From Bacteroidaceae bacterium (GTDB taxonomy: Bacteria; Bacteroidota; Bacteroidia; Bacteroidales; Bacteroidaceae): a stretch of 64,000 nucleotides of DNA. The stretch is taken from positions 1 through 64,000 of the forward strand of contig JAILDV010000010.1 of the NCBI GenBank assembly GCA_024688885.1, given 5' to 3'. The notes below the pieces were generated by a model. It ran no database searches. It saw nothing but the letters and a program-made list of their open reading frames with translations, and was not told where the DNA came from. The translations under genes and the position numbers were made by a program. Positions 1 to 64,000 of the stretch are shown here, in pieces (within the stretch, counting starts at the first letter, position 1; every line of letters starts with the position of its first letter).

Positions 1-426
1 TGTCTGCCAACTCACATATTCCTTGTCAAGCTCGTATGTCGTCTTCACGTCAACAATTGCCACCATGTCGTCGTCAATCTGAATGACCTTGTCGATAGGG
101 CTGGCGAAATACTCACCGTCAGTGACGATGTATTCATTTGCGATGACTTTGCCTGTTGGAAAATCCTTCTCCAAGAGTTTCTTGTACACGGCAACTTGTG
201 GAAGCCCGTTGTCTATCATTATTTCGTCGTACATCTGGCATCCCTTGTGGATGGCAGTTCCAAGTTCAGCCGCCTTGTCAAGCACAGACTTCGGCACGTT
301 GTCATACTTGTTCGGGAACAGCTGTCGTTCTATCATTCCCGTTATTCCCTTCAACTCTTTCCCGTTGAGGAAATAGGAGTGACATTCCTCCAGGAACATC
401 ACTCCGCTTTCTTTCAGTGTTATCAT
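1..426 (-). CDS. PD-(D/E)XK exonuclease-like protein, phage recombination type (partial)
   Basis: The C-terminal end lies beyond the window edge, so only the first 142 residues are visible. The protein starts MITLKESGVMFLEE and contains a GTAIHKG helix (around residues 56-62) followed by SPIDKVIQIDDD and IVDVKTT (around 127-133). This is the pattern of the lambda-exonuclease/Cas4-like PD-(D/E)XK fold, with the first acidic residue in SPIDK and the D-x-K pair in VDVK. Its ATG overlaps the stop of the upstream annealing-protein gene as ATGA, so the two are probably translationally coupled. An exonuclease paired with an annealing protein is the standard two-component phage recombination module. 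The superfamily is fairly sure; the exact subfamily is not. Confidence 0.72.
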   Translation of the reverse strand, partial: MITLKESGVMFLEECHSYFLNGKELKGITGMIERQLFPNKYDNVPKSVLDKAAELGTAIHKGCQMYDEIMIDNGLPQVAVYKKLLEKDFPTGKVIANEYIVTDGEYFASPIDKVIQIDDDMVAIVDVKTTYELDKEYVSWQT

Positions 427-1037
427 CGTTTCGTAACTCTTCTGGCTGTTTCCATTGCCTTTTCATAAAAACTCTTATCCTTGCTGTACCATTCAGCGTA
501 CTTATTCCAGACTGCTTGGTACTCTTCTGTCGTCTTTGCAGCATCGAATTCTACAAAAGCCTCTTCAAGTTTGGGTACTTCCTTCGTGTACTGGTTGTAC
601 TTGCTCTCTCCGTCATTCTTGAAATACACGTCTGCAGCAACGCCAAGTGACTTCATTGCAACGCTCAGCGCATCAGTCAATGCCATCTTGTAGGCTTCAT
701 CTGATACATACAGACCTTTGCTTTCCTTCGTGACCAGAGAACTTCCACCTGTTCCAGGAATGGCAGCACTCCAAGAGTCACCATCCTTGATGAAGAGGTT
801 CACTTCGACAAAAGCCTTGACTTCCTCGCCGTAGGTCTCTGTCCACTGCTTGGCAATCTCATATTTCCATCCGATTCCGCATGGACCGAACTCTTCAGTC
901 ATTGCCCTGATTCTCCACACAGGAGAAATGTTGCTCATGCCTTTCAGTCGTCCAGCGTTGATGGGCTTCAGCGCTTCCTTTGGCACGCTCCTCAGAGCCT
1001 CGTAGTGCCGCAGATTGTTGTTCGTTTCTTCTTTCAT
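423..1037 (-). CDS. Probable single-strand annealing recombinase (Rad52/Sak-like)
   Basis: A 204-residue protein from the ATG at 1037; a longer reading from 1091 would overlap the upstream gene, so the shorter start (MKEETNNN) is preferred. It has ISPVWRIRAMTEEFGPCGIGW near the start, then PGTGGS, YVSDEAYKMALTDALSVA and SLGVAADVYF. This order (WR, FGPCG, GTGGS, DEAxKMALTDA) is what I recall from phage annealing proteins of the Rad52-like group in Firmicutes and Bacteroidetes prophages. Such proteins anneal single strands exposed by the partner exonuclease, which is encoded immediately downstream with a 4-bp overlap. The family call rests on recalled motifs plus the neighbour; the alternative is an uncharacterised phage protein. 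Confidence 0.58.
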   Translation of the reverse strand: MKEETNNNLRHYEALRSVPKEALKPINAGRLKGMSNISPVWRIRAMTEEFGPCGIGWKYEIAKQWTETYGEEVKAFVEVNLFIKDGDSWSAAIPGTGGSSLVTKESKGLYVSDEAYKMALTDALSVAMKSLGVAADVYFKNDGESKYNQYTKEVPKLEEAFVEFDAAKTTEEYQAVWNKYAEWYSKDKSFYEKAMETARRVTKR

Positions 1038-1065
1038 GACCTCTCGTGTTTGGTTCGACAATCTT

Positions 1066-1380
1066 TTACTTCTGTTGAGGCTTCTGGACAACGTCGCTCA
1101 GAAGCAAGTACTTGAATTTCTCCAATTCTGCCTCGTTCTCACGCTTGCTCCTACACTCATAGAGGTAGCAGTAGAAATAGACACTGGCGTCATTCTCGCC
1201 CTTATCGATGTTGGAAATCATCGAAGCTTCAACCGAAACGTCACCGTTACTGTTCTTGGTAACTGAAACCTTGATTTCATGCTCAAGGTCATCATTCCGC
1301 TGCAACTGTTGCAAGTCTGCAAGGAACGCTTTCATTTCTTGTTTTTCCGTTCTCATAATCTCGTTTTTGTAGTTGAACAT
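1066..1380 (-). CDS. Hypothetical small phage-type protein
   Basis: A 104-residue protein beginning MFNYKNEIMRTEKQEMKAF; an internal ATG at 1356 is an alternative start, but the A-rich stretch before 1380 fits Bacteroidetes initiation sites. The sequence is acidic and charged, with a central VSVTKNSNGDVSVEASM strand-like region and no transmembrane segment. It ends 28 bp before the annealing protein and probably belongs to the same leftward transcript. No family is recognised. A role in recombination or as an accessory early protein is only a guess from position. Confidence 0.6.
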   Translation of the reverse strand: MFNYKNEIMRTEKQEMKAFLADLQQLQRNDDLEHEIKVSVTKNSNGDVSVEASMISNIDKGENDASVYFYCYLYECRSKRENEAELEKFKYLLLSDVVQKPQQK

Positions 1381-1484
1381 TTATTTTAATTATATACGGC
1401 AAAGTTCTTCATTTTTAACAAGATATGCAAACGAAAACTTCACCATTTTCACGCCTTAACTTTTGTTGACGAAAGAAAGGAAAA

Positions 1485-1514
1485 GGACTGCTTTACCCTC
1501 ACGGGCGAGCAGCC
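1485..1514 (-). terminator. Probable Rho-independent terminator
   Basis: GG-CTGCT at 1485-1492 pairs with AGCAG-CC at 1508-1514, with an inner CCC/GGG pairing. On the minus strand the hairpin is followed by TCCTTTTCCTTTC. It lies after the small membrane protein gene at 1559 and would end or attenuate the upstream part of the early operon before the recombination genes. Confidence 0.5.
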
Positions 1515-1558
1515 CCACACAATCTTCTACATGAATGATTTTGTATTAACAAACTTTA

Positions 1559-1744
1559 CTACTTTTTCCTTTCGTCTTCGTCGCGTGAGAATATGAACAC
1601 CTTGCAGAAGATGTATAGAATGATCATCCATAGAAGTCCTGCGAAGTTCAGCCAAGTAAGCGTTTCTCCTTTGCCTTGAGAGAACGCGTAGTAGCACGGC
1701 AGTGATGCAATGCATGCCACTACATAAAGAAGAGTCTTTTTCAT
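1559..1744 (-). CDS. Small two-helix membrane protein
   Basis: A 61-residue protein starting MKKTLLYVVACIASLPCYYAF, which is a first hydrophobic segment. After a short polar link (SQGKGETLTW) comes a second hydrophobic segment, LNFAGLLWMIILYIFCKVFIF, and a charged tail SRDEDERKK. The two-helix layout is common for small phage or conjugative-element membrane proteins. No family is recognised. It sits 10 bp after the 77-residue gene in the leftward early operon. Confidence 0.55.
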   Translation of the reverse strand: MKKTLLYVVACIASLPCYYAFSQGKGETLTWLNFAGLLWMIILYIFCKVFIFSRDEDERKK

Positions 1745-1754
1745 ATCACAAATG

Positions 1755-1988
1755 TTATTGGTGGTTACGAACTCTGCAATGACGGAGAACCTGGTCTGCC
1801 TTCACCCTCCATTTGGAGTTTTGGACTTCGCCAGGCTTTTCAGCCTCGACCTCTCCGCTTGCAACAAGATCCATCAGCCTGCCAAGACCGCCAACGATGT
1901 CGACCGCCTGACGCTGGGAAAAATACTTCCCTGAAAAGTACAGGAGGATATTGTCGAGCATCCTCGCTCTCACGTCTAATTCACTCAT
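1755..1988 (-). CDS. Hypothetical small early protein
   Basis: A 77-residue soluble protein, MSELDVRARMLDNILLY at the start, with a helical central part containing SQRQAVDIVGGLGRLMDLV and a basic tail. Its start overlaps the stop of the upstream 67-residue gene by ATGA, which is good evidence that both are translated. No known family is recognised and no catalytic motif is visible. Confidence 0.58.
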   Translation of the reverse strand: MSELDVRARMLDNILLYFSGKYFSQRQAVDIVGGLGRLMDLVASGEVEAEKPGEVQNSKWRVKADQVLRHCRVRNHQ

Positions 1989-2188
1989 GCTGTTCTCGTT
2001 ACTTTTACTACGCCATTAGGGATATCCCTTTGGACACTCCAGTTCTTGCCGTTGGCACGGTCAATGGCGAGCGTTGAGCCCTTCGCTTGATTGATGGAGT
2101 TCAGCTGTTCAAGGCTGAAAGTCTCCACAGCGCCAAGCTCCATCGCACGAAGGGTTTCAGCGATGGGGCGCTTCTCTACTTTTCCCAT
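1985..2188 (-). CDS. Hypothetical small early protein
   Basis: A 67-residue protein starting MGKVEKRPIAETLRAMELG. The middle has VETFSLEQLNSI and the C-terminus has GVVKVTRTA. The length and layout (an N-terminal helix naming an identity or specificity region, then a short beta-like tail) suggest a small regulatory or DNA-associated protein of the element, but nothing is diagnostic. It overlaps the next gene by 4 bp (ATGA). Confidence 0.55.
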   Translation of the reverse strand: MGKVEKRPIAETLRAMELGAVETFSLEQLNSINQAKGSTLAIDRANGKNWSVQRDIPNGVVKVTRTA

Positions 2189-2199
2189 AAATTCATTTT

Positions 2200-2358
2200 T
2201 TAGTTGTGCCCGTGCGTGTTCCGGCGAGAACGCTTGCCACCGCTATTGGTATTATGGCTATTCTTTGTTGGTATTGCAACACATGTGCGGTACGGGCTCC
2301 TTATATTGTTTCGCTGTCCTTCACTTGAACCCCTCCCTTCACTGAGGGTGGGCTTCAT
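2200..2358 (-). CDS. Possible small basic protein
   Basis: An open frame of 52 codons from ATG at 2358 (MKPTLSEGRGSSEG) to a stop at 2200, ending in a basic tail GGKRSRRNTHGHN. It overlaps the preceding small frame by about 20 bp and lies 11 bp before the next gene. Position in the early operon is the only support; composition could equally arise by chance. Confidence 0.28.
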   Translation of the reverse strand: MKPTLSEGRGSSEGQRNNIRSPYRTCVAIPTKNSHNTNSGGKRSRRNTHGHN

Positions 2359-2452
2359 CACCAGAGGCGGACTGGACAGCAGCTTGTTCCATGCAGCCCA
2401 CCATCCCGATGGAGGGCTGACTATCGCATTCGAGCGGAATCGCAAGCTTCAT
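2339..2452 (-). CDS. Possible very small protein
   Basis: A 37-codon frame from ATG at 2452 (MKLAIPLECDSQPS). It fills the space between the upstream 35-codon frame and the next candidate, giving a gap-free chain of small frames, but no family or conserved motif is seen. Confidence 0.25.
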   Translation of the reverse strand: MKLAIPLECDSQPSIGMVGCMEQAAVQSASGDEAHPQ

Positions 2453-2515
2453 CTTTATCTCTATCAGCCGTTCGCAGGTCACCGCCCTCAACAGGGCTAT
2501 CTGCTACTTCCTGAA

Positions 2516-2623
2516 TTACATTCTTTCATCTTGTATATAATGTACCAATAAGTCAAAGAACTCCGCATTGTTTTGCCTTGGAACCATGACGAGATATTCT
2601 CTACGCCCGTCATGGTAGGTCAT
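2516..2623 (-). CDS. Possible first small gene of the leftward early transcript
   Basis: A 35-codon frame from ATG at 2623: it begins MTYHDGRREYLVMVPR and ends HYIQDERM. The frame stays open upstream without another ATG. It lies about 95 nt downstream of the expected start of the leftward promoter at 2725-2756, so it is the first translatable frame. The amino-acid composition looks protein-like, but the size makes the call weak. Confidence 0.35.
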   Translation of the reverse strand: MTYHDGRREYLVMVPRQNNAEFFDLLVHYIQDERM

Positions 2624-2671
2624 GTAGACCTGAGAGAAAATTATGCCCCCAAAAACTTTTTCCCAAAACCT

Positions 2672-2704
2672 TTTGGAAGTCTCGCAAAAAGTCCGTAACT
2701 TTGT
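2672..2704 (+). promoter_or_regulatory. Promoter of the HTH repressor gene
   Basis: TTTG at 2672-2675, a 20-bp spacer, then TAACTTTGT at 2696-2704, a full match to the Bacteroidetes -33/-7 consensus. It points rightward to the repressor at 2813, leaving a leader of about 100 nt that runs through the operator region. Confidence 0.72.
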
Positions 2705-2724
2705 AGCGAGATAGAAATGTAGCG

Positions 2725-2756
2725 CAAAAGTAGTTCATTTGAACTTATAAACCAAA
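2725..2756 (-). promoter_or_regulatory. Leftward early promoter of the element
   Basis: On the minus strand TTTG (plus 2753-2756), a 20-bp spacer and TACTTTTG (plus 2725-2732) match the Bacteroidetes consensus. It would drive the leftward small genes, annealing protein and nuclease. An operator-like palindrome (2733-2744) sits directly between its two boxes. Confidence 0.7.
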
Positions 2757-2776
2757 TGTTTTAAGTTCATTTGTTC
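2733..2776. promoter_or_regulatory. Paired operator-like sites
   Basis: Two related sites, GTTCATTTGAAC at 2733-2744 and GTTCATTTGTTC at 2765-2776, lie 32 bp apart (about three helical turns). The first is a palindrome with GTTCA/TGAAC arms. Both fall in or just upstream of the leftward promoter and within the repressor leader, as expected for binding sites of the adjacent HTH repressor. Binding itself is inferred. Confidence 0.55.
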
Positions 2777-2812
2777 TTATATTAACATTATTTAACAAAG
2801 TCCGTAAATCAC

Positions 2813-3169
2813 ATGAAAGAAATTATTCTTGAAAAAATCAGGCGGATACAACAAAATGAAAAGATGTCCGTCACCGCATTTGCAAAAAAAATTGGGATGG
2901 ACCAGGTCACGGTGAACAACCAATTTTTGGGCAAGCGTTCATTGTCACTCGACACTGTTATCAATGTCGTCAATGCCTTTCCTGGCGTTTCGGCAGAATG
3001 GCTCCTGCGTGATATAGGAGAGATGGACGAACAGTCATCAATCATCAAGGAAAACGAACGTCTGAAGAGCATGACTGGAACAATCTCTATCCTTACGGAC
3101 ACCATACAGGAGAAAGAAAGAACAATCGCAGCTCTACAAGCACGCATTGCAGAGCTGGAAAAGAAGTAA
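2813..3169 (+). CDS. XRE-type HTH repressor with C-terminal coiled coil
   Basis: A 118-residue protein. Residues about 5-70 form a helix-turn-helix domain (SVTAFAKKIGMDQVTVNNQF, then GKRSLSLDTVINVV) followed by the Bacteroidetes-typical VSAEWLLRDIGEM. The last 40 residues are heptad-like (ILTDTIQEKERTIAALQARI), a likely dimerisation coil. There is no LexA/CI-type self-cleaving peptidase domain, so induction must work differently. It faces the leftward early operon across two promoters and two operator-like sites, so it is most likely the lysogeny or maintenance repressor of the element. The gene immediately downstream is probably co-transcribed. Confidence 0.8.
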   Translation: MKEIILEKIRRIQQNEKMSVTAFAKKIGMDQVTVNNQFLGKRSLSLDTVINVVNAFPGVSAEWLLRDIGEMDEQSSIIKENERLKSMTGTISILTDTIQEKERTIAALQARIAELEKK

Positions 3170-3192
3170 TAACAATCAAAAACAATTTTACT

Positions 3193-3987
3193 ATGGACAC
3201 CAAGAAACGAGACAAAATCATTCTGGCTGCACTTGGAATCCTGATGGTCGGCGTGTTCTCGTCGTTGATCATCAATGGATACAAGGACAGCAAGCAGGCA
3301 GCAGCAGAAAAAGAAGCCAACGAAAACAGTATTGAAGGCATCACAGAGAATATGCACTTCTGCTATGGAGCGGAGGACACCACCTCGCTCATCACGATGC
3401 AGCAGAAGCTTCAGGAACTTCATCCAGATGCCGCAGAACTCGACACCATCAATGGATATCTGGCAGAACTCCGTGACAAGTATGCCAAACTGCAAGTCGA
3501 ATGGAAGAAATCATTTGACAGGCTCAAGTCAAATGAAGACAAGTTCGATCAGACCACATGGTACTACAATTCGCTCTTCACTCACAACAACTTCTCAAAC
3601 AACGTGTCGCTCTACATCGGGAAGAAGGGGAACAAGATATGGCCATGCGCAAGGATATCCTACACTGGCTCAGACTGGATCTTCTTCGATGAGATAACAT
3701 TCCTTATCAACGGGCAGACATTCACATTCGCTTTCGATAAGTACAAAGACCGAGACACGGAAGTGTCTGGAGGTCGTGTGGCTGAATGGGTGAACATGGG
3801 AATAGAATACTACTCCTTCATCACGCTTGCTGGAATAGAAGAAACTGACGATGTGAAGATAAGGATGTCAGGCAAGTACGCACACGATAGGGCACTCACA
3901 AAAACTGAGAAGAAGGCCCTCAAAGAGGTTGCCGACGGGTACCGTTATCTCCTCTCCACAGGATGCGAAGGTCTGAATCCAGATTGA
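3193..3987 (+). CDS. Membrane-anchored protein co-expressed with the repressor
   Basis: A 264-residue protein. Residues about 9-27 (IILAALGILMVGVFSSLII) form one transmembrane anchor, followed by an Ala/Glu-rich helix, a second helical stretch and a C-terminal beta-rich domain with WYYNSLFTHNNF and DWIFFDEITFLINGQ. It begins 23 bp after the repressor and is on the same strand, so it should be expressed in the repressed state. Proteins in this position often act in superinfection exclusion or host modification, but no motif proves that here. No family name is assigned. Confidence 0.65.
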   Translation: MDTKKRDKIILAALGILMVGVFSSLIINGYKDSKQAAAEKEANENSIEGITENMHFCYGAEDTTSLITMQQKLQELHPDAAELDTINGYLAELRDKYAKLQVEWKKSFDRLKSNEDKFDQTTWYYNSLFTHNNFSNNVSLYIGKKGNKIWPCARISYTGSDWIFFDEITFLINGQTFTFAFDKYKDRDTEVSGGRVAEWVNMGIEYYSFITLAGIEETDDVKIRMSGKYAHDRALTKTEKKALKEVADGYRYLLSTGCEGLNPD

Positions 3988-4225
3988 CGTAATAATACAA
4001 CAAAGGCTCCGACATTTCCTTTTTATTGTCGGAAGGCATTTCAAAGCAGGGGCAGATGAAAACAAATTAAGCAGAATTTCAAACATTTGCGAACAAAAAT
4101 AGAGGACTTTTCAAAGAAATTCGCTAAATTTGCACTCAAATTGTTATCGACTAAAAACAAAAAGCAAAAGACACAACATTCATCAATACAAAAAAGAAAC
4201 ACACAAAAAAAGAGTTTTTTGGCTT
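3988..4225. other. Gene-free junction between integrated element and core operon
   Basis: The stretch holds a weak hairpin (CCGACA at 4009-4014 with TGTCGG at 4027-4032) and a candidate -7 box TAAATTTG at 4125-4132 for nusB, whose -33 element is poor. The right boundary of the integrated element probably lies here, because the next gene starts a standard core operon. No duplicated attachment core can be shown without the left end. No integrase gene is visible. Confidence 0.4.
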
Positions 4226-5152
4226 ATGATAAACCGCACACTTATCCGTCTGAAAATTGTACAGCTCATTTATGCTTTCTACCAAAATGGCGGAAAAAAC
4301 ATCGACACTGCTGAAAAAGAACTGCTCTTCAGTTTGTCCAAAGCATACGACCTCTACAACTACATGCTCCTGCTGATTGTGAGCGTGTCACGCTATGCTT
4401 TCCAGGAAGTGGAGCACAAGGAGCAAATGAATCGTGTTGCACACATCCAAGAAGAAGTCAGCCATCGGTTTGCCGACAATCTGTTTGCAGCACAGTTAGA
4501 GAAAAACAAACAGTTACAAGAGTTCATCGACACAAAGAAGAAAACATGGAATAACGACCTTGACTACATCAAGAAACTCTACGCTGACATCATTCAGAGT
4601 GAATACTATGCCGAATACATGGCAATGGACAAGGTCACCTATGCCGATGACCGTGAATTGTGGCGCAAGCTTTACAAGAACATCATCATGAAAGACGAGC
4701 GAATTGATGACATTCTTGAAGAGCAGAGTCTCTATTGGAACGATGACCGAGATGTGGTGGACACATTCGTGCTCAAGACCATCAAACGGTTTGACCCCGC
4801 CAATGGAGCCAATCAAGAATTAGTGCCAGAATACAAGGACATCGAGGATCAAGATTTTGCCATCCGTCTCTTCCGTCGCACAATCACAAACGACGAGTAC
4901 TACCGCACCCTTATCAGTCAGTGCGTCAAAAACTGGGAATTCAACCGCCTCGCTTACATGGATGTTATCATTATGCAAATAGCTGTTGCCGAGTTGCTCA
5001 GTTTTCCACAGATACCCGTTTCTGTCACAATCAACGAATATGTTGAGATAGCGAAGTGGTACAGCACTCCCAAGAGCGGTGGCTACGTCAACGGCATCAT
5101 CGATGCAGTGGCAAAGAAACTCAAAAAGGAAAACAAGCTCACCAAATCTTGA
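4226..5152 (+). CDS. nusB: Transcription antitermination factor NusB
   Basis: A 308-residue protein from the ATG at 4226 (MINRTLIRLKIVQLIYAFYQ); the frame is open further upstream but that part is unlike NusB. NusB binds boxA RNA with S10 and supports antitermination on rRNA operons. The Bacteroidetes form is about twice the length of the E. coli protein because of an N-terminal helical extension; the canonical NusB helical domain is in the C-terminal third, with WEFNRLAYMDVIIMQIAVAE, and SVTINEYVEIAKWYSTPKS, the conserved ending. It heads the nusB-yajC-ybbR-coaE operon usual for this phylum. Confidence 0.93.
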   Translation: MINRTLIRLKIVQLIYAFYQNGGKNIDTAEKELLFSLSKAYDLYNYMLLLIVSVSRYAFQEVEHKEQMNRVAHIQEEVSHRFADNLFAAQLEKNKQLQEFIDTKKKTWNNDLDYIKKLYADIIQSEYYAEYMAMDKVTYADDRELWRKLYKNIIMKDERIDDILEEQSLYWNDDRDVVDTFVLKTIKRFDPANGANQELVPEYKDIEDQDFAIRLFRRTITNDEYYRTLISQCVKNWEFNRLAYMDVIIMQIAVAELLSFPQIPVSVTINEYVEIAKWYSTPKSGGYVNGIIDAVAKKLKKENKLTKS

Positions 5153-5216
5153 CACATATTATAATAATTTAAATAACATTCGTCTATTCATTCATCAGTA
5201 AATAATAATTACCACT

Positions 5217-5534
5217 ATGTTCACAATTATGCAGGCAGCACAAGGTGCTGCAAAAGGCGGCTTTGACTGGAGTATGATTATCATGATTGTCGCCATGTTC
5301 GCTATCGTTTATTTCTTTATGATTAAGCCACAGCGCAAGCGTCAGAAGGAAATCGAGAACTTCCGCAAGGGACTCACAATCGGCAGCAAAGTCATCACAG
5401 CCAGCGGTGTTCATGGTGAAGTCAAGTCACTCAATGAAGGCGAGTCTTACCTCACCATCGAGATTGCAAAAGGCATCACCGTGCAGATTGACCGTAATTA
5501 CGTCTATGCAGTAGGCACCCAGCAGCCTCAGTAG
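5217..5534 (+). CDS. yajC: Preprotein translocase subunit YajC
   Basis: A 105-residue protein with one transmembrane helix (SMIIMIVAMFAIVYFFMI, about residues 18-35) followed by the family hallmark KPQRKRQKEIENFRKGL and the short beta domain GSKVITASGVHGEV. YajC associates with SecDF in the inner membrane and assists protein export. It lies 64 bp after nusB and 16 bp before the ybbR-like gene, the standard Bacteroidetes order. Confidence 0.95.
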   Translation: MFTIMQAAQGAAKGGFDWSMIIMIVAMFAIVYFFMIKPQRKRQKEIENFRKGLTIGSKVITASGVHGEVKSLNEGESYLTIEIAKGITVQIDRNYVYAVGTQQPQ

Positions 5535-5550
5535 TGATTGGCAGGATTGT

Positions 5551-6531
5551 ATGCTAGGTGATTTCTTTAAAGTGTTATTCAGAAGATTGCGATTGATTAA
5601 AATCGACCGCAATCTTCCTGTGTTTCTTATCTTCCTCGGATTGTCTGCCATTTTCTGGTTCCTACAGACCATTCAGGAGAATACAGAAGTCGCACTTGCA
5701 TACAGGCTCATCATCGAAGACATGCCAAACGACGTGGTCTTCACCAGCGACATGCCTTCCGAAATCAATGTCAGCTACAGCAGCAAGGGCTGGAACGCCT
5801 TCTACTACAAGTTCATGCGGAACGACAACCCAGAAATCGTCATCAATTTTAAGGAAGTCAACCAAAAGTCGGGTAAAGTCATCATCGATGCCAATACAAT
5901 CCGACGTGCCGTCATGCGCAAGAAACCACAGGGAATGACCTTTAAGACTACTTCCCCTAACAAGATTGAAGCATATTACTCCAACGGACAACACAAGCGT
6001 GTGCCTGTCATTTTCAACGGACGTGTCAGCACCACAGCAGGACGTTACCAGTGCGGCACCATTCTCATGCCTGATTCCGTAGACATCTATGCACCTAAGC
6101 ATATTTACGGGAGCATCAACCACGTCAAGACTGAAAATGTCACCTACACCGATCTCGAGGACACGCTTCAAACGCGTCTTGCCCTCCTCGTCCCTCGTGG
6201 TGCCAAAGCCATACCTGACTCTGTAGATACCCGTATCTGCGTTGACATTTTCACTGACAAGACTTTGCAAGCGACCGTATACAGCGAGAACGTGCCACAC
6301 AACAAACTCATACGCACGTTCCCTCTCAAGGTCAACGTCACATTCCTTGTCAGTGCCACCCTCTACGACGAAATCAACGCCAGCGACTTCCTACTTGCCA
6401 TTGACTATAAAGAACTGAGTTCCGACTCAAAACGATGTCGCATTCATGTACGACAGAAACCAGGTAACATACGCAACCTGCGCATCAGCCCTGAAACAGT
6501 CGAATATATCATTGAGCAATCCACCGAATGA
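5551..6531 (+). CDS. YbbR/CdaR-like domain protein
   Basis: A 326-residue protein with a single N-terminal membrane anchor (LPVFLIFLGLSAIFWFLQTI, about residues 23-42) and an extracytoplasmic beta-rich remainder made of YbbR-type repeats. In Firmicutes the related CdaR regulates the diadenylate cyclase CdaA; in Bacteroidetes the function is less clear and no cyclase gene is adjacent here. The stop overlaps the start of coaE as ATGA, so translation is likely coupled. Family assignment comes from the architecture and its fixed position between yajC and coaE. Confidence 0.8.
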   Translation: MLGDFFKVLFRRLRLIKIDRNLPVFLIFLGLSAIFWFLQTIQENTEVALAYRLIIEDMPNDVVFTSDMPSEINVSYSSKGWNAFYYKFMRNDNPEIVINFKEVNQKSGKVIIDANTIRRAVMRKKPQGMTFKTTSPNKIEAYYSNGQHKRVPVIFNGRVSTTAGRYQCGTILMPDSVDIYAPKHIYGSINHVKTENVTYTDLEDTLQTRLALLVPRGAKAIPDSVDTRICVDIFTDKTLQATVYSENVPHNKLIRTFPLKVNVTFLVSATLYDEINASDFLLAIDYKELSSDSKRCRIHVRQKPGNIRNLRISPETVEYIIEQSTE

Positions 6532-7121
6532 CACGCATCGGCATCACTGGAGGTATCGGCAGCGGAAAGACATACGTCTGTCAACTGCTCAAACAGCGTG
6601 GCATCCCTGTCTATAACTGTGACGAAGAAGCCAAGCGACTTATGACAGAAAGTCCCGTCATCCGTAGGAAATTATGTGGCATTCTCGGCGACAAGGCATA
6701 TTTGGACAATGCACTCAACAAAAACCTTATCGCACAATACATCTTCACCGACAACAATCATGCCGCCCGCATAAACGCCATCGTTCATCCCGTTGTCCGT
6801 CAAGATTTCCTCCGATGGGCTGCACTACAAAACAGTCCCATTGTTGCACAAGAATGTGCTCTCCTTTTCGAGTCTGGATTTCAAGACACAGTTGACGCCA
6901 CCATCGAAGTTTTCGCCCCACTGTCTCTGCGTCTCCAACGAGCCACACAACGCGATCATGCTACCACTGAGCAGATTCTCGCTCGCATGGCACAACAGAT
7001 GAATGAAGAAGAAAAGCAGCAACGTGCCGACTACTGCATACTCAATGACAGCACAATAGACTTGGAAGAACAGATCGACCACATCCTCAACCAACTAAGC
7101 AACAAATACACTAATAAATAA
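6528..7121 (+). CDS. coaE: Dephospho-CoA kinase
   Basis: A 197-residue protein of normal length. It starts MTRIGITGGIGSGKTYVCQL, where GGIGSGKT is the P-loop, and continues with YNCDEEAKRL, the substrate aspartate region, and the LLFESGF lid. CoaE phosphorylates the 3'-hydroxyl of dephospho-CoA, the last step of coenzyme A synthesis. It overlaps the upstream ybbR-like gene by 4 bp and is 10 bp from the DUF5606 gene. Confidence 0.96.
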   Translation: MTRIGITGGIGSGKTYVCQLLKQRGIPVYNCDEEAKRLMTESPVIRRKLCGILGDKAYLDNALNKNLIAQYIFTDNNHAARINAIVHPVVRQDFLRWAALQNSPIVAQECALLFESGFQDTVDATIEVFAPLSLRLQRATQRDHATTEQILARMAQQMNEEEKQQRADYCILNDSTIDLEEQIDHILNQLSNKYTNK

Positions 7122-7131
7122 AATCAATAAT

Positions 7132-7563
7132 ATGATCAGAAAAATTCTTGCCATCTCAGGCAAACCAGGGCTTTACAAGCTCATCTCACGAGGCAACAAG
7201 AGCCTCATCGTGGAAACCGTAGACGAGCAAAAGAAGCGCATCCCTGCCTTCGGAGCTGACCGTGTCGTATCCCTTGGAGACATTTCCATCTATACCAACG
7301 ACGACAGTGAGGTCAAACTCTCCGCTGTCTTCGAATCCATCAAACAGAACTATGGTGACAAGCCTCTTGACCTCTCTCCCAAGAAGGCATCGCAGGATGA
7401 CATCATCGCTTTCTTCACCAAAGTGTTGCCTAACTACGACACCGACCGCGTGCGTGTCAGTGACATGCGTAAAGTCCTCTCATGGTACAACATCCTCACC
7501 GCTGACGGCATCACTGATTTTGACGACAAAGAAGAGGAGGAGGCAAAGGAGTCTGAAGACTGA
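7132..7563 (+). CDS. DUF5606 family protein
   Basis: A 143-residue protein starting MIRKILAISGKPGLYKLISR, the typical opening of the Bacteroidetes-specific DUF5606 family. The N-terminal half is a small beta domain (SLIVETVDEQKKRIPAFG), the C-terminal half a helical DNA-binding-like fold (ILPNYD-type: KVLPNYDTDRVRVSDMRKVL) and an acidic tail. Its function is unknown. It closes the nusB operon, followed by a strong terminator. Confidence 0.88.
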   Translation: MIRKILAISGKPGLYKLISRGNKSLIVETVDEQKKRIPAFGADRVVSLGDISIYTNDDSEVKLSAVFESIKQNYGDKPLDLSPKKASQDDIIAFFTKVLPNYDTDRVRVSDMRKVLSWYNILTADGITDFDDKEEEEAKESED

Positions 7564-7608
7564 ACAACCACAGATTCTGAAACATAGCTTTCACAATCTC
7601 TGAATCGG

Positions 7609-7643
7609 CATCGGGGACATCGGTAAAATCGATGTCCCCGATG
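7609..7643 (+). terminator. Terminator of the nusB operon
   Basis: A perfect 14-bp stem, CATCGGGGACATCG at 7609-7622 and its complement at 7630-7643, with a 7-nt loop, followed by TCTGTTA. It ends the rightward operon. Confidence 0.75.
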
Positions 7644-7705
7644 TCTGTTAACCAATGCTCCCGACATCAATTCCATGATTGCAGAACTGAAGGAAGAGGA
7701 ACACA

Positions 7706-7735
7706 AGAACGGGGGAACAATCGTCCCCCCGTTCT
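7706..7735 (-). terminator. Terminator-like hairpin after the secreted esterase
   Basis: AGAACGGGGG at 7706-7715 pairs with CCCCCGTTCT at 7726-7735. It lies between convergent genes and could serve the leftward esterase gene or both directions. Confidence 0.55.
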
Positions 7736-7764
7736 ATTCATGGAAATATGTTTAATGTCAATTT

Positions 7765-8979
7765 TTACTTAAAGAGTAATTGTGCGAACTCGTGAAGGCT
7801 ACGACGCCAAGTGTGGAACTCGTGTGCGGTGCCTTCTGACTCGTAACCGACAGCATTCATACCCAGCTGTGTCTTGATGTTCTTGGCAGCTTCAACACAA
7901 CCCATGTTCTCCTTGCCGCCACCGCTCATGAAGAGGAGCTTAGTCTTCTGTGCAAAGCCTTCGGAATTCTTCACCTGGTCAACACTCCATGCACCGCTAC
8001 TGAAGGAACCCACATAAGCGAACTTACCTGGATTTGCCAGAGTAATCTCACGTGCCTGCATGCCACCCATGGAGAGACCAGAGTATGCACGATGTTCAGG
8101 ATCAGCAATCACACGGTAATTCTTCTCAATCATTGGGATGATGTCGTTGAAGAGCACATTCTTGAAGCCGTCAGCAAAGCCGCCGCCGAAACCACCAAAA
8201 CCACCGAAGCCGCCTTGTGGACGCTGACCACCCTGACCTTGAGGTGCCTGACCTGCTGGACGTGGAGCATTTGCATTCAGACCGTTATCCATCACAACGA
8301 TGAAAGGAACGGCTTTCTTCTCTGCGATGAGGTTGTCCATGATGGAAGCCACATGACCTTGATATGGCCAGCTGTATTCGTTCTCACCCATACCGTGCTG
8401 CAGATAGAGAACAGGGAACTTCTTGGTAGGATTAGTGAAGTACTCATTAGGCAGATAGACGAAGCAACGACGCATCTTCTCCGTGTAGCTTGAGTAATAG
8501 TACACCTCACTCATAGAACCTTGTGGTACATTCTTCACCTGCCAAAAATCCTGGTCGTCAGATGGAACCTCAATACCACTACCCCAACGGCTTGCGCCAT
8601 AGTAGTACAAACTGGTTGGATCTGGAACACTGGCACCGTCGATGTTCAACTGATAGTAGTGGAAGCCCGGATCCTGTGGAGCAGAAGTACCTGTCCACAC
8701 ACCATTTGCGTCCTTGGTCATGGTGTAAATCTTACCAGCAATGTCAAGACCCACCTTTGTAGCCTCTGGTGCCGAAATCTGGGCACGTACCTGACGAGCA
8801 GAGTTTACCATAGGGTACTGCTTGCTGTCCTGATTGCTCAATGCAGGCTTAAAGTCTTCTGCAATTGCAGCCTCTGATGGAACCCAAGGGTTACCCTGTG
8901 GACGACCACCAAAACCGCCAAACTGTGCTGACGCTGTCAAACTTACAAGCGTCATCAACGAAAGAATGATTTTCTTCAT
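7765..8979 (-). CDS. Secreted esterase with N-terminal carbohydrate-binding-like domain (CE1/feruloyl esterase type)
   Basis: A 404-residue protein with a signal peptide (MKKIILSLMTLVSLTASAQ). Residues about 45-150 resemble the immunoglobulin-like esterase N-domain (GVWTGTSAP, GFHYYQLNIDG). The catalytic alpha/beta-hydrolase domain (about 155-404) has PVLYLQHGMGENEYSW, nucleophile Ser303 in GLSMGG and candidate catalytic His386 in GTAHEFHTW. Such enzymes remove feruloyl or acetyl groups from plant xylan. A Gln/Gly-rich insert (GQAPQGQGGQRPQGG and onwards, about 243-268) sits inside the catalytic domain. The next gene upstream is also a secreted esterase with a similar Gly-rich tail, suggesting joint use on plant polysaccharide. 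Substrate is not proven by sequence. Confidence 0.85.
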   Translation of the reverse strand: MKKIILSLMTLVSLTASAQFGGFGGRPQGNPWVPSEAAIAEDFKPALSNQDSKQYPMVNSARQVRAQISAPEATKVGLDIAGKIYTMTKDANGVWTGTSAPQDPGFHYYQLNIDGASVPDPTSLYYYGASRWGSGIEVPSDDQDFWQVKNVPQGSMSEVYYYSSYTEKMRRCFVYLPNEYFTNPTKKFPVLYLQHGMGENEYSWPYQGHVASIMDNLIAEKKAVPFIVVMDNGLNANAPRPAGQAPQGQGGQRPQGGFGGFGGFGGGFADGFKNVLFNDIIPMIEKNYRVIADPEHRAYSGLSMGGMQAREITLANPGKFAYVGSFSSGAWSVDQVKNSEGFAQKTKLLFMSGGGKENMGCVEAAKNIKTQLGMNAVGYESEGTAHEFHTWRRSLHEFAQLLFK

Positions 8980-9065
8980 GTGATTAGTAAAAAATAAATG
9001 ATGTAATAAATAATGTAAAATCGATTACAACCTATTGACACGATGCGCTCCAAAAGGTTTAAAAA

Positions 9066-9097
9066 TCAAGTTGCCTTACGTGCATAAGACAACTTGA
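9066..9097 (-). terminator. Terminator of the type-B carboxylesterase gene
   Basis: TCAAGTTG at 9066-9073 pairs with CAACTTGA at 9090-9097, with further inner pairing; on the minus strand a TTTTTAAACC tail follows. It ends the leftward carboxylesterase transcript and separates it from the downstream esterase. Confidence 0.7.
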
Positions 9098-9124
9098 AGA
9101 ATTAATGAGCGCATAAACGATGGT

Positions 9125-10648
9125 TTAACGGCCGAAACCAAAACCAAAGCCCTGTCCCTGAGGTGCTTTTTCAGGTTCGCCGAAGAAGGAAGCTTCAGCA
9201 TCCTTGTCATTGAGCTTGAACACCATGAACTTAGGATTCTGCTCGGTGCAAGGAGCCCATTCACCACCCTTAGGTCCATTAGGATCGCTGTACTTGGCGA
9301 AGTTGGTCCATGCGGTGAGCATCTTTTCAGAGAGGTCCCAGTCACCTTTTGTCCATGGACGCCAACAGTGCTTGAGTGACTTGAACACAAACCAGAGGTC
9401 GGAAGAGTGGAACGCACCATTCAGACGCTGAGTCACCTCTGGATGTGAACCGTCATCTGGCAATGGGCGTGCGAACTCATAAGCCCATGCCTTACCACCC
9501 TTCTGTGCACGGACTTTACAGAACTCGGCAATATTTGGAGCCATGTCACCCATATCGTTGAGGGTGTAACCAATCATATAAGGAACGTCTGCCAAAGTGC
9601 CTTCGCGAGTTGCATCATCGAAACTCTTCACGCTGACATAGCCGTCAATCATAGGCATATAGCCCATACCCATGCGCATCATGCCCATACCGCCACCTTG
9701 CTGACCAGCACTGTTCACCTGACCATAGATGGTTGGGAGAGCAAAGACTGTCTCTGTTGATGCCTGACGCATCTTCTGCAAGTCAGTCATACCTGCCCAG
9801 TCGAACATCTTCTTGGCATTGTTGGCTGCATCTTCGATGGAACCACCGCTGTAACGGCCACCCATCATGCCACCACCGTTAGGATTAGGAATGCTAAGTC
9901 CCTGAGCACTCATGATGACAGCCTTGTGGAACAAACCACGAGCCAATGGAGATTCGCAAAGGGTGCGCACACTGCCACCACCTGCACTCTGACCGAAAAT
10001 AGTCACATTATTGGGGTCGCCACCAAACTGAGCAATGTTCTTCTTAATCCACTTCAGTGCCTCAATCTGGTCGAGGATACCATAGTTACCCGATACCTTG
10101 TTGGGGCTTTCCTCAGCAAGAGCTGGGTGAGTAAGGAATCCGAAGATGCCAAGACGGTAGTTGATGGAAACGAGGACAACGTCCTTTGCGCCCCACTCTT
10201 GTCCGTCAAACTCTGGTTCTGAGCCGAAACCTTCACGGTAGCCACCACCATGAATCCAGAGAGCAACAGGAAGTTTCTTACCAGCATTACCTGGAGCCTT
10301 TGTCCATACGTTCAAGTACAGACAGTCCTCACTGAAGGCAGCCTCCTTGCCATAACCCCACTCGGTGTAGTAACCACCGGTGTACTGAATGGCCTGATAG
10401 CTTGGACGGCCAAAAGTGTCGCAAATCTTCACACCCTTCCAAGGCACAACAGGTTGTGGTGCTTTCCAACGGTTCTCCCTGATTGGAGGAGCAGCATAAG
10501 GAATTCCACGATAGACGAAGACTTCTGGATGATCGTCAGCCTTCACACCCTGTACCTGACCACCTTCAATGGTCAACACTGGATTGTTCTGCGCATTGCC
10601 TGCCGCACATGCAAGCAACAGTGACAAACCTAATAAAAGTTTTTTCAT
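9125..10648 (-). CDS. Secreted carboxylesterase, type B
   Basis: A 507-residue protein with a signal peptide ending around ACAAGNAQ. It shows all hallmarks of type-B carboxylesterases: VYRGIPYAAPP, EDCLYLNVW, the oxyanion hole HGGGYREG (about 133-140), and nucleophile Ser221 in GQSAGGGS. The likely catalytic histidine is in LNGAFHSSDLWFVF. The enzyme hydrolyses ester bonds in the periplasm or outside the cell; in polysaccharide-degrading Bacteroidales the usual substrates are acylated xylans or pectins, which is inference here. The C-terminus is a Gly/Phe-rich tail (APQGQGFGFGFGR), like the insert of the neighbouring esterase. The genes are separated by a terminator. Confidence 0.88.
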   Translation of the reverse strand: MKKLLLGLSLLLACAAGNAQNNPVLTIEGGQVQGVKADDHPEVFVYRGIPYAAPPIRENRWKAPQPVVPWKGVKICDTFGRPSYQAIQYTGGYYTEWGYGKEAAFSEDCLYLNVWTKAPGNAGKKLPVALWIHGGGYREGFGSEPEFDGQEWGAKDVVLVSINYRLGIFGFLTHPALAEESPNKVSGNYGILDQIEALKWIKKNIAQFGGDPNNVTIFGQSAGGGSVRTLCESPLARGLFHKAVIMSAQGLSIPNPNGGGMMGGRYSGGSIEDAANNAKKMFDWAGMTDLQKMRQASTETVFALPTIYGQVNSAGQQGGGMGMMRMGMGYMPMIDGYVSVKSFDDATREGTLADVPYMIGYTLNDMGDMAPNIAEFCKVRAQKGGKAWAYEFARPLPDDGSHPEVTQRLNGAFHSSDLWFVFKSLKHCWRPWTKGDWDLSEKMLTAWTNFAKYSDPNGPKGGEWAPCTEQNPKFMVFKLNDKDAEASFFGEPEKAPQGQGFGFGFGR

Positions 10649-10776
10649 GTTAAATAATTGTTTAGGTTGTAAAAATAAGAATAGATATAATTGTTTTATG
10701 ATAGTAACATCCGAGGGGCAAAGATAGGAAGAATATCTTGAACAAACATTATTTTAGTGACAAAATTATCAAAAAA

Positions 10777-10808
10777 TTTGCCCAATCACTGTTTTTTCCC
10801 TACATTCG
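10777..10808 (+). promoter_or_regulatory. Promoter of the DUF4380 gene
   Basis: TTTG at 10777-10780, 20 bp, then TACATTCG at 10801-10808, one base off the Bacteroidetes -7 consensus. The gene starts at 10856. On the other strand, TATCTTTG (plus 10719-10726) is a plausible -7 box for the divergent carboxylesterase, although its -33 box is at a poor distance. Confidence 0.5.
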
Positions 10809-10855
10809 CAACGAAAATAACAATCAACTATTTCCAATCTTAACACAACGCATCA

Positions 10856-11734
10856 ATGAGAAAAATCCTTACATTATTGGCGATGGTGGCATGCATGACT
10901 ACGGTCAAGGCTGCCAATCCTGTCATCAAAAACCTCGGTGATTCCAAGTATTGCATCGAAATCGGTAACCTGTCTATGACCATCAACGGTGCTGGAGGCG
11001 GGAAAATCCTCTCCTTCAAATATCAAGACACCGAAGTCATCTCACAATCCACATTCCCAGAGAGTTTCGGAAGCACCTTCTGGACAAGTCCACAGAAAGA
11101 ATGGAATTGGCCTCCCGTGCAAGAATTTGACAAACAGCCCTACACGGTGGAAGAGAAAGGCAACTCGCTCGTGATGACCAGCAATGTGTCGGCACGACTG
11201 AAATACCGTATCCGCAAGGAGTTTAGCGTGGATGCCAAGAAGAACGCCATCGTGGTCACCTACTCCATCATCAACGAGTCGGGTGAAACACGCAAGGTGG
11301 CTCCTTGGGAAATCACACGTGTACCAAACGATGGTTTAATTTTCTTTGATGCGCCCACCGACCAGATTACCCCTGCCAATCTCATGTCTTTCCAGTCAGC
11401 ATTCGGCATTTCATGGTACAAAACAGATGAAGCCAACCAAAACCGCAAAATCAATGCGGACGGCAAGGGCTGGCTGGCATACATCAACAATGGTCTGCTG
11501 ATGGTAAAAAAGTTCCAGGACCTCAACGCTTCACAGCCTGCTCCCGAAGAGGCTGAAATACAAGTGTATGTCAACCGGGGAAAAAGTTATATTGAGTTGG
11601 AGAGCCAAGGTGCCTACACAGAGCTGAAGGCTGGCGAATCTCTCAGTTGGACAGTTGAATGGTTCCTTACTCCTTATGCAGGTGAAGCACCATCAAAGGA
11701 TTTGTTGAAGAAAGTGAAGAAACTCATCAAATAG
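10856..11734 (+). CDS. Secreted DUF4380 protein
   Basis: A 292-residue protein with a signal peptide (MRKILTLLAMVACMTTVKA). The rest is beta-rich with the mutarotase-like features of DUF4380: IGNLSMTINGAGGGKILSF near the start, FGSTFWTSPQKEWNWPP, and VAPWEITRV. The fold resembles galactose mutarotase/glycoside-binding sandwiches, so a role in sugar handling outside the cytoplasm is likely but unproven. It is divergent from the esterases and ends in a strong terminator. Confidence 0.82.
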   Translation: MRKILTLLAMVACMTTVKAANPVIKNLGDSKYCIEIGNLSMTINGAGGGKILSFKYQDTEVISQSTFPESFGSTFWTSPQKEWNWPPVQEFDKQPYTVEEKGNSLVMTSNVSARLKYRIRKEFSVDAKKNAIVVTYSIINESGETRKVAPWEITRVPNDGLIFFDAPTDQITPANLMSFQSAFGISWYKTDEANQNRKINADGKGWLAYINNGLLMVKKFQDLNASQPAPEEAEIQVYVNRGKSYIELESQGAYTELKAGESLSWTVEWFLTPYAGEAPSKDLLKKVKKLIK

Positions 11735-11760
11735 GAAGTTTCCAGCCAAGACATCATCAC

Positions 11761-11803
11761 AGAAAGAGCCATCAACATAAGCGTCATGTTGATGGCTCTT
11801 TCT
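11761..11803. terminator. Strong bidirectional terminator
   Basis: A perfect 18-bp stem (AGAAAGAGCCATCAACAT at 11761-11778 with its complement at 11786-11803) and a 7-nt loop lies between the convergent DUF4380 and hisB genes, with T-rich sequence available on both strands. Confidence 0.82.
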
Positions 11804-11820
11804 ATTTCTGAGGATTATTG

Positions 11821-12888
11821 TTACAATACGCCTTTGCTCGAAGGCAACTGAAACTTGTAAATATCACGCTTAACCGCCATCTTAATGCTACGAGCAAGTG
11901 CCTTGAAGATGCCTTCAATTTTGTGGTGTTCATTATCTCCTTCTGCTTTGATGTTGAGGTTCATACGAGCAGCATCACTGAAAGATTTGAAGAAGTGGAG
12001 GAACATCTCAGTAGGCATGTCGCCCACACGTTCACGTTTGAACTCAGCATCCCACACAAGCCATGCTCGACCACCGAAGTCAAGTGCTACCTGACAGAGG
12101 CAGTCATCCATCGGAAGCGTGTAACCATAGCGTTCAATACCACGCTTGTCTCCAAGAGCTTTGGCAATACATTCGCCCAATGCTATACCAGTATCTTCAA
12201 TCGTGTGGTGCTCATCCACATTGAGGTCGCCTTTCACTTGAATACGGAGGTCTATAGAGCCATGCTTCCCGATTTGCTCCAACATATGGTCAAAGAAACC
12301 CAGTCCTGTGTTGATGTCGCACTTACCTGTACCATCCAAGTTAAGACTGATGTCAATGTCCGTCTCTTTCGTCGTCCGGCGCACAGAGGCTGTTCGTTCG
12401 CCAGCAAAAAGGATTTCGGTAATTTCATCCCATGACTGCACGTTATCACCAAGAATCAAATACTTGCAACCGAGGTTCTCAGCTAGTTGCTTGTCTGTCT
12501 CACGGTCACCAATCACATAGCTGTTGGCAAGGTCATAGTTTCCTGACATGTACTTCGTCATCATACCTGTACCAGGCTTACGTGTAGGCAAGTTGTCGGC
12601 AGGAAAAGAACGATCTATGAGGATATCATCAAAAGTGACCCCCTCCCCTTTCAGCGTATTGAGCATGAGATTGTGAGTCGGCCAGAAGTCTTCCTCTGGA
12701 TAGGAAGCAGTGCCAAGCCCATCCTGGTTGCTCACCATGACAAACTCAAAGTCAAGTTTAGTGCGGATGAAGTTGAGGTTACGAATCACACCGGGAACAA
12801 ATTGGAACTTCTCGAAAGAATCAATCTGCTCATCATCTGGCTCCACTAAAATGGTGCCATCCCTGTCGATGAAAAGTGCCTGTTTCAT
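11821..12888 (-). CDS. hisB: Bifunctional histidinol-phosphatase / imidazoleglycerol-phosphate dehydratase
   Basis: A 355-residue fused enzyme for two steps of histidine synthesis. The N-terminal HAD phosphatase (about 1-165) has the nucleophile motif [11 protein letters not shown] and a later VIGDRETD. The C-terminal dehydratase (about 170-355) carries [23 protein letters not shown] and [10 protein letters not shown], with the paired histidine metal-binding motifs DEHH and DNEHHKIE. The gene is last in the leftward hisGDCB operon, 41 bp after hisC. Confidence 0.97.
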
Positions 12889-12929
12889 AAGAATGAAAGT
12901 TGAAGAATTGAAGAATTAAAGTCCTGCAA

Positions 12930-13967
12930 CTACACGTATTGTCTCAACGCCGAAAGCAGTTTTGTATTCTCTTCCTTGATGCCCACCGTAATGCGGAGAC
13001 AATCGCCACAGAGATGCACACGGTTGCGGTTGCGCACAATCACCCCCTTCTGCACCAAATATCTGTAGATACCATCTGCATCCGTCACACGGGCAAGAAT
13101 GAAGTTGGCATCAGTCGGATAGACTTTCTTACAGATGGGCAAGATGCTCAACGCCCTCATGAGTGTCTCACGCTCTTGAAGAATCATGGTGATGTGGCGT
13201 TGCAACAGCGTAGCATTGCCCAGAATCTCCATGGCTTTCTTTTGTGTCAACACATTGACATTGTAGGGGTACTTCACTTTATTGTAAAGCCCAATGATGT
13301 CAGTGCTGGCAAATGCCATACCCAAACGGATACCAGCAGCGCCCCACGCCTTTGAGAACGTGGCGAGGACGATGAGGTTAGAATATTTCTGAATATCGAA
13401 ACGGAAAGGTTTCTGCGAAGAGAAGTCGCTGTATGCCTCATCCACTATCACAATGCCTTGAAAAGCCTCAATGACTTTCTCTATCTTTTCACGACGAAAA
13501 GCATTGCCTGTCGGATTGTTGGGGGAACAGATGAAAATGATTTTTGTATTCTCGTCACATGCTGCCAAAAGCGCATCGGGATCCATGTCATAATTCTCAT
13601 CCAGCGACACCTTACGGTACTCAACATCGTTCACATCAGCACACACTTCATACATACCATAAGTGGGGTCGATAGCCACCACATTATCTTTGCCCGGACG
13701 ACAGAAGATGCGGTAAGGCAAGTCAATCGCCTCATCACTACCATTACCCAAGAAGATATTCTCCACAGGCACCCCCTTCATAGGTGAGATTATCTGTTTC
13801 AACTCTTCTTGCAAAGGATCCGGGTAGCGATTCACGCCATTAGGATAAGGGTTCTCATTGGCATCGAGGAAAGCATCTGCTTTTACCCCCTTAAACTCGT
13901 CGCGAGCACAACTATATGGTTTCAGCGCCCAGATATTAGGGCGCACTAATTCTTGTAAACTTTTCAT
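12930..13967 (-). CDS. hisC: Histidinol-phosphate aminotransferase
   Basis: A 345-residue PLP-dependent fold-type I enzyme. Visible motifs are [17 protein letters not shown] at the start, [31 protein letters not shown], and the PLP lysine in [17 protein letters not shown]. It converts imidazole acetol phosphate to histidinol phosphate. The start codon overlaps the stop of hisD (ATGA), so they are translationally coupled. Confidence 0.97.
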
Positions 13968-15244
13968 AAAGACTGAATTCTTACTGTCATTGCATTTTTA
14001 TGAGCATCCAACTGTTCCGCTTCAGCCATCAGTTCGACAGCACGGCCAATGGAACGGACACCCTCTGCTGACAATTCTTGGAAAGTAATTTTACGGCAGA
14101 ACGAATCGAGGTTCACACCGCTGTACGCCTTAGCATATCCCGATGTGGGAAGTGTGTGGTTGGTTCCAGAAGCATAGTCACCGGCTGACTCACAAGAGTA
14201 GTTGCCGAGGAAGACACTTCCCGCATTCACCACCCTGTCAGCAAACGACTGGTAGTCCTTGATGGCAAGGATGAGATGTTCGGGAGCATACTCATTTGTC
14301 ATTCTGATGACCTCTTCCATGTCTTTCACGATGATAAGCTTGGAGTATTGCAACGATTGCTCTGCTATTTCTTTGCGAGGCAGCAATGCCAATTGTCTGT
14401 CCACCTCTGCATTCACCTTCTCTGCCATTGCCTCAGATGTTGTGATGAGGATGACTTGTGAATCCACGCCATGTTCTGCCTGAGAGAGCAAATCTGCAGC
14501 GACAAACACGGGATTTGCCGCATCGTCTGCAACCACTGCAACCTCTGAAGGACCAGCAGGCATGTCTATCGCCACCTCATGCAGACTCACCTGCTGCTTG
14601 GCTGCCATCACGAACTGATTGCCAGGACCAAATATCTTGCTGACTTTCGGTACAGACTCCGTACCATATGCCATCGCACCTATCGCCTGAACACCACCAG
14701 CCTTGAAGATTTTGCTGACACCAGCCACCTTTGCCGCCATCAGAATAGCAGGATGCACCTTGCCCTCACGATTGGGAGGAGTACAAAGAACAATCTCCTT
14801 ACATCCCGCGATCTTGGCAGGCGTGGCAAGCATCAACACCGTCGAAAACAAGGGTGCCGTGCCTCCGGGAATGTAAAGACCCACCTTCTCAATAGCGACA
14901 GACTTCTGCCAACACACCACACCAGGAGCTGTTTCCACCTTCTCACCTTCAAACTTCTGCGATGCATGAAACTTCTCAATATTAGCATGTGCAAGCTTCA
15001 AGGCATTCTTCAACTCTTCCGATACAAGTTTCTCAGCTTCAACAATTTCTTCCTCAGAAACTGCCAATGACTCAAGTTTCACCTTATCGAATTTCTCTTC
15101 GAACGCTTTCACAGCAGAGTCACCATACTGCCGAATCTGGTCAAGCACAGTCTGCACTGTCTCTCGCAATTCGGAAGCATCCCGATGTGGACGTTCCAAC
15201 AAGGTCGTCCACGCTGCTTGATTAGGATATTTAATGATGTTCAT
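13964..15244 (-). CDS. hisD: Histidinol dehydrogenase
   Basis: A 426-residue enzyme from the ATG at 15244 (MNIIKYPNQ). It oxidises histidinol to histidine in two NAD-dependent steps and needs zinc. Motifs include [45 protein letters not shown], the catalytic region EYAPEHLIL and [19 protein letters not shown]. Length is normal. It follows hisG by 48 bp and overlaps hisC by 4 bp. Confidence 0.97.
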
Positions 15245-15292
15245 CTTTTCATGTACCAATTACCATGTACGATTTGCCATGCGGCTTGTACA

Positions 15293-16144
15293 CTATAAAA
15301 TCATTTTTTCAATGGGTGTTACCAAAATGCCTTCTGCTCCAAGTGCCTTCAACTGACCAACAATCTCCCAGAAATGCTTTTCGTCAAGCACGGCATGAAC
15401 AGAACACCATTCTTCGTCTGCCAATGGAATGATAGTAGGGCTCTTCAAACCTGGCAACACTTTCACGATTTCTGCCAGACGAGCCTTTGGCGCATTCATA
15501 CGCACATACTTTTTATCTTCTGCAATCAGCACAGAATTGATACGGAAAAGCAAATCTTCGAGAATGGCTTTCTTCTCATCGTCCAGATTCTTGTTTCCAA
15601 TGAGCAAAGCCTCGCTCTGCATCACTACTTCCACCTCTTTCAAGTTGTTGCTGACCAACGTAGAACCTGAACTTACAATGTCGAAGATACCATCAGCCAA
15701 GCCAATGCCAGGAGCAATTTCGACTGAACCCTGAATCACATGGATATCAGTCTTCACGCCCTTCTCCTCCATGAACTTGCGGAGAATGACAGGATAAGAT
15801 GTGGCAATCTTCTTACCATTGAACCACTCCACACCAGGATAATCCACAGCCTTAGGAATAGCCAGTGAGATGCGGCACTTGCTGAAGCCAAGACGCTTCA
15901 CGATGTCAGCATTCTCATTGCGCTCCACAAACTCATTCTCACCCACAATACCCACATCAGCCACACCATCAGCTACAGTTTGTGGAATATCATCATCACG
16001 GAGAAAAAGAACCTCCAGTGGAAAATTAGATGCCTGAACAAGCAACGTGCGCTTGCTCGAACTTACTTTGATGCCGGTCTCTTTCAGAAGATCCATGGTG
16101 TCTTCAAAGAGACGACCTTTTGATTGTACTGCTATACGTAACAT
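15293..16144 (-). CDS. hisG: ATP phosphoribosyltransferase, long form
   Basis: A 283-residue HisG of the long type, first and committed step of histidine synthesis. It starts MLRIAVQSKGRLFEDTM and includes ADVGIVGENEF and GIGLADGIFDIVSSGSTL, the PRPP-binding loop. The C-terminal ACT-like domain (about 205-283, ending ALGAEGILVTPIEKMIL) binds histidine for feedback inhibition, and its presence means no HisZ is needed. First gene of the leftward operon. No attenuator or leader peptide is evident in the upstream 80 bp, which hold only low-complexity repeats. Confidence 0.97.
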   Translation of the reverse strand: MLRIAVQSKGRLFEDTMDLLKETGIKVSSSKRTLLVQASNFPLEVLFLRDDDIPQTVADGVADVGIVGENEFVERNENADIVKRLGFSKCRISLAIPKAVDYPGVEWFNGKKIATSYPVILRKFMEEKGVKTDIHVIQGSVEIAPGIGLADGIFDIVSSGSTLVSNNLKEVEVVMQSEALLIGNKNLDDEKKAILEDLLFRINSVLIAEDKKYVRMNAPKARLAEIVKVLPGLKSPTIIPLADEEWCSVHAVLDEKHFWEIVGQLKALGAEGILVTPIEKMIL

Positions 16145-16159
16145 ATATGTCTGTTGTTT

Positions 16160-16222
16160 TGATTCTATGATATTATTAAACTCTAAACCCTAAACTCTTA
16201 ACTCTATACCCTAAGCTCTCAC
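16160..16222. repeat. Low-complexity junction repeat (CTCTAAACCCTAAACTC type)
   Basis: A short tract of imperfect CTCTAAACCC/TAACTC units fills the gap between hisG and the glycosyltransferase gene. A related tract in the opposite orientation lies at 21764-21840. Confidence 0.6.
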
Positions 16223-16223
16223 C

Positions 16224-17393
16224 TTAATGAATCGCCCCCAACGGCGTCATGATTGACTTGTTTGACGGGATATAGGTTGCAATGATAGGCCGGCGTCGAT
16301 CCGGCTCATCGTGTCGGAAGAATTCCAGAATGGCACTGAACGAATAGCGGCTCGTGTCGAACACAATGTAGTCGTAATCTCGGTACAGCACATCGGTGCT
16401 GGGCATGTCTCCCAATTTCGAATGGAACACATCATACTTGAACCGATGCCTTGCTGCAATCTCCTTCATGTCAGCGAGGTTGTTTCCATCGCCCACAATC
16501 AGGAACTTCTTCCTTTTCTTTTTCTTTCTCTTGCGGCCCCATGCATACAAGTTCTGCATCACATATGCCATAACAGCTTTCAACACCACAGTCAACGTAA
16601 TAAACGCTGAATAGATGATACTATAGTGTGCAAAGTGCTTCTTGAAGAAAATCACCATTGCCTTGTAGAAAGCATTCACATACTTGAATGATTCTTTCTT
16701 CGTGCTCTCTCCCTTGTAGTGTAATATCTGCGTCGGAATGTAGTAATTCTGATAACCTGCCTTCAACACACGATAGCTCAAGTCGACGTCCTCACCATAC
16801 ATGAAGAACGTCTCATCCAGCAACCCCACCTTGTTCAAAGCCTCCTTACGGATAAACATAAACGCACCACTCACAATCTCAATTGGGTTGATGGACTGCT
16901 TATTCAGATACTGCATATAATACCGGCCAAATATACGACTCTTTGGAAACAACGAACCCAAACCTGTCATCTTGCAGAACGCCACGAATGGAGTCGGTAC
17001 CCCACGACGGGATTCTGGTGCAAAAGAACCATCCACCCTCAACATTCCCACACCGCACATACCTGCCTTTGGTGTCTTGTCCATAAAGTCAATGCACTCT
17101 CTCAACGAACGCTCTCCAATGAACGTGTCGGGATTCAGAAGCAACACATACTCTCCCCTTGCCTCCCGTATCGCCTGATTGTTGGCACGAGAAAAACCGA
17201 CATTCTCCTTATTCTCAATGTAGCGCACCCATGGGAACTTTCCCTTCAGGTACGATACCGAGTCGTCAGTGCTGTTGTTGTCAACCACAAACACTTCGCC
17301 ACCCACTCCTGTCAACGCTTTCTCCACCGAGAGCAGGCATTGCTCCAGATAAAAGCGAACATTATAATTGACTATGACAATGGAGAGTTTCAT
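16224..17393 (-). CDS. Family 2 glycosyltransferase
   Basis: A 389-residue protein. The N-terminal GT-A domain (about 1-240) starts KLSIVIVNYNVRFYLEQCL and contains VDNNSTDDS, NVGFSRANNQAIREARGEY, LLNPDTF and MYGEDVDLSYRV, the pattern of WbbL-like rhamnosyl- or related sugar transferases. After that come a hydrophobic helix (about 260-285) and a lysine-rich linker, then about 100 residues that look like a Rossmann-type end (KFLIVGDGNNLADM, YDYIVFDTSRYS). It probably adds sugars in cell-surface polysaccharide synthesis at the cytoplasmic membrane. Substrate cannot be read from sequence. It starts directly after the membrane protein gene upstream. Confidence 0.85.
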   Translation of the reverse strand: MKLSIVIVNYNVRFYLEQCLLSVEKALTGVGGEVFVVDNNSTDDSVSYLKGKFPWVRYIENKENVGFSRANNQAIREARGEYVLLLNPDTFIGERSLRECIDFMDKTPKAGMCGVGMLRVDGSFAPESRRGVPTPFVAFCKMTGLGSLFPKSRIFGRYYMQYLNKQSINPIEIVSGAFMFIRKEALNKVGLLDETFFMYGEDVDLSYRVLKAGYQNYYIPTQILHYKGESTKKESFKYVNAFYKAMVIFFKKHFAHYSIIYSAFITLTVVLKAVMAYVMQNLYAWGRKRKKKKRKKFLIVGDGNNLADMKEIAARHRFKYDVFHSKLGDMPSTDVLYRDYDYIVFDTSRYSFSAILEFFRHDEPDRRRPIIATYIPSNKSIMTPLGAIH

Positions 17394-17846
17394 CTATTCC
17401 TTATTCACATCCTCCAGATAGGAAGAGATCTTTGACTCAGAGGGCCAGCAATAGATGCTGACACAAAAAGCAACCAAGGCACAAAACATACCGCTTACAC
17501 TCGTAGCAAGGTAATATACCGCCACACTGAACACAGCAGCGATGCACAAAATGCCTATCCGCACAATACTCCATATATGATAAGACCGCAAAGCCTCTTC
17601 ATTGTTCATACGACGTAATCCTTTAGTAGTGTTCAAGGTGAACAACCGAATCGCCAAAGGAATGCCAATAATGGTCAATGCCACTACGGCAATGTTCAGC
17701 TTCACCTCCTCCGTTGACTGAGGCACCACCACACCATTCGGTATCACGTCTAGTTCACCCAACACGACAGCAGCCACTACAATCAGCCACACTATCGCCA
17801 ACTCTATCTTCAAAACCCTCAATAGCTTTTGTATATATTTTACCAT
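17394..17846 (-). CDS. Hypothetical membrane protein
   Basis: A 150-residue protein from the ATG at 17846 (MVKYIQKLLRVLKIELAIVW); a longer frame to 17876 lacks a convincing start. Four hydrophobic segments are visible: IELAIVWLIVVAAVVLGEL, LNIAVVALTIIGIPLAIRLF, IVRIGILCIAAVFSVAVYYL and GMFCALVAFCVSIYCW. It lies between recR and the glycosyltransferase, with the latter starting immediately after its stop. No family or function is recognised. Confidence 0.75.
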   Translation of the reverse strand: MVKYIQKLLRVLKIELAIVWLIVVAAVVLGELDVIPNGVVVPQSTEEVKLNIAVVALTIIGIPLAIRLFTLNTTKGLRRMNNEEALRSYHIWSIVRIGILCIAAVFSVAVYYLATSVSGMFCALVAFCVSIYCWPSESKISSYLEDVNKE

Positions 17847-17877
17847 AATCTTTGAAATTCTTTCAACACTCAACAAA

Positions 17878-18495
17878 TCACTTTCCCGTGAATGGCACCC
17901 GATTCACCAACGAACGTCCCAACGTCACTTCATCCGTATATTGCAGTTCGTCATTGATGCTCATGCCTCGTGCCAACACCGTCAGCTTCACCTCCGGGTA
18001 TTTTGACAACTTGCGAAAGATATAGAAATTCGTGGCATCACCCTCCATTGTCGAGCTCAAGGCAAAAATCACCTCTTCCACGTCACCCTTGTCCACACGC
18101 TCCACCAAACTGTCAATCTCCAGTTGGCTCGGACCCACACCATCCATCGGCGAGATGACACCACCCAGCACATGGTACAATCCATGATATTGCTGCGTCT
18201 GCTCAATAGCCATCACATCCTGCACATTCTCAACCACACAGATAATGGAACTGTCCCTATTCGGATTTGCGCAAATTTGGCAAACGTCCTCATCGCTGAT
18301 ATTATGGCACACCTCGCAGTAATGCACCTCATGGCAAAGCGTCGAGACAGCATCCGTAAAAGCATCAACCTTGCCGACATCCAAGCGCAACATATGCAAC
18401 ACCAGTCGCATGGCTGTCTTACGCCCGACACCCGGCAGTTTCGAAAACTCATCCACAGCACGTTCCAACAATGCTGACGAATACTGCTCGTTCAT
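17878..18495 (-). CDS. recR: Recombination mediator RecR
   Basis: A 205-residue protein of normal length. It has the helix-hairpin-helix region [17 protein letters not shown], a four-cysteine zinc finger ([16 protein letters not shown]) and a Toprim domain with [15 protein letters not shown] and [16 protein letters not shown]. RecR acts with RecF/RecO to load RecA onto gapped DNA. A TACCTTTG -7 box lies upstream at plus 18521-18528 on the minus strand. Confidence 0.96.
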
Positions 18496-18537
18496 TTCTC
18501 TTCTTTCCTTATTTCTGGTGCAAAGGTACGGAAAAAA

Positions 18538-18635
18538 AGTGAAAAGTGAAGAGTGAAAAGTGAAAAATCTATATTACCCGCCATTCGGAGAGTTGGATAC
18601 TTAGATTTTTCACTTTTCACTCTTCACTTTTCACT
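18538..18635. repeat. Long inverted-repeat hairpin, family with ATTACCCGCCATYCGGA core
   Basis: A perfect 34-bp inverted repeat (arms 18538-18571 and 18602-18635, built from GTGAAAAGTGAA units) encloses a 30-nt loop starting TATTACCCGCCATTCGGAG. A second, imperfect copy with the same core is at 58574-58668. It lies between recR and the small gene at 18645. Confidence 0.85.
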
Positions 18636-18644
18636 CACTTTGTG

Positions 18645-18896
18645 TTATTTCCTTTTCTTTGAAAAGATTCCAAACACACTGCGGAGCGCCGTTGCCGTTT
18701 TAAAGGCAGAAATGACATAGCCCACATAGTTCATGTACTTGCTGGAAGAGTCGAGGAAGAGGTGTTCCGGATGATATACGAAATAATCGGCAACATCATT
18801 CTTTAGCTGAGACACGCCATAGTCTATCTGTTGTCTTGCATGCTCCTTCTCGTCACGGAGATCTCTGAGAGATGCATATTTATATTTCCTACTCAT
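18645..18896 (-). CDS. Small conserved-context protein of the YtxH/holin cluster
   Basis: An 83-residue protein: a charged helical N-terminus (SLRDLRDEKEHARQQIDYGV), a central part, and a C-terminal hydrophobic-to-basic stretch (YVISAFKTATALRSVFGIFSKKRK). It overlaps the upstream holin-like gene by 4 bp. In Bacteroidetes, YtxH, a holin-X-like membrane protein and a third small protein often occur as a set. Function unknown; probably peripheral to the inner membrane. Confidence 0.7.
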   Translation of the reverse strand: MSRKYKYASLRDLRDEKEHARQQIDYGVSQLKNDVADYFVYHPEHLFLDSSSKYMNYVGYVISAFKTATALRSVFGIFSKKRK

Positions 18897-19342
18897 TCGT
18901 CACCTCCTTTCTCATCATAATCGTCCAACTCACGCACAAGGCTCTCCGCCAGTTTACGGATTTGTTCATCCTTACGGCTCCTGCTGTGCGTCATCTGCTC
19001 CGTGATGGTAGGCACATTCAGCAACTGCTCGCTGAACATCCTCACAAACGGATTCTCAATCAATGGCTTCCTCAGCAAGAATACCAGCAGAATCAAGAGC
19101 ACCAACACACCTCCCACGATGTAGTAGCTCAGCATCTCATTGCCTGTCAGCAGAGTCAAAGCCTTCACCGTTCCTGTGCTCAGAAAGAAGATGGCACTTG
19201 TTGCCAACGCCATCGTCACAGCAGCCAGCACCACATAGGTGGTCACCACCGTCAAGCGCTCTGTCGCCTCAAGGCGAAGATAACGCTCCACACGGTAAGC
19301 CAACCTGCGGAAATCCTCTGTCACTCTATTGGTTGCACTCAT
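18893..19342 (-). CDS. Phage-holin-3-6/Holin-X-like membrane protein
   Basis: A 149-residue protein with two transmembrane helices (about 36-60 TYVVLAAVTMALATSAIFFL and 70-90 YIVGGVLVLLILLVFLL) and soluble ends. The N-terminal helix (RVERYLRLEATERLTVV) is typical of this family, which despite its name is chromosomal and linked to envelope stress rather than lysis. It lies between the YtxH gene and the 83-residue gene, overlapping the latter. Confidence 0.78.
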   Translation of the reverse strand: MSATNRVTEDFRRLAYRVERYLRLEATERLTVVTTYVVLAAVTMALATSAIFFLSTGTVKALTLLTGNEMLSYYIVGGVLVLLILLVFLLRKPLIENPFVRMFSEQLLNVPTITEQMTHSRSRKDEQIRKLAESLVRELDDYDEKGGDE

Positions 19343-19351
19343 GCTGACATC

Positions 19352-19594
19352 TTATTCTGCGTCGAAATCCTCAGCAGGCACACACTCGCGCTTTCTGCCG
19401 ATGTTCTTGATTTCATCCACAAGATTCTCGAAAGCCTCCTTGTCCAGTTTGATACCGCGCTTCTCAAGAGCTTCCTTAATTTTCGCACGCTGATCCTCAC
19501 CCTTTTCAGGAGCAAAAAGAAGACCTAATGCTGCGCCGGCAATGGCACCACCAACAAAAGCAGCAGCCAATGCAAAACCATCACCTCTTGTCAT
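19352..19594 (-). CDS. YtxH domain protein
   Basis: An 80-residue protein from ATG at 19594. It has the typical YtxH glycine-rich transmembrane segment (FALAAAFVGGAIAGAALGLLF, then APEKG) followed by a charged helical domain. Such proteins are small general-stress membrane proteins. First gene of the three-gene leftward cluster; a TATATTTG -7 box lies upstream at plus 19649-19656. Confidence 0.85.
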   Translation of the reverse strand: MTRGDGFALAAAFVGGAIAGAALGLLFAPEKGEDQRAKIKEALEKRGIKLDKEAFENLVDEIKNIGRKRECVPAEDFDAE

Positions 19595-19718
19595 AACCAA
19601 ATACGTTTTTAGGTTGATAAATAATGTTAATTACTTCAATTTCGGGGGCAAATATAAGACATAATCCCCAAAAAGCAACACAATTTTAGATGTTTAACTT
19701 TTTTTTGCACATATCTCT

Positions 19719-19749
19719 TTTGCAATGTGACAAATATGCCCTATCTTTG
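19719..19749 (+). promoter_or_regulatory. Promoter of the SPOR lipoprotein gene
   Basis: TTTG at 19719-19722, a 19-bp spacer and TATCTTTG at 19742-19749 match the Bacteroidetes consensus. The gene starts at 19800. Confidence 0.8.
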
Positions 19750-19799
19750 TGGGAAATCCAAGACATCATTCAATCATCTAATTATAAAACGAGAAAATT

Positions 19800-20285
19800 A
19801 TGAGAAAAAGTATTTTGATGGGATTAGCACTTGTTGCAGCCCTTGCCTTCGTTTCATGTAAATCATCTGAAAGCAGCTACAAGAAGGCATACGAAAAAGC
19901 CAAGGCACAAGAGATGGCACAAGCCAACACCACTGATCAAGTTGAAACAGCCCCTGTGACTGTGGCACCAGTGGTTACCACACCTGTCAGCACAACAGCA
20001 GCCAACACCGAGAACGACCGTCAGGAGCGTCTCACCGTCATGAATGGTGGCACCCTCAAGGCATTCAACGTTGTTTGCGGTTCTTTCAGCAGTGTTGACA
20101 ATGCCAACAACCTCCGTAACACCCTTGTTGCAAAAGGTTACTCTGCTCAGGTGGCTCAGAACCCAGAGACAGGCATGTACCGCGTCATTGCAGCTTCTTT
20201 CGATGACCGTGCATCAGCTGTCACTTCCCGCGATCAACTTCGTGGTACCTACCCCGACGCTTGGCTTCTCTATCGCACATATTAA
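19800..20285 (+). CDS. SPOR domain lipoprotein
   Basis: A 161-residue protein with a lipoprotein signal peptide ending in the lipobox LAFVSC (Cys20). A Thr/Val/Ala-rich linker follows (about 45-75), then a C-terminal SPOR domain (about 85-161: FNVVCGSFSSVDNANNLRNT, ARVIAASFDDRASAV-like segments). SPOR domains bind denuded glycan strands of peptidoglycan, often at the division site. It has its own promoter and terminator, so it is a single-gene unit. Confidence 0.9.
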   Translation: MRKSILMGLALVAALAFVSCKSSESSYKKAYEKAKAQEMAQANTTDQVETAPVTVAPVVTTPVSTTAANTENDRQERLTVMNGGTLKAFNVVCGSFSSVDNANNLRNTLVAKGYSAQVAQNPETGMYRVIAASFDDRASAVTSRDQLRGTYPDAWLLYRTY

Positions 20286-20311
20286 GGATACTTTTCCTTG
20301 TCAATCATAAG

Positions 20312-20348
20312 AAGGGGTTGTGGCCATATTGGAGCAGCCCCTTTTTTC
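20312..20348 (+). terminator. Terminator of the SPOR lipoprotein gene
   Basis: AAGGGGTTG at 20312-20320 pairs with CAGCCCCTT at 20335-20343 (one G-U pair), followed by a run of T. Confidence 0.8.
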
Positions 20349-20380
20349 AATCCAACCATCATCTTTAGACTTTAAATATC

Positions 20381-21763
20381 ATGGAACAATTTCTTCAGAT
20401 TACAGAAGACATCAGCAGCATCGTATGGGGCTGGCCCATGATTATTCTCTTGTTGGGAACACACATCTTCCTGACATTCAGATTAAAATTTCCCCAACGT
20501 AAAATATGGACAGCCATTCGGTTGTCGGTGAAGAAAGACGAAGGTTCTACAGGTGACGTAAGCCAGTTTGGAGCATTGGCAACATCATTGGCAGCCACCA
20601 TCGGAACAGGCAACATCATTGGTGTCGCCACCGCAGTGAGCCTTGGTGGTCCCGGAGCCGTGTTGTGGTGCTGGTTGACTGGTGTGTTCGGCATCGCCAC
20701 AAAATACAGCGAGGGGCTGCTTGCCATCAAATACCGCGAGAAGACCAAAGATGGAAGAATGATGGGCGGTCCCATGTATGCCCTGCAAAACGGATTGGGT
20801 ATGAAATGGTTAGGAGTATTGTTCTGTCTGTTCGCAGCAATAGCATCCTTCGGCATCGGCAACACGGTGCAGGCAAATGCCATCAGCGAAAACATCTCAT
20901 TGGTGATGGAAGAATGGGTGTCACCCGACACGACGAAAATGTTTACAGGTTTCCTGCTTGCAGCACTTGTAGGCTTCGTGGTGATTGGCGGTGTCAAGAG
21001 CATCGCCCGATGGTGTACCGCACTGGTGCCCCTGATGGCAGTGTTATATGTATTGGGGTGTATCTATATATTATGTGTCAACCACCAATATCTGGGCGAA
21101 GCCCTATCGCTCATCTACAACGAAGCATTCTCGTTGAAAGCCGTGGGAGGTGGCACGGCAGGAACAGTGCTGATGGTAGCCGCACGCTACGGTATTGCCC
21201 GCGGACTCTTCTCCAACGAGTCGGGTATGGGTTCCGCACCCATCGTGGCAGCAGCAGCACAGACCAAGAACCCCGTGCGCCAGGCGTTAGTGTCATCCAC
21301 CGGTACATTCTGGGACACTGTCATCATTTGTGCCATCACAGGCTTGGTCATCGTGTCAAGCATCATCGCCTACCCTGAAATCAGCCAAGAAGACGGAGGC
21401 ATGCTGACGAAGAAAGCATTCGGCATGATTCCATATGTTGGCACCCCCATCCTCACTTTCGGCATCATCACATTCGCCTTCTCCACCATCTTGGGTTGGA
21501 GCTATTATGGCGAAAGAGCAATGGAATATCTGGCAGGCAAACGCAGCATCGTCTTCTACCGCGTAGTGTTTATCCTGCTGGTGTTTGCAGGCTCCACCAT
21601 GAGTCTGGCATTGGTGTGGAATTTGGCAGACATCATGAATGCTTTCATGACTGTGCCCAACCTCATCTCATTACTGCTCCTTTCAGGCGTCATTGCGAAG
21701 GACACTCAGCACTATCTGTGGGATAAACATTTGGACGAAGAAGATTTGAAAGGGAAGAGTTGA
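20381..21763 (+). CDS. Sodium:alanine (AGCS family) symporter
   Basis: A 460-residue polytopic membrane protein. It shows the AGCS signature region ATSLAATIGTGNIIGVATAV and GGPGAVLWCWLTGVFGIATKY early, then the family's GPMYALQNGLG and ARYGIARGLFSNESGMGSAP motifs. It imports alanine or glycine with sodium ions. Separate from the next gene by a low-complexity repeat tract. Confidence 0.93.
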   Translation: MEQFLQITEDISSIVWGWPMIILLLGTHIFLTFRLKFPQRKIWTAIRLSVKKDEGSTGDVSQFGALATSLAATIGTGNIIGVATAVSLGGPGAVLWCWLTGVFGIATKYSEGLLAIKYREKTKDGRMMGGPMYALQNGLGMKWLGVLFCLFAAIASFGIGNTVQANAISENISLVMEEWVSPDTTKMFTGFLLAALVGFVVIGGVKSIARWCTALVPLMAVLYVLGCIYILCVNHQYLGEALSLIYNEAFSLKAVGGGTAGTVLMVAARYGIARGLFSNESGMGSAPIVAAAAQTKNPVRQALVSSTGTFWDTVIICAITGLVIVSSIIAYPEISQEDGGMLTKKAFGMIPYVGTPILTFGIITFAFSTILGWSYYGERAMEYLAGKRSIVFYRVVFILLVFAGSTMSLALVWNLADIMNAFMTVPNLISLLLLSGVIAKDTQHYLWDKHLDEEDLKGKS

Positions 21764-21840
21764 GGGTTAAGAGTTTAGAGTTTAGGGGTTAGAGTTTAGA
21801 GAATAGAGGTTAGAGAATAGAGGTTAGAGGTTAGAGCTTT
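21764..21840. repeat. Low-complexity junction repeat (GAGTTTAGAGTT type)
   Basis: Tandem imperfect units such as GAGTTTAGAGTTTAGGGG and GAATAGAGGTTAGAG occupy the gap between symporter and antiporter genes. It is the reverse complement type of the tract at 16160-16222. Confidence 0.65.
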
Positions 21841-21854
21841 AGTGTTTAAGAACT

Positions 21855-23786
21855 ATGATACAGGACCTTTGCATCATCATGTTGACGGCAGGCATCACAA
21901 GCCTGGTGTTCAAATTACTTAAACAGCCCGTCGTGCTGGGTTACATCGTGGCAGGTATGCTGGTGGGACCGCACGTGATGGGCGAATCATGGATTACCAA
22001 CGAGGAGAATCCGGAAACTTGGGGAGAGATTGGCGTGCTTTTCCTTCTGTTCAGTCTCGGATTGGAATTCTCCTTCAAGAAACTGCTCAAAGTGGGCAGT
22101 ACCGCCATCATTGGTGCAGGTGTCATTGTGGTGGGCATGATGGTGACCGGCATGGCAACAGCATTCTTCCTCGGATGGGACAACATGAATGCCATCTTCC
22201 TTGGCGGTATGCTCTGCATGTCATCCACCACCATTGTCTTCAAGGCCATCGAAGAGGCGGGTCTTCGCAGCCACCGCTTCGCAGGCGTATGCTTCGGCAT
22301 CCTCATCGTTGAAGACCTCTTCGCTGTGGTGCTCATGGTGTTGCTCACATCCATTGCCGTGAAGAACGAGTTTGAAGGCAAGGAACTCCTTTGGCAAGTG
22401 GGCAAGCTACTCATGTACATCGCCCTCTGGTTTATTTTGGGCATCCTGCTCATCCCCACCTTCCTGAAGAAATTCAAGAAGCACCTCAACGACGAAACGC
22501 TGACCATCTTCTCCATCGGACTTTGTCTTGGCATGGTGCTGCTGGCTGTGCAGGCAGGATTCAGCAGCGCGCTGGGAGCCTTCGTCATGGGTTCTGTATT
22601 GGCAGAGACAGTGGATGCAGAACGCATCGAGCACTTGGTGCAACCCATCAAGAACATCTTTGGTTCCATCTTCTTCGTGTCAGTCGGCATGATGATTGAC
22701 CCCGCCTTGCTCCTTCAGTACTGGTTGCCCATCAGCATCATCACGTTGGTGGTCATCTTCGGACAAATCCTCTTCGGCAGCTTCGGCACGCTCCTTTCCG
22801 GACAACCTCTCAGAGTGGCGTTGCAGACAGGTTTCTCCTTGGTGCAGATAGGTGAATTTGCCTTCATCATCGCCACCCTCGGACAGAGCCTGAAGGTGAC
22901 AGACACCAGCCTCTACCCCATCGTCGTGGCAGTCAGTGTCATCACCACATTCCTCACGCCCTACATCATGAAACTCGCCTACCCCACACTCTCCTTCCTC
23001 GAGAAGCACATGAGCCAAGACACCAAGAAGATGCTCGACAGCTATGTGGAGAAGCGTCAAGCAAGCAGCAGCATAAAGAACAAGAGACCTTCATGGTTGT
23101 CCCAAATAGAAAGGCTAGTCAAGTTCGTGTTCCTCAAAATCGCTATGGCACCAGGCATCAACAAACTGCTACGTGTTTTCAACGAAAACCTCTATGCACG
23201 CGAACGTCTGGCAGAGTCGCAACGAGGACTGGAACGTGAGGTGGAAGACTCGCTCATCAGTCTTGAAATGAACATAGCTGAAGTGGAAGTGCCTGACAAC
23301 TCCGCATTTGCTGGCAAGGCACTCAAAGACCTCAACATCCGCAACATCACCGGAGCCAACATCGTGCGCATCATCCGTGGCGGCATCAACATCAACATCC
23401 CCGGTGGTAGCCATCGCATCTATCCTGGCGACCGTATCATCCTGGCAGGTTCCGACACAGACGTGGCAGCCTTCCAGAAGATGCTGGAGACAAGTATCGC
23501 TCCTACTGAAGAAGTGGACGCCATCAGAACCAACATCGTGCTCGACAACTTCACCATCACAGCCGAGTCCCCCCTCTGTGGAAAGAGCATCATCAAGTCA
23601 GGCATCCGCGAAAAGGGCAACTGCATCGTCATGGGACTTGTCCGTCCTGCCGAAGACTTCTACACCAATCCCGACCCCACCCTCGTCATTCAAGCAGACG
23701 ACATCATCATTGTGGCGGGAGAGGAAAAGAAGATGCACGACTTCTTCGACCAAGCAGCTGCATCAAACCCTAAGATGTGGTCGTAA
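21855..23786 (+). CDS. CPA2 cation:proton antiporter with RCK-C domains
   Basis: A 643-residue protein. Residues about 1-385 are the 12-13 helix exchanger domain (LGYIVAGMLVGPHVMGE, LLFSLGLEFSFKKL, GVCFGILIVEDLFAVVLM, FSLVQIGEFAFIIATLG). The cytoplasmic part has two TrkA-C/RCK-C modules (about 480-550 and 565-640), with GANIVRIIRGG and YPGDRIILAGSD, then NCIVMGLVRP and DDIIIVAGEEKK. No TrkA-N nucleotide-binding domain is present, unlike KefB/KefC. It probably exchanges K+ or Na+ for H+ with ligand control by the RCK-C domains. Confidence 0.9.
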   Translation: MIQDLCIIMLTAGITSLVFKLLKQPVVLGYIVAGMLVGPHVMGESWITNEENPETWGEIGVLFLLFSLGLEFSFKKLLKVGSTAIIGAGVIVVGMMVTGMATAFFLGWDNMNAIFLGGMLCMSSTTIVFKAIEEAGLRSHRFAGVCFGILIVEDLFAVVLMVLLTSIAVKNEFEGKELLWQVGKLLMYIALWFILGILLIPTFLKKFKKHLNDETLTIFSIGLCLGMVLLAVQAGFSSALGAFVMGSVLAETVDAERIEHLVQPIKNIFGSIFFVSVGMMIDPALLLQYWLPISIITLVVIFGQILFGSFGTLLSGQPLRVALQTGFSLVQIGEFAFIIATLGQSLKVTDTSLYPIVVAVSVITTFLTPYIMKLAYPTLSFLEKHMSQDTKKMLDSYVEKRQASSSIKNKRPSWLSQIERLVKFVFLKIAMAPGINKLLRVFNENLYARERLAESQRGLEREVEDSLISLEMNIAEVEVPDNSAFAGKALKDLNIRNITGANIVRIIRGGININIPGGSHRIYPGDRIILAGSDTDVAAFQKMLETSIAPTEEVDAIRTNIVLDNFTITAESPLCGKSIIKSGIREKGNCIVMGLVRPAEDFYTNPDPTLVIQADDIIIVAGEEKKMHDFFDQAAASNPKMWS

Positions 23787-23797
23787 CCCACAAAAAA

Positions 23798-23959
23798 ATG
23801 GTCAGGTTCAATACCCGACCATTAGAACGTAGTGGAGATGGAGGGGCCAAGAAATAAAAAATGATCGGGTTCAATACCCGACCATTGGAACAAAGTGGAG
23901 ATGGAGGGGCCAATAAAATAAAAAATGGTCAGGTTCAAGACCCGACCATTGGAACAAAG
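23798..23959 (-). repeat. Three tandem copies of tmRNA 3'-end plus terminator hairpin
   Basis: Three units of 63-64 bp follow the tmRNA. Each has a 14-bp copy of the tmRNA 3' end (TGGAGATGGAGGGG on the plus strand, at 23833, 23896 and the genuine 23960) and a hairpin (23798-23822, 23861-23885, 23925-23949) whose minus-strand form is ATGGTCGGGT-loop-ACC-GACCAT followed by a T run. Each hairpin looks like an intrinsic terminator on the minus strand. Confidence 0.88.
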
Positions 23960-24356
23960 TGGAGATGGAGGGGATTGAACCCTCGTCCAAACAAGGAAGC
24001 CATACGCTTTCTACATGCTTATTCTTGCCTTCGGTTTTCGTGATGCAGCAAGACCAAGACCACCAACTGCACCCTTATCCTCTAAAGTTTCACCAACAGA
24101 GCGAGGCATCTGCTGACTATTCCCGATTTTATAGCACCGCTGATCAGAACGCTTCAGGACAGGTAGCTTTCTGGGCGATGTCTCGTTCCCCTGTCTAACA
24201 AGGGAATTAGGCCATATCTACTATGCTTCGATTAGGCAGCGAGAGCGTAACGAGTTTCGCCAATTAATTCTTTGATGTCTGAGATTTGAGAGAGGGGCAT
24301 CGACTCTCTGCATGCTTACGTACCACCTCATCTTGCTGTCAAATCCAGTCATCCCC
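23960..24356 (-). ncRNA. ssrA: tmRNA
   Basis: A 397-nt RNA on the minus strand. The 5' end GGGGATGACTGGATTTGACA pairs with the 3' end CATCTCC to form the tRNA-like acceptor stem (seven pairs, one G-U), and GAGGGTTCAATCCCCTC is the T-arm. The tag reading frame at 24261-24232 reads GGC GAA ACT CGT TAC GCT CTC GCT GCC TAA, giving GETRYALAA. It rescues ribosomes stalled on broken mRNA and marks the peptide for proteolysis. The discriminator A is at 23960 and CCA is not encoded. It is preceded by tRNA-Cys and lacks its own clear promoter, so the two are probably one transcript. Confidence 0.96.
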
Positions 24357-24411
24357 GACTGTCACTTGCAGCGCTTGGCGTCACTTCGCCAAACCTCTGG
24401 TGATAAGTAGG

Positions 24412-24438
24412 GCTCAACCAGCCTCAGCCAATTGAGCC
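24412..24438 (-). other. Spacer hairpin between tRNA-Cys and tmRNA
   Basis: GGCTCAA and TTGAGCC arms (7 bp) enclose a 13-14-nt loop. It lies in the 95-nt spacer of the presumed tRNA-Cys/tmRNA transcript and may guide processing. A second small hairpin, TTGGCG/CGCCAA, sits closer to the tmRNA 5' end. Confidence 0.45.
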
Positions 24439-24451
24439 TCTTTTCTCGTTT

Positions 24452-24526
24452 TGGAGGTGCGTACCCGATTCGAACGGGTGTACACGGTTTTGCAGACCGT
24501 TGACTAAGCCACTCATCCAACGCACC
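24452..24526 (-). tRNA. tRNA-Cys (GCA)
   Basis: 75 nt including an encoded CCA. The acceptor stem GGTGCGT/ACGCACC pairs perfectly, the anticodon arm is CGGTCTGCAAAACCG with anticodon GCA, and the T-arm is ACCCGTTCGAATCGGGT. Confidence 0.96.
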
Positions 24527-24554
24527 ATGTGGGGCTTATTCCCAATTGCGGGTG

Positions 24555-24585
24555 CAAAGGTAGTACAAAATTTAGACATTACAAA
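24555..24585 (-). promoter_or_regulatory. Promoter of tRNA-Cys and tmRNA
   Basis: On the minus strand TTTG (plus 24582-24585), 19 bp, TACCTTTG (plus 24555-24562). It sits about 30 bp before the tRNA-Cys 5' end. No second consensus promoter is seen before the tmRNA. Confidence 0.82.
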
Positions 24586-24685
24586 ATAAAAGAAGACTTT
24601 TTTTTATTTTTATTGTTAAAATGCCGCCGACCTTATTTAACGGTAGTGCAAATTATAGACAACACAAAATAAAAGAAGTGATTTA

Positions 24686-24717
24686 TTTGCAGAGAAGTGT
24701 ATTTTTTTCTAAATTTG
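24686..24717 (+). promoter_or_regulatory. Promoter of tilS giving a nearly leaderless mRNA
   Basis: TTTG at 24686-24689, 20 bp, TAAATTTG at 24710-24717. The tilS ATG is at 24727, only about 9 bp after the -7 box, so the transcript would have almost no leader. Confidence 0.78.
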
Positions 24718-24726
24718 TCACGGATT

Positions 24727-26007
24727 ATGCAAGGAGCATTGGAAAAAGTGAGGAATTACATCCGTCAGCACCATCTTTTGGAAGAAGGGGCACGGGTGTT
24801 GGTCGGCTTAAGTGGCGGACCCGATTCCGTATGCCTTGCCCGCATCTTGGACAGTCTGGGCTACGGAGTGGTGGCAGTGCATTGCAATTTCCACCTGAGG
24901 GGCGACGAGAGCCTGCGCGACGAGCAATTCGTGGCATCACTCTGCCAGCAGATGGGATGGGAACTGCATCGGGTGGATTTCGATACGCAGACCTATGCCC
25001 GACAGCAGAAAATCAGCATCGAGATGGCAGCACGCAAATTACGGTATGAGCACTTCCGTTCACTCCTGCACGACACGCAAGCCTGTGCCATCGCCGTAGG
25101 ACATCATCAGGACGACAACATAGAGACCCTGCTGCTCAACGCCGTGAGAGGCACAGGCATTCGAGGGCTCTGCGGCATGCAGCCACGCAACAACGATGTG
25201 GTGCGCCCCCTACTGTGCCTGACACGCCAAGAGATTCTTACCCATCTGGCAGACATCCGGCAAGACTATGTGACCGACCACACCAATCTGGAAGACGCCT
25301 ATGCACGCAACAAAGTGCGGCTCGATGTGCAGCCTCTCTTGGAACACATCAATCCCGGAGCCATGAAAAACCTCGCCTCCACACAGGAGAATCTGGCAGA
25401 AGTGATGAAAGTCTATCAGCAAGCCATGCAGCAATCCCTTGCCGAATGTGTGGAGCAGAGGGCGAATGGAGAAATCTACATCCATATCGCCAAACTGCAA
25501 AGCCACCCCTCCCCCATCTCCATCCTTCACGAGACGCTCTCGCCCCTCGGCTTCAACAAGGCACAAATGGAAGACATGCTGCATACTCTCCACGAAAGCG
25601 GGAAGGTGTTCACCGCTGAAGGCAGAAGAGCGCTGGTGGACAGGCAACACATCATCGTCGAAGCAGCCCATTACCCCATGCCCGCCATCCACCAAGAGGT
25701 GGTGGACGTTCAAGACCTGCACATGCAGAAAGCCCCCAGCCATGCCTATCTCGATGCTGACAAGCTGCACGGCGAGCTCACCCTCCGCACCCCCCGCACA
25801 GGCGACACCTTCGCTCCCTTCGGCATGGGCGGCAAGCGCAAGCTCCTCAGCGATTTCCTCACCGACCAGAAACTCAGCCTCTTCGAGAAGGAGCACCAGC
25901 CCCTCCTCATGGATGGTGACAAAATTGTCTGGGTGGTGGGCAGACGCAGTTCCGAACTCTACCGCGTGGACGAGCACACAAAACGGGTGCTGCACATCAG
26001 CATATGA
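24727..26007 (+). CDS. tilS: tRNA(Ile)-lysidine synthase
   Basis: A 426-residue enzyme that modifies C34 of tRNA-Ile(CAU) to lysidine, so that it reads AUA codons. The N-terminal PP-loop ATPase domain has VLVGLSGGPDSVCLARIL (SGGPDS loop, about 22-27) and ACAIAVGHHQDDNIETLL. The C-terminal TilS domain contains TGDTFAPFGMGGKRKLLSDFL. The ATG at 24727 was chosen over an upstream one at 24697 because the promoter lies in between. The gene ends in a terminator. Confidence 0.94.
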   Translation: MQGALEKVRNYIRQHHLLEEGARVLVGLSGGPDSVCLARILDSLGYGVVAVHCNFHLRGDESLRDEQFVASLCQQMGWELHRVDFDTQTYARQQKISIEMAARKLRYEHFRSLLHDTQACAIAVGHHQDDNIETLLLNAVRGTGIRGLCGMQPRNNDVVRPLLCLTRQEILTHLADIRQDYVTDHTNLEDAYARNKVRLDVQPLLEHINPGAMKNLASTQENLAEVMKVYQQAMQQSLAECVEQRANGEIYIHIAKLQSHPSPISILHETLSPLGFNKAQMEDMLHTLHESGKVFTAEGRRALVDRQHIIVEAAHYPMPAIHQEVVDVQDLHMQKAPSHAYLDADKLHGELTLRTPRTGDTFAPFGMGGKRKLLSDFLTDQKLSLFEKEHQPLLMDGDKIVWVVGRRSSELYRVDEHTKRVLHISI

Positions 26008-26063
26008 GGGATGAGGGATAGAATCTTTCAACTTGCAAGAAGTCGAAAAAATAAATCAAATTG

Positions 26064-26095
26064 AAGAGGGTGTGCCTATTCTGACACACCCTCTT
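26064..26095. terminator. Terminator between tilS and the secreted repeat protein
   Basis: AAGAGGGTGTG at 26064-26074 pairs with CACACCCTCTT at 26085-26095, followed by TCTTG on the plus strand; the genes on both sides are convergent. Confidence 0.78.
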
Positions 26096-26134
26096 TCTTG
26101 TTGTTGAACGTGGGCGACGAGCCCTTTCCATATC

Positions 26135-27073
26135 TTATTTGATTACAACTGTCCGTCCATCCTTCACATAGATACCGTGAGCGGTTGGCTCACTCTGGAG
26201 CTTCACGCCGCTGAGGGTGTACCACGCTCCGTCGACTGCTGCGGTTGCAACACTCTCGATAGCGTTGACCTTGGGTGTCAGGGTGTGAACCCGACCATCA
26301 ACCACGTGGTTGAGTTCGGAACTGATGGTAATGGTGCCGCAAGTGCCATCATAGCCTTTACCAATGTATTCGTTACTCATGCCACCATCTTCAGCCACCA
26401 CCTTGGTGATGCCCTCGGTGATGGTGATGTTGCCACAAGAGCCATCACCGCCGCCACCAATGCTCGCACCACCCGTGCTGCACTTGGCATCGATGGTACC
26501 ACCGCTGATAGTGATGTCACCACATGAGGCGTCTTCGGCACTGCCAATACCGGCGGCACCCGCTGCCGATCCCGGGATGGCCTTTATATTGCCACCTTCG
26601 ATAACGATATTGCCGCAAGAACCTAAATAGCCACAACCAATGCCGGCACCATGGGTTAGGCCTTCAGCTGTGAGCGAGCCACTGCCCTTGATGGTGAGCG
26701 TCTTACCCGTGGGACCCACCTGAATACCCGGGCAAGAAAAATAGTATGCGCACACGTAGTTCTCTCCTTCGAGGATGATGGTGGCATCACCCTGGCAGGT
26801 GATGCCCGCCCAAGAATAAAGTTCGTCGTAGTTTTCATCGAGGCAACCGACTGTCACGTTCTTGAGCGTCACGGTGGCTCCATCAGCGATGAAGACTTTC
26901 ACAGGAACTGCGGGCGTGCCAGTCAGCACGTCGCCATTCTTCGCCGTCACTTCAGCAACAACCTGAGATAGGTCGATGATGGTGGTTTCCTCGCCACTTA
27001 CCAATGACGGAACTGCCCATGTTCCCACACTTGAAAGCATAGACAACAGAGTAAATAGTAATGTTTTCTTCAT
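26135..27073 (-). CDS. Secreted glycine-rich repeat protein with carbohydrate-binding-like domain
   Basis: A 312-residue protein from the ATG at 27073, with signal peptide MKKTLLFTLLSMLSSVGTWA. Residues about 75-245 consist of repeated beta-strand units: GxGIGxGxxGSCGxIxIxGG, where CGNIVIEGG, CGDITISGG and CGNITITEG recur. This suggests a beta-solenoid like the Cthe_2159 carbohydrate-binding family. The C-terminus (WYTLSGVKLQ ... GIYVKDGRTVVIK) has the pattern common in exported Prevotella proteins, perhaps a sorting signal. Ligand and localisation are inferred. A TACCTTTG -7 box is upstream at plus 27126-27133. Confidence 0.75.
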   Translation of the reverse strand: MKKTLLFTLLSMLSSVGTWAVPSLVSGEETTIIDLSQVVAEVTAKNGDVLTGTPAVPVKVFIADGATVTLKNVTVGCLDENYDELYSWAGITCQGDATIILEGENYVCAYYFSCPGIQVGPTGKTLTIKGSGSLTAEGLTHGAGIGCGYLGSCGNIVIEGGNIKAIPGSAAGAAGIGSAEDASCGDITISGGTIDAKCSTGGASIGGGGDGSCGNITITEGITKVVAEDGGMSNEYIGKGYDGTCGTITISSELNHVVDGRVHTLTPKVNAIESVATAAVDGAWYTLSGVKLQSEPTAHGIYVKDGRTVVIK

Positions 27074-27166
27074 AAGAAATAAATTGATTGGAAATTGATA
27101 ATAAAAAAATCGGAATAATTCGATACAAAGGTACAACAAAATTCGAGAACGATAATCAACAACCAC

Positions 27167-27631
27167 CTGAATTTTATATTGATTATTTGTTTATGTACTG
27201 AACATTTAAGATTAAAAGGCAAACTGAAACCACATTTTGTTCAATACAAAGATTTTTTTTCAAATCTGCTCACACTTTATTCAGAATAGACAACGCCACT
27301 TCCATTTTACGAGCAAATGAAAGTAAGGAAGCAAATACGAATCGATTATAACAATATGTTCAAAACACGATGTTTTTGTGGAAAGTTCTATGAGTGAGAC
27401 CTCATTGGGTGTATGGGTGAGATACCTCGACCTGTATGGGTGAGATACCTCGACAACTGTGGGCGAGAAGACGGGGAGTCACAGAAATGGTTTAGCATTA
27501 AACAAAAATGGGCGACATTGTTTAGTATTCAACTTTGACTTCGTCGATCCGTTGTTATTTTGCGCTGAGTGCCCGTTTCCGATTGTACATGCAAGAGAGA
27601 TGTAACACAAACCAGTCCCCCCTATCACATT
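27167..27631. repeat. Gene-free region with 23-bp tandem repeats
   Basis: Inside this 465-bp gap, units of the form GTATGGGTGAGATACCTCGA start at 27388 (diverged), 27411 and 27434, with a partial fourth at about 27457. The period is 23 bp. No promoter-like pair or open frame stands out in the remainder. Confidence 0.6.
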
Positions 27632-30529
27632 CTACTCTTCCCCTGAAGAAACACTCATATAGCCCTGTTCAAACACCCAAGGATGAAGGAAGCGAGACTC
27701 CTTGTTGGCAAAGGCCACAATGATGAAACGCCCATCTATCGACTTCACCACACCCTTGCCAAAAGATTTGTGTATAACGAAATCACCTACCTGTAAATGT
27801 TCCCATGCAGATTCCGCAGGATTTTTCCTCGCCTTCCCTACAGGGAGAGAGTGGTTACCTTGCTCGTTAGCATCCGCACTCGTTACAGCATTCCTCTCCC
27901 TATTGGCAGAGATACTCCCCCCTACCTGTTGGGAGGATGAAGAGAGGGTCTTTTCCTTTAATGAGGGTGAGATGATTGTATTCCTTTCTATTGCCGTATC
28001 CCAGCCACCTATCACAGTTCCCCTATGCGTGTCGATGCCCGTATAGTCGAGGCTGCTGTCCTCATAGCGTTTGAACTTATACACCGCATCGTTCATCAGT
28101 TCGCTGTTGAACACATTCAGGCTCACCAACAATTCAAAGTCGCTGATGCTCAAGCCCGTCACCTTGCGGAACAGCTCTGGCTCCAGATTCACAATCACAT
28201 CCTTCAGCGAATACTCGCGGTAGTCCGTCAAGTACATGAACACGGGAATACGTGTGGCAAACTTGATGAGCTTCTGCTGAATCTCCTTCCTCTTGCTCTT
28301 ATATTCCTTCTCTGCCTCCGTCAGTTCCTTCTTCTGCTTCGGCGTGAGATGCTCGCCCTGCTCACGCTTGGTCTTCTTCACCTGCTCGCTCTTGTTGATG
28401 ATAGTCTCGATGTCCTGATTCAGCGAGCGGAAACCCTCGATGTTCATCAGTGCCTTCATCGCCTCGGGCGAGTTCATCAATCGTCCTAAGGTGGCGTTGT
28501 CCACATTCACCAGCACCGCACTCTCCCATCGCCTTGCCAACAGCGTGGCGGTGGTGCCGCTCATCGCCATGTCGAGAATACCCGCCGCATCAATCTCCTT
28601 CATCGAACTGCCGTCATACGCCAGCACGGGCAGGAAGCGGATGAACTCCTCCACCTTCTTCTCGGGGTTGGGTTCATGCAGATTCAGTTGGCAACTGTAC
28701 TCCTCCACCTGCCGAAGGGCACGGTTGGGTGCAAAGTCAAATACATAGCAGTAAGGCTTCAAGATGACCTCCTTGCCCCATTCGTCCCGTGTGGTCCAAG
28801 GCGACTGCACACGAAACGCTGCCTGGAAGTAGGTCTCTGGCGAACGGGCATTGCGCAGCATCAGGATGCCCGTCCAAGGCCGCACCGTCACACCCGTCGA
28901 GAGTTTGCCGCACGAGAGCGTGATGGTCTTGCTCTGACGTGGGTCACCCTCCCGGTTCATCGCCTCATACACAGGCAGCACCGCTTCGGCACCCATGCCA
29001 GCCTCATTGCCGGCAGCCACCACCACCTCATAGTCGTGATAGAAGTGGTTGACAGGTCTTGCCATCAGCCTCTCCATCGCCTTGCAAGCCGCCACTGAAG
29101 GCAGGAACCAATAGGTGTGTTGCAGGTAACTGAGCAGACGCACATCCGAGAACGGCATCGGCGGGCGTTCCGTGCCCTGTTTCAGTTCCGTGATGATGTT
29201 CTCCCTGTACGAGCCTCGAATCAGGTCAAGCCACTTCTGCACATGCTCTTCATGCACAAAGCCCCGTTCGTCGGCACGGAAGAACTCATTCAGGTCGAAC
29301 TCGTCAAACTCTCCTTGGTCAGCCACCTCCTTGATGCTGTCGGGCAGTTGGTAGGTCATCATCACCATCTTGGGCAAGGCTCTGTAGGGATTCGGCATCC
29401 CCTTCGTCTCCGGGTTGCTGTCCCATGCCTCCTTTTCCCGCTGTTCGTCCGAGTAAGTCCAGTTGTAGATTTGCTCCTCGATAAATTCTCCTGTGCTGAT
29501 GGCACGGAACGGCGTGCCCGACAGATAGAGGTAGGTATGCGTGGTCAGCGGCATCAGCTCCTCGTCGTAAAGTTCGCGGCTGTCCAGTTCCTTGCGGTCA
29601 GCGGCATCCTCCGCCATCAGTTCGCCCACCTCGACGGCACGCGCCAACTGCTCCACATCCTGCTTGTTGTAGAAATCCTTGGCATGCTTGCCCCAAGCTC
29701 CATAGTGATACTCGTCCAGCACGATGCAGTCCCACTCCACCTCCTGAATCCATTCGTTCGTTGCCTTGATGCCACCCACGGCATTGCGTCCCAGCACATC
29801 CTGAAAAGAGGCAAAGCATACGAAGGGGCGATGTTCGTTCACCCGATTGAACTGCGCATTCTCTTGTTTCTCGCAGAACTGCCAACCCTCAAAGTCCTGA
29901 TGCGTCAGCAAGTCCTCCTTCCAAGCCGTCTTCACCGCAGGCTTGAACGTGAGCACCAGCAGCCGCTTCCACCCCATGCGGAGTGCCAGCTGATAAGTGG
30001 TGAAGGTCTTGCCGAAACGCATCTTGGCGTTCCAGAGAAAGTGGGGTATCAGTTGAGGCGAACCCGCCTTACCCGTTCGTCCTGCCGCCAGTTCCTCCTG
30101 ATAGAATGTCTCGAAGTATTCAGCCGTCTTTTTCACCGCCTTCCGTTGTTCGGGACGCATGTCGAACGTCTCTGTACGCTCCAGCATCGTCTCGCTTCCC
30201 GCCTTCACCGCCTTGATGGCTCGCTCCACATCTCTCACTGAGCAGCGGAACCACTCCCCTTCGGGATTGGAATATCCAGCCTCACGCAGCAGACGATGCA
30301 CGGCACGGTCATCGAACGAAGTACCGTCTGCCTTCATAGCGGAGCGCACCAACACAATCCTGTACTTCAGATGTGCCGTCTGGCATTGCTCTGCCACACG
30401 CGCCTCGGCGGTGCGCACCGTGTAGCCCACTTTCAGCAAACCCCGATGCGAAGGCACATCGGGCAGCTCATAAGCATAGATGGAGGGTTCTTTCTCCACC
30501 CTCGCTTGCAATAGTTCTGTTGTTGCCAT
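27632..30529 (-). CDS. GIY-YIG/T5orf172-type nuclease fused to SF2 helicase (restriction subunit-like)
   Basis: A 965-residue protein. The N-terminus (about 15-110) looks like a T5orf172/GIY-YIG domain (SIYAYELPD, GLLKVGYTVRTAEARVAEQ). The helicase core follows, with motif I MRFGKTFTTYQ (about 175), motif II LDEYHYG (about 270), motif III LSGTPFRA and a C-terminal helicase lobe with AAFRVQSPW. A charged coil (about 730-775) and a C-terminal CarD/Tudor-like domain (VGDFVIHKSFGKGVVKSID) end it. It resembles the restriction subunit of a restriction-modification-like system whose methyltransferases are at 31547-33701. A Ser/Asn-rich linker near 870-925 looks inserted. Nuclease and translocase activity are inferred from domains. 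Confidence 0.82.
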   Translation of the reverse strand: MATTELLQARVEKEPSIYAYELPDVPSHRGLLKVGYTVRTAEARVAEQCQTAHLKYRIVLVRSAMKADGTSFDDRAVHRLLREAGYSNPEGEWFRCSVRDVERAIKAVKAGSETMLERTETFDMRPEQRKAVKKTAEYFETFYQEELAAGRTGKAGSPQLIPHFLWNAKMRFGKTFTTYQLALRMGWKRLLVLTFKPAVKTAWKEDLLTHQDFEGWQFCEKQENAQFNRVNEHRPFVCFASFQDVLGRNAVGGIKATNEWIQEVEWDCIVLDEYHYGAWGKHAKDFYNKQDVEQLARAVEVGELMAEDAADRKELDSRELYDEELMPLTTHTYLYLSGTPFRAISTGEFIEEQIYNWTYSDEQREKEAWDSNPETKGMPNPYRALPKMVMMTYQLPDSIKEVADQGEFDEFDLNEFFRADERGFVHEEHVQKWLDLIRGSYRENIITELKQGTERPPMPFSDVRLLSYLQHTYWFLPSVAACKAMERLMARPVNHFYHDYEVVVAAGNEAGMGAEAVLPVYEAMNREGDPRQSKTITLSCGKLSTGVTVRPWTGILMLRNARSPETYFQAAFRVQSPWTTRDEWGKEVILKPYCYVFDFAPNRALRQVEEYSCQLNLHEPNPEKKVEEFIRFLPVLAYDGSSMKEIDAAGILDMAMSGTTATLLARRWESAVLVNVDNATLGRLMNSPEAMKALMNIEGFRSLNQDIETIINKSEQVKKTKREQGEHLTPKQKKELTEAEKEYKSKRKEIQQKLIKFATRIPVFMYLTDYREYSLKDVIVNLEPELFRKVTGLSISDFELLVSLNVFNSELMNDAVYKFKRYEDSSLDYTGIDTHRGTVIGGWDTAIERNTIISPSLKEKTLSSSSQQVGGSISANRERNAVTSADANEQGNHSLPVGKARKNPAESAWEHLQVGDFVIHKSFGKGVVKSIDGRFIIVAFANKESRFLHPWVFEQGYMSVSSGEE

Positions 30530-30576
30530 AAACTGTTTGTTTTATGGCACGAACCCTAAAGAAAAGGAAAAAACAA

Positions 30577-30885
30577 TCAGAGCATGGCGGCGCAAACCTT
30601 GCGGATGCTCAGCAAACGAGAACGCAGCGTTGGTTTCTGTCTCGCAAATGCCATGTTGTAGCGGTTCTGCATATTGATGAGCAGTTCGGGCGAGATGCCC
30701 AATGCAGCTTCCACCATCAAAGCGAAATCAGTTGAAACAGGACGTTTCCCATTCAGAATCTCATTCAGTTGCGTGTAAGGAACACCCAACAACTCGGCAA
30801 ATCTCTTCTGCGAGATGCCTCTGCTTTCAATCTCTTCTTTCAGCACATCACCCGGATGTGTCGGTAGTCTCTTGATGGTTTCCAT
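30577..30885 (-). CDS. higA: HigA-type antitoxin
   Basis: A 102-residue HTH protein. It starts METIKRLPTHPGDVLKEEIE, the typical HigA opening, and has the helix-turn-helix GISQKRFAELLGVPYTQLNE followed by NGKRPVSTDFALMVEAALG. It neutralises the HigB-like toxin encoded 14 bp upstream and represses the operon. Sited between the helicase gene and the methyltransferases. Confidence 0.92.
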   Translation of the reverse strand: METIKRLPTHPGDVLKEEIESRGISQKRFAELLGVPYTQLNEILNGKRPVSTDFALMVEAALGISPELLINMQNRYNMAFARQKPTLRSRLLSIRKVCAAML

Positions 30886-30899
30886 TGTAGTGCTCCTTT

Positions 30900-31208
30900 C
30901 TATTGATAGTGATTCGTAATATCTGTCACGGTGCAGATGCTGACCAACGTCTCTTCGCCATCGACCCTAATCTTAAACTCCAACCTATAGTGATAATCTA
31001 TGCGGATAGAGTAATAGCCATTGTCGAGTGCCTCGAAGTTCAACGAATTAAAGACAAACAAGTCCTCCATGCGTGTGGCAGCCATCAACGTATCTATTCT
31101 TTTCTGATATTTTTGTACCACCGGCTTCTGGAATCTGTACTTTTTGTTCTTGCAGACACCAGACTCGTAGAGTTCTCGTAAATAGTCCTTTTCGTATTCT
31201 ATGACCAT
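30900..31208 (-). CDS. higB: HigB/RelE-ParE family toxin
   Basis: A 102-residue protein with the RelE/ParE fold pattern: EKDYLRELYESGVCKNKKYRF, LNFEALDNGYYSIRIDYHYRLEF and a C-terminal strand VSICTVTDI. HigB toxins cleave mRNA in the ribosome. Toxin precedes antitoxin, as usual for higBA. The gene has its own promoter and operator just upstream. Confidence 0.85.
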   Translation of the reverse strand: MVIEYEKDYLRELYESGVCKNKKYRFQKPVVQKYQKRIDTLMAATRMEDLFVFNSLNFEALDNGYYSIRIDYHYRLEFKIRVDGEETLVSICTVTDITNHYQ

Positions 31209-31257
31209 TGCACTTTATTTTGAGTGCAAAATTACGAAAACTTTTTGTATTCACAAA
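31208..31257 (-). promoter_or_regulatory. higBA promoter with palindromic operator
   Basis: On the minus strand TTTG (plus 31254-31257), 19 bp, TAATTTTG (plus 31227-31234). A palindrome with arms TTGCACT (31208-31214) and AGTGCAA (31223-31229) overlaps the -7 box and start region, as expected for autorepression by HigA. Confidence 0.75.
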
Positions 31258-31419
31258 AAAAGTGAACTTTTTTATTGTTTTTCCCTTCTTTCAAAGAACG
31301 CGCCGAGCTTTCAGCTCTTATTATCTTCTGTTTTCCGTCAATACCCTCTCTCATTGTCCCCATCCTTCCACTCCTTCATCCTTCTCCGTACAACATCCTC
31401 CTTAAGGTGTATGTAAGAA

Positions 31420-31500
31420 CCTCTAAATCGACATCGTCGACATCGACTTGTCGACATCGTCGAGGTCGATTCACCGACATCGACGATGTCGGTTTAGAGG
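31420..31500. repeat. Large hairpin made of CGACATCG units
   Basis: CCTCTAAATCGACATCGTCG at 31420-31439 pairs with CGACGATGTCGGTTTAGAGG at 31481-31500 (19 of 20 pairs; the odd pair is U-G in plus-strand RNA). The loop region contains more TCGACATCG/GTCGA motifs able to pair among themselves. It lies between the toxin gene and the methyltransferase stop and may separate transcripts. Confidence 0.75.
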
Positions 31501-31546
31501 CTGTGGAATAAACTCTTTACCGCTTACGTCTAAATTGCGTCTCCGC

Positions 31547-33034
31547 CTACTCCATCGGTCTTATCATGCTCTCAATAAAGGCTATCTCTTCATCACTCAA
31601 CCCATACTTCTTGTATAGCATCTCGTCTGTCCACGAATGAGAGAAGTCTTGGAGGGGGACAAAGGAATAAACATCTTTAGTGGTGTCTTGTGTAACTTTC
31701 TTCAACATAGCCATAAACCGACAGAATCTCGTTTTTATATAGGAGATAACATTTTCACATTCATTCTGATTTGAAAATGGACCAATGAACATATAAGTTT
31801 CAGAACAAGCAGAGGTTGGTTCACCGACAAAAGGTCTTCCCAAAATAACATGAGGAAAACTATCACTACCACTACTTGCTCTTGGTATATAGACCTTATA
31901 TTTATTCACAATCTCTTGATTCTTTGTTATATTTGTCATTTCCACATAGGAAATCCCTTGATTTTCATAGAATTTTATCGTGCCACTTTTTCGTCCATGA
32001 TAATTTGTACTTAAACCGAAGGGCTGCCTTGAGCTAACTCTTTCTTTCATGGACACTTCTTTGAACATCTGTACTTTATGCAAGATACTGATTGCTTCAT
32101 TATACCTGATGAAGCTGTCACATCCTTTTTCCAACAGAGGACGTGACATGCCAGATGTCACCTCACCGTTTTGGTGTGTGCACACCTCACAATCACCTTT
32201 GTTATCTCTATTCCATAAGAAATAGCAAACACCGCCTTTAATTTGTACACCGGGGAAACACTCATAAGCTTGTGGATAATCATGAATAACTCTTATACTT
32301 CTGTCATGTAGCATTTCGTTTCTAAATTTTTCAAGACCTTTTCCGCCAGCATACCAACGTGCTGGAACAATCATTATTAAAAAGCGAGGATTTAGTCTTT
32401 TGGCTTGGATAATGAATTTATCGTAGATAGGAGTTGCACTTATACCAAAACCTCCATCACTTAACTGATACGGAGGATTCCCTATAATTACGTCAAACTT
32501 CATATTATTAAATAATGTGTGTGGTTTGTCTGTGTGAATAAACTGATAGGCATATTGTTCGGCTTGGTCGCCTCGGTCATACACCTCTTGGGAGGCTCCG
32601 CAGTAACGGCACTTGCCACTCACCCATGTGTGGCGAAGCGCACGATAGAGAATGTTACCACCTTCGGTGTCGAAACGAGTGACGCTGTAATCGCTGTTGG
32701 CGTTCTTGGAACAATAGACGGAACGGCGAGAAAGATGGGCTGTCAGCTCCGTGATGGCGATGCCAAACACCTGCTTGCGCAGGATGTGGTCAATACGCTG
32801 GCGACGGTCAGGCATCTGCGCCTCAAGTCCTCGGTCAAGCCGCTTGACAATCTCACGGAGAAACACACCCGACTTCGACACAGGGTCGAGAAACGTGGTA
32901 GTAGGCGACGAGAACAACTCCTGCGGCAATAAGTCCAGCACTTGGTTCGCCAGCGAGGGAGGCGTGAACACCTCATCGTTGCTCAGATTGGCGAGGCAGT
33001 TGAGCACATCGGGATTGTACGTGTCAGTTTTCAT
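31547..33034 (-). CDS. Eco57I-like N6-adenine DNA methyltransferase
   Basis: A 495-residue protein. It has EVFTPPSLANQVLDLLP, a motif-I region FLDPVSKSGVFLREI and the catalytic motif IV FDVIIGNPPYQLSDGG (about residues 175-190). A CRYCGASQEVYDRGDQAE segment between them may bind zinc. The C-terminal half (about 300-495) is likely the target-recognition region. Close relatives, from memory, read DPACKSG in motif I, so the VS here is a change at a usually conserved site. It methylates adenine to protect host DNA, with the helicase protein as restriction partner. It overlaps the upstream methyltransferase gene by 11 bp. Confidence 0.88.
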   Translation of the reverse strand: MKTDTYNPDVLNCLANLSNDEVFTPPSLANQVLDLLPQELFSSPTTTFLDPVSKSGVFLREIVKRLDRGLEAQMPDRRQRIDHILRKQVFGIAITELTAHLSRRSVYCSKNANSDYSVTRFDTEGGNILYRALRHTWVSGKCRYCGASQEVYDRGDQAEQYAYQFIHTDKPHTLFNNMKFDVIIGNPPYQLSDGGFGISATPIYDKFIIQAKRLNPRFLIMIVPARWYAGGKGLEKFRNEMLHDRSIRVIHDYPQAYECFPGVQIKGGVCYFLWNRDNKGDCEVCTHQNGEVTSGMSRPLLEKGCDSFIRYNEAISILHKVQMFKEVSMKERVSSRQPFGLSTNYHGRKSGTIKFYENQGISYVEMTNITKNQEIVNKYKVYIPRASSGSDSFPHVILGRPFVGEPTSACSETYMFIGPFSNQNECENVISYIKTRFCRFMAMLKKVTQDTTKDVYSFVPLQDFSHSWTDEMLYKKYGLSDEEIAFIESMIRPME

Positions 33035-33701
33035 AGGCTTGTTGGTTGAGGTTCAAGAAATACACAGGAGGAAAGGTGTCGCAGGGCGTGTCGCTGAAGA
33101 GGTCGCCACCCTGCCCCGTTGCCACCAGATAGGAGAAACTGTAGTCGCGGCGCACCACCTTGCCATCGCCTATGAACGACCACTCGCTCACCACAATCCA
33201 TTCGTCGGGATGATCCACACGACGATAGGTCAACGCATCGCCCATGATGATGTTGCGCTCCAACAGAAACTCCACCGCTTTGCGACAAGCCGGTTTACAC
33301 GCATCGCCAAACAGCCGCTCGTACTGCTCACAAAAGTAGTCATAGAGCCGCTGCCGACACGCTGCCGCATTGTCGGGCAAAAGTTCGATGCCGTAGATGC
33401 TGCTCACCGCCCACACGGCATGCTTCTCATACTGCAACTGGGTGAACTGCTTCCGTTTCACCCGCTCTTCACACACCGCCAACTTGCGGCGCAAAATCTC
33501 AATGAGGAAGTTGCCGTCGCCACACGCCGGCTCCAGAAAACGGCTCTCGATGCGTTCCGTTTCCTGCTTCACGAGGTCGAGCATCGCGTTCACCTCACGT
33601 TCGGCAGTGAACACCTCGCCATGCTTCGACACACGCTCTTTCGACTTGATTTGCCGCTCCAACTTGGGAGAAGGCATCAAGCCTGCGTCCATGCTTTCCA
33701 T
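33024..33701 (-). CDS. SAM-dependent methyltransferase-like protein without NPPY
   Basis: A 225-residue protein from ATG at 33701 (MESMDAGLMPSPKLERQIK); a GTG at 33719 and ATGs at 33707 and 33692 are alternatives. It has HGEVFTAEREVNAMLDLV and a classic SAM-binding motif I FLEPACGDGNFL (about 54-65), then YGIELLPDNAAACRQRL and IIMGDALTYRRV. Where motif IV (NPPY) should follow, it reads DEWIVVSEWSF instead. So it can bind SAM but probably not methylate adenine alone. It directly precedes, and overlaps, the NPPY-containing gene, so the two may act as subunits. Confidence 0.82.
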   Translation of the reverse strand: MESMDAGLMPSPKLERQIKSKERVSKHGEVFTAEREVNAMLDLVKQETERIESRFLEPACGDGNFLIEILRRKLAVCEERVKRKQFTQLQYEKHAVWAVSSIYGIELLPDNAAACRQRLYDYFCEQYERLFGDACKPACRKAVEFLLERNIIMGDALTYRRVDHPDEWIVVSEWSFIGDGKVVRRDYSFSYLVATGQGGDLFSDTPCDTFPPVYFLNLNQQAYEN

Positions 33702-33738
33702 GTGCATTTCATGCTGCACATCAGTCTAAATCGGAAGA

Positions 33739-33898
33739 AATACAGGTTACATCCAATGAGAAACACCTCGGGCACTTGAAGGCACACAAAAAGCGTGGAC
33801 TTTCCTTATCAAGTACCCGAGGTATTTGGCGTAACCTGTATTCAGTGATAAGTCCTGCCCACGCTCCAACGTGAACATGAACTATTTCAACTGAATAC
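33739..33898 (-). ncRNA. Candidate structured leader RNA upstream of the methyltransferase operon
   Basis: The minus-strand transcript of this stretch can form three long helices: 33739-33750 with 33831-33842 (12 bp, perfect), 33765-33779 with 33809-33823 (14 pairs plus one G-U that is only favourable in minus-strand RNA), and 33838-33846 with 33890-33898 (9 bp, sharing AATAC with the first). In addition, AGCGTGG (33792-33798) in one hairpin loop complements CCACGCT (33859-33865) in the other loop, a possible kissing interaction. No known RNA family is recognised. A weakly coding frame without ATG also spans it. Confidence 0.55.
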
Positions 33899-34057
33899 CT
33901 TTTCAAATCGCCAAATTTTCGGGGTACTTCGAGATAGCTAATGCTTTGGTTAATATGTTATGTTATCTAATTCTCTGTCTGGTTTTGTTTGTTTTTGAGG
34001 TTTCACATCGCGGCGTTCTCCCACACTCCAAGAAAGCGAGTGCCGCATTTCTTTTTG

Positions 34058-34065
34058 CAAATCTA
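34058..34065 (-). promoter_or_regulatory. Weak candidate -7 box of the methyltransferase operon
   Basis: TAGATTTG on the minus strand (plus 34058-34065) matches the -7 consensus, but no TTTG is found at the right distance upstream. If used, it would give a leader of about 340 nt containing the structured region. Confidence 0.3.
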
Positions 34066-34110
34066 CACAAAAAATCTTGATTGTTCAGCTTATTGCCCTA
34101 AAAAAACAAA

Positions 34111-34157
34111 AATAATCGGGACAAAAGGGCGTTTCATGCCCATTTATCCCGATTATT
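34111..34157. other. Bipartite hairpin in the intergenic region
   Basis: AATAATCGGGA at 34111-34121 pairs perfectly with TCCCGATTATT at 34147-34157, and an inner GGGC/GCCC stem (34127-34130 with 34138-34141) closes a 7-nt loop. It has no obvious upstream gene on either strand, so a terminator role is uncertain. Confidence 0.55.
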
Positions 34158-34237
34158 CATGCTACGAGAAACTCCCAAAAGAGAAAAGGTCTTTTTTCAA
34201 AAGTGAGGTCAAGCATTTCCCTGCACCAAGAGACGTA

Positions 34238-34306
34238 ATTACGCTGCAGGGCACAAGCAAATTACGCTGCAGGGCACAAGTAAATTACGCTGCAGGGCAA
34301 GAGTAA
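34238..34306. repeat. Three direct repeats with 23-bp period
   Basis: ATTACGCTGCAGGGCACAAG begins at 34238, 34261 and 34284, each unit 23 bp and differing at a few bases near its end. Just before the array is AGACGTAATT, also found next to the repeat array near 60918. Confidence 0.85.
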
Positions 34307-34344
34307 ATGATGGTTTAGGAGTGTTGTGGTATGGGTGTGATGCT

Positions 34345-35037
34345 CTACCCTATTCCCAATGTGAGGGAGAAGATGAGGACGCAGATGTAGTTGAAGAAGA
34401 TGATGGTCATGAAGGTGTCCATGTCGCTCTTCATGTAGCCGGTGGAAGTGAATTGTTCGGAGATGAGGGCTTTCCTGCAGACACGGGGATGGACAAAGCG
34501 TTCCATGAGCCAATAGAAGAGGGTGCCGAGGAAGGCTCCCACGAGGAAGCCTACAGAGACATCGCCCAGATAGTGGACTCCGAGATAGAGACGGGTGAAG
34601 GTGGTGGTGAGTGACCAGAAGAAGAGGGTGAAGGTCACTTTGGGGCTACGGAAAAGCCACGAGAGAAACACAGCCATGCACATGGTGTTGCAGGCATGAC
34701 CTGAGAAGAATCCGAATCGCCCTCCACGGTAGTTGCGCACCACATCGACCAGATACATGAGTTGAGGGTCTTGGGTGGGACGCCAACGCTCAACCATAGG
34801 TTTGACAATGCCCGAACAGATGCGGTCTGCCACAAAGATGAGCAGAGCTATGGTGACATAGACCATCACTGCCTCTTTCCAAGTGTTGTTCTTGAAGATG
34901 ATGATGAGCAACGTGATGATGACCAACGTCCATGAGAAGGTGTTGGTGACAGTGTACATCAGGTTGTCCCAAAAGAGGCTGTCACTGCCATTGATGGCAA
35001 GCGTGAGCTGATGGTCAAGTTCGTTGAGTTCGTGCAT
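34345..35037 (-). CDS. PAP2-family phosphatase
   Basis: A 230-residue membrane protein from ATG at 35037 (MHELNELDHQLTLAING); upstream codons are just translated junction repeat. The three catalytic motifs are KPMVERWRP, FSGH and TRLYLGVHYLGD, with five to six transmembrane helices. Such enzymes dephosphorylate lipid phosphates such as undecaprenyl pyrophosphate or lipid A 1-phosphate at the periplasmic face. It follows batE after a low-complexity repeat tract. Confidence 0.9.
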   Translation of the reverse strand: MHELNELDHQLTLAINGSDSLFWDNLMYTVTNTFSWTLVIITLLIIIFKNNTWKEAVMVYVTIALLIFVADRICSGIVKPMVERWRPTQDPQLMYLVDVVRNYRGGRFGFFSGHACNTMCMAVFLSWLFRSPKVTFTLFFWSLTTTFTRLYLGVHYLGDVSVGFLVGAFLGTLFYWLMERFVHPRVCRKALISEQFTSTGYMKSDMDTFMTIIFFNYICVLIFSLTLGIG

Positions 35038-35108
35038 TAAGAGAGTTGACAGTTGACAGTTGACAATTGACAATTGACAGTTGACAATTGAGAGTTGAGA
35101 GTTGAGAG
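35038..35108. repeat. GTTGACAGTTGACAATTGAC junction repeat
   Basis: Tandem copies of 8-10-bp units (GTTGACA, ATTGACA, GTTGAGA) separate batE and the PAP2 gene. A similar tract in the opposite orientation is at 46775-46820. Confidence 0.7.
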
Positions 35109-35861
35109 TTAGATGATTTCGAGGGTGCTGACGGGTACCCAGCCCTGTTTGCCTTCTTCGAATTTCACTTCGAGCCATTCCTTCATCGAGCCGTCGAGTA
35201 TCTCGACTTTAGAGCCTTCGTGGATGAGGAAGAGGTCGGTGCTGGTTTCGCTGGGTGAACTTTTCACAGTGACTGAGGGTGCCATGATGATGGCGGTGTC
35301 GCGGTGAGTGAGGTCGGCATGCTGGGAGAGGGCTGCCAAGTTGGCGATGATGACGATGACGAGCATTGCCATAGCGCCATAGATGCCTATCTTGCGAAGC
35401 GTGAGCTGCGACATGAAGACATAGAGCAACACGCCCACGAGCATGAGGACAAAGGCGGTGATGCCCAAGATGGTCCATGCATTGATGCTCATGCAGTTGG
35501 TGAGGTCGCGCCACCATGTGACGAAGAACATCTCGGAGGGGGGCACCACTTTGTCGATGGTCTTGCCACGCGCCAGAGCGAGGTTGGCACGGATGTCGGC
35601 ATCACCAGGGTCGAGCAGGAAGGCACGTTCGTAGTTGAGGACAGCGAGGGGTATCTCGTCCATCTTGTAGTAGCAGTTGCCAAGGTTGTAATAGACTTCG
35701 GATGCCACACCTTCGTTCTTCAACACAGCTTCGTAAGCCTCTGCTGCATCACGGTACTGCTCCTTCTCATAGAGGGCGTCGGCTTGTGTCTTGGTGGCTG
35801 CGAACGCTATGCTTAATGATAAATGAAACAGGATAAATGATAATGTCAGTATCTTTCTCAT
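35109..35861 (-). CDS. batE: Aerotolerance protein BatE (TPR and SH3-like)
   Basis: A 250-residue protein with signal peptide, two tetratricopeptide repeats (about 25-95: ADALYEKEQYRDAAEAYEAV, EVYYNLGNCYYKMDEIPLAV), two transmembrane helices (about 130-175) and a C-terminal SH3-like domain (VTVKSSPSETSTDLFLIHEG). BatE is part of the Bat complex associated with oxygen tolerance in Bacteroides. Its start overlaps the stop of batD by 4 bp. Confidence 0.88.
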   Translation of the reverse strand: MRKILTLSFILFHLSLSIAFAATKTQADALYEKEQYRDAAEAYEAVLKNEGVASEVYYNLGNCYYKMDEIPLAVLNYERAFLLDPGDADIRANLALARGKTIDKVVPPSEMFFVTWWRDLTNCMSINAWTILGITAFVLMLVGVLLYVFMSQLTLRKIGIYGAMAMLVIVIIANLAALSQHADLTHRDTAIIMAPSVTVKSSPSETSTDLFLIHEGSKVEILDGSMKEWLEVKFEEGKQGWVPVSTLEII

Positions 35862-37702
35862 AGGTTGTCCTCCATTTTACTGATAGCACTAATGGCGCTG
35901 TTATACACATTCTCCATGTTCTCATTCACATCGCCTGGTGCATAGCGTGCAAACTCGCAGTCGTTGAGCACCTTCATGAACTGCTGTATCTGTTCGTCGG
36001 GCACTTGACGGGAAGTGAGCGACTGCTCGATGTTCTCCTTGTTCAAGGATTCTTGCGACATGTTGAACTTGTCGCCCACGTAGCCCCAGAGGGCACGGAG
36101 CACTTCGTCATAGAACTTGCCCGTGTCATGTGCATCGAGCAGTTTCTTGGCGGTCTTCATGCGCTTGAGTGCCACTTTGTTGGCTTTCTTGCCTCGCAGA
36201 TGAGCCACGTTGGCATTGGCTTTCATCTGCTTACGTCCGAGCACCATCGCGATGATGAAGAGCAGGAGCGGGAGGATGTATGCCGCCCAACATTTCCACG
36301 TGCCAAAGAAGGTGTCGCCCGGCTGATGCAAATCCACATCACCCTTCTTGATGAAACGGATGTCCTGATTGAGCTGCTGCACATCCTGCTGCTGTCCGCT
36401 GTAGTTGGACACGCTCTGACCAGCCCCACCCTTACCTTTGTTCACTTTCAGCGTGTAAGCCTCAGTCTTGATGGTCTTGTAGGAACGGGATTCGGTGTCG
36501 AAATAGATGAATTCGGAAGCAGGTATCTCGTAGGTGCCAGGATGACGAGGCACGAAAAGGTATTCAAAATCTTTGCTGCCCGACAAGCCCGTACGGGTGA
36601 GCTGGAAGTTGTCGTTCACCTTGGCGTCGTAAGTCTCAAAGTCTTTGGGGAACTGCACCTCTGGTGTGGAGATAAGTTTCATGTTGCCACTACCCTGCAC
36701 ACTGATTTTCAGCGTGACAGCCTCGTTGGCATCCACTTCCTTAGTGCTGATGCTTGACGATACGGAGAACCTGCCCACAGCGCCTGAGAATCCTTCGGGT
36801 TTGTTGGGAAGCGGAGACACATTGATGGTGAGGGTTGGCGTGGTGATTTTACGCTTCACCTCGGAATAGCCGCTCTGTCCATTGAAGAAAGCTTCGATGG
36901 GGTCGAGATTTCGGTTGCGGGTGATGACCACACCCTCGTAGGTGATGGATGGGATGGTCAGCTTGCCCGACTTCTGAGGGAAGAGGAGATACTGGCTCCA
37001 TGTCACTGTGCGGTAGTTGCGCCCGTTGTATTGCTCAATGGAGAACTCTTTCGTGCGTGGCAGAGGAATTTCCTGAATCTGGAAGCCATCAAGTGTGGGC
37101 AGTTTTCCATCCAACTGAGTCAAGTCAACCAACGTGTAAATCTTGTAAGTGAGCAAAATGGCTTCCTGCTCATGAACAGAGGTGCGTGATGCAGTAGCCG
37201 TCATGAAGAGGTCTTTGGCAGAGATGTTGGAAGATGATGCGGAAGGAGCGGAGGATGATTGACCACCACCATAATTGCCGCCGCCATTGGAACTTCCGCC
37301 ATTGGAAGAGCCTCCTGCGCCACCAGACAGAACTCTGACTTGCACAGGCTTTGACTTCACCGTCTTGCCGTCCACCTGCACGCTGGCACTGCCAATGGTG
37401 AAGGTGCCGGAATTCCCAGCAAGGAGCACATAGGTGTAGATAATGCTGCTGCTTTGCGAGGTGCGCCCGTTAATCATCTGGAAACTGCTCTGCGAAGAGG
37501 TGGCAGGACCATAAATCACTTCAAAGCCCTTGAAATCGGGAGCACTGAAATGAGACACATTCTGCGTGTTGACCGTAAACTGCACACGAAACTTTCCACC
37601 CACTTCGACAGTGGAAGGTGCAGAGACACGGAGTGACACCTCGTCAGCAAATGCGCTGACCGAGAATGCCACCAATATCAGTATATGTAATAGCCGTTTC
37701 AT
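35858..37702 (-). CDS. batD: BatD family protein
   Basis: A 614-residue protein from ATG at 37702 (MKRLLHILILVAFSVSAFA, a signal peptide). The large periplasmic part is made of beta-sandwich domains (VEVGGKFRVQFTVNTQNVSHF opening, later ANEAVTLKISVQGSGNMKLI), with a Gly/Ser/Asn-rich linker around residues 140-165. A transmembrane helix (AAYILPLLLFIIAMVLG, about 455-470) and a cytoplasmic tail follow. BatD probably scaffolds the VWA proteins BatA and BatB at the membrane. Confidence 0.9.
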   Translation of the reverse strand: MKRLLHILILVAFSVSAFADEVSLRVSAPSTVEVGGKFRVQFTVNTQNVSHFSAPDFKGFEVIYGPATSSQSSFQMINGRTSQSSSIIYTYVLLAGNSGTFTIGSASVQVDGKTVKSKPVQVRVLSGGAGGSSNGGSSNGGGNYGGGQSSSAPSASSSNISAKDLFMTATASRTSVHEQEAILLTYKIYTLVDLTQLDGKLPTLDGFQIQEIPLPRTKEFSIEQYNGRNYRTVTWSQYLLFPQKSGKLTIPSITYEGVVITRNRNLDPIEAFFNGQSGYSEVKRKITTPTLTINVSPLPNKPEGFSGAVGRFSVSSSISTKEVDANEAVTLKISVQGSGNMKLISTPEVQFPKDFETYDAKVNDNFQLTRTGLSGSKDFEYLFVPRHPGTYEIPASEFIYFDTESRSYKTIKTEAYTLKVNKGKGGAGQSVSNYSGQQQDVQQLNQDIRFIKKGDVDLHQPGDTFFGTWKCWAAYILPLLLFIIAMVLGRKQMKANANVAHLRGKKANKVALKRMKTAKKLLDAHDTGKFYDEVLRALWGYVGDKFNMSQESLNKENIEQSLTSRQVPDEQIQQFMKVLNDCEFARYAPGDVNENMENVYNSAISAISKMEDNL

Positions 37703-37733
37703 TGACATTTCACATTTTACTTCATCCATTAAA

Positions 37734-38495
37734 CTACCAGTCTTTTTCAAGGCTTCGACGTCTATTATTCTGATTCTTGTTGACCTTGCGCTGAACGCCC
37801 TTCTCGTCTTGCTGGGCAGAATTGAGGAGCTGTTCGGCAGCCTGGTCACTCATATCATCTTTTTTCTGCTGAGGCTGAGGTTGCTGCTGTTGTTGCTGCT
37901 TCTTGTCCTCATCCTTCTTCTGCTGGTCTTGCTTTTGCTGGTCTTGTTTCTGCTGTTGCTGCTGGTCTTGCTTGTCCTTGTTCTTGTCGTCGTCACCACC
38001 GCCACCATTCTGATTCTGCTGGTCTTGGCTCTTCTTCAGCTGATGCTGAGCCATGGCAAGATTGTAGCGGGTTTCATCATCGTTGGGATTGCAACGCAGG
38101 GAACTCTTGTAGAACTCAACAGCACGTTGGAAGGCTGCAACTGCATTACCCCCCTGCTGGCGACTGGCAGCCATGCCCTGTGCATACCAGATATTGCCAC
38201 AGTTGTGATAGTTGCGGGCCTTGCGCAGAGGGTCATTCGTACCAATGGAATCTGCTTTTTTATAATTCTCGAAAGCGGTGGAGTCTTTCATCTGCATCAC
38301 GTAGGCGTTGCCAAGATTGTAATAGCCCTCGAAGGTGGGGTCTTTGGCAATGGACTTCAGATACATCGTCTCCGCTTTGTCATATTGCTTCTCACGATAC
38401 GCCTTGTTGCCCATGCGAATGAAGTCGCGGGCACTCTGCGCCATCATCGGCAACATGAACATCATCAGTAATATGCTAAATACCAGTCTCTTCAT
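37734..38495 (-). CDS. batC: BatC tetratricopeptide protein
   Basis: A 253-residue protein from ATG at 38495 with signal peptide MKRLVFSILLMMFMLPMMA. It has three TPR-like repeats (about 25-150: GNKAYREKQYDKAETMYLKS, GYYNLGNAYVMQMKDSTAF, DETRYNLAMAQHQLKK) followed by a long Gln/Lys/Asp-rich low-complexity tail and a short conserved-looking end containing AAEQLLNSAQQDE. It begins 1 bp after batB ends and is part of the Bat operon. Confidence 0.88.
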   Translation of the reverse strand: MKRLVFSILLMMFMLPMMAQSARDFIRMGNKAYREKQYDKAETMYLKSIAKDPTFEGYYNLGNAYVMQMKDSTAFENYKKADSIGTNDPLRKARNYHNCGNIWYAQGMAASRQQGGNAVAAFQRAVEFYKSSLRCNPNDDETRYNLAMAQHQLKKSQDQQNQNGGGGDDDKNKDKQDQQQQQKQDQQKQDQQKKDEDKKQQQQQQPQPQQKKDDMSDQAAEQLLNSAQQDEKGVQRKVNKNQNNRRRSLEKDW

Positions 38496-38496
38496 C

Positions 38497-39519
38497 TCAC
38501 TTGAAAAGTTTGAACTTCGTGAACAAATGATTCTTTCTCTCCATGATGCAGAGTTCCACCACCAGCACGATGAACAGCAGCAAGGCAACTGCCACGAACT
38601 GCTCGTCATATTCGGAGTACATCGACTGGGATATGTCTTCTTTCTGCATCTTCTCTATCTCTTTTTCCAGCAATGATTGTGCCAGGTTGGTCTGATCAAC
38701 ATGGATATACATACCACCACCTGTCTGAGCGATGTTCTTACCAATCTGCTCGTTGAGCTTGGTGGTCACCACATTGCCGGAGAGGTCTTGCTTGAAACTA
38801 CCGTCACCCATCGGGATAGGTCCACCTTGCTCTGTTCCCACCGAGAGAACAAAGATTTGAATGCCTTCTTTCCGTGCTTCCTTGGCTGCCTCGATGGCTC
38901 CATCTTCATTGTCTTCAGCATCAGTGATGAGAATGAGCGCACGTCCCACATTGACATTTTCCTTCTTGGAGAATCCTGCTGTGGCACGGGTGATTGCCTC
39001 TGCCACATTGGTACCCTGAATGGAGATGGTGGCAGGATTGAGCTGGTCGAGGAACATCTTGGCTGAGACGTAGTCGCTGGTCATGGGCAACAAGGTGATG
39101 GCACTTCCAGCAAATGCCACAAGCCCCACTTTGTCTTCGTCAAACTGCTCGATGAGTTTGCTGACTATCATCTTAGACTTGTCCAAGCGGCTGGGACTTA
39201 CATCCTGACAGAGCATGGAGTTGGACACATCGACAGCAATCGCCACCTCAATGCCCGAACGCTTCACCTCTTCATTTCGTGTGCCAAACTGAGGACGTGC
39301 CAATACCACCGAAAGCAATCCCACCGCCAACATCATCAGGGCAAACTTGATGTGACGACGTATGGGAGAGACATCGGGCATGAGGCTACGCATCAGCTCG
39401 GGGTCACCAAACATCTTGATTTGCTTCTTCATCCTGTACTGCACCAGCACGTAGATGGCTGTGAAGACAGGAATGAGAATCAACAGATATAAATATATAG
39501 GACTTGCAAATCTAAACAC
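38497..39519 (-). CDS. batB: BatB VWA-domain membrane protein
   Basis: A 340-residue protein with two N-terminal transmembrane helices (about 7-25 and 57-77), a von Willebrand A domain (about 90-290, MIDAS DVSNSM, with ILITDAEDNEDG) and a C-terminal helix (EQFVAVALLLFIVLVVELCI). Operon partner of batA. These proteins are implicated in aerotolerance and envelope integrity. Confidence 0.92.
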   Translation of the reverse strand: MFRFASPIYLYLLILIPVFTAIYVLVQYRMKKQIKMFGDPELMRSLMPDVSPIRRHIKFALMMLAVGLLSVVLARPQFGTRNEEVKRSGIEVAIAVDVSNSMLCQDVSPSRLDKSKMIVSKLIEQFDEDKVGLVAFAGSAITLLPMTSDYVSAKMFLDQLNPATISIQGTNVAEAITRATAGFSKKENVNVGRALILITDAEDNEDGAIEAAKEARKEGIQIFVLSVGTEQGGPIPMGDGSFKQDLSGNVVTTKLNEQIGKNIAQTGGGMYIHVDQTNLAQSLLEKEIEKMQKEDISQSMYSEYDEQFVAVALLLFIVLVVELCIMERKNHLFTKFKLFK

Positions 39520-39559
39520 TTTAGTAATTTACTATTTTGACAATTTACAATTTACCATT

Positions 39560-40549
39560 TTAGGGTAATCTCTTCAGCACCACGGTTCTCAAGAGAATCT
39601 CCAAAAGAAGAACCACCAGCGCAGCAATGGCGAAGGGTTGATAAAGCTCCCCACGACGGCTGAACTGCTTGACATTGAATTTGGTGCGTTCCATCTTGTC
39701 GATGTCCTGATAGATGGCGTCAAGTTCCGCGTTCTTTTGTGCACGGAAATACTGACCACCTGTCTCGGTGGAGATTTTCGTCATGGTCTCTTCGTCTATC
39801 TCCACAGGCAACATCGCCGTGCCACCTGTCGGTAGTGGATAAGGAGCCATACCGTTGCGTCCAATACCAATGGCATAGATTCGGATGCCGTATTTCTTGG
39901 CAATCTCAGCTGCTGTCTGCGGAGAGATATTGCCTGAGTTGTTCACACCATCTGTCAGGAGGATGATGACCTTCGACTTTGCCTGACTCTCTTTCAAACG
40001 GAGAATGGCGTTCATGATACCATCACCAATGGCTGTACCATCGTCGATGACGCCACGTAGCGCCATGTTGCAATCCACACTGTTGTAGAGATTCATCAGC
40101 ACGGCGTGGTCGGTGGTCAATGGGCATTGTGTATAAGCCTCTCCTGCAAACATCGTCAAACCCATATTGTCGTTCGGACGCTTCTCGATGAATCTCTGTG
40201 CTATCTCCTTCAACGCTTCCACACGATTGGGCTTGAAGTCTTGTGCCAACATGGATGTGGACACATCGACTGCCAACATGATGTCAATACCCTCCACATC
40301 GGTGTTGCTCCAAGAGTGTTTGCTCTGTGGACGCGCCAAGATGCACACCACCAGCGAAATCAGGATGAGCCGCAAGAGGAAAGGCATGTGCATCAGGTAA
40401 AGACGGAATGTCTTGGGCGCCTTCACGTACTTGGTGGTGTCGGGCACCTTCAGCGATGGCAGACTCTGCTTGAACCGCATGACATACCACACGATGTAAG
40501 GCACGAGCACCAACAGCAACAGGAAGAATAAAGGATTCTTAAATTCCAT
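39560..40549 (-). CDS. batA: BatA VWA-domain membrane protein
   Basis: A 329-residue protein of the same layout as BatB: N-terminal helices (PLFFLLLLVLVPYIVWYV, about 6-23), a VWA domain with MIDAS DVSTSMLAQDF and the site VIILLTDGVNNSG, and a C-terminal helix. It lies between the BatD-like 359-residue gene and batB. Confidence 0.93.
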   Translation of the reverse strand: MEFKNPLFFLLLLVLVPYIVWYVMRFKQSLPSLKVPDTTKYVKAPKTFRLYLMHMPFLLRLILISLVVCILARPQSKHSWSNTDVEGIDIMLAVDVSTSMLAQDFKPNRVEALKEIAQRFIEKRPNDNMGLTMFAGEAYTQCPLTTDHAVLMNLYNSVDCNMALRGVIDDGTAIGDGIMNAILRLKESQAKSKVIILLTDGVNNSGNISPQTAAEIAKKYGIRIYAIGIGRNGMAPYPLPTGGTAMLPVEIDEETMTKISTETGGQYFRAQKNAELDAIYQDIDKMERTKFNVKQFSRRGELYQPFAIAALVVLLLEILLRTVVLKRLP

Positions 40550-40589
40550 CTTATATTATCTCTTATCTCTAAACTGTCAACTTTCAACG

Positions 40590-41669
40590 CTACAAAGTCA
40601 ACATGTAAATTCTATAACCTATAAATACCAGCACTCCCAGCAGCACGAGACCTGCCACAATAATGGAACCGATGAGTGTCCATTTGGCAATCTTCGAACG
40701 CTTCTCTTCCACTACAATCACTTCGGGTTGTGGCTTCTGTTCTGGCTCTTCCAACTTAGTCTGGTTGATGTACTCGATTGCACTCACCAAGTTGCGGTCA
40801 TTCTCATTGATGAGGGTGCTGTATTTGGCAAACTTCACGAGGTCTGCCGTCTGGAAGAGTTCACGAAGCTCATTGATGGCTTCCTCGTCATTGACCTCCT
40901 GCAAGTGCTGGATAATCTCGTCGGAAGTCATCTCCATCGCATTGAAGCCATAGCGCTCCTTGATGTAGTTGCGCAGCGTGTCGGTCAACTGCGTGTAGTA
41001 TTCCTTCGAGTCTTCGCTCTGCCACATCTTCTCCTCCTTAATCTGCTCAATCTTCTGCATCGCCACCTTGTGAGGGGGTTGACGCTTCTTGTTGCGGATG
41101 CGTCGGATGATTGGTTTGTTGGTCTTCAGACGATAAATCACATAGCCCAACAGACCACCGATGAGCAAGGCTAAGACACAGAACCAGATGACTTCACGCC
41201 ACTCTGCCCAGTCGAAGGGCGGTGCCAGTTCCTCTTTGATGCCATAGATGCTGTCGCCATGCAGGGTGTCAATCTCAAAGGTCAGCACCTTCAACGCCAA
41301 ACGCTTCGATGAATAGTCCTTGCCGTCCACCTTCACGTTCATCTCTGGCATCAAATAGAGCGCTGAATCGAACGAGGTGAAGTAGTAACGACGGGTAAGC
41401 GCCATACGCTTTCCATCGTTCAAAAGACTGGTGTCGGTCTTCTCTGCATGAACAAACTCAATACCTGGAGCCACCTGCTGCAGGGAATCCCATTCAGGCA
41501 GTTCCACGTTTGATTTGGCATCAGCACTCACCTCCAAAGTCATGCCTATGCGCTGACCAATGAAGATGCCTGCCGAGTCTAATTTTGCTTCCACTGTCAC
41601 TTGAGCATTTGCTTTTGCAAAACCAAGCAAACAACAGATTATCAATATTATATTCTTCAATATTCTCAT
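40590..41669 (-). CDS. Conserved Bat-operon membrane protein
   Basis: A 359-residue protein with a signal peptide (MRILKNIILIICCLLGFAKANA). The N-terminal periplasmic part is BatD-like (VEAKLDSAGIFIGQRIGMTL). A transmembrane helix (about 160-180), a cytoplasmic basic and helical region (RRIRNKKRQPPHKVAMQKIE) and a second helix near the C-terminus follow. In Bacteroides the gene between the DUF58 protein and batA has this layout. Function not defined; probably a structural partner. Confidence 0.82.
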   Translation of the reverse strand: MRILKNIILIICCLLGFAKANAQVTVEAKLDSAGIFIGQRIGMTLEVSADAKSNVELPEWDSLQQVAPGIEFVHAEKTDTSLLNDGKRMALTRRYYFTSFDSALYLMPEMNVKVDGKDYSSKRLALKVLTFEIDTLHGDSIYGIKEELAPPFDWAEWREVIWFCVLALLIGGLLGYVIYRLKTNKPIIRRIRNKKRQPPHKVAMQKIEQIKEEKMWQSEDSKEYYTQLTDTLRNYIKERYGFNAMEMTSDEIIQHLQEVNDEEAINELRELFQTADLVKFAKYSTLINENDRNLVSAIEYINQTKLEEPEQKPQPEVIVVEEKRSKIAKWTLIGSIIVAGLVLLGVLVFIGYRIYMLTL

Positions 41670-41703
41670 TCTAAAACTTCTTACCTCTCAACGCCAACCT
41701 TTA

Positions 41704-42573
41704 TCAACTTCTTCTTCTGAACAGATTCATCAAGGCCTTCACATAGTCCTCATCTGTCCTGACAGAAACATGGTCAATGTTTGACTTAGTGAAGGCATTT
41801 TTCAACCATCCCTGATGACTCACCCACCACTCATGATGCGCACGACGCACGGCACTGGAAGATGTGTCGATGAAGGTTTCCCCGCCCGTCTCCGCATCCA
41901 GCATCTTCACGATTCCCACATCAGGCAATTCCACCATTCGGCGGTCGTAAATCTGCAAAGCCACCACATCGTGACGGCTATTGGCTATGGTCAACTGATT
42001 CTTGTAGTCTTTCTGGTCGAAGAAGTCGCTCAGAAGGAACACCGTGCAACGTTTCTTGATGGCGTTGGTCATGAACTCCACCGCTTGCCCCACATCGGTC
42101 TTCTGACTTTCGGGTTGGAAGGTGAGCAGTTCCCTGATGATAAAGAGGATGTGCTTCCTGCCCTTCTTCGGAGGGATGAACTTCTCCACCTTGTCGGAAA
42201 AGAAGATGACGCCAATCTTGTCGTTGTTTTGAATGGCAGAAAACGCCAAAGTGGCTGCAATCTCGGTGAGCAACTGACGCTTCGACTGGGTTTGTGTACC
42301 GAAATCCAAAGAGCCCGACACGTCGACCAGCAACATCACCGTCAACTCACGTTCCTCTTCAAAGACCTTCACAAAAGGTTTGCCGAAACGGGCAGTCACA
42401 TTCCAGTCGATGTCGCGAACATCATCACCATACTGATATTCGCGCACCTCGCTGAATGCCATACCCCTACCCTTGAAGGCTGAGTGATATTCGCCTGCAA
42501 AGATATTGTTCGAGAGCCCTTTGGTCTTGATCTCGATTTTCCTGACCTTCTGTAACAGTTCTTCGGTTTCCAT
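41704..42573 (-). CDS. DUF58 protein
   Basis: A 289-residue soluble protein. DUF58 hallmark GEYHSAFKGRGMAFSEVREY and GDDVRDIDWNVTARFGKPFVK occur at about 27-75; a degenerate VWA-like region follows with LLVDVSGSLDF and VFLLSDFFDQ. Its start codon shares a base with the moxR stop. MoxR-DUF58-Bat modules are thought to act together in protein assembly or envelope maintenance. Confidence 0.92.
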   Translation of the reverse strand: METEELLQKVRKIEIKTKGLSNNIFAGEYHSAFKGRGMAFSEVREYQYGDDVRDIDWNVTARFGKPFVKVFEEERELTVMLLVDVSGSLDFGTQTQSKRQLLTEIAATLAFSAIQNNDKIGVIFFSDKVEKFIPPKKGRKHILFIIRELLTFQPESQKTDVGQAVEFMTNAIKKRCTVFLLSDFFDQKDYKNQLTIANSRHDVVALQIYDRRMVELPDVGIVKMLDAETGGETFIDTSSSAVRRAHHEWWVSHQGWLKNAFTKSNIDHVSVRTDEDYVKALMNLFRRRS

Positions 42574-43568
42574 TATGGAACTTCAACCTTATTCAAAATC
42601 TTACTGATGATTTCCTCGCTGGTCACGTTACTTGCCTCAGCCTCGTAGGTGAGACCGATGCGATGACGAAGCACATCTTGAGCCACAGCACGCACATCCT
42701 CAGGGATGACGTAACCACGATGCTTGATAAAGGCATAACTGCGGGCAGCCAATGCCAGATTGATGGAAGCACGTGGAGAACCGCCAAAGCCAATCAAGCC
42801 CTTCAGCTCCTTGAGGTTGTACTTGTCAGGATAACGGGTGGCAAACACGATGTCGGCTATATACTGCTCAATCTTCTCATCAAGATAGACTTCACGCACC
42901 ACCTTACGGGCATCCTCAATCTCCTGAGTGCCCATCACAGGACGGATGTCCAGTTTCTCCTGCTTGATGTTCTGACGGATGATGGCTTTCTCTTCCTCCA
43001 GACGAGGATAGTCGATGACCACCTTCAGCATGAAACGGTCAACCTGAGCCTCTGGCAGCGGATAGGTACCCTCCTGCTCGATGGGGTTCTGCGTAGCCAA
43101 CACAAGGAATGGCTTGGGCAGTTCGTAAGTCTGTGTGGAAATGGTCACCTGACGCTCCTGCATGGCTTCGAGCAAAGCACTCTGCACCTTGGCTGGAGCA
43201 CGGTTGATTTCATCTGCCAAAATGAAGTTGGCAAAGATAGGACCCTTCTTTGCCTTGAACTCGCCATCCTTCTGCGAATAAATCATGGTACCGATGACAT
43301 CGGCAGGCAACAAGTCGGGTGTGAACTGGATGCGTGAGAACTGCGCATCAATCAGCGATGCCAAGGTTTTGATGGCCTTTGTCTTGGCAAGACCGGGCAC
43401 ACCTTCGAGCAATACGTGTCCATCAGAAAGAAGTCCCAGCAAAAGGGACTCCACCAGATGTTTCTGTCCGATGATGGCTTGATCCATGCCTGTCATCAGG
43501 TTCGTCACAAACGCCGAGTGGCGTTCAATCTTCTCGTTTAATTCTCTAATGTCAATAGCTTCTGCCAT
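42573..43568 (-). CDS. MoxR-family AAA+ ATPase
   Basis: A 331-residue ATPase. Motifs: VLLEGVPGLAKTKAI (Walker A variant), FILADEINRAPAKVQSALLE (Walker B and sensor region) and ATQNPIEQEGTYPLPEAQVD. First gene of the leftward moxR-DUF58-bat operon. A TAACTTTG -7 box occurs at plus 43598-43605 on the minus strand, but the -33 element is weak. Confidence 0.95.
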   Translation of the reverse strand: MAEAIDIRELNEKIERHSAFVTNLMTGMDQAIIGQKHLVESLLLGLLSDGHVLLEGVPGLAKTKAIKTLASLIDAQFSRIQFTPDLLPADVIGTMIYSQKDGEFKAKKGPIFANFILADEINRAPAKVQSALLEAMQERQVTISTQTYELPKPFLVLATQNPIEQEGTYPLPEAQVDRFMLKVVIDYPRLEEEKAIIRQNIKQEKLDIRPVMGTQEIEDARKVVREVYLDEKIEQYIADIVFATRYPDKYNLKELKGLIGFGGSPRASINLALAARSYAFIKHRGYVIPEDVRAVAQDVLRHRIGLTYEAEASNVTSEEIISKILNKVEVP

Positions 43569-43702
43569 AACTGCGATGTTTTTTACCTTTTCTTATGCAA
43601 AGTTACGCCATTCTACCCACATCTGCACCTTTCCAAGTATTAAAAAACCTTGCATTTAAGAATAGTTAACCGATAAAGGCATAAGAATATAGGCATCAAA
43701 AG

Positions 43703-43738
43703 AAAGCCAACCGCAACACGAGGGCTACGGCTGGCTTT
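43703..43738 (-). terminator. Terminator of the HU-LysM gene
   Basis: AAAGCCA at 43703-43709 pairs with TGGCTTT at 43732-43738, with an inner CG/CG extension; on the minus strand TCTTTTGATG follows. Confidence 0.65.
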
Positions 43739-43762
43739 TATTGTGAATGAGATGAAGCACTT

Positions 43763-45184
43763 TTAGGGCAATTTCACCACAGCGCCGACTGGAATGTTAT
43801 CAGGATTGGCGAAAGTGTTGACGCGAAGGATTGCCCTCACAGAGTCCTTGGTGCCATAATATTTCTGGGAGACACGTGTCAAGGACTCGCCACGTTGCAT
43901 GCGATGCGTCTTAGGACGTTCCTCCTTAGCCGGTTTCTGGGCTTCAGGCTTCTTGGTGTCCTGCTTCTTAGTATCCTGCTTCTTGACATCTTGCTTCTGA
44001 GCATCAGGCTTGGAAGCGTCCTTTTGTGGTTTGGCAGCCACTTTCACACTATCTGCCTTTTGTGCCTTGGCAAGTGAATCCTTGTCAGCCTTAGGTGCAA
44101 CAGGCTTTATGGGCTTGACAGGCTTAATTGGTTGAGCAGGCTTGTCTGCCTTGGTTGGTTTCGTGGTCTGTTCCGTCGTCTGCACTTTCTCCACCGCCTC
44201 GATGTTTTGATGAATCAGATAGACGAAGGTGCCCAGCACCGCCAACAGCAGGACGATAAGGATGGTCAACCAAATGCGCTTGTTGCCTGATGGTTTTGAT
44301 GAAACCTCGTCCTCTTGTGCATGTGATGGTTCTGTCATCACACGATTGAAGGCTTCCTGACGTTTCTCTTCTTCGGAAGTTTCCACAGAAGGACTGACTT
44401 TCTCGCTTACAGCAGTCACAGGCATCGCTGATACAGGTTTTGTGTCCTCAGCCGTTTCCACTGGTGATGCATTTTCTGTGCTTTCTGTATTTTCTTTGAG
44501 AGCCCCAACTTCAGGCTCCACATTCTTCTCCAATCTTTCCAGAAGCTTTTCCAAGCGCATCTTCTCGGCATTTGCCTTGCGCGCTTCTTCCACAGCGGTT
44601 TCCATCTTCGCCTTCGCCTCTTCGTATTGCTGACGAAGGTCGTCAACACTTTCAGGAGTGGAAATGAGCATGTCGATGCCGGCAAAAGCATCTTGTGGGG
44701 TTTCCACCTGCTCGGGTTCTGGCACTTGGATAAGAGTTTCTATATCTTCCTCTTTCTTTGGCGTTTCCACCTCAATGGATGTTTCTGATTTTACAGGTTC
44801 TGCCACCTTGGTGGGTACTTCCACTTTTTCAGGCTCTGCAACCTTAGTGGGCTCTGCAACCTTTGCAGACTCTTCCACCTGTACGGATGTTTTTGCCTGA
44901 GGATTCAGCACCTCTGCCACATGGTCTTCTGCGGTAAAAGTGAGTTTTTTATATCCCGGAATGACGAAACGCATGCCTGTTGACACGTTCACGCTTTCGC
45001 GGTCACCAACCTCGACGAGTTTGAAAGTGCCCAAGCCTTTTATCTTGACGACATCTCCTGCCGACACAGCCTCGACGATGGTGTCGAAGAATGCCTTGGA
45101 GAACGTCTCTGCCACCTTTTTCTGCACACCAGCTTTCCGGGCAAGCGTGTCAGCTATGTTTTGGAATGAAAGTTTCTCGTTCAT
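43763..45184 (-). CDS. HU-like DNA-binding domain fused to membrane anchor and LysM domain
   Basis: A 473-residue protein. The first 90 residues are an HU/IHF domain (ARKAGVQKKVAETFSKAFFD, GDVVKIKGLGTFKLVEVGDR). A Glu/Val/Pro-rich linker and a coiled coil (about 185-215, EEARKANAEKMRLEKLLERL) follow, then a transmembrane helix (about 303-322, IWLTILIVLLLAVLGTFVYL), a Lys/Pro-rich linker, and a C-terminal LysM domain (RMQRGESLTRVSQKYYG ... NPDNIPVGAVVKLP). The layout would place DNA binding in the cytoplasm and peptidoglycan binding in the periplasm. A canonical HU gene precedes it on the same strand. Confidence 0.85.
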   Translation of the reverse strand: MNEKLSFQNIADTLARKAGVQKKVAETFSKAFFDTIVEAVSAGDVVKIKGLGTFKLVEVGDRESVNVSTGMRFVIPGYKKLTFTAEDHVAEVLNPQAKTSVQVEESAKVAEPTKVAEPEKVEVPTKVAEPVKSETSIEVETPKKEEDIETLIQVPEPEQVETPQDAFAGIDMLISTPESVDDLRQQYEEAKAKMETAVEEARKANAEKMRLEKLLERLEKNVEPEVGALKENTESTENASPVETAEDTKPVSAMPVTAVSEKVSPSVETSEEEKRQEAFNRVMTEPSHAQEDEVSSKPSGNKRIWLTILIVLLLAVLGTFVYLIHQNIEAVEKVQTTEQTTKPTKADKPAQPIKPVKPIKPVAPKADKDSLAKAQKADSVKVAAKPQKDASKPDAQKQDVKKQDTKKQDTKKPEAQKPAKEERPKTHRMQRGESLTRVSQKYYGTKDSVRAILRVNTFANPDNIPVGAVVKLP

Positions 45185-45187
45185 AGG

Positions 45188-45466
45188 CTATTCCTTGTTA
45201 AGCTGCGCCTTCAGAGCCGCACTCATCTTGTAGTTGAGCGTGGTCTTCGACGGCACCACCATGTAGGTTTTGGAGGTAGGGTTGTAGATTCTGCGACTGG
45301 CTTTCTCGCGAGGCTCGAACGAACCAAAGCCTTGAATGGTCACGCTGTTGCCGTCAGCTATTTCCTCCAGCACAGTACCAATCAGCAAAGAAGACAGTTC
45401 CTTCGCCTCTTCAGCTTCGAGGCGGGTCTTCTGCGAGATTTTCTCTAAAAATTCTTTGTTCGTCAT
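45188..45466 (-). CDS. HU family DNA-binding protein
   Basis: A 92-residue protein of typical HU length: TNKEFLEKISQKTRLEAEEA, then GNSVTIQGFGSFEPREKASR and RRIYNPTSKTYMVVPSKTTL. HU dimers bend and compact DNA. It overlaps rimO by 4 bp and precedes the HU-LysM fusion by 3 bp, so all three are probably one leftward operon. Confidence 0.93.
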   Translation of the reverse strand: MTNKEFLEKISQKTRLEAEEAKELSSLLIGTVLEEIADGNSVTIQGFGSFEPREKASRRIYNPTSKTYMVVPSKTTLNYKMSAALKAQLNKE

Positions 45467-46764
45467 TTTTTCACTTTACCATATAAGTCAAAATCGTCGG
45501 AATCAACGATATGAACATTGTAGAAACTTCCTTTTCTTAACACCCCGTCTGCCACAGGTATGAGCACTTCGGGGTCAACTTCGGGCGAGTCGAACTCAGT
45601 TCTTCCCACATAATACTCGCCTTCTTTCCTGTCGATAATCACCTTGAGCGTCTGCCCCACTTTCTCTGCCTGCACCTCTGCGGAAATGCCTTGCTGCAAG
45701 TCCATCAGCTCGCTCAACCGGCGTTGCTTCACCTCATCGGGCACCTCATCCTTGAACTGCTTCTGGGCAGGTGTGCCCTCTTCTTCCGAATAGGCAAAGG
45801 CGCCCATCCTGTCGAATCGTGTCCAACGCACAAATTCCTTCAGCTCCTCAAACTCTTCCTCACCCTCACCTGGGAAACCGACCATCAGCGTAGTGCGGAG
45901 CGCGATGCCCGGCACCTCCTTTCTGATGCGCTCAATCAGGGCATAGGTTTCCTCCTTGTTCACATGGCGCTGCATGTTGGTGAGCACCTTTGTGCTGACG
46001 TGCTGCAAGGCAATGTCGAGATACTTGCACACGTTCTTCCGTTCACGAATCACACGGAGCAATTCCCATGGGAAATTCATCGGGTAGGCATAGTGCAGAC
46101 GAATCCACTTCACGCCTTTCACATCACTTATCCGCTCCACCAGCTCCGCTATTTTTTGTTCGCCATAAAGGTCTAATCCATAGTAAGTAAGCTCTTGGGC
46201 AATCACCTGGAACTCCTTCACGCCCTCACTCACCAGATGCTCCACTTCTGCCACGATGTCCTCCATCGGTCGGCTCTGATGACGCCCCGTGATGATGGGG
46301 ATGGCGCAATAGGCACAATGGCGGTCACACCCCTCCGAAATCTTCAGGTAGGCATAGTACTTGGGGGTGGTCAGGCGGCGCTCATACTGGCGTTCCTGCT
46401 GATACGTCTTGCCCAAGTCGTTGAGCAATTCCGTCCAGTTGAATTTGCCGTAGAACTTGTCCACCTGCGGAATCTCATGCCCCAGCTCCTTCATGAAGCG
46501 TTGGGACAGACACCCCATCACATACACCTGCTTCACGCGCCCCTCTTCCTTTGCCTGACACAGTTCGAGAATCATGTTCACGCTCTCCTCCTGTGCGTCG
46601 GCTATAAATCCGCACGTGTTCACCACCACAATCTCACCCTGCGGGTTCTGGCTGTCATGCGTCACACGATAACCGTTCAGCTCCAGCTGACGAATCAGCC
46701 TTTCCGAATCCACCAGATTCTTCGAGCAACCCAGCGTGATGATATCTATCGTATTCTTTCTCAA
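45463..46764 (-). CDS. rimO: Ribosomal protein S12 methylthiotransferase
   Basis: A 433-residue radical SAM enzyme. It starts KNTIDIITLGCSKNLVDSE, with the UPF0004 domain cysteines, and has the radical-SAM motif CDRHCAYCAIP and a C-terminal TRAM domain (GQTLKVIIDRKEGEYYVGRT). RimO adds a methylthio group to S12 Asp. The start overlaps no other gene; its stop overlaps the HU gene start. Confidence 0.96.
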   Translation of the reverse strand: MRKNTIDIITLGCSKNLVDSERLIRQLELNGYRVTHDSQNPQGEIVVVNTCGFIADAQEESVNMILELCQAKEEGRVKQVYVMGCLSQRFMKELGHEIPQVDKFYGKFNWTELLNDLGKTYQQERQYERRLTTPKYYAYLKISEGCDRHCAYCAIPIITGRHQSRPMEDIVAEVEHLVSEGVKEFQVIAQELTYYGLDLYGEQKIAELVERISDVKGVKWIRLHYAYPMNFPWELLRVIRERKNVCKYLDIALQHVSTKVLTNMQRHVNKEETYALIERIRKEVPGIALRTTLMVGFPGEGEEEFEELKEFVRWTRFDRMGAFAYSEEEGTPAQKQFKDEVPDEVKQRRLSELMDLQQGISAEVQAEKVGQTLKVIIDRKEGEYYVGRTEFDSPEVDPEVLIPVADGVLRKGSFYNVHIVDSDDFDLYGKVKK

Positions 46765-46774
46765 TTTCTCACTC

Positions 46775-46820
46775 TAAACTCTAAACTGTCAATTGTCAAC
46801 TGTCAATTGTCAACTGTCAA
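46775..46820. repeat. CAACTGTCAATTGTCAACTG junction repeat
   Basis: Tandem imperfect units between ftsY and rimO, the reverse complement of the tract at 35038-35108. Confidence 0.65.
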
Positions 46821-47777
46821 CTACTCACCAAACAGGCTCTCCACAAACGCCTTGCGGTTGAATGCCTGCAAGTCCTCCATCCCCTCACCCAGTCCGATGT
46901 AGCGCACGGGAATCTTGAACTGGTCGCTGATGCCGATGACCACACCACCCTTCGCCGTTCCGTCCAGCTTCGTGATAGCCATCGAAGTCACCTCCGTCGC
47001 CTTTGTGAACTGCTTTGCCTGTTCAAAGGCATTCTGCCCGGTCGAACCGTCCAATACCAGCATCACGTCATCTGCCTCATATCCTGCGGCTTTCTTCACC
47101 GCGTTCTTGATTTTAGTCAACTCGTTCATCAAGCCCACCTTGTTGTGCAGACGACCAGCCGTGTCAATCAGCACCACATCGGCACCGTTCGCCTTGGCTG
47201 AGCTCACTGCGTCGAAAGCCACAGCGGCAGGGTCGCTGCCCATCTGCTGCTTCACCACAGGCACGCCCACCCGTTCGCCCCAGATGCAAATCTGCTCCAC
47301 AGCAGCTGCACGGAAGGTGTCGGCAGCACCGAGATACACCTTCAGACCAGCCTGCTTGAACTGGTAAGCCAGCTTGCCGATGGTGGTCGTCTTACCCACT
47401 CCGTTCACACCCACCACCAAGATGATGTAAGGCTTGTGTGCCCCTTCGGGTATCTGGAAACCCTCCGTGTCATCCGTATTGTTTTCGGTCAGCAGACCGG
47501 CTATTTCCTCACGCAATATTCGGTTCAACTCGTCAGTACCCACATACTTGTCGCGCGCCACACGTTCCTCAATCCTGCGTATAATCTCCAACGTCGTGTC
47601 CACACCCACATCGCTCGTAATCAGCACCTCCTCCAGATTGTCCAGCACATCATCATCCACCTTCGACTTTCCAGCCACGGCGCGGGCAATCTTGCCAAAC
47701 ACGCTCTCCTTCGTCTTGGCGAGTCCGTTATCCAGCGTCTCCTTCTTTTTCTTGGAGAACATATCAAAAAATCCCAT
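46821..47777 (-). CDS. ftsY: Signal recognition particle receptor FtsY
   Basis: A 318-residue protein from ATG at 47777 (MGFFDMFSKKKKETLDNG). The NG domain has the P-loop VVGVNGVGKTTTIGKL, DTFRAAAVEQI, IDTAGRLHNKVGLM and TKLDGTAKGG. FtsY docks SRP-ribosome complexes at the membrane. Short relative to E. coli FtsY because the acidic A domain is small. A consensus promoter lies 33 bp upstream. Confidence 0.96.
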   Translation of the reverse strand: MGFFDMFSKKKKETLDNGLAKTKESVFGKIARAVAGKSKVDDDVLDNLEEVLITSDVGVDTTLEIIRRIEERVARDKYVGTDELNRILREEIAGLLTENNTDDTEGFQIPEGAHKPYIILVVGVNGVGKTTTIGKLAYQFKQAGLKVYLGAADTFRAAAVEQICIWGERVGVPVVKQQMGSDPAAVAFDAVSSAKANGADVVLIDTAGRLHNKVGLMNELTKIKNAVKKAAGYEADDVMLVLDGSTGQNAFEQAKQFTKATEVTSMAITKLDGTAKGGVVIGISDQFKIPVRYIGLGEGMEDLQAFNRKAFVESLFGE

Positions 47778-47809
47778 ATCTTTTTCCTTTCTTATACTCT
47801 TTAAAGTGA

Positions 47810-47841
47810 CAAAGGTACGAATAAGTGAGAGAATTACCAAA
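47810..47841 (-). promoter_or_regulatory. Promoter of ftsY
   Basis: On the minus strand TTTG (plus 47838-47841), 20 bp, TACCTTTG (plus 47810-47817). A near-duplicate of its -7 side, CAAAGGTACGAATAAGTG, recurs at 47884. Confidence 0.8.
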
Positions 47842-47911
47842 TAAAATTGGATTTTTCCCCACAATAGCCACCTTCGATGCCGCCAAAGGTACGAATAAGT
47901 GGGTGAAAAAA

Positions 47912-47946
47912 CAACAAACCCCTCAAAAAAGTGGAGAGGTTTGTTG
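47912..47946 (-). terminator. Terminator of the rpmB-rpmG operon
   Basis: CAACAAACCCCTC at 47912-47924 pairs with GAGAGGTTTGTTG at 47934-47946 (one internal mismatch), and the minus strand continues with TTTTTTC. Confidence 0.75.
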
Positions 47947-48031
47947 ATTTCATGCCGAAGAGCACCCCAAAAGTGCACTCCGAGCCTATGTTTTAGTCAC
48001 GTCGGGCTGAAAAATCCGCCCTAACGTCAGA

Positions 48032-48184
48032 TTACTTCTTCAGATAATCCTTCACGAGTTCGGCAGGAATCATCTTCTCGTCAAAAGCGTATGCACCAGT
48101 CTTTGGAGACTTGAACATCTTGATGACCTTCGTGTAAGAACGACCATCCTTGTTCTGGAGGGTTGCGACGGTTTTCTTTGCCAT
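48032..48184 (-). CDS. DUF4295 family protein
   Basis: A 50-residue protein, MAKKTVATLQNKDGRSYTKV at the start and AYAFDEKMIPAELVKDYLKK at the end. DUF4295 is a Bacteroidetes-specific small basic protein always encoded with L28 and L33; it may associate with the ribosome. It is last in the operon, 9 bp after rpmG. Confidence 0.92.
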   Translation of the reverse strand: MAKKTVATLQNKDGRSYTKVIKMFKSPKTGAYAFDEKMIPAELVKDYLKK

Positions 48185-48193
48185 AGTCTAAAC

Positions 48194-48382
48194 TTATTTG
48201 ATTTCCTTGTGCACAGTCATGCGCTTCAGGATGGGGTTATACTTCTTCAGTTCCAGACGGTCTGGAGTGTTCTTGCGGTTCTTTGTAGTGATGTATCTTG
48301 ATGTGCCTGGAAGACCGCTATCCTTCATTTCTGTGCATTCGAGGATGACCTGCACGCGATTGCCTTTAGCTTTCTTTGCCAT
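48194..48382 (-). CDS. rpmG: Ribosomal protein L33
   Basis: A 62-residue protein: [20 protein letters not shown], then [20 protein letters not shown] and the basic end [15 protein letters not shown]. Large-subunit protein; this is the zinc-free type because the usual cysteine pairs are absent. Between rpmB and the DUF4295 gene. Confidence 0.96.
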
Positions 48383-48409
48383 AGTTCTTTTCTCCTTACT
48401 TTAATGTGA

Positions 48410-48670
48410 TTAGCCAATAACCTGAATGTCCTTCCACTCACAGTGACCCTTAGCGACAGCCTGCTTCAGAGCAGCGTCAAGACCAATGCGGTTGATGATA
48501 CGCAAACCTGCGGCGCTCACCTTGAGCACAATCCAGCAATCTTCCTCTACATAGTAGAATTTCTTAGTGAACAAGTTGACATCGAAACGTCTCTTTGTTC
48601 TGCGAAGTGAGTGAGACACATTGTTACCCACCACAGACTTCTTACCTGTAATCTGACAAATTTTTGACAT
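48410..48670 (-). CDS. rpmB: Ribosomal protein L28
   Basis: An 86-residue protein, [20 protein letters not shown] followed by [16 protein letters not shown]. First gene of the rpmB-rpmG-DUF4295 operon. Confidence 0.96.
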
Positions 48671-48819
48671 TTTCTTATATTCTTTTGTTAATTTTCAAAT
48701 CTAATTTTACTTGGAGAAGTACAGGTCTTCACAGTTCCGGCAGACCCGCAATGCCCACCTCGCGAAATTTGGAACGCTCAACCCTTTTTGTTTTTGAAAA
48801 TTAGGGGTGTTTCTTTATT

Positions 48820-49045
48820 ATCTTTCGTCGGGATTACATATCCCTTGCCCTGCCTCGGGCTATCCATCGAATCCTTCTTTTCTTTACAGAACTGAAAGCG
48901 AGCTTTCGTTCTTTCATTCAAAAAGTCTTCGTGATCCGGTTGGGATTGCATATCCCACCGCCCTGCCACGGGCTATCATTCGAATCCTTTCCTCACCTCT
49001 CGAACTGAAAGCGAGCTTTCGTTCGCTCGTTGAGAAAAGTCTTCG
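48820..49045 (-). repeat. Repeated units carrying the 3' end of tRNA-Arg
   Basis: Downstream of tRNA-Arg the 20-bp segment CTTCGTGATCCGGTTGGGAT, which covers its 3' end, recurs at 48927 (genuine copy at 49041), a distance of 114 bp. Each unit also carries a hairpin-forming GAACTGAAAGCGAGCTTTCG (48889 and 49002) and a CGGGCTATC-TTCGAATCC block. A third, more diverged unit starts near 48822. Confidence 0.82.
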
Positions 49046-49119
49046 TGATCCGGTTGGGATTCGAACCCAAGACCCACAGCTTAGAAGGCTGTTGCTCTAT
49101 CCAGCTGAGCTACCGGACC
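49046..49119 (-). tRNA. tRNA-Arg (TCT)
   Basis: 74 nt. Acceptor stem GGTCCGG/CCGGATC (one G-U), D-arm AGCTCAGCTGGATAGAGC, anticodon arm CAGCCTTCTAAGCTG with anticodon TCT, T-arm TTGGGTTCGAATCCCAA. The CCA end is not encoded. Confidence 0.96.
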
Positions 49120-49233
49120 ATCCTCTCATGGACTTAGTGTCCTTCTCTCAGGCCTCATCCACTCGGAGTTTTACGTATGGCTCAGCCACACAAAACATCA
49201 TGCACGGACATATGCCCACGCAATTTGCGGATG

Positions 49234-49265
49234 CAAAGGTACGCTTTTTCTCCGAACCTCACAAA
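49234..49265 (-). promoter_or_regulatory. Promoter of tRNA-Arg
   Basis: On the minus strand TTTG (plus 49262-49265), 20 bp, TACCTTTG (plus 49234-49241). The predicted leader to the tRNA 5' end is about 105 nt. Confidence 0.78.
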
Positions 49266-49311
49266 TAAATTCCAAAATATTTTTCTCGGTGAGACAAATT
49301 TTGTGCCAAAA

Positions 49312-49344
49312 AGAGTGGAAGCCACACGAAGTGACCTCCACTCT
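49312..49344 (-). terminator. Terminator of the VWA gene cluster
   Basis: AGAGTGGA at 49312-49319 pairs with TCCACTCT at 49337-49344; on the minus strand TTTTTGGC follows. Confidence 0.65.
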
Positions 49345-49398
49345 CTTTCAATTTTCATTTACCAGCAGTCAATCATCCATTCTCGAAACTGTCATCTG

Positions 49399-50046
49399 TC
49401 ATTTGTCAGACTCTTCGTCATCGATGAAGAATTTGTCGGATTTCAGACGGGGAAATTCGCAGCATTCGCTGAGTTTGGTGTAGAAAGCGGAGCGAGCCTT
49501 TTTCTCCTTCACGAACATTTCCTTGGTGCCTTCGATGTCGGCTTCGAAGTTCAGGCTATGGTCGATGCCCATGCCCTTGGCAACCGCCATGGCGTCTTGG
49601 TTGGCACCGATGTAGGTGAAGAGCCAGTTGCCCTTCTTCAGTTCCTCGACCAGCTGGGAGACACGTTGGTGGTTCCACTCCACGGATGAGTTTTCGTAGC
49701 CATCGGTGATGATGGTCACCAGCACGTTGTCACCCTTGTCGATATATTGGCGCAGGTGGGTGAGGGAATTTCCCATCGCATCGTAGAGGGGCGTGTTGTC
49801 GGTGGGTTGGTAGTCGTTCTCATTCAGGTCGGGCACCTTAGTGATGGGCATGCGGTCATAGACGGTGGGGATGCGCCGCCCGTTGAATACCACCAAGCTG
49901 AAGAGTTGTTCCTGATTGGGGTTCTCGGTTTGGGCAGTGCGGATGGTTTGAATGGTTTCCACCACACCAGCGATGGCTTCTCTGCGGATGGAATACATGG
50001 AGCCGGAGGCGTCCAGAACGATGAGGTTGTAAACTTTCTGTGTCAT
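49399..50046 (-). CDS. Soluble VWA-domain protein
   Basis: A 215-residue single-domain protein. The MIDAS motif is LIVLDASGSMYSIRREA (about 9-25), with NTPLYDAMG and VTIITDGYENSS as further metal-site loops. No signal peptide or helix is present, so it is cytoplasmic. It is the last of a three-gene leftward cluster with the 138- and 410-residue proteins. The partner or ligand is unknown. Confidence 0.85.
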   Translation of the reverse strand: MTQKVYNLIVLDASGSMYSIRREAIAGVVETIQTIRTAQTENPNQEQLFSLVVFNGRRIPTVYDRMPITKVPDLNENDYQPTDNTPLYDAMGNSLTHLRQYIDKGDNVLVTIITDGYENSSVEWNHQRVSQLVEELKKGNWLFTYIGANQDAMAVAKGMGIDHSLNFEADIEGTKEMFVKEKKARSAFYTKLSECCEFPRLKSDKFFIDDEESDK

Positions 50047-50233
50047 GTCGTTTGAGGTTTTAAATGGTTAATGTAATAATTTAAGTTCCGCTAATTTTAT
50101 TTATTTGAAGTTAATGAAGTTACCGAAGTGAGCGACGTTTGTCATGCTGATGGTTTTCTCTCTGCCATGTATCGTCGTAAACTTCGTTTACTCCATTTAC
50201 TTCGTCACTTCCGAAATTTGAGTGAGTTTTCGC
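50047..50233. other. Short gene-free spacer in the VWA cluster
   Basis: This spacer separates the VWA gene from the 138-residue gene and contains an AAGTTAATGAAGTTACCGAA-type low-complexity repeat with its partial inverse (TTCGTTTACTCCATTTACTTCG). No promoter or terminator is convincing. Confidence 0.4.
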
Positions 50234-50650
50234 TTATGCCTTCTTCACATAGATGTAGGCAGGGTATGTTCCCAGCACGAAGAGGGTGACGGGGCAGAGC
50301 CAAATCTTGCGGTCGAATCCGTCCAGCCCTCTCACCTCGTAGTGTGCTCCGCCTGTGAGCGAGTGGTCGAGTCGGCGCAGTTCGGCATAGCCTTGGAGTT
50401 TTTCCTGTTTGGAAGTGGGAATCACCTTGACGCGTGTTTCCACATCATCGTCCGAGAGGTAGGCACAGAGCAGGTCGGCGCCAGCCACCATCATCAGGTT
50501 GTGATGTTCGAAGGGCCAGCCGGGGAAATCCACATACCAGCATCCGTCTGCCTCGTGGTTGAACTTCAGGTCATACTCGCGCTTCTTGCCGAATACGCTC
50601 TTCTGAATCAAAACTGCTGCGTTCTTCAAATCTTTCAATGAATAATCCAT
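50234..50650 (-). CDS. Conserved small protein (possibly DUF6717)
   Basis: A 138-residue protein from ATG at 50650 (MDYSLKDLKNAAVLIQKSVF). It contains DGCWYVDFPGWPFEHHNLMM and LCPVTLFVLGTYPAYIYVKK. From memory it matches a Bacteroidetes family named DUF6717, but I cannot confirm the number. No catalytic motif or membrane segment. It sits between the VWA and the 410-residue genes. Confidence 0.7.
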   Translation of the reverse strand: MDYSLKDLKNAAVLIQKSVFGKKREYDLKFNHEADGCWYVDFPGWPFEHHNLMMVAGADLLCAYLSDDDVETRVKVIPTSKQEKLQGYAELRRLDHSLTGGAHYEVRGLDGFDRKIWLCPVTLFVLGTYPAYIYVKKA

Positions 50651-50726
50651 AATTAAAATAAATTTTAGAGGTTTGACAAAAACTTTTGACGATGCAAAGT
50701 TACTATATAATATACAGCACATGAAA

Positions 50727-50767
50727 ATCCCTGCAAGCCTTGCAAACGTTGCAAGCCTTGCAGGGAT
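50727..50767. terminator. Hairpin of TGCAAG repeats
   Basis: ATCCCTGCAAG at 50727-50737 pairs with CTTGCAGGGAT at 50757-50767; the loop contains further TTGCAA motifs. It lies between the 138- and 410-residue genes and may reduce read-through. Confidence 0.6.
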
Positions 50768-50795
50768 ACGGCTTATTTTATTATGGATGAGGGAA

Positions 50796-52028
50796 TTAAC
50801 GGAAATTTTCCCAGACAATCAAGTCTTGAGGTAAGAGGATTTTCTTGGCTTCTCCCCTTTCGCCGGTGATGTAGTAATTGCGGGCGATGCTGTCGTCGAA
50901 AACTCTCAGGAATGCCTGCTTTATTCGGGAGCATTTCTCGTTGATGGAGTTGCGTGTGGGGTCAGTCACATCGTCGATGCTCCTGCGGATGTCCTCGCGA
51001 CTATCACGCCCCGAGATCATCTCATACACGGACAGGAGTTCCTTTCGGTATTCGGGCAGATAGGAGAATTTGATGCCTTCGGGATGGTGCAGATAGAGCA
51101 GGTAGATGGCTTTCGAGAGCGGTGGCATCTTGATTTCCACATTGTTGTAGTCGGGCAGGAAGATGCGCCCGTAGCGCACATGCAGGCGGCTCAGTTTCCG
51201 GGTGGGTTGGAAAAGCTGCTGAAGCGCCCATTCGCCCACCCCACTCTGGCGAAGACGTTCCACGAGCATCTGCACCTCGCTCATCACGGCTTCCACATCC
51301 TCCTCCTGCGGCACCGAACGGCATTCCTCACAGAGAACGTCATTTTCCCGAATGACCATCCTTTCTGAGCCAGAAGTCTTTTCACGTGGAGCCAGCCTCG
51401 CCCTGAAAGCCGACGTCAGCCTGTCGAACAGAGACGGATTGGAAGGAGGTTCGGCACATACATCTTCGCGACACGCCTCTTCAATCCGCATTTGTCGGAG
51501 CTGTTCCTCTTCACACCTCAGACGGTCTAATTGCCTATCATGTCTCCTGCCGAAGAAATCACCACTGACTCCATGCATGCGTATGTAATTCTCCGCCATT
51601 TCGTAGGGTGACGGTGAGTAAACATCCGTCATGGGCGTGAACGCATAGGTGTAAGTATCCTCCTTGTCAAAATCCTCACCCTTGTATTGAATCAGCCCTG
51701 GCTGAAGGCGACTTGCATCGAAACCGGCAACGACATATTCCAGCAGGTCACTATCGCGGCTATGGCTGACACGAGGGATGATGGCATTCGCGTCGGCATC
51801 GGGATTGAAATAGCGGTAAATCTTGCCGAGATCCATGTCTTCCGAAATCATCGGCAGGAAACAGAATTCCAGTCCGCCACGTCGGAATTCCTCCACAAGT
51901 ACGTCGTAAAAATCGTAGAGAACATGATAATACTTTTTCGCCCCAAGGTGCATCACATCAAAATAGATGACCACATTGGTCTTGGGCTTGAAAGGAAGTC
52001 GGTCTTTATCAAAGCTGATGTACTGCAT
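50796..52028 (-). CDS. Uncharacterised 410-residue protein
   Basis: The N-terminal half (about 1-140) starts MQYISFDKDRLPFKPKTNVV, and the middle has a charged arginine-rich helix (QLDRLRCEEEQLRQMRIEEA). The C-terminal part (about 280-410) has YGRIFLPDYNNVEIKMPPLS, KAIYLLYLHHPEGI and NEKCSRIKQAFLRVFDD, ending in YITGERGEAKKILLP. That C-terminal domain seems to recur in other Bacteroidetes proteins, but I know no name for it. No signal peptide or helix. First gene of the VWA cluster. Confidence 0.72.
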   Translation of the reverse strand: MQYISFDKDRLPFKPKTNVVIYFDVMHLGAKKYYHVLYDFYDVLVEEFRRGGLEFCFLPMISEDMDLGKIYRYFNPDADANAIIPRVSHSRDSDLLEYVVAGFDASRLQPGLIQYKGEDFDKEDTYTYAFTPMTDVYSPSPYEMAENYIRMHGVSGDFFGRRHDRQLDRLRCEEEQLRQMRIEEACREDVCAEPPSNPSLFDRLTSAFRARLAPREKTSGSERMVIRENDVLCEECRSVPQEEDVEAVMSEVQMLVERLRQSGVGEWALQQLFQPTRKLSRLHVRYGRIFLPDYNNVEIKMPPLSKAIYLLYLHHPEGIKFSYLPEYRKELLSVYEMISGRDSREDIRRSIDDVTDPTRNSINEKCSRIKQAFLRVFDDSIARNYYITGERGEAKKILLPQDLIVWENFR

Positions 52029-52350
52029 ATGTGCTCATGTTGAAATGTCTCTGTCACCCACAAAACGCCCCCTCGTTTCTTGTTTGCAAAGATACGAAAA
52101 AACATCCATACTGCTACACATTTCATCAAAAATCACACCCCTTCCCTGCATTTTCCCGTTTTTCTCGGCAGCGAAGCACTCCTTTTCCTTTCCGTTTGCA
52201 AAGATACGGCAAGAAATTATGGTGAAAAAATATTCTCCTTCCCTATCTCCCTCCCCCTGATTGAAGCACTTTTTGATTATCCTCCAAATTTATTTGCTCT
52301 ATTCGTACTTTTGCCGTATCTTTGTGGCCAAGAATTTATCTGCAAGTAAG
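52029..52350. other. Divergent intergenic region with duplicated TTTGCAAAGATACG motif
   Basis: TTTGCAAAGATACG occurs at about 52083 and 52196. The first is a plausible -7 region (TATCTTTG on the minus strand) for the 410-residue gene. The second lies near the forward promoter of the lipoprotein gene. No open frame is convincing here. Confidence 0.45.
52293..52324 (+). promoter_or_regulatory. Promoter of the exported pyrophosphatase-like lipoprotein
   Basis: TTTG at 52293-52296, 20 bp, TATCTTTG at 52317-52324, followed after 26 bp by the ATG. Confidence 0.8.
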
Positions 52351-53466
52351 ATGATGAGAAAGAAATTGTTTGGGTGGTTGACAGCCATCGTGTGCTGTAG
52401 CCTTGTTATGACGGTGGTGTCGTGCGCCAAGGATGACAACCTTGTGAATCCTGACCCGGGAGCGGAGTTCAGGGCTATGCTAAAGTCTTTGAACTGGGGT
52501 GACGACACGTGTTTCGTGTATGGACACAAGACGCCCGATGTGGATGCGGTCACCTCTGCACTCTCATACGCAAAACTGATGAACACGCTGGGCTACAATT
52601 GCAAGGCGAAAGTGTCAAGCCCCATGAACCGTGAGACGCAGTACATTGCCCAGCTTTTCGGCTTTGACCTGCCTGAACTGAAAACCTCGGTGGCGCCCCA
52701 GACACGGCTCCTGCTGACCGACCACACGGACTATGCACAATGTGTGGATGGTGCCCGCGAAGCCATTATTCTCCAAAAGATTGACCACCACGTTGAGGGT
52801 GATATTGCCGATGCCACCATTCCTTACGTTCGCCGTGAAATGGTAGGTTCGACTAACACAATCATTTATGAGTGCTATAAGGAGTTGGGCGTCGATATCG
52901 ACGATGAAACGGCACGTATCATGCTCGCTGGTATCATCAGTGACACACGCAACCTGACGAAGACCACCACTTGTGGCATCGACTCAACGGCTTGGTGGGC
53001 ACTCTCCACACAATTAGGCATCTCAAGAGACTCAATGGCTGTCATTAACCACAATATGGAAGATGCTGCCTATGATTATTCAGGCATGACCGATGAAGAA
53101 ATATTGTTGTCTGACTATAAAGACTATGAAATTAACAGCCACCTGATTGGCATCGGGAGTCTTGTCTGCAAGCAGGCAGAAATGGATGACTTCATCACGC
53201 GAATGTTGACTGCGATGCCTGAGGTCATGAAGCAGAAAGGTCGCCAGATGCTTTTTGCCAAGATTGACAACTTGGTGCCCAATACAGGAAACGACAAGGA
53301 CGTAAAGCCATATATCGAGGAGGGAACCTATTTCATCTACTATGGTGAGGGTGGCAAAGAAGCGGCAGAGGCTGTGTTCGGAGCGTCGCTGCGTGAAGGC
53401 GTATGCTATACCATTGAGGACCTATCACGCAAACAGATTGTACCCCTTATCACCAAAGTGCTTTAG
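52351..53466 (+). CDS. Exported DHH-family pyrophosphatase-like lipoprotein
   Basis: A 371-residue protein from ATG at 52351. It starts MMRKKLFGWLTAIVCCSLVM and has a lipobox TVVSC (Cys near residue 25). The mature part has the family-II (DHH) manganese pyrophosphatase motifs FVYGHKTPDVDAVTSAL, LTDHTDYAQC, KIDHHVEGDI and GSTNTIIYECY, plus a DHHA2-like C-terminal domain (about 250-371). The usual homologue is cytoplasmic and lacks a signal, so a lipoprotein form is unusual. It may act on pyrophosphate or other phosphoanhydrides in the periplasm or at the cell surface. Confidence 0.85.
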   Translation: MMRKKLFGWLTAIVCCSLVMTVVSCAKDDNLVNPDPGAEFRAMLKSLNWGDDTCFVYGHKTPDVDAVTSALSYAKLMNTLGYNCKAKVSSPMNRETQYIAQLFGFDLPELKTSVAPQTRLLLTDHTDYAQCVDGAREAIILQKIDHHVEGDIADATIPYVRREMVGSTNTIIYECYKELGVDIDDETARIMLAGIISDTRNLTKTTTCGIDSTAWWALSTQLGISRDSMAVINHNMEDAAYDYSGMTDEEILLSDYKDYEINSHLIGIGSLVCKQAEMDDFITRMLTAMPEVMKQKGRQMLFAKIDNLVPNTGNDKDVKPYIEEGTYFIYYGEGGKEAAEAVFGASLREGVCYTIEDLSRKQIVPLITKVL

Positions 53467-53576
53467 CTGCCCAAGTTCACACAAGCAAGCATCGGAGGCA
53501 AATTTATCTCCCCAAAATGTTGGGATGAGAAAAATAATGCGTACATTTGCAAGTCACAAACCAAATCAATCGGAAC

Positions 53577-54323
53577 ATGAACAAGACTATGGCTATTATT
53601 TTGGCGATGCTGGGACTGAGTCTTTCGGCATACAGCCAGACACCTCAGCAGACGGAGGTGGACGAGTTCAAGACGGAAAGCGGAAAGGAAGTGAAGCTGC
53701 ATGCGCTGGTGCATTCGAGCATCCGCATCGAGTTTGGCAGCTTGGAGCTGTATATCGACCCTGTGACCAAGATGGGCAACCGCACCATCGACTACACGAG
53801 CATGCCTCAGGCTGACTTCATCTTCGTCACCCACGAGCATGGCGACCACTACGACAAGGATGCCATCAAGCAACTCTCGAAGGTGGGCACACGTTTCATC
53901 ACCAACCGCCGCTGTGCCGACATGCAGGGTTTTGGACTCGTCTTGAAGAATGGCGACAAGGAAGACCTGAACCTCGGCATCAAGGTGGAGGCTGTTCCTG
54001 CCTACAACACGTCGGAGGGACGTACCCAGTTCCATCCGAAAGGACGTGACAACGGCTACATCCTCAACCTCGACGGCTTGCGCATCTACATAGCAGGAGA
54101 CACGGAGGACATCCCCGAAATGGCTGACATCCACGACATCGACATCGCTTTCCTGCCTTGCAACCAGCCCTACACGATGACACCCGACCAGCTCATCAAG
54201 GCGGCACGTGTCATCAAGCCGAAGGTGCTCTTCCCCTACCACTACGGACAGACGGACGTGACCACCCTACCCGCTTCGTTGAAGGATGACGGCATCGACG
54301 TAAGAATCAGACATTACGAATAA
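53577..54323 (+). CDS. Secreted metallo-beta-lactamase-fold hydrolase
   Basis: A 248-residue protein from ATG at 53577 with signal peptide MNKTMAIILAMLGLSLSAYS. Metal-binding motif VTHEHGDHYDK (about 93-103), later IAGDTEDIPEM and FPYHYGQTDV with the distal histidine. The UlaG/RomA-like layout suggests a phosphodiesterase or lactonase-type enzyme, substrate unknown. It follows the pyrophosphatase-like lipoprotein by 110 bp with a TACATTTG -7 box at 53542-53549 and a weak -33 box. Confidence 0.85.
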   Translation: MNKTMAIILAMLGLSLSAYSQTPQQTEVDEFKTESGKEVKLHALVHSSIRIEFGSLELYIDPVTKMGNRTIDYTSMPQADFIFVTHEHGDHYDKDAIKQLSKVGTRFITNRRCADMQGFGLVLKNGDKEDLNLGIKVEAVPAYNTSEGRTQFHPKGRDNGYILNLDGLRIYIAGDTEDIPEMADIHDIDIAFLPCNQPYTMTPDQLIKAARVIKPKVLFPYHYGQTDVTTLPASLKDDGIDVRIRHYE

Positions 54324-54348
54324 ATCGACGGCATCTCTGCCAATAAAA

Positions 54349-54379
54349 AATGCTCCAAAGCTGCGTGCCTTGGAGCATT
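54349..54379 (+). terminator. Terminator of the MBL hydrolase gene
   Basis: AATGCTCCAA at 54349-54358 pairs with TTGGAGCATT at 54370-54379, followed by CTTTTTTC. The next gene is convergent. Confidence 0.82.
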
Positions 54380-54415
54380 CTTTTTTCTGGATTGATTGTT
54401 ACTCTTATAAACACC

Positions 54416-55591
54416 TTATGCCAGCAACGCGTCTGCCAGCACCTTGAGGTCTTCAATCGTCTTAGCCTTCACGGTTGACTCGACAGTGACGATGGGCTCG
54501 ATGATGGTGATGTTCTTCATCGCCTCCATCTGCTCGCGCATCTTCTTGCCCGAAGCAGGCGCCCATGTGCCATTCTCCACGAATGCCACCTTACGATTCT
54601 GGTAAGTCTTGATGCGGAGGTGGTTGATGAAATCCTCCATGATGGGCATGATGCCGCCATCGTAGGTGGGAGCGCAGAGCACCATGCGGTCGTAGCGGAA
54701 AGCATCCTCTACACACTCATGCAGGTCGTCGCGGGCAATATCTGCGATGGACACTTTCACGTCGCTCTTCTCCCTGAGGATGTCTGCCAAAGCCTGAGCA
54801 GCCTTGGCGGTGTTGCCATGCAGGGAACAGTATGCGATGAAGATGCCCTCGTTTTCAGGCTCATACTTGCTCCATGTGTCGTAGATGCCGAGGTAGTAGC
54901 CGAGGTCTTCCTCGAGCACAGGACCATGCAGCGGACAAATCTTCTGGATGTCGAGCATAGCAGCCTTCTTCAAGAGATTCTGCACCATGGCACCATACTT
55001 GCCCACGATGTTGAAGTAGTAGCGGCGAGCCTCGCATGCCCAACCTTCCTCATCCTCTTCCTCCTTGCAGAGAGCGCCGAACTTGCCGAAGCCGTCGGCA
55101 GAGAAGAGAATCTTGCTCTTCTGGTCGTAGGTCATCATCACCTCTGGCCAGTGAATCATCGGAGCCATGATGAACTGCAGGGTGTGCTGTCCGAGCGAGA
55201 GAGTCTCCCCCTCCTTCACCACCTGAATGCGGTCGCTGAAATCTGCCTCGAAGAAGCGCTTGAACATCGCCACTGCCTTCTGTGAGCACACGGCTGTCAT
55301 CGTGGGATACTTCTCCATGATGTACTGCACGCTTCCCCCATGATCAGGTTCCAGATGTTGGACAATCAGATAGTTAGGCGCTCTACCTTCAAGTGCTGCT
55401 TCAAGGTTCTTCTCCCACTCTTCTGTCTTCGTGGCATCCACCGTGTCCATGATGGCAACCTGCTCGTCAAGTATCAGATAGGAGTTGTAGGAAACGCCCA
55501 GCGGCACTTCATACTGACCCTCAAAGAGGTCGATGTCAAGGTCGTCCACACCGATGTATTTCACATCTGGAGCAATTGAATCGTATTTCAT
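54416..55591 (-). CDS. Flavodiiron protein, FprA type
   Basis: A 391-residue protein: a metallo-beta-lactamase-like diiron domain (about 1-250, with HLEPDHGGSV carrying the H-x-E-x-D iron ligands and IHWPEVMMTY) followed by a flavodoxin domain (about 255-391, AYCSLHGNTAKAAQALADIL, LCAPTYDGGIMPIM). It reduces O2 or NO to protect anaerobes, usually with rubredoxin or NADH partners. Confidence 0.95.
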   Translation of the reverse strand: MKYDSIAPDVKYIGVDDLDIDLFEGQYEVPLGVSYNSYLILDEQVAIMDTVDATKTEEWEKNLEAALEGRAPNYLIVQHLEPDHGGSVQYIMEKYPTMTAVCSQKAVAMFKRFFEADFSDRIQVVKEGETLSLGQHTLQFIMAPMIHWPEVMMTYDQKSKILFSADGFGKFGALCKEEEDEEGWACEARRYYFNIVGKYGAMVQNLLKKAAMLDIQKICPLHGPVLEEDLGYYLGIYDTWSKYEPENEGIFIAYCSLHGNTAKAAQALADILREKSDVKVSIADIARDDLHECVEDAFRYDRMVLCAPTYDGGIMPIMEDFINHLRIKTYQNRKVAFVENGTWAPASGKKMREQMEAMKNITIIEPIVTVESTVKAKTIEDLKVLADALLA

Positions 55592-55638
55592 CTGAATATA
55601 GTTTTTAATAAATAAAGTTTGTATATCGTATTTATCTG

Positions 55639-55673
55639 TTGCGGCAAGCCGCCGAAAGAAAAATATAAAAAAA
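55639..55673 (-). repeat. Left inverted-repeat copy with hairpin tip
   Basis: TTGCGGCAAGCCGCCGAAAG and its A-rich continuation at 55639-55673 form the left half of an inverted pair with 56163-56196. It contains GCGGC-AA-GCCGC, a small hairpin. Confidence 0.8.
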
Positions 55674-55674
55674 C

Positions 55675-56136
55675 ACGTAAAAATAAAGAAAAATAAAAGG
55701 ATTAAAAATAATAGATTTTGTTTGTATCGGTGTCGAGATAAAACTTCTCACACTGAGCAACAATGGGGCAAAGTTGTAAAGGACACCTATCCTCACACCA
55801 GCATTACGCATATAATTCGTCAACTGGACACGTTCGTTCATGGAAAGAAATCTCGTCGATGGCCTTACATTCAAGAAAAACTTTTTCCTTACAAAAGAAA
55901 TCGACTCTCAATGTGGATTGGATTTCACGACCACGAAATGTCGGATGAAAGTGGTATTCCTTCTGATAAGGTATATGTGCGTCGTCCAACGCAAGCTTCA
56001 AACAATCTTGATAGACGTATTCTGTCAACTCAGGACCTTTTTCTCGGTGAACCTCCTGACAGCATCCCACAATGTCATAAACGAACCTTTTCAATTTATT
56101 CCTCAACACTTCGTCTGGCAACACCTCTATCTCCAT
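55675..56136 (-). pseudogene. Frameshifted GxxExxY family gene
   Basis: The first part (56136 to about 55850) starts MEIEVLPDEVLRNKLKRFVY and has the GPELTEYVYQ family motif and FFCKEKVFLECKAIDEIS, the PDDEXK-like core. After that the frame shifts: the original frame ends quickly (HERTCPVDELYA), while the +1 frame continues FLSMNERVQLTNYMRNAGVR and LYNFAPLLLSV, the usual family ending. One extra T in the run at about 55844-55852 explains the shift. GxxExxY proteins are of unknown function with a restriction-nuclease-like fold. It may be broken or a sequencing slip. Confidence 0.8.
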
Positions 56137-56162
56137 GTTCTTTTTTCTCTATTTTCCCCTAT

Positions 56163-56196
56163 TTTTTAATATTTTTCTTTCGGCGACTTGTCGCAA
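56163..56196 (-). repeat. Right inverted-repeat copy with hairpin tip
   Basis: Its complement begins TTGCGACAAGTCGCCGAAAG and matches the left copy at 31 of 34 positions. Two of the three differences are G-C to A-T at paired positions of the small hairpin (GCGAC-AA-GTCGC versus GCGGC-AA-GCCGC), which keeps it intact. Confidence 0.8.
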
Positions 56197-56202
56197 TAAA
56201 AA

Positions 56203-57537
56203 TTACTTCAGTCGTTCCTGTATGGCTTTGCTTTCAGCTTCGTAGCCAGGCTTGTTGAGGAGGGCGAACATGTTCTTCTTGTATGCCTCCACACCAGGCT
56301 GATTGAACGGATTGACACCAAGGATGAGACCAGAGATGCCGCAACCCTTCTCGAAGAAGTAGATGAGCTGACCGATGTTGTACTCGTCAAGCTTCTCGAT
56401 GCTGATTTTGATGTTAGGCACACCACCATCCACGTGAGCCAGTTGAGTGCCGAGTTCAGCCATCTTGTTCACCTCGTCGATGCGCTTGCCTGCCAAGAAG
56501 TTCAAACCGTCAAGGTTCTCCTCGTCAGAAGGTACTGCCAAGCAGGTGTTGGGCTTCTCCACAGAAATTACAGTCTCGAAGATGGTGCGCTCGCCATCCT
56601 GAATCCACTGACCCATCGAGTGGAGGTCGGTGGTGAGGTCAACAGATGCAGGGAAGATGCCCTTGCCATCCTTACCCTCACTCTCTCCGTAAAGCTGCTT
56701 CCACCATTCACCGAGGTTATGGAGTTTTGGCTGATAGTTCGCCATGATTTCAATCTTCTTGCCACTCTGATAGATGGCGTTACGCGCAGCGGCATAGACA
56801 GCAGCAGGATTCTCAGCCCATGGCACGTTGATGTCGCATTGCTTCTCCATATCCTGCGCACCTTTCACGAGGGCAGCAATATCGAAACCTGCCACAGCGA
56901 TAGGCAGCAAGCCCACGGGAGTGAGCACAGAGAAACGACCACCCACGTTGTCAGGGATGATGAAAGACTTGTAACCCTCCTTGTCAGCCGTCGTGCGGGC
57001 AGCACCCTTCTTGGCATCTGTGATAGCCACAATCACCTTCTTCGCCTCTTCCTTGCCACGCTGCTCCTCACACATCTTTTTCAGGAGACGGAATGTGATG
57101 GCAGTCTCTGTCGTGGTGCCTGACTTGGAGATGTTGATGACACCAAACTTCACGCCCTTCAGATAGTCAATCAGTTCGGAGAGATAATCCTCACCGATGT
57201 TGTTACCGGCAAACAGGATGCGGGGTGCCTTTGATGGCTTCAACCAGCCAAACGTGTTGGAGAGGGCATCAATCACCATACGGGCTCCCAGATAAGAGCC
57301 ACCTATACCAGCCACCACAACAGCCTCACAATTCTCCTGCAGCACCTTCGCGGTGGCATTCAACTCCTCAATAAATGCTGGGGTGATGGAACTTGGCAAA
57401 TGCATCCATCCCAAGAAATCGTTACCTGCACATGAGCCTTCTTCGAGCGCCTTCTGCGCAGCCTTCACCTGAGGCTCCATAGCCTCAATCGCTCCTGCCT
57501 TCACAAACGAGGCAGCTTTTGTAATGTCAATTTTCAT
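56203..57537 (-). CDS. pgi: Glucose-6-phosphate isomerase
   Basis: A 444-residue enzyme of the shorter bacterial type. Motifs: [58 protein letters not shown] and [14 protein letters not shown]. It interconverts glucose 6-phosphate and fructose 6-phosphate. Separated by 21 bp from gpsA on the same strand. Confidence 0.96.
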
Positions 57538-57558
57538 AGTTATTTTGGTTTTTTGAAA

Positions 57559-58560
57559 TTATCTCAGTGAGTCACTCAATATCTTAATCTCCACGGCTGG
57601 AGAAATCTTTTCGTAGAGGATGTTATAGACAGCATCCAGAATCGGCATGTTCACATGGTATCGCTTGTTGAGAATCTTCATGCAGTTGGTGCCGTAGTAG
57701 CCCTCCGCAATCATCTCCATTTCCAGCTGCGCTGTCTTCACCGAATAGCCCTGCCCTATCATGGTGCCGAACACTCGGTTGCGCGAGAAGTTCGAATACA
57801 TCGTCACCAAGAGGTCGCCCAGATAAGCCGAATCACTCACATGGCGGTCTTCGGGTTGAACTGCCCTGAGGAAACGCTTCATCTCCTGCAAGGCATTCGA
57901 CACCAGCACAGCCTGGAAGTTGTCGCCCCATTTCAGACCATGGCAGATACCTGCCGCGATGGCATAGACATTCTTCAGCACCGAAGAATACTCAATACCC
58001 TCGATATCAGGCGACACATTGGTCTTCACATACTTGTTGGCAAACAAATCAGCCACCACCTGCGCATTCTCCAAGTCACGGCAACCGACGGTCAGATAGC
58101 ACAGACGGTCCAATGCCACTTCTTCTGCATGACTGGGACCACCGATGCAAGCCACCTGCTCTTCGGGCACGTTGTACTGACGCTCGAAATAACGACTCAC
58201 CGTCAGGCTCTCTTCAGGCACAATACCCTTAATCGCCGTCACAATCATCTTCTCTCGCATGTTCGCCTTCAACTTCTTCAAGTGGCTCTTGATGTAAGGC
58301 GAAGGAATGACAAAGATAAGCGTGTCGTTATTCTTCACCACCTCGTTGATGTCGCTGGAGAAATTGATTCTGTCAACATCAAAGTGAACGCCTGTCAGAT
58401 AGGCTGGATTGTGATGCATGCGCTTGAAATCCTCGATACGGTCATCTCTGCGCATGTACCAAGTTATCTTTTCTTCATGGTGCATGACAATCTTCGCGAT
58501 AGCCGTCGCCCAGCTACCACCTCCCAAGATTGCCACTCTGCCACAAGATTGAAACTGCAT
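57559..58560 (-). CDS. gpsA: Glycerol-3-phosphate dehydrogenase [NAD(P)+]
   Basis: A 333-residue enzyme. Nucleotide-binding motif VAILGGGSWATAIAKIV at the start; VIPSPYIKSHLKKL, KGIVPEESLTVS and GPSHAEEVALDRLCYLTVGC follow; C-terminal active region LKNVYAIAAGICHGLKWGDN. It makes sn-glycerol 3-phosphate for phospholipid synthesis. It forms a cluster with pgi and lysS. Confidence 0.95.
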   Translation of the reverse strand: MQFQSCGRVAILGGGSWATAIAKIVMHHEEKITWYMRRDDRIEDFKRMHHNPAYLTGVHFDVDRINFSSDINEVVKNNDTLIFVIPSPYIKSHLKKLKANMREKMIVTAIKGIVPEESLTVSRYFERQYNVPEEQVACIGGPSHAEEVALDRLCYLTVGCRDLENAQVVADLFANKYVKTNVSPDIEGIEYSSVLKNVYAIAAGICHGLKWGDNFQAVLVSNALQEMKRFLRAVQPEDRHVSDSAYLGDLLVTMYSNFSRNRVFGTMIGQGYSVKTAQLEMEMIAEGYYGTNCMKILNKRYHVNMPILDAVYNILYEKISPAVEIKILSDSLR

Positions 58561-58573
58561 AGTCTATTTTATT

Positions 58574-58668
58574 AAGTGAATAATGAAAAGTGAAAAGTGA
58601 AAAATCTACATTACCCGCCATCCGGATGGAAAGTAATTTAGATTCTTCGCTATTCACTATTCACTTTT
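58574..58668. repeat. Second copy of the ATTACCCGCCATYCGGA hairpin family
   Basis: An imperfect inverted repeat of GTGAAAAGTGAAAAATCTA units encloses CATTACCCGCCATCCGGATG. It shares its core with the perfect copy at 18538-18635. Confidence 0.82.
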
Positions 58669-60417
58669 AACTTTACTAACAATATTGCTGATTTCGTCCA
58701 CGCTCGGCTTCTGAATGTCCAGCTTGTACTTCTTCAGCACCTCGCCAATCTGCTGCTGAATCTTCTGCGCATTACCCCCTTCGAGGTCGCTCACAAGGTT
58801 GTAACCCACCTTATACAGCACAGGCACAATCTCTTCTGAAAATCCGAGAGCCACAAATTTATCCACACCATCACGAGGAGCCTTCTTCTCCGGCTTCATG
58901 GTTGGGAACAAGAGCACTTCCTGAATGGTGGGCTGACCTGTCATCAGGATGGCAAGACGGTCGATACCGATACCGATGCCCGATGTTGGAGGCATACCAT
59001 ACTGCAAAGCGCGCAGGAAGTCGTGGTCAATCACCATTGCCTCGTCATCACCCTTGTCAGCCAGTTTCATCTGCTCCACAAAACGCTCTTCCTGATCAAT
59101 TGGGTCGTTCAGCTCAGAGTAAGCATTAGCCAACTCCTTACCGTTCACCATCAACTCAAAGCGTTCTGTAAGACCAGCCTTCGAACGGTGCATCTTGGTC
59201 AGCGGCGACATCTCCACAGGATAGTCGGTGATGAAGGTGGGTTGGATGAACGAACCTTCGCAGAATTCGCCAAAGAGTTCGTCAATCAACTTACCCTTAC
59301 CCATCGTCTCGTCCACTTCCATGCCCTTCTGCAAGCAGAACGCACGAATCTCCTCCTCCGACTTGCCTTCACAGTCAAAGCCCGTCTTTTCCTTGATGGC
59401 ATCCAAGATAGGCAGACGACGATAAGGAGCCTTGAAGCTCACCACATTGTCACCAATCTTCACGTCTGTCGTGCCGTTCACAGCCACACAAATCTTCTCC
59501 AGCAACTGCTCTGTGAACGTCATCATCCAGTTATAATCCTTATATGCCACATACAGCTCCATGCAGGTGAACTCAGGGTTGTGGCTTCTGTCCATACCTT
59601 CATTGCGGAAGTTACGGCCAATCTCATACACACCCTCGAAACCGCCCACGATAAGACGTTTCAGGTAAAGCTCCGTAGCAATACGCAGATACAAATCCAC
59701 GTTCAGCGCATTATGGTGTGTGATGAACGGACGAGCCGATGCACCACCCGCAATCTGCTGAAGAATCGGAGTCTCCACTTCCGTGAAACCAGCCTCATCA
59801 AACACCTGACGCATGGTGCGCAAGATGGTGGCACGCTTCAGGAACGTGTCCTTCACTCCGTTGTTCACAATCAAGTCCACATAACGCTGGCGGTAGCGCA
59901 ATTCTGGGTCTTCAAACGCATCGAAAACCTGACCATCCTTCTCCTTCACAACGGGCAGTGGCTTCAAGCTCTTCGCCAAAACCGTCAAGGACTTGGCATG
60001 CACACTAATCTCACCCGTCTGGGTGCGGAACACAAAGCCCTTCACGCCAATAAAGTCGCCCAAATCCAGCAACTTCTTGAACACCACGTTATATAAGTCC
60101 TTGTTCTCCTCAGGACAGATGTCATCTCTGGTCACATACACCTGAATCCTGCCCTTCGAGTCCTGCAACTCCACAAAACTTGCCTTGCCCATCACACGGC
60201 GGCTCATCATACGTCCGGCGATGCACACCTCACGAAGAGGCTCTGTCGGCTTCCCCTCAGCATCCACTTCAGGGTCTTTGAAATTCGTTATGATTTCTGT
60301 TGAAAATGCGTCTGTTGGATATTCTGCTGCGGGATATGGATTGATGCCCATATCCTTCAATGCCTGGAGATTCACACGACGGTTCATCTCCTGTTCCGAA
60401 AGTTCGAGTACGTTCAT
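58657..60417 (-). CDS. lysS: Lysyl-tRNA synthetase
   Basis: A 586-residue class II synthetase with a C-terminal extension of about 80 residues beyond the E. coli enzyme. The OB-fold (about 60-170, [20 protein letters not shown]) precedes the catalytic core with motif 2 [20 protein letters not shown] and motif 3 [29 protein letters not shown] -7 box is upstream at plus 60449-60456. Confidence 0.96.
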
Positions 60418-60538
60418 GTTTTCTTTCTACTATATATAATATTGTGTGCAAAGGTACGAATTATAATTGACAATTGAAAGTTGATAATTGAAAATTTTGT
60501 CATTACAAGGGAAAAGAGAAAGAAAAAGCAAGAAACGC

Positions 60539-60564
60539 CCCCAAAGTTGAGCATGACTTTGGGG
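60539..60564 (-). terminator. Orphan terminator-like hairpin
   Basis: CCCCAAAGT at 60539-60547 pairs with ACTTTGGGG at 60556-60564; the minus strand continues GGCGTTTCTTGCTTTTTC. No convincing upstream gene is seen on either strand. Confidence 0.5.
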
Positions 60565-60679
60565 ACGCACTATTAAGTTTATAAGTCTATGTGACCCTTT
60601 TCTCCTGGTGTCCCTTTTCTCCTGCCATTTTTCTGTCTTGTCATCTTTTTTCTGTCTTTCATAGCCCTCACGACATGTT

Positions 60680-60930
60680 GCCGTAAGCCATTTGTGTGGC
60701 TCCTGCGTATCCAATTTGTAGCGTTGCCGTATCGCATTATATTTTGCAAGTTGCAAAAAAATATTTGAAACTTTCAAAAATAATTTTGCAACTTTCAAAA
60801 AATTTTTTCAAAGTTTCAAAATATATTAGATGTGCGCAAGCCAATAAAATGGATACGCAGGAGCATCTGAAATGGATATGCAGGAGCATCTGAAATGGTT
60901 ACGCAGGAGCATCTGAAATGCCTACGCCGA
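60680..60930. repeat. Inverted and 23-bp tandem repeats upstream of uvrA
   Basis: ATGGATACGCAGGAGCATCT units start at 60849, 60872 and 60895 (23-bp period), with a degenerate fourth ending in AGACGTAATG. In the opposite orientation TTGGATACGCAGGAGCC occurs on the minus strand at about 60698-60715. Between the arms is very AT-rich DNA with repeated CAACTTTC/GAAAGTTTC motifs able to pair. Confidence 0.78.
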
Positions 60931-60973
60931 AGACGTAATGTTGGCTGTGAAAGCGAAATAAATTCTGATCTAT

Positions 60974-61004
60974 TTTGTTCTTCGCTCGGTTTTCACTACC
61001 TTTG
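60974..61004 (+). promoter_or_regulatory. Promoter of uvrA giving a very short leader
   Basis: TTTG at 60974-60977, 19 bp, TACCTTTG at 60997-61004; the ATG is at 61015, so the leader would be about 4-6 nt. Confidence 0.82.
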
Positions 61005-61014
61005 CCTTCCGAAT

Positions 61015-63861
61015 ATGAAAAAGATCATACAGAAAAGCGCCGAATTGAAGGATTTCATCAGTGTGAGGGGCGCGAGGGTGAACAACCTGAAAAATATTGA
61101 CGTGAAGATTCCACACGGGAAGTTTGTGGTCATCACAGGTGTGAGTGGCAGCGGCAAGTCTTCGCTGGCATTTGACACCCTATATGCCGAGGGACAGAGA
61201 AGATATGTGGAAAGCCTCTCCACATATGCAAGACAGTTTCTTGGACGACTGAAGAAACCCGAATGTGACTTCATCGAAGGCATCTCGCCAGCTATCGCCA
61301 TTGAGCAGAAGGTAAGTAGCAGGAACCCGCGTTCGACCGTGGGCACTAGCACAGAAATCTATGACTATCTGCGGATGCTCTATGCGAGGATAGGAAGAAC
61401 CTTTTCACCTGTGAGCGGAAAGGAAGTGAAGAAAAACACAACGGATGACATCATCGAGTGCATGCTGGCACATGAGGAGGGAACGAGGCTGATGGTGATG
61501 ACACCATTGGTGGTGAGAAATGGCAGGACTTTGGAGGAGCAGTTGGACGTATGTTATAAGAGTGGCTTTCAGCGAGTGGAGGTGAATGGAGAGGTGATGA
61601 GGATTAGCGAACTACTACAAAGTTCCTCTGCCCTATCAGACAAGGCTGAAGGAGTGTTCCTTGTGATAGACCGATTGAAGGTGGCGAACGAGAAGGCAAC
61701 CATCAACCGATTGGTGGATTCGGCAAACACGGCACTCTACGAGGGAGACGGAAGATGCATCCTGCGTTTTGAAGATGGGAATGAACAGGAATTCTCGCTG
61801 AAATTTGAAGCGGACGGGATGGAGTTTGAGGAACCGAGCGACCAGATGTTTTCGTTCAACTCACCTGTAGGAGCTTGTCCTGAATGTGAGGGATATGGGA
61901 AGATTATCGGAATTGACGAGAGTTTGGTCATCCCCGACCCTGAATTGTCTGTCTATGACGGATGTGTGGTGTGCTGGAGGGGTGAGAAAATGTCGGAATG
62001 GAAGAAGGAATTTGTGAGAAGGGCAGAAAAATACGAGAATTTCCCCGTCTTCACACCTTATAGCCAATTGACTCAGCGACAGAAGGATGTATTGTGGCAC
62101 GGTATGTATGAAGAGAACGAATGGGGAAACCACTCCATCTGTATTGACGAGTTCTTCCGTATGCTGAGAGAAAACCAGTATAAGATACAATACCGTGTGA
62201 TGCTGGCACGATACAGAGGCAAGACAGTATGTCCGACCTGTCATGGGAGAAGACTGAAAAAGGAAGCTGAATATGTGAAGATTGGCGGAAAAGGCATCTG
62301 CGACCTCTGTGAAATGTCGATTGACGAGTTGAATGAGTTTTTCCGCACATTGAAAGTGACAGAACACGAATCGGAGATTGCCAAACGGCTGTTGGTGGAG
62401 ATTCGGAGCAGATTGAAATTCCTGATGGATGTGGGATTGAGTTATCTGACCTTATCTCGACTAAGCAACTCATTATCAGGCGGAGAGAGTCAGCGCATCA
62501 ATCTGGCAACAAGTCTGGGTTCGGCATTAGTGGGCAGCATGTACATCTTGGATGAGCCCAGCATTGGTCTCCATTCAAGAGATACTCAAAGACTGATACA
62601 TGTGTTGAGGCAGTTGCAGCAGTTGGGCAATACGGTAGTGGTAGTGGAACATGACGAGGAAATCATGAGGGCTGCGGATTACCTCATTGACATGGGACCT
62701 GACGCGGGGCGATTAGGAGGAGAGGTGGTGTATGCAGGAAGTCCAACGGGAGAGAATGGGAAATCTGGATTATTGGGAATTTCCAAGGCATCCCACACCA
62801 TCGACTATCTGACGGGAAAGGAGAAAATTGCCATCCCTGAAACACGCCGTCCTTGGAACAACTATATCATGGTAAAAAATGCCCGAACCAATAATTTGAA
62901 GGGCATTGACGTAAAGTTTCCCCTGAATGTGATGACCTGTGTGACAGGTGTGTCGGGAAGTGGCAAGTCTTCCTTGGTCAGGGACATCCTTTATCTCGCC
63001 ATGAAGCGTCATTTGGGAGAAAGTGCCGAGAAGCCGGGGTTGTTTTCAGGATTGGAAGGCGACATGGACATGATTAAGCACGTGGATTTCGTGAACCAGA
63101 ACCCTATCGGAACGTCTTCTCGTTCGAATCCTGTGACCTATATCGGTGCATGGGACGAGATTCGCAAACTCCTTGCCAATCAGCAGTTAGCGAAGCAAAT
63201 GGGTTACACTCCTGCTTACTTCTCGTTCAACGCAGAGGGGGGACGATGCGAAGAGTGCAAGGGCGAAGGAACTGTGACGGTGGAGATGCAATTCATGAAT
63301 GACTTGACATTAGAATGCGAGGCATGCCACGGGAAACGTTTCAAGAGTGACATTCTGGAAGTGAGATATCAGGGCATGAACGCCTATGACATGATGGAGA
63401 TGACCATCAATCAGGCAATAGAATTCTTCACCAAGCATGGGCAGAAAAAGATTGTGGAGAAGATGAAGCCCCTACAAGATGTGGGGTTGGGATACATCAA
63501 ACTCGGACAAACCTCATCCACCTTGTCGGGGGGTGAAAACCAACGCATCAAACTGGCTTATTACCTAAGTCAGGAACGGGCTGTCCCCACCCTCTTCATC
63601 TTCGACGAACCCACAACAGGCCTACACTTCCACGACATCCAAAAGCTGTTGGATGCCTTCAATGCCTTGATTGCCCGTGGACACACCATTCTGATTATTG
63701 AACACAACATGGACATCATCAAATGTGCCGACCACATTATCGACCTCGGTCCTGAAGGTGGACAGGCAGGTGGTAATGTGGTGGTGACTGGAACACCCGA
63801 GGAGGTGGCGAAGTGTGCATACAGCTATACAGGGCAATTCCTGCAAGACAAGATGCTGTGA
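61015..63861 (+). CDS. uvrA: Excinuclease ABC subunit A
   Basis: A 948-residue protein from ATG at 61015 (MKKIIQKSAELKDFISVRGA). Two ABC modules: the first with GVSGSGKSSLAFDTLYAEGQ and a signature LSGGESQRINLATSLG, the second with GVSGSGKSSLVRDI and LSGGENQRIKLAYYLS. Zinc sites are CPECEGYGK/CPTCHGRR in the first half and CEECKGEG/CEACHGKR in the second. UvrA scans DNA for damage and loads UvrB. Length and all motifs are intact. Confidence 0.96.
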   Translation: MKKIIQKSAELKDFISVRGARVNNLKNIDVKIPHGKFVVITGVSGSGKSSLAFDTLYAEGQRRYVESLSTYARQFLGRLKKPECDFIEGISPAIAIEQKVSSRNPRSTVGTSTEIYDYLRMLYARIGRTFSPVSGKEVKKNTTDDIIECMLAHEEGTRLMVMTPLVVRNGRTLEEQLDVCYKSGFQRVEVNGEVMRISELLQSSSALSDKAEGVFLVIDRLKVANEKATINRLVDSANTALYEGDGRCILRFEDGNEQEFSLKFEADGMEFEEPSDQMFSFNSPVGACPECEGYGKIIGIDESLVIPDPELSVYDGCVVCWRGEKMSEWKKEFVRRAEKYENFPVFTPYSQLTQRQKDVLWHGMYEENEWGNHSICIDEFFRMLRENQYKIQYRVMLARYRGKTVCPTCHGRRLKKEAEYVKIGGKGICDLCEMSIDELNEFFRTLKVTEHESEIAKRLLVEIRSRLKFLMDVGLSYLTLSRLSNSLSGGESQRINLATSLGSALVGSMYILDEPSIGLHSRDTQRLIHVLRQLQQLGNTVVVVEHDEEIMRAADYLIDMGPDAGRLGGEVVYAGSPTGENGKSGLLGISKASHTIDYLTGKEKIAIPETRRPWNNYIMVKNARTNNLKGIDVKFPLNVMTCVTGVSGSGKSSLVRDILYLAMKRHLGESAEKPGLFSGLEGDMDMIKHVDFVNQNPIGTSSRSNPVTYIGAWDEIRKLLANQQLAKQMGYTPAYFSFNAEGGRCEECKGEGTVTVEMQFMNDLTLECEACHGKRFKSDILEVRYQGMNAYDMMEMTINQAIEFFTKHGQKKIVEKMKPLQDVGLGYIKLGQTSSTLSGGENQRIKLAYYLSQERAVPTLFIFDEPTTGLHFHDIQKLLDAFNALIARGHTILIIEHNMDIIKCADHIIDLGPEGGQAGGNVVVTGTPEEVAKCAYSYTGQFLQDKML

Positions 63862-63886
63862 TTTTTTCTGTAAAAAAGTGATAAAT

Positions 63887-63937
63887 AATAAATGATGTGG
63901 AAGTTTTTTTTCGAAATATGCTTTCACATCATTTATT
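63887..63937 (+). terminator. Terminator of uvrA
   Basis: AATAAATGATGTG at 63887-63899 pairs with CACATCATTTATT at 63925-63937, extended by GAAG/CTTT inside the stem. Confidence 0.7.
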
Positions 63938-63942
63938 TTACT

Positions 63943-63950
63943 TACCTTTG
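63943..63950 (+). promoter_or_regulatory. -7 box of a gene beyond the window
   Basis: TACCTTTG at 63943-63950 matches the consensus; the corresponding -33 position reads TTTC. A rightward gene probably starts beyond position 64000. Confidence 0.45.
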
Positions 63951-64000
63951 TAGCCAAACAACACCCCACAAAGGGACTAACCTATAAAACTTTTTCTCGA

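Follow-up and report, generated by a model that had tools for sequence, protein, structure and literature searches.

An apparently undescribed family of structured leader RNAs in Bacteroidota: candidate transcription attenuators upstream of restriction-modification and other operons

Background

Attenuators of the trp and his type consist of leader strands that pair in a chain (1:2, 2:3, 3:4), with a U-run after strand 4, and lie between the promoter and the first gene. Transcriptional riboswitches combine conserved loops between covarying helices with a terminator-like platform and many copies, and for some of them a tandem arrangement is known. Restriction-modification (R-M) systems must be held back until the host DNA is methylated. 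R-M genes are known to be controlled by controller proteins and antisense RNA, which set their timing or level.

Structured RNA candidates confined to Bacteroidetes include Bacteroidales-1, Bacteroides-1, Flavo-1 and Bacteroid-trp, in the part of PMC2864571 considered here. A further report, PMC8040213, gives 3161 candidates, which are tabulated in its supplements, and the motif described below may be one of these, without a name of its own. In its main text, PMC3874152 does not contain the word "riboswitch" and has "attenuat" once, of host killing; the main text of PMC12707154 contains none of riboswitch, attenuat, leader, untranslated or transcription termination. The literature searched, which included few subscription journals or bioRxiv preprints, showed no structured leader of R-M operons in Bacteroidota.

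The window studied here is a stretch of 64,000 nucleotides from a Bacteroidaceae bacterium (assembly GCA_024688885.1, contig JAILDV010000010.1). In it, an original prediction had placed a structured leader of unrecognised class, with possible alternative conformations, upstream of a methyltransferase operon. The leader shares with the trp/his attenuators the chain of pairings, the U-run after strand 4 and the position, and differs from them in that leader peptides are not enriched, that three additional helices lengthen the 2:3 form into a long rod, and that one leader stands before unrelated operons. It resembles transcriptional riboswitches in its conserved loops, terminator-like helix, many copies and a tandem pair; unlike those, it shows no common metabolic theme and no Rfam match at the gathering threshold. 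In contrast to controller proteins and antisense RNA, it is a shared structured leader. With the candidate motifs of PMC2864571, as described in that part of the paper, it has in common that a structured RNA is confined to Bacteroidetes. From conservation, covariation and gene context, we describe it as a member of a large, apparently undescribed Bacteroidota family of mRNA leaders.

Results and discussion

A conserved minus-strand element upstream of the methyltransferase genes

On the minus strand the predicted 160 nt fold at -78.5 kcal/mol, compared with -38.8 +/- 4.0 for 200 shuffles, none of which was as good (z -9.89); the fold of the same 160 nt on the plus strand is weaker (z -5.91). 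Promoter motif and gene both lie on the minus strand as well, in agreement with the predicted RNA of that strand, and a plus-strand RNA was rejected on these grounds. Weak antisense matches of the covariance models occur (35.9 bits in locus L019) because of the palindromic make-up of the RNA.

The helices of 12, 15 and 9 bp and the loop-loop complementarity were all found where they had been placed, the complementarity being read as F3 (33857-33864) with E3 (33793-33798); the five bases said to be shared by two helices are those at 33838-33842, where D and the 9-bp helix G overlap. The supposed 15-bp helix (B-C) is also present, though it has 18 contiguous pairs once G-U is counted (33762-33779/33809-33826), and its comparative support is weak. 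The core of the family is instead a long-range pairing of strands A and B, which the first reading had overlooked, which is conserved throughout the family and which competes with the 15-bp helix for the same B strand. Similarly, the interval 33739-33898 does hold the structure, but the conserved element runs on to 33946 (Table 1). Its core scores 189.8 bits (E 9.8e-41) with model R1 and 152.4 bits (E 1.5e-24) with model R2, the window being among the sequences from which both models were built.

Table 1. Features of the leader and of the genes behind it (positions in the window)
Feature	Positions	Strand	Basis or remark
Putative promoter -7 box TAGATTTG (TAnnTTTG)	34058-34065	-	Read from sequence; motif enriched in family
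Conserved family core, P1 to U-run	33786-33946	-	Full covariance-model match
P1, small hairpin NAGC-GTTW-GCTN	33935-33946	-	Imperfect in window (AAGC/GCTA)
K5, strand 1	33928-33937	-	K5-K3 swap test; pairing weak by eye in window itself
A strand of rod (A1 + A2)	33909-33929	-	A-B pairing and covariation
G5 arm of 9-bp helix	33890-33898	-	Inverted repeat and rod covariation
F hairpin (K3 + F5 with F3 + F3x), strands 2 and 3	33851-33883	-	Swap test; core helix 98.7% of cells paired
G3 arm of 9-bp helix, overlaps D	33838-33846	-	Inverted repeat and rod covariation
B strand; partner A (rod) or C	33811-33831	-	Covariation of both pairings
E, strand 4; with F3/F3x gives terminator-like helix	33793-33810	-	Swap test and covariation
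U-run (5 U) directly after E	33788-33792	-	T-richness across family
C strand, second arm of 15-bp helix, clade-specific	33762-33779	-	86.9% paired, 20 sequences
D3 arm, 12 bp with 33831-33842 (D5)	33739-33750	-	96.2% paired, 20 sequences; swap test
Small hairpin ATGTGCA/TGCACAT at methyltransferase start	33700-33721	-	Paired change TGTGCT/AGCACA in L020
First downstream gene, DNA methyltransferase-like ORF	33024-33719	-	Pfam MmeI_Mtase E 6.1e-6 (just below cut-off), weak N6_Mtase; PADLOC MTase_II E 6e-10
Second gene, Eco57I-type methylase	31547-33034	-	Pfam Eco57I E 5.9e-34
T5orf172 domain and restriction-type protein, further down	27632-30529	-	Pfam T5orf172 E 1.7e-9; PADLOC REase_MTase_IIG E 2.9e-30

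By eye, the first methyltransferase ORF has motif I (LEPACGDGNF) without NPPY and the second has NPPY (31547-33719); the two consecutive ORFs may, from their sequences, act as a heterodimer. A HigB-like/HTH pair at 30577-31208 separates the second methylase from the T5orf172 protein. Elsewhere in the window, a 20-nt inverted repeat (90%, 7-nt loop) at 34111-34157, between a PAP2 gene and the leader, is possibly a terminator; about three direct copies of AATTACGCTGCAGGGCA can be made out by eye at 34238-34303; and tmRNA and tRNA-Cys genes are found at 23957-24526.

Relatives of the first methyltransferase were collected by a scan with its ORF, the best 80 of 360 being kept. Their aligned leaders form a block of about 225 nt, the indels of which are not multiples of three. 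Translation of the in-frame stretch with CAFKCPRC, a 61-aa ORF without Pfam or PADLOC match, had been considered as a competing explanation and is ruled out by these frame-breaking indels. Arms that vary without compensation had been named as the other observation that would speak against a structured RNA; in the rod and the D helix, double changes are found. Across 20 sequences, A-B has 93.6% of cells paired and 10 of 18 pairs doubly changed (for example TTTGCCG/CGGCAAA in L020, L021 and L023), and D is doubly changed in 7 of 12 pairs. The corresponding count for B-C is five pairs, one cell each; the C strand was not recognisable by eye in L050, L051 and L057. Support for B-C stops at the close clade, L025 and L046; it was dismissed as a conserved core and looks like a clade-specific later refolding step.

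Distribution of the family

The covariance search with homologous upstream regions that the original prediction had proposed recovered the same RNA of about 160 nt widely in Bacteroidota. Of the 20 sequences behind model R1, 19 are leaders of the window's methyltransferase and one is a helicase leader; the latter, L025, comes from another genome of the genus, and in its longer version (L150) the locus falls into one cluster with the SNF2/PLD helicase L249. This model was run on 71 loci, drawn from the 80 by leaving out L036-L039 and L042-L046, all of which had a DNA match already, and it placed the RNA ahead of the same methyltransferase in 20 of them. No plus-strand R1 match up to E 10 was obtained in the remaining 51, which come from other families and phyla.

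At the level of genomes, the RNA is present in 105 of 393 Bacteroidales (R1, E <= 0.01), in 54 of 395 drawn from the phylum Bacteroidota (R2, E <= 0.001) and in 42 of 45 from the window's own genus, with up to 19 copies per genome; the DNA of the window's element itself is present in 17 of these 45, its own genome included. Among the matches listed for the 45 genomes there are 278 copies, nine of them in the own genome, where one (G000:C49:62456-62629) precedes an EcoRI-type methylase gene and another (G000:C58:1180-1350) an HsdM gene. Locus L206 carries tandem copies about 50 nt apart (6999-7170 and 7220-7371; 34.8 and 73.2 bits). In a control set of 35 genomes reached via other loci (E <= 0.01), 1 of 28 counted by their titles as outside Bacteroidota matched, a Verrucomicrobia MAG (L074, 55 bits, E 2.7e-6), and so did 1 of 7 counted as Bacteroidota, Gelidibacter gilvus (81.6 bits). 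A phage or plasmid origin was considered and set aside, the window copy having no match in plasmid or phage collections (one query each); one exact pattern sought in viral contigs was not found there.

At gathering thresholds no Rfam 15 family matched the window, 15 divergent loci or three further loci, in line with the earlier statement that no known class was recognised; permissive searches gave nothing but microRNA, snoRNA and plastid matches at chance level, which fall far short of the thresholds. These same loci are likewise without a match to the motifs that carry Rfam numbers in the part of PMC2864571 considered; GUCCY-hairpin and Bacteroides-2 carry none there.

Two mutually exclusive sets of pairings

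The rod consists of A1-B1, A2-B2, G, K3-F3x and F5-F3. In all 98 distinct rows of alignment A3, 92.8% of its cells are paired, whereas shuffles reach 63.7% and slid strands no more than 42.2%; 35 of 37 pairs show double changes, and the covariation score is 0.753 versus 0.233 shuffled. Many of the pairs are G-U. Fitting of the rows to the model favours structure, but the covariation score and a strand-swap test agree. In the latter, partner strands were exchanged between the sequences of 94 RNAs, with segment borders taken from the model-fitted alignment. L019:1562-1722, L206:6999-7170, L186:7981-8133 and the duplicate L152 were dropped from the swap, promoter/U-run, D5, leader-ORF/flank and mirrored-gene counts and from the spacing of 95 hits, and were retained in the rod and F3-E covariation.

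Swapping supported the rod pairings K3-F3x (z 12.5) and F5-F3 (z 9.6), and also three pairings that exclude these two, K5-K3 (z 8.3), F3x-E5 (z 6.3) and F3-E3 (z 10.7). Control strand pairs (A1-E5, K5-F3x, K5-E5, F5-E3 and P1-E3) gave z -1.5 to -0.5, and a P1-E3 pairing was therewith discarded. Taken alone, F3-E is 91.1% paired and doubly changed in 9 of 12 pairs. The alternative conformations suggested at the outset are thus borne out by competing pairings that each covary, and, judged by this covariation, mutually exclusive helices are both under selection. P1 is a hairpin of 4 bp, TAGC/GCTA in 27 and AAGC/GCTT in 19 of 88 rows.

Within the 90 nt downstream there was no pairing signal for F3, G5 or A1 (swap z -0.3 to 0.7), and pairing of E3 with downstream sequence was abandoned as a general feature (z 2.2, with 17 of 1000 shuffles as high). 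Signals for F5 (z 5.1) and K5 (z 3.9) lie outside the attenuator model set out below. Downstream pairing of D5 reaches z 10.6 in the 57 members that a loose TTCG/TCGA pattern selects, and is weaker (z 5.6) in another 63; 34 of 154 RNAs have no match to the D5 pattern.

Stepwise folding of the window leader formed all 15 tested A-B pairs with the polymerase at the U-run. Up to the U-run the rod has the lowest energy; further on, D with B-C takes its place, at -87.8 kcal/mol versus -69.4 kcal/mol with A-B forced. In nested folding of 154 RNAs, the free fold is more stable than the terminator form (F3-E) by a median of 13.3 kcal/mol.

Promoter, U-run and spacing to the gene

TAnnTTTG occurs 15-175 nt upstream, most often 50-75 nt, in 122 of 149 members compared with 15.1 +/- 3.3 in shuffles, and between RNA and ATG in 0 of 123 cases. 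The seven bases after the E stem have a T share of 0.69, versus 0.28 further downstream; at least five of the seven are T in 115 of 151 members scored (three more were unscored), and fewer than five in 36, some of which may be explained by pattern errors. The longest same-strand ORF starting within 500 nt begins at a median of 68 nt past the model end (93 of 95 hits) and, in a second hit set, at 73 nt (63 of 64). An ATG ORF of 100+ aa starts on the same strand within 150 nt in 122 of 151 members, compared with 7 of 90 divergent ones at the mirrored place. By position, then, the element lies as a cis-regulatory 5' leader RNA would, between a putative promoter and a co-directional gene, and the original reading as such a leader is supported by conservation, promoter position and gene spacing together.

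Leader ORFs are not enriched, being found in 26 of 123 cases versus 48.5 +/- 5.4 in shuffles, that is, fewer. The window's own leader counts among the 26: its 32-codon ATG frame stops immediately ahead of P1. A trp-type leader peptide over strand 1 was discarded, as leader ORFs are rarer than in shuffled sequences. Shortly before P1 (33947-33968 in the window), a flank motif ACATA[TA] is present in 85 of 155 members versus 9.2 in shuffles; it is a possible protein site, or possibly the partner of an ATGTCC that is frequent after the U-run by eye.

Genes behind the leader

We collected 155 distinct hits, of which 141 with a first ORF starting within 300 nt were clustered into 78 clusters; Pfam was run on 78 representatives and 40 single proteins (30 shared), and other members are named by BLAST cluster only. 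The loci are the best-scoring hits of each list, so that the fractions of gene classes lean to window-like RNAs. Methyltransferases of many types were recognised by Pfam (Eco57I, N6_Mtase/HsdM, EcoRI_methylase, MmeI, N6_N4_Mtase, C5 DNA_methylase and D12), and further first genes match ResIII, PLD-SNF2 helicases, GmrSD, dynamin, DarT, DprA, the ExoVII large subunit and HIRAN. Others are acyltransferases, MBOAT, a TonB receptor, and LytTR and response-regulator proteins; T9SS-sorted secreted proteins make up 6 of the 78 representatives. In L281, L283 and L286, from large genomes of the same class, the RNA precedes proteins of about 1000 aa of one cluster, and the first gene of L286 matches TonB-dependent receptor Plug.

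Of 53 well-scoring genus loci, 50 had a first gene in range; 33 of these genes belong to methyltransferase (25) or restriction-type helicase (8) clusters, and the other 17 are DprA, ExoVII and HIRAN (3) and acyltransferases, secreted or unassigned proteins (14). In the order-level sample, which has three own-genome loci in common with the genus sample, 18 of 71 fall in methyltransferase clusters or N6_Mtase matches. The control element for a restriction system that had been proposed therefore does precede many R-M genes but is not specific to this system, and a leader restricted to R-M operons was rejected, given the 17 of 50 genus loci and the order-level copies before secreted proteins and regulators. 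Conversely, the RNA lies directly upstream of 9 of 30 genus EcoRI-methylase loci (one weakly, E 3.8e-4) and upstream of at least 14 of 57 HsdM_N matches in the genus; the rate for an average gene, estimated from 278 copies in 45 genomes, is well under 1%. The leader is thus an optional module.

RNA similarity was 0.691 for the same gene cluster in different genomes (65 pairs), 0.506 for different clusters in one genome (41 pairs) and 0.514 for neither (1272 pairs). Since RNAs of the same cluster are more alike than those of the same genome, the RNA tends to stay with its operon.

A candidate attenuator and its alternatives

Promoter, competing strands 1:2, 2:3 and 3:4, U-run and gene together make up the layout of an attenuator, and we lean towards reading the window copy as one of many cis-acting 5' leader RNAs, widespread in Bacteroidota, that would work by transcription attenuation. 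Transcription of the leader would start at the promoter upstream of the element, and four strands would then compete: K5 (1), K3+F5 (2), F3+F3x (3) and E (4), followed by the U-run. If 2:3 zips and G, A2-B2 and A1-B1 prolong it into the long rod, E would stay free and the polymerase would continue into the restriction operon. Formation of 1:2, or a block to the rod, would let 3:4 form just before the U-run, and transcription would stop. In the window's clade, read-through transcripts would gain C and D; by pairing with B and D5 these would take the lower rod apart, and the leader would refold before the start codon. The conserved internal loops (GAAA/ACCTC and TTT/RGG), unpaired nucleotides between the covarying rod helices, may be the part that reads the signal. 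We infer both termination at the U-run and the direction of the switch. As the F3-E form is less stable than the free fold, we take it that the leader is read through by default and that termination is what is regulated. The energy difference, and the fact that rod formation can be finished before the polymerase has made E, mean that a factor, pausing or a kinetic trap would be required for termination. Against attenuation speak also the loop of F3-E, which is large for an intrinsic terminator, the 36 of 151 members with fewer than five T at the place scored, and the window's run of five U.

The conserved rod loops might instead bind a small molecule, the attenuator being the expression platform of an orphan riboswitch. 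Such loops between covarying helices, up to 19 copies per genome before diverse genes, the tandem pair in L206 and leader peptides that are not enriched are all consistent with this; the downstream genes, however, are without a common metabolic theme, and while methyltransferases would suggest SAM, acyltransferases, TonB receptors and secreted proteins do not. On this evidence we regard a riboswitch as possible and rather unlikely. That a protein controls read-through or translation by binding the leader (a NusG-like antiterminator, an RNA-binding protein or an operon product) seems to us unlikely: it accords with the conserved loops, the frequent ACATA[TA] flank and the start-codon hairpin of the window and its close relatives, yet autoregulation by one operon product cannot explain the unrelated genes.

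The upstream promoter motif and the terminal U-run would also suit a free-standing small RNA that ends at the U-run terminator and has the downstream gene as a mere neighbour. The tight same-strand spacing, with its contrast to the mirrored place, the lack of TAnnTTTG between RNA and ATG, and the pairing of D with sequence beyond the U-run make this improbable. We give hardly any credit to an element acting as DNA, such as a folded recombination site or mobile repeat. Several copies per genome, some within a few hundred bases of contig ends, would fit it; orientation and gene spacing are fixed, though, the promoter motif lies upstream, G-U pairs are many, RNA similarity follows the downstream gene cluster and not the genome, and the plasmid and phage collections hold no match to the window copy.

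Conclusions

The attenuator reading concerns a family that is frequent in the genus and seems to be missing from Rfam. Standing before methyltransferases of types I, II and III, MmeI-like enzymes, GmrSD and further defence genes, a common leader would give them a layer of control that they share. Tentatively, and with less confidence than we have in attenuation itself, the family might be a dedicated class of RNA switch for bacterial immunity and phage-exposed functions, a modular leader on unrelated restriction, modification and surface-modification operons that reads a common cue and lifts a transcription block on all of them. The cue would then be infection, nucleotide or polymerase state, or growth, and the leaders would constitute an RNA-level regulon that spans unrelated defence systems across Bacteroidota.
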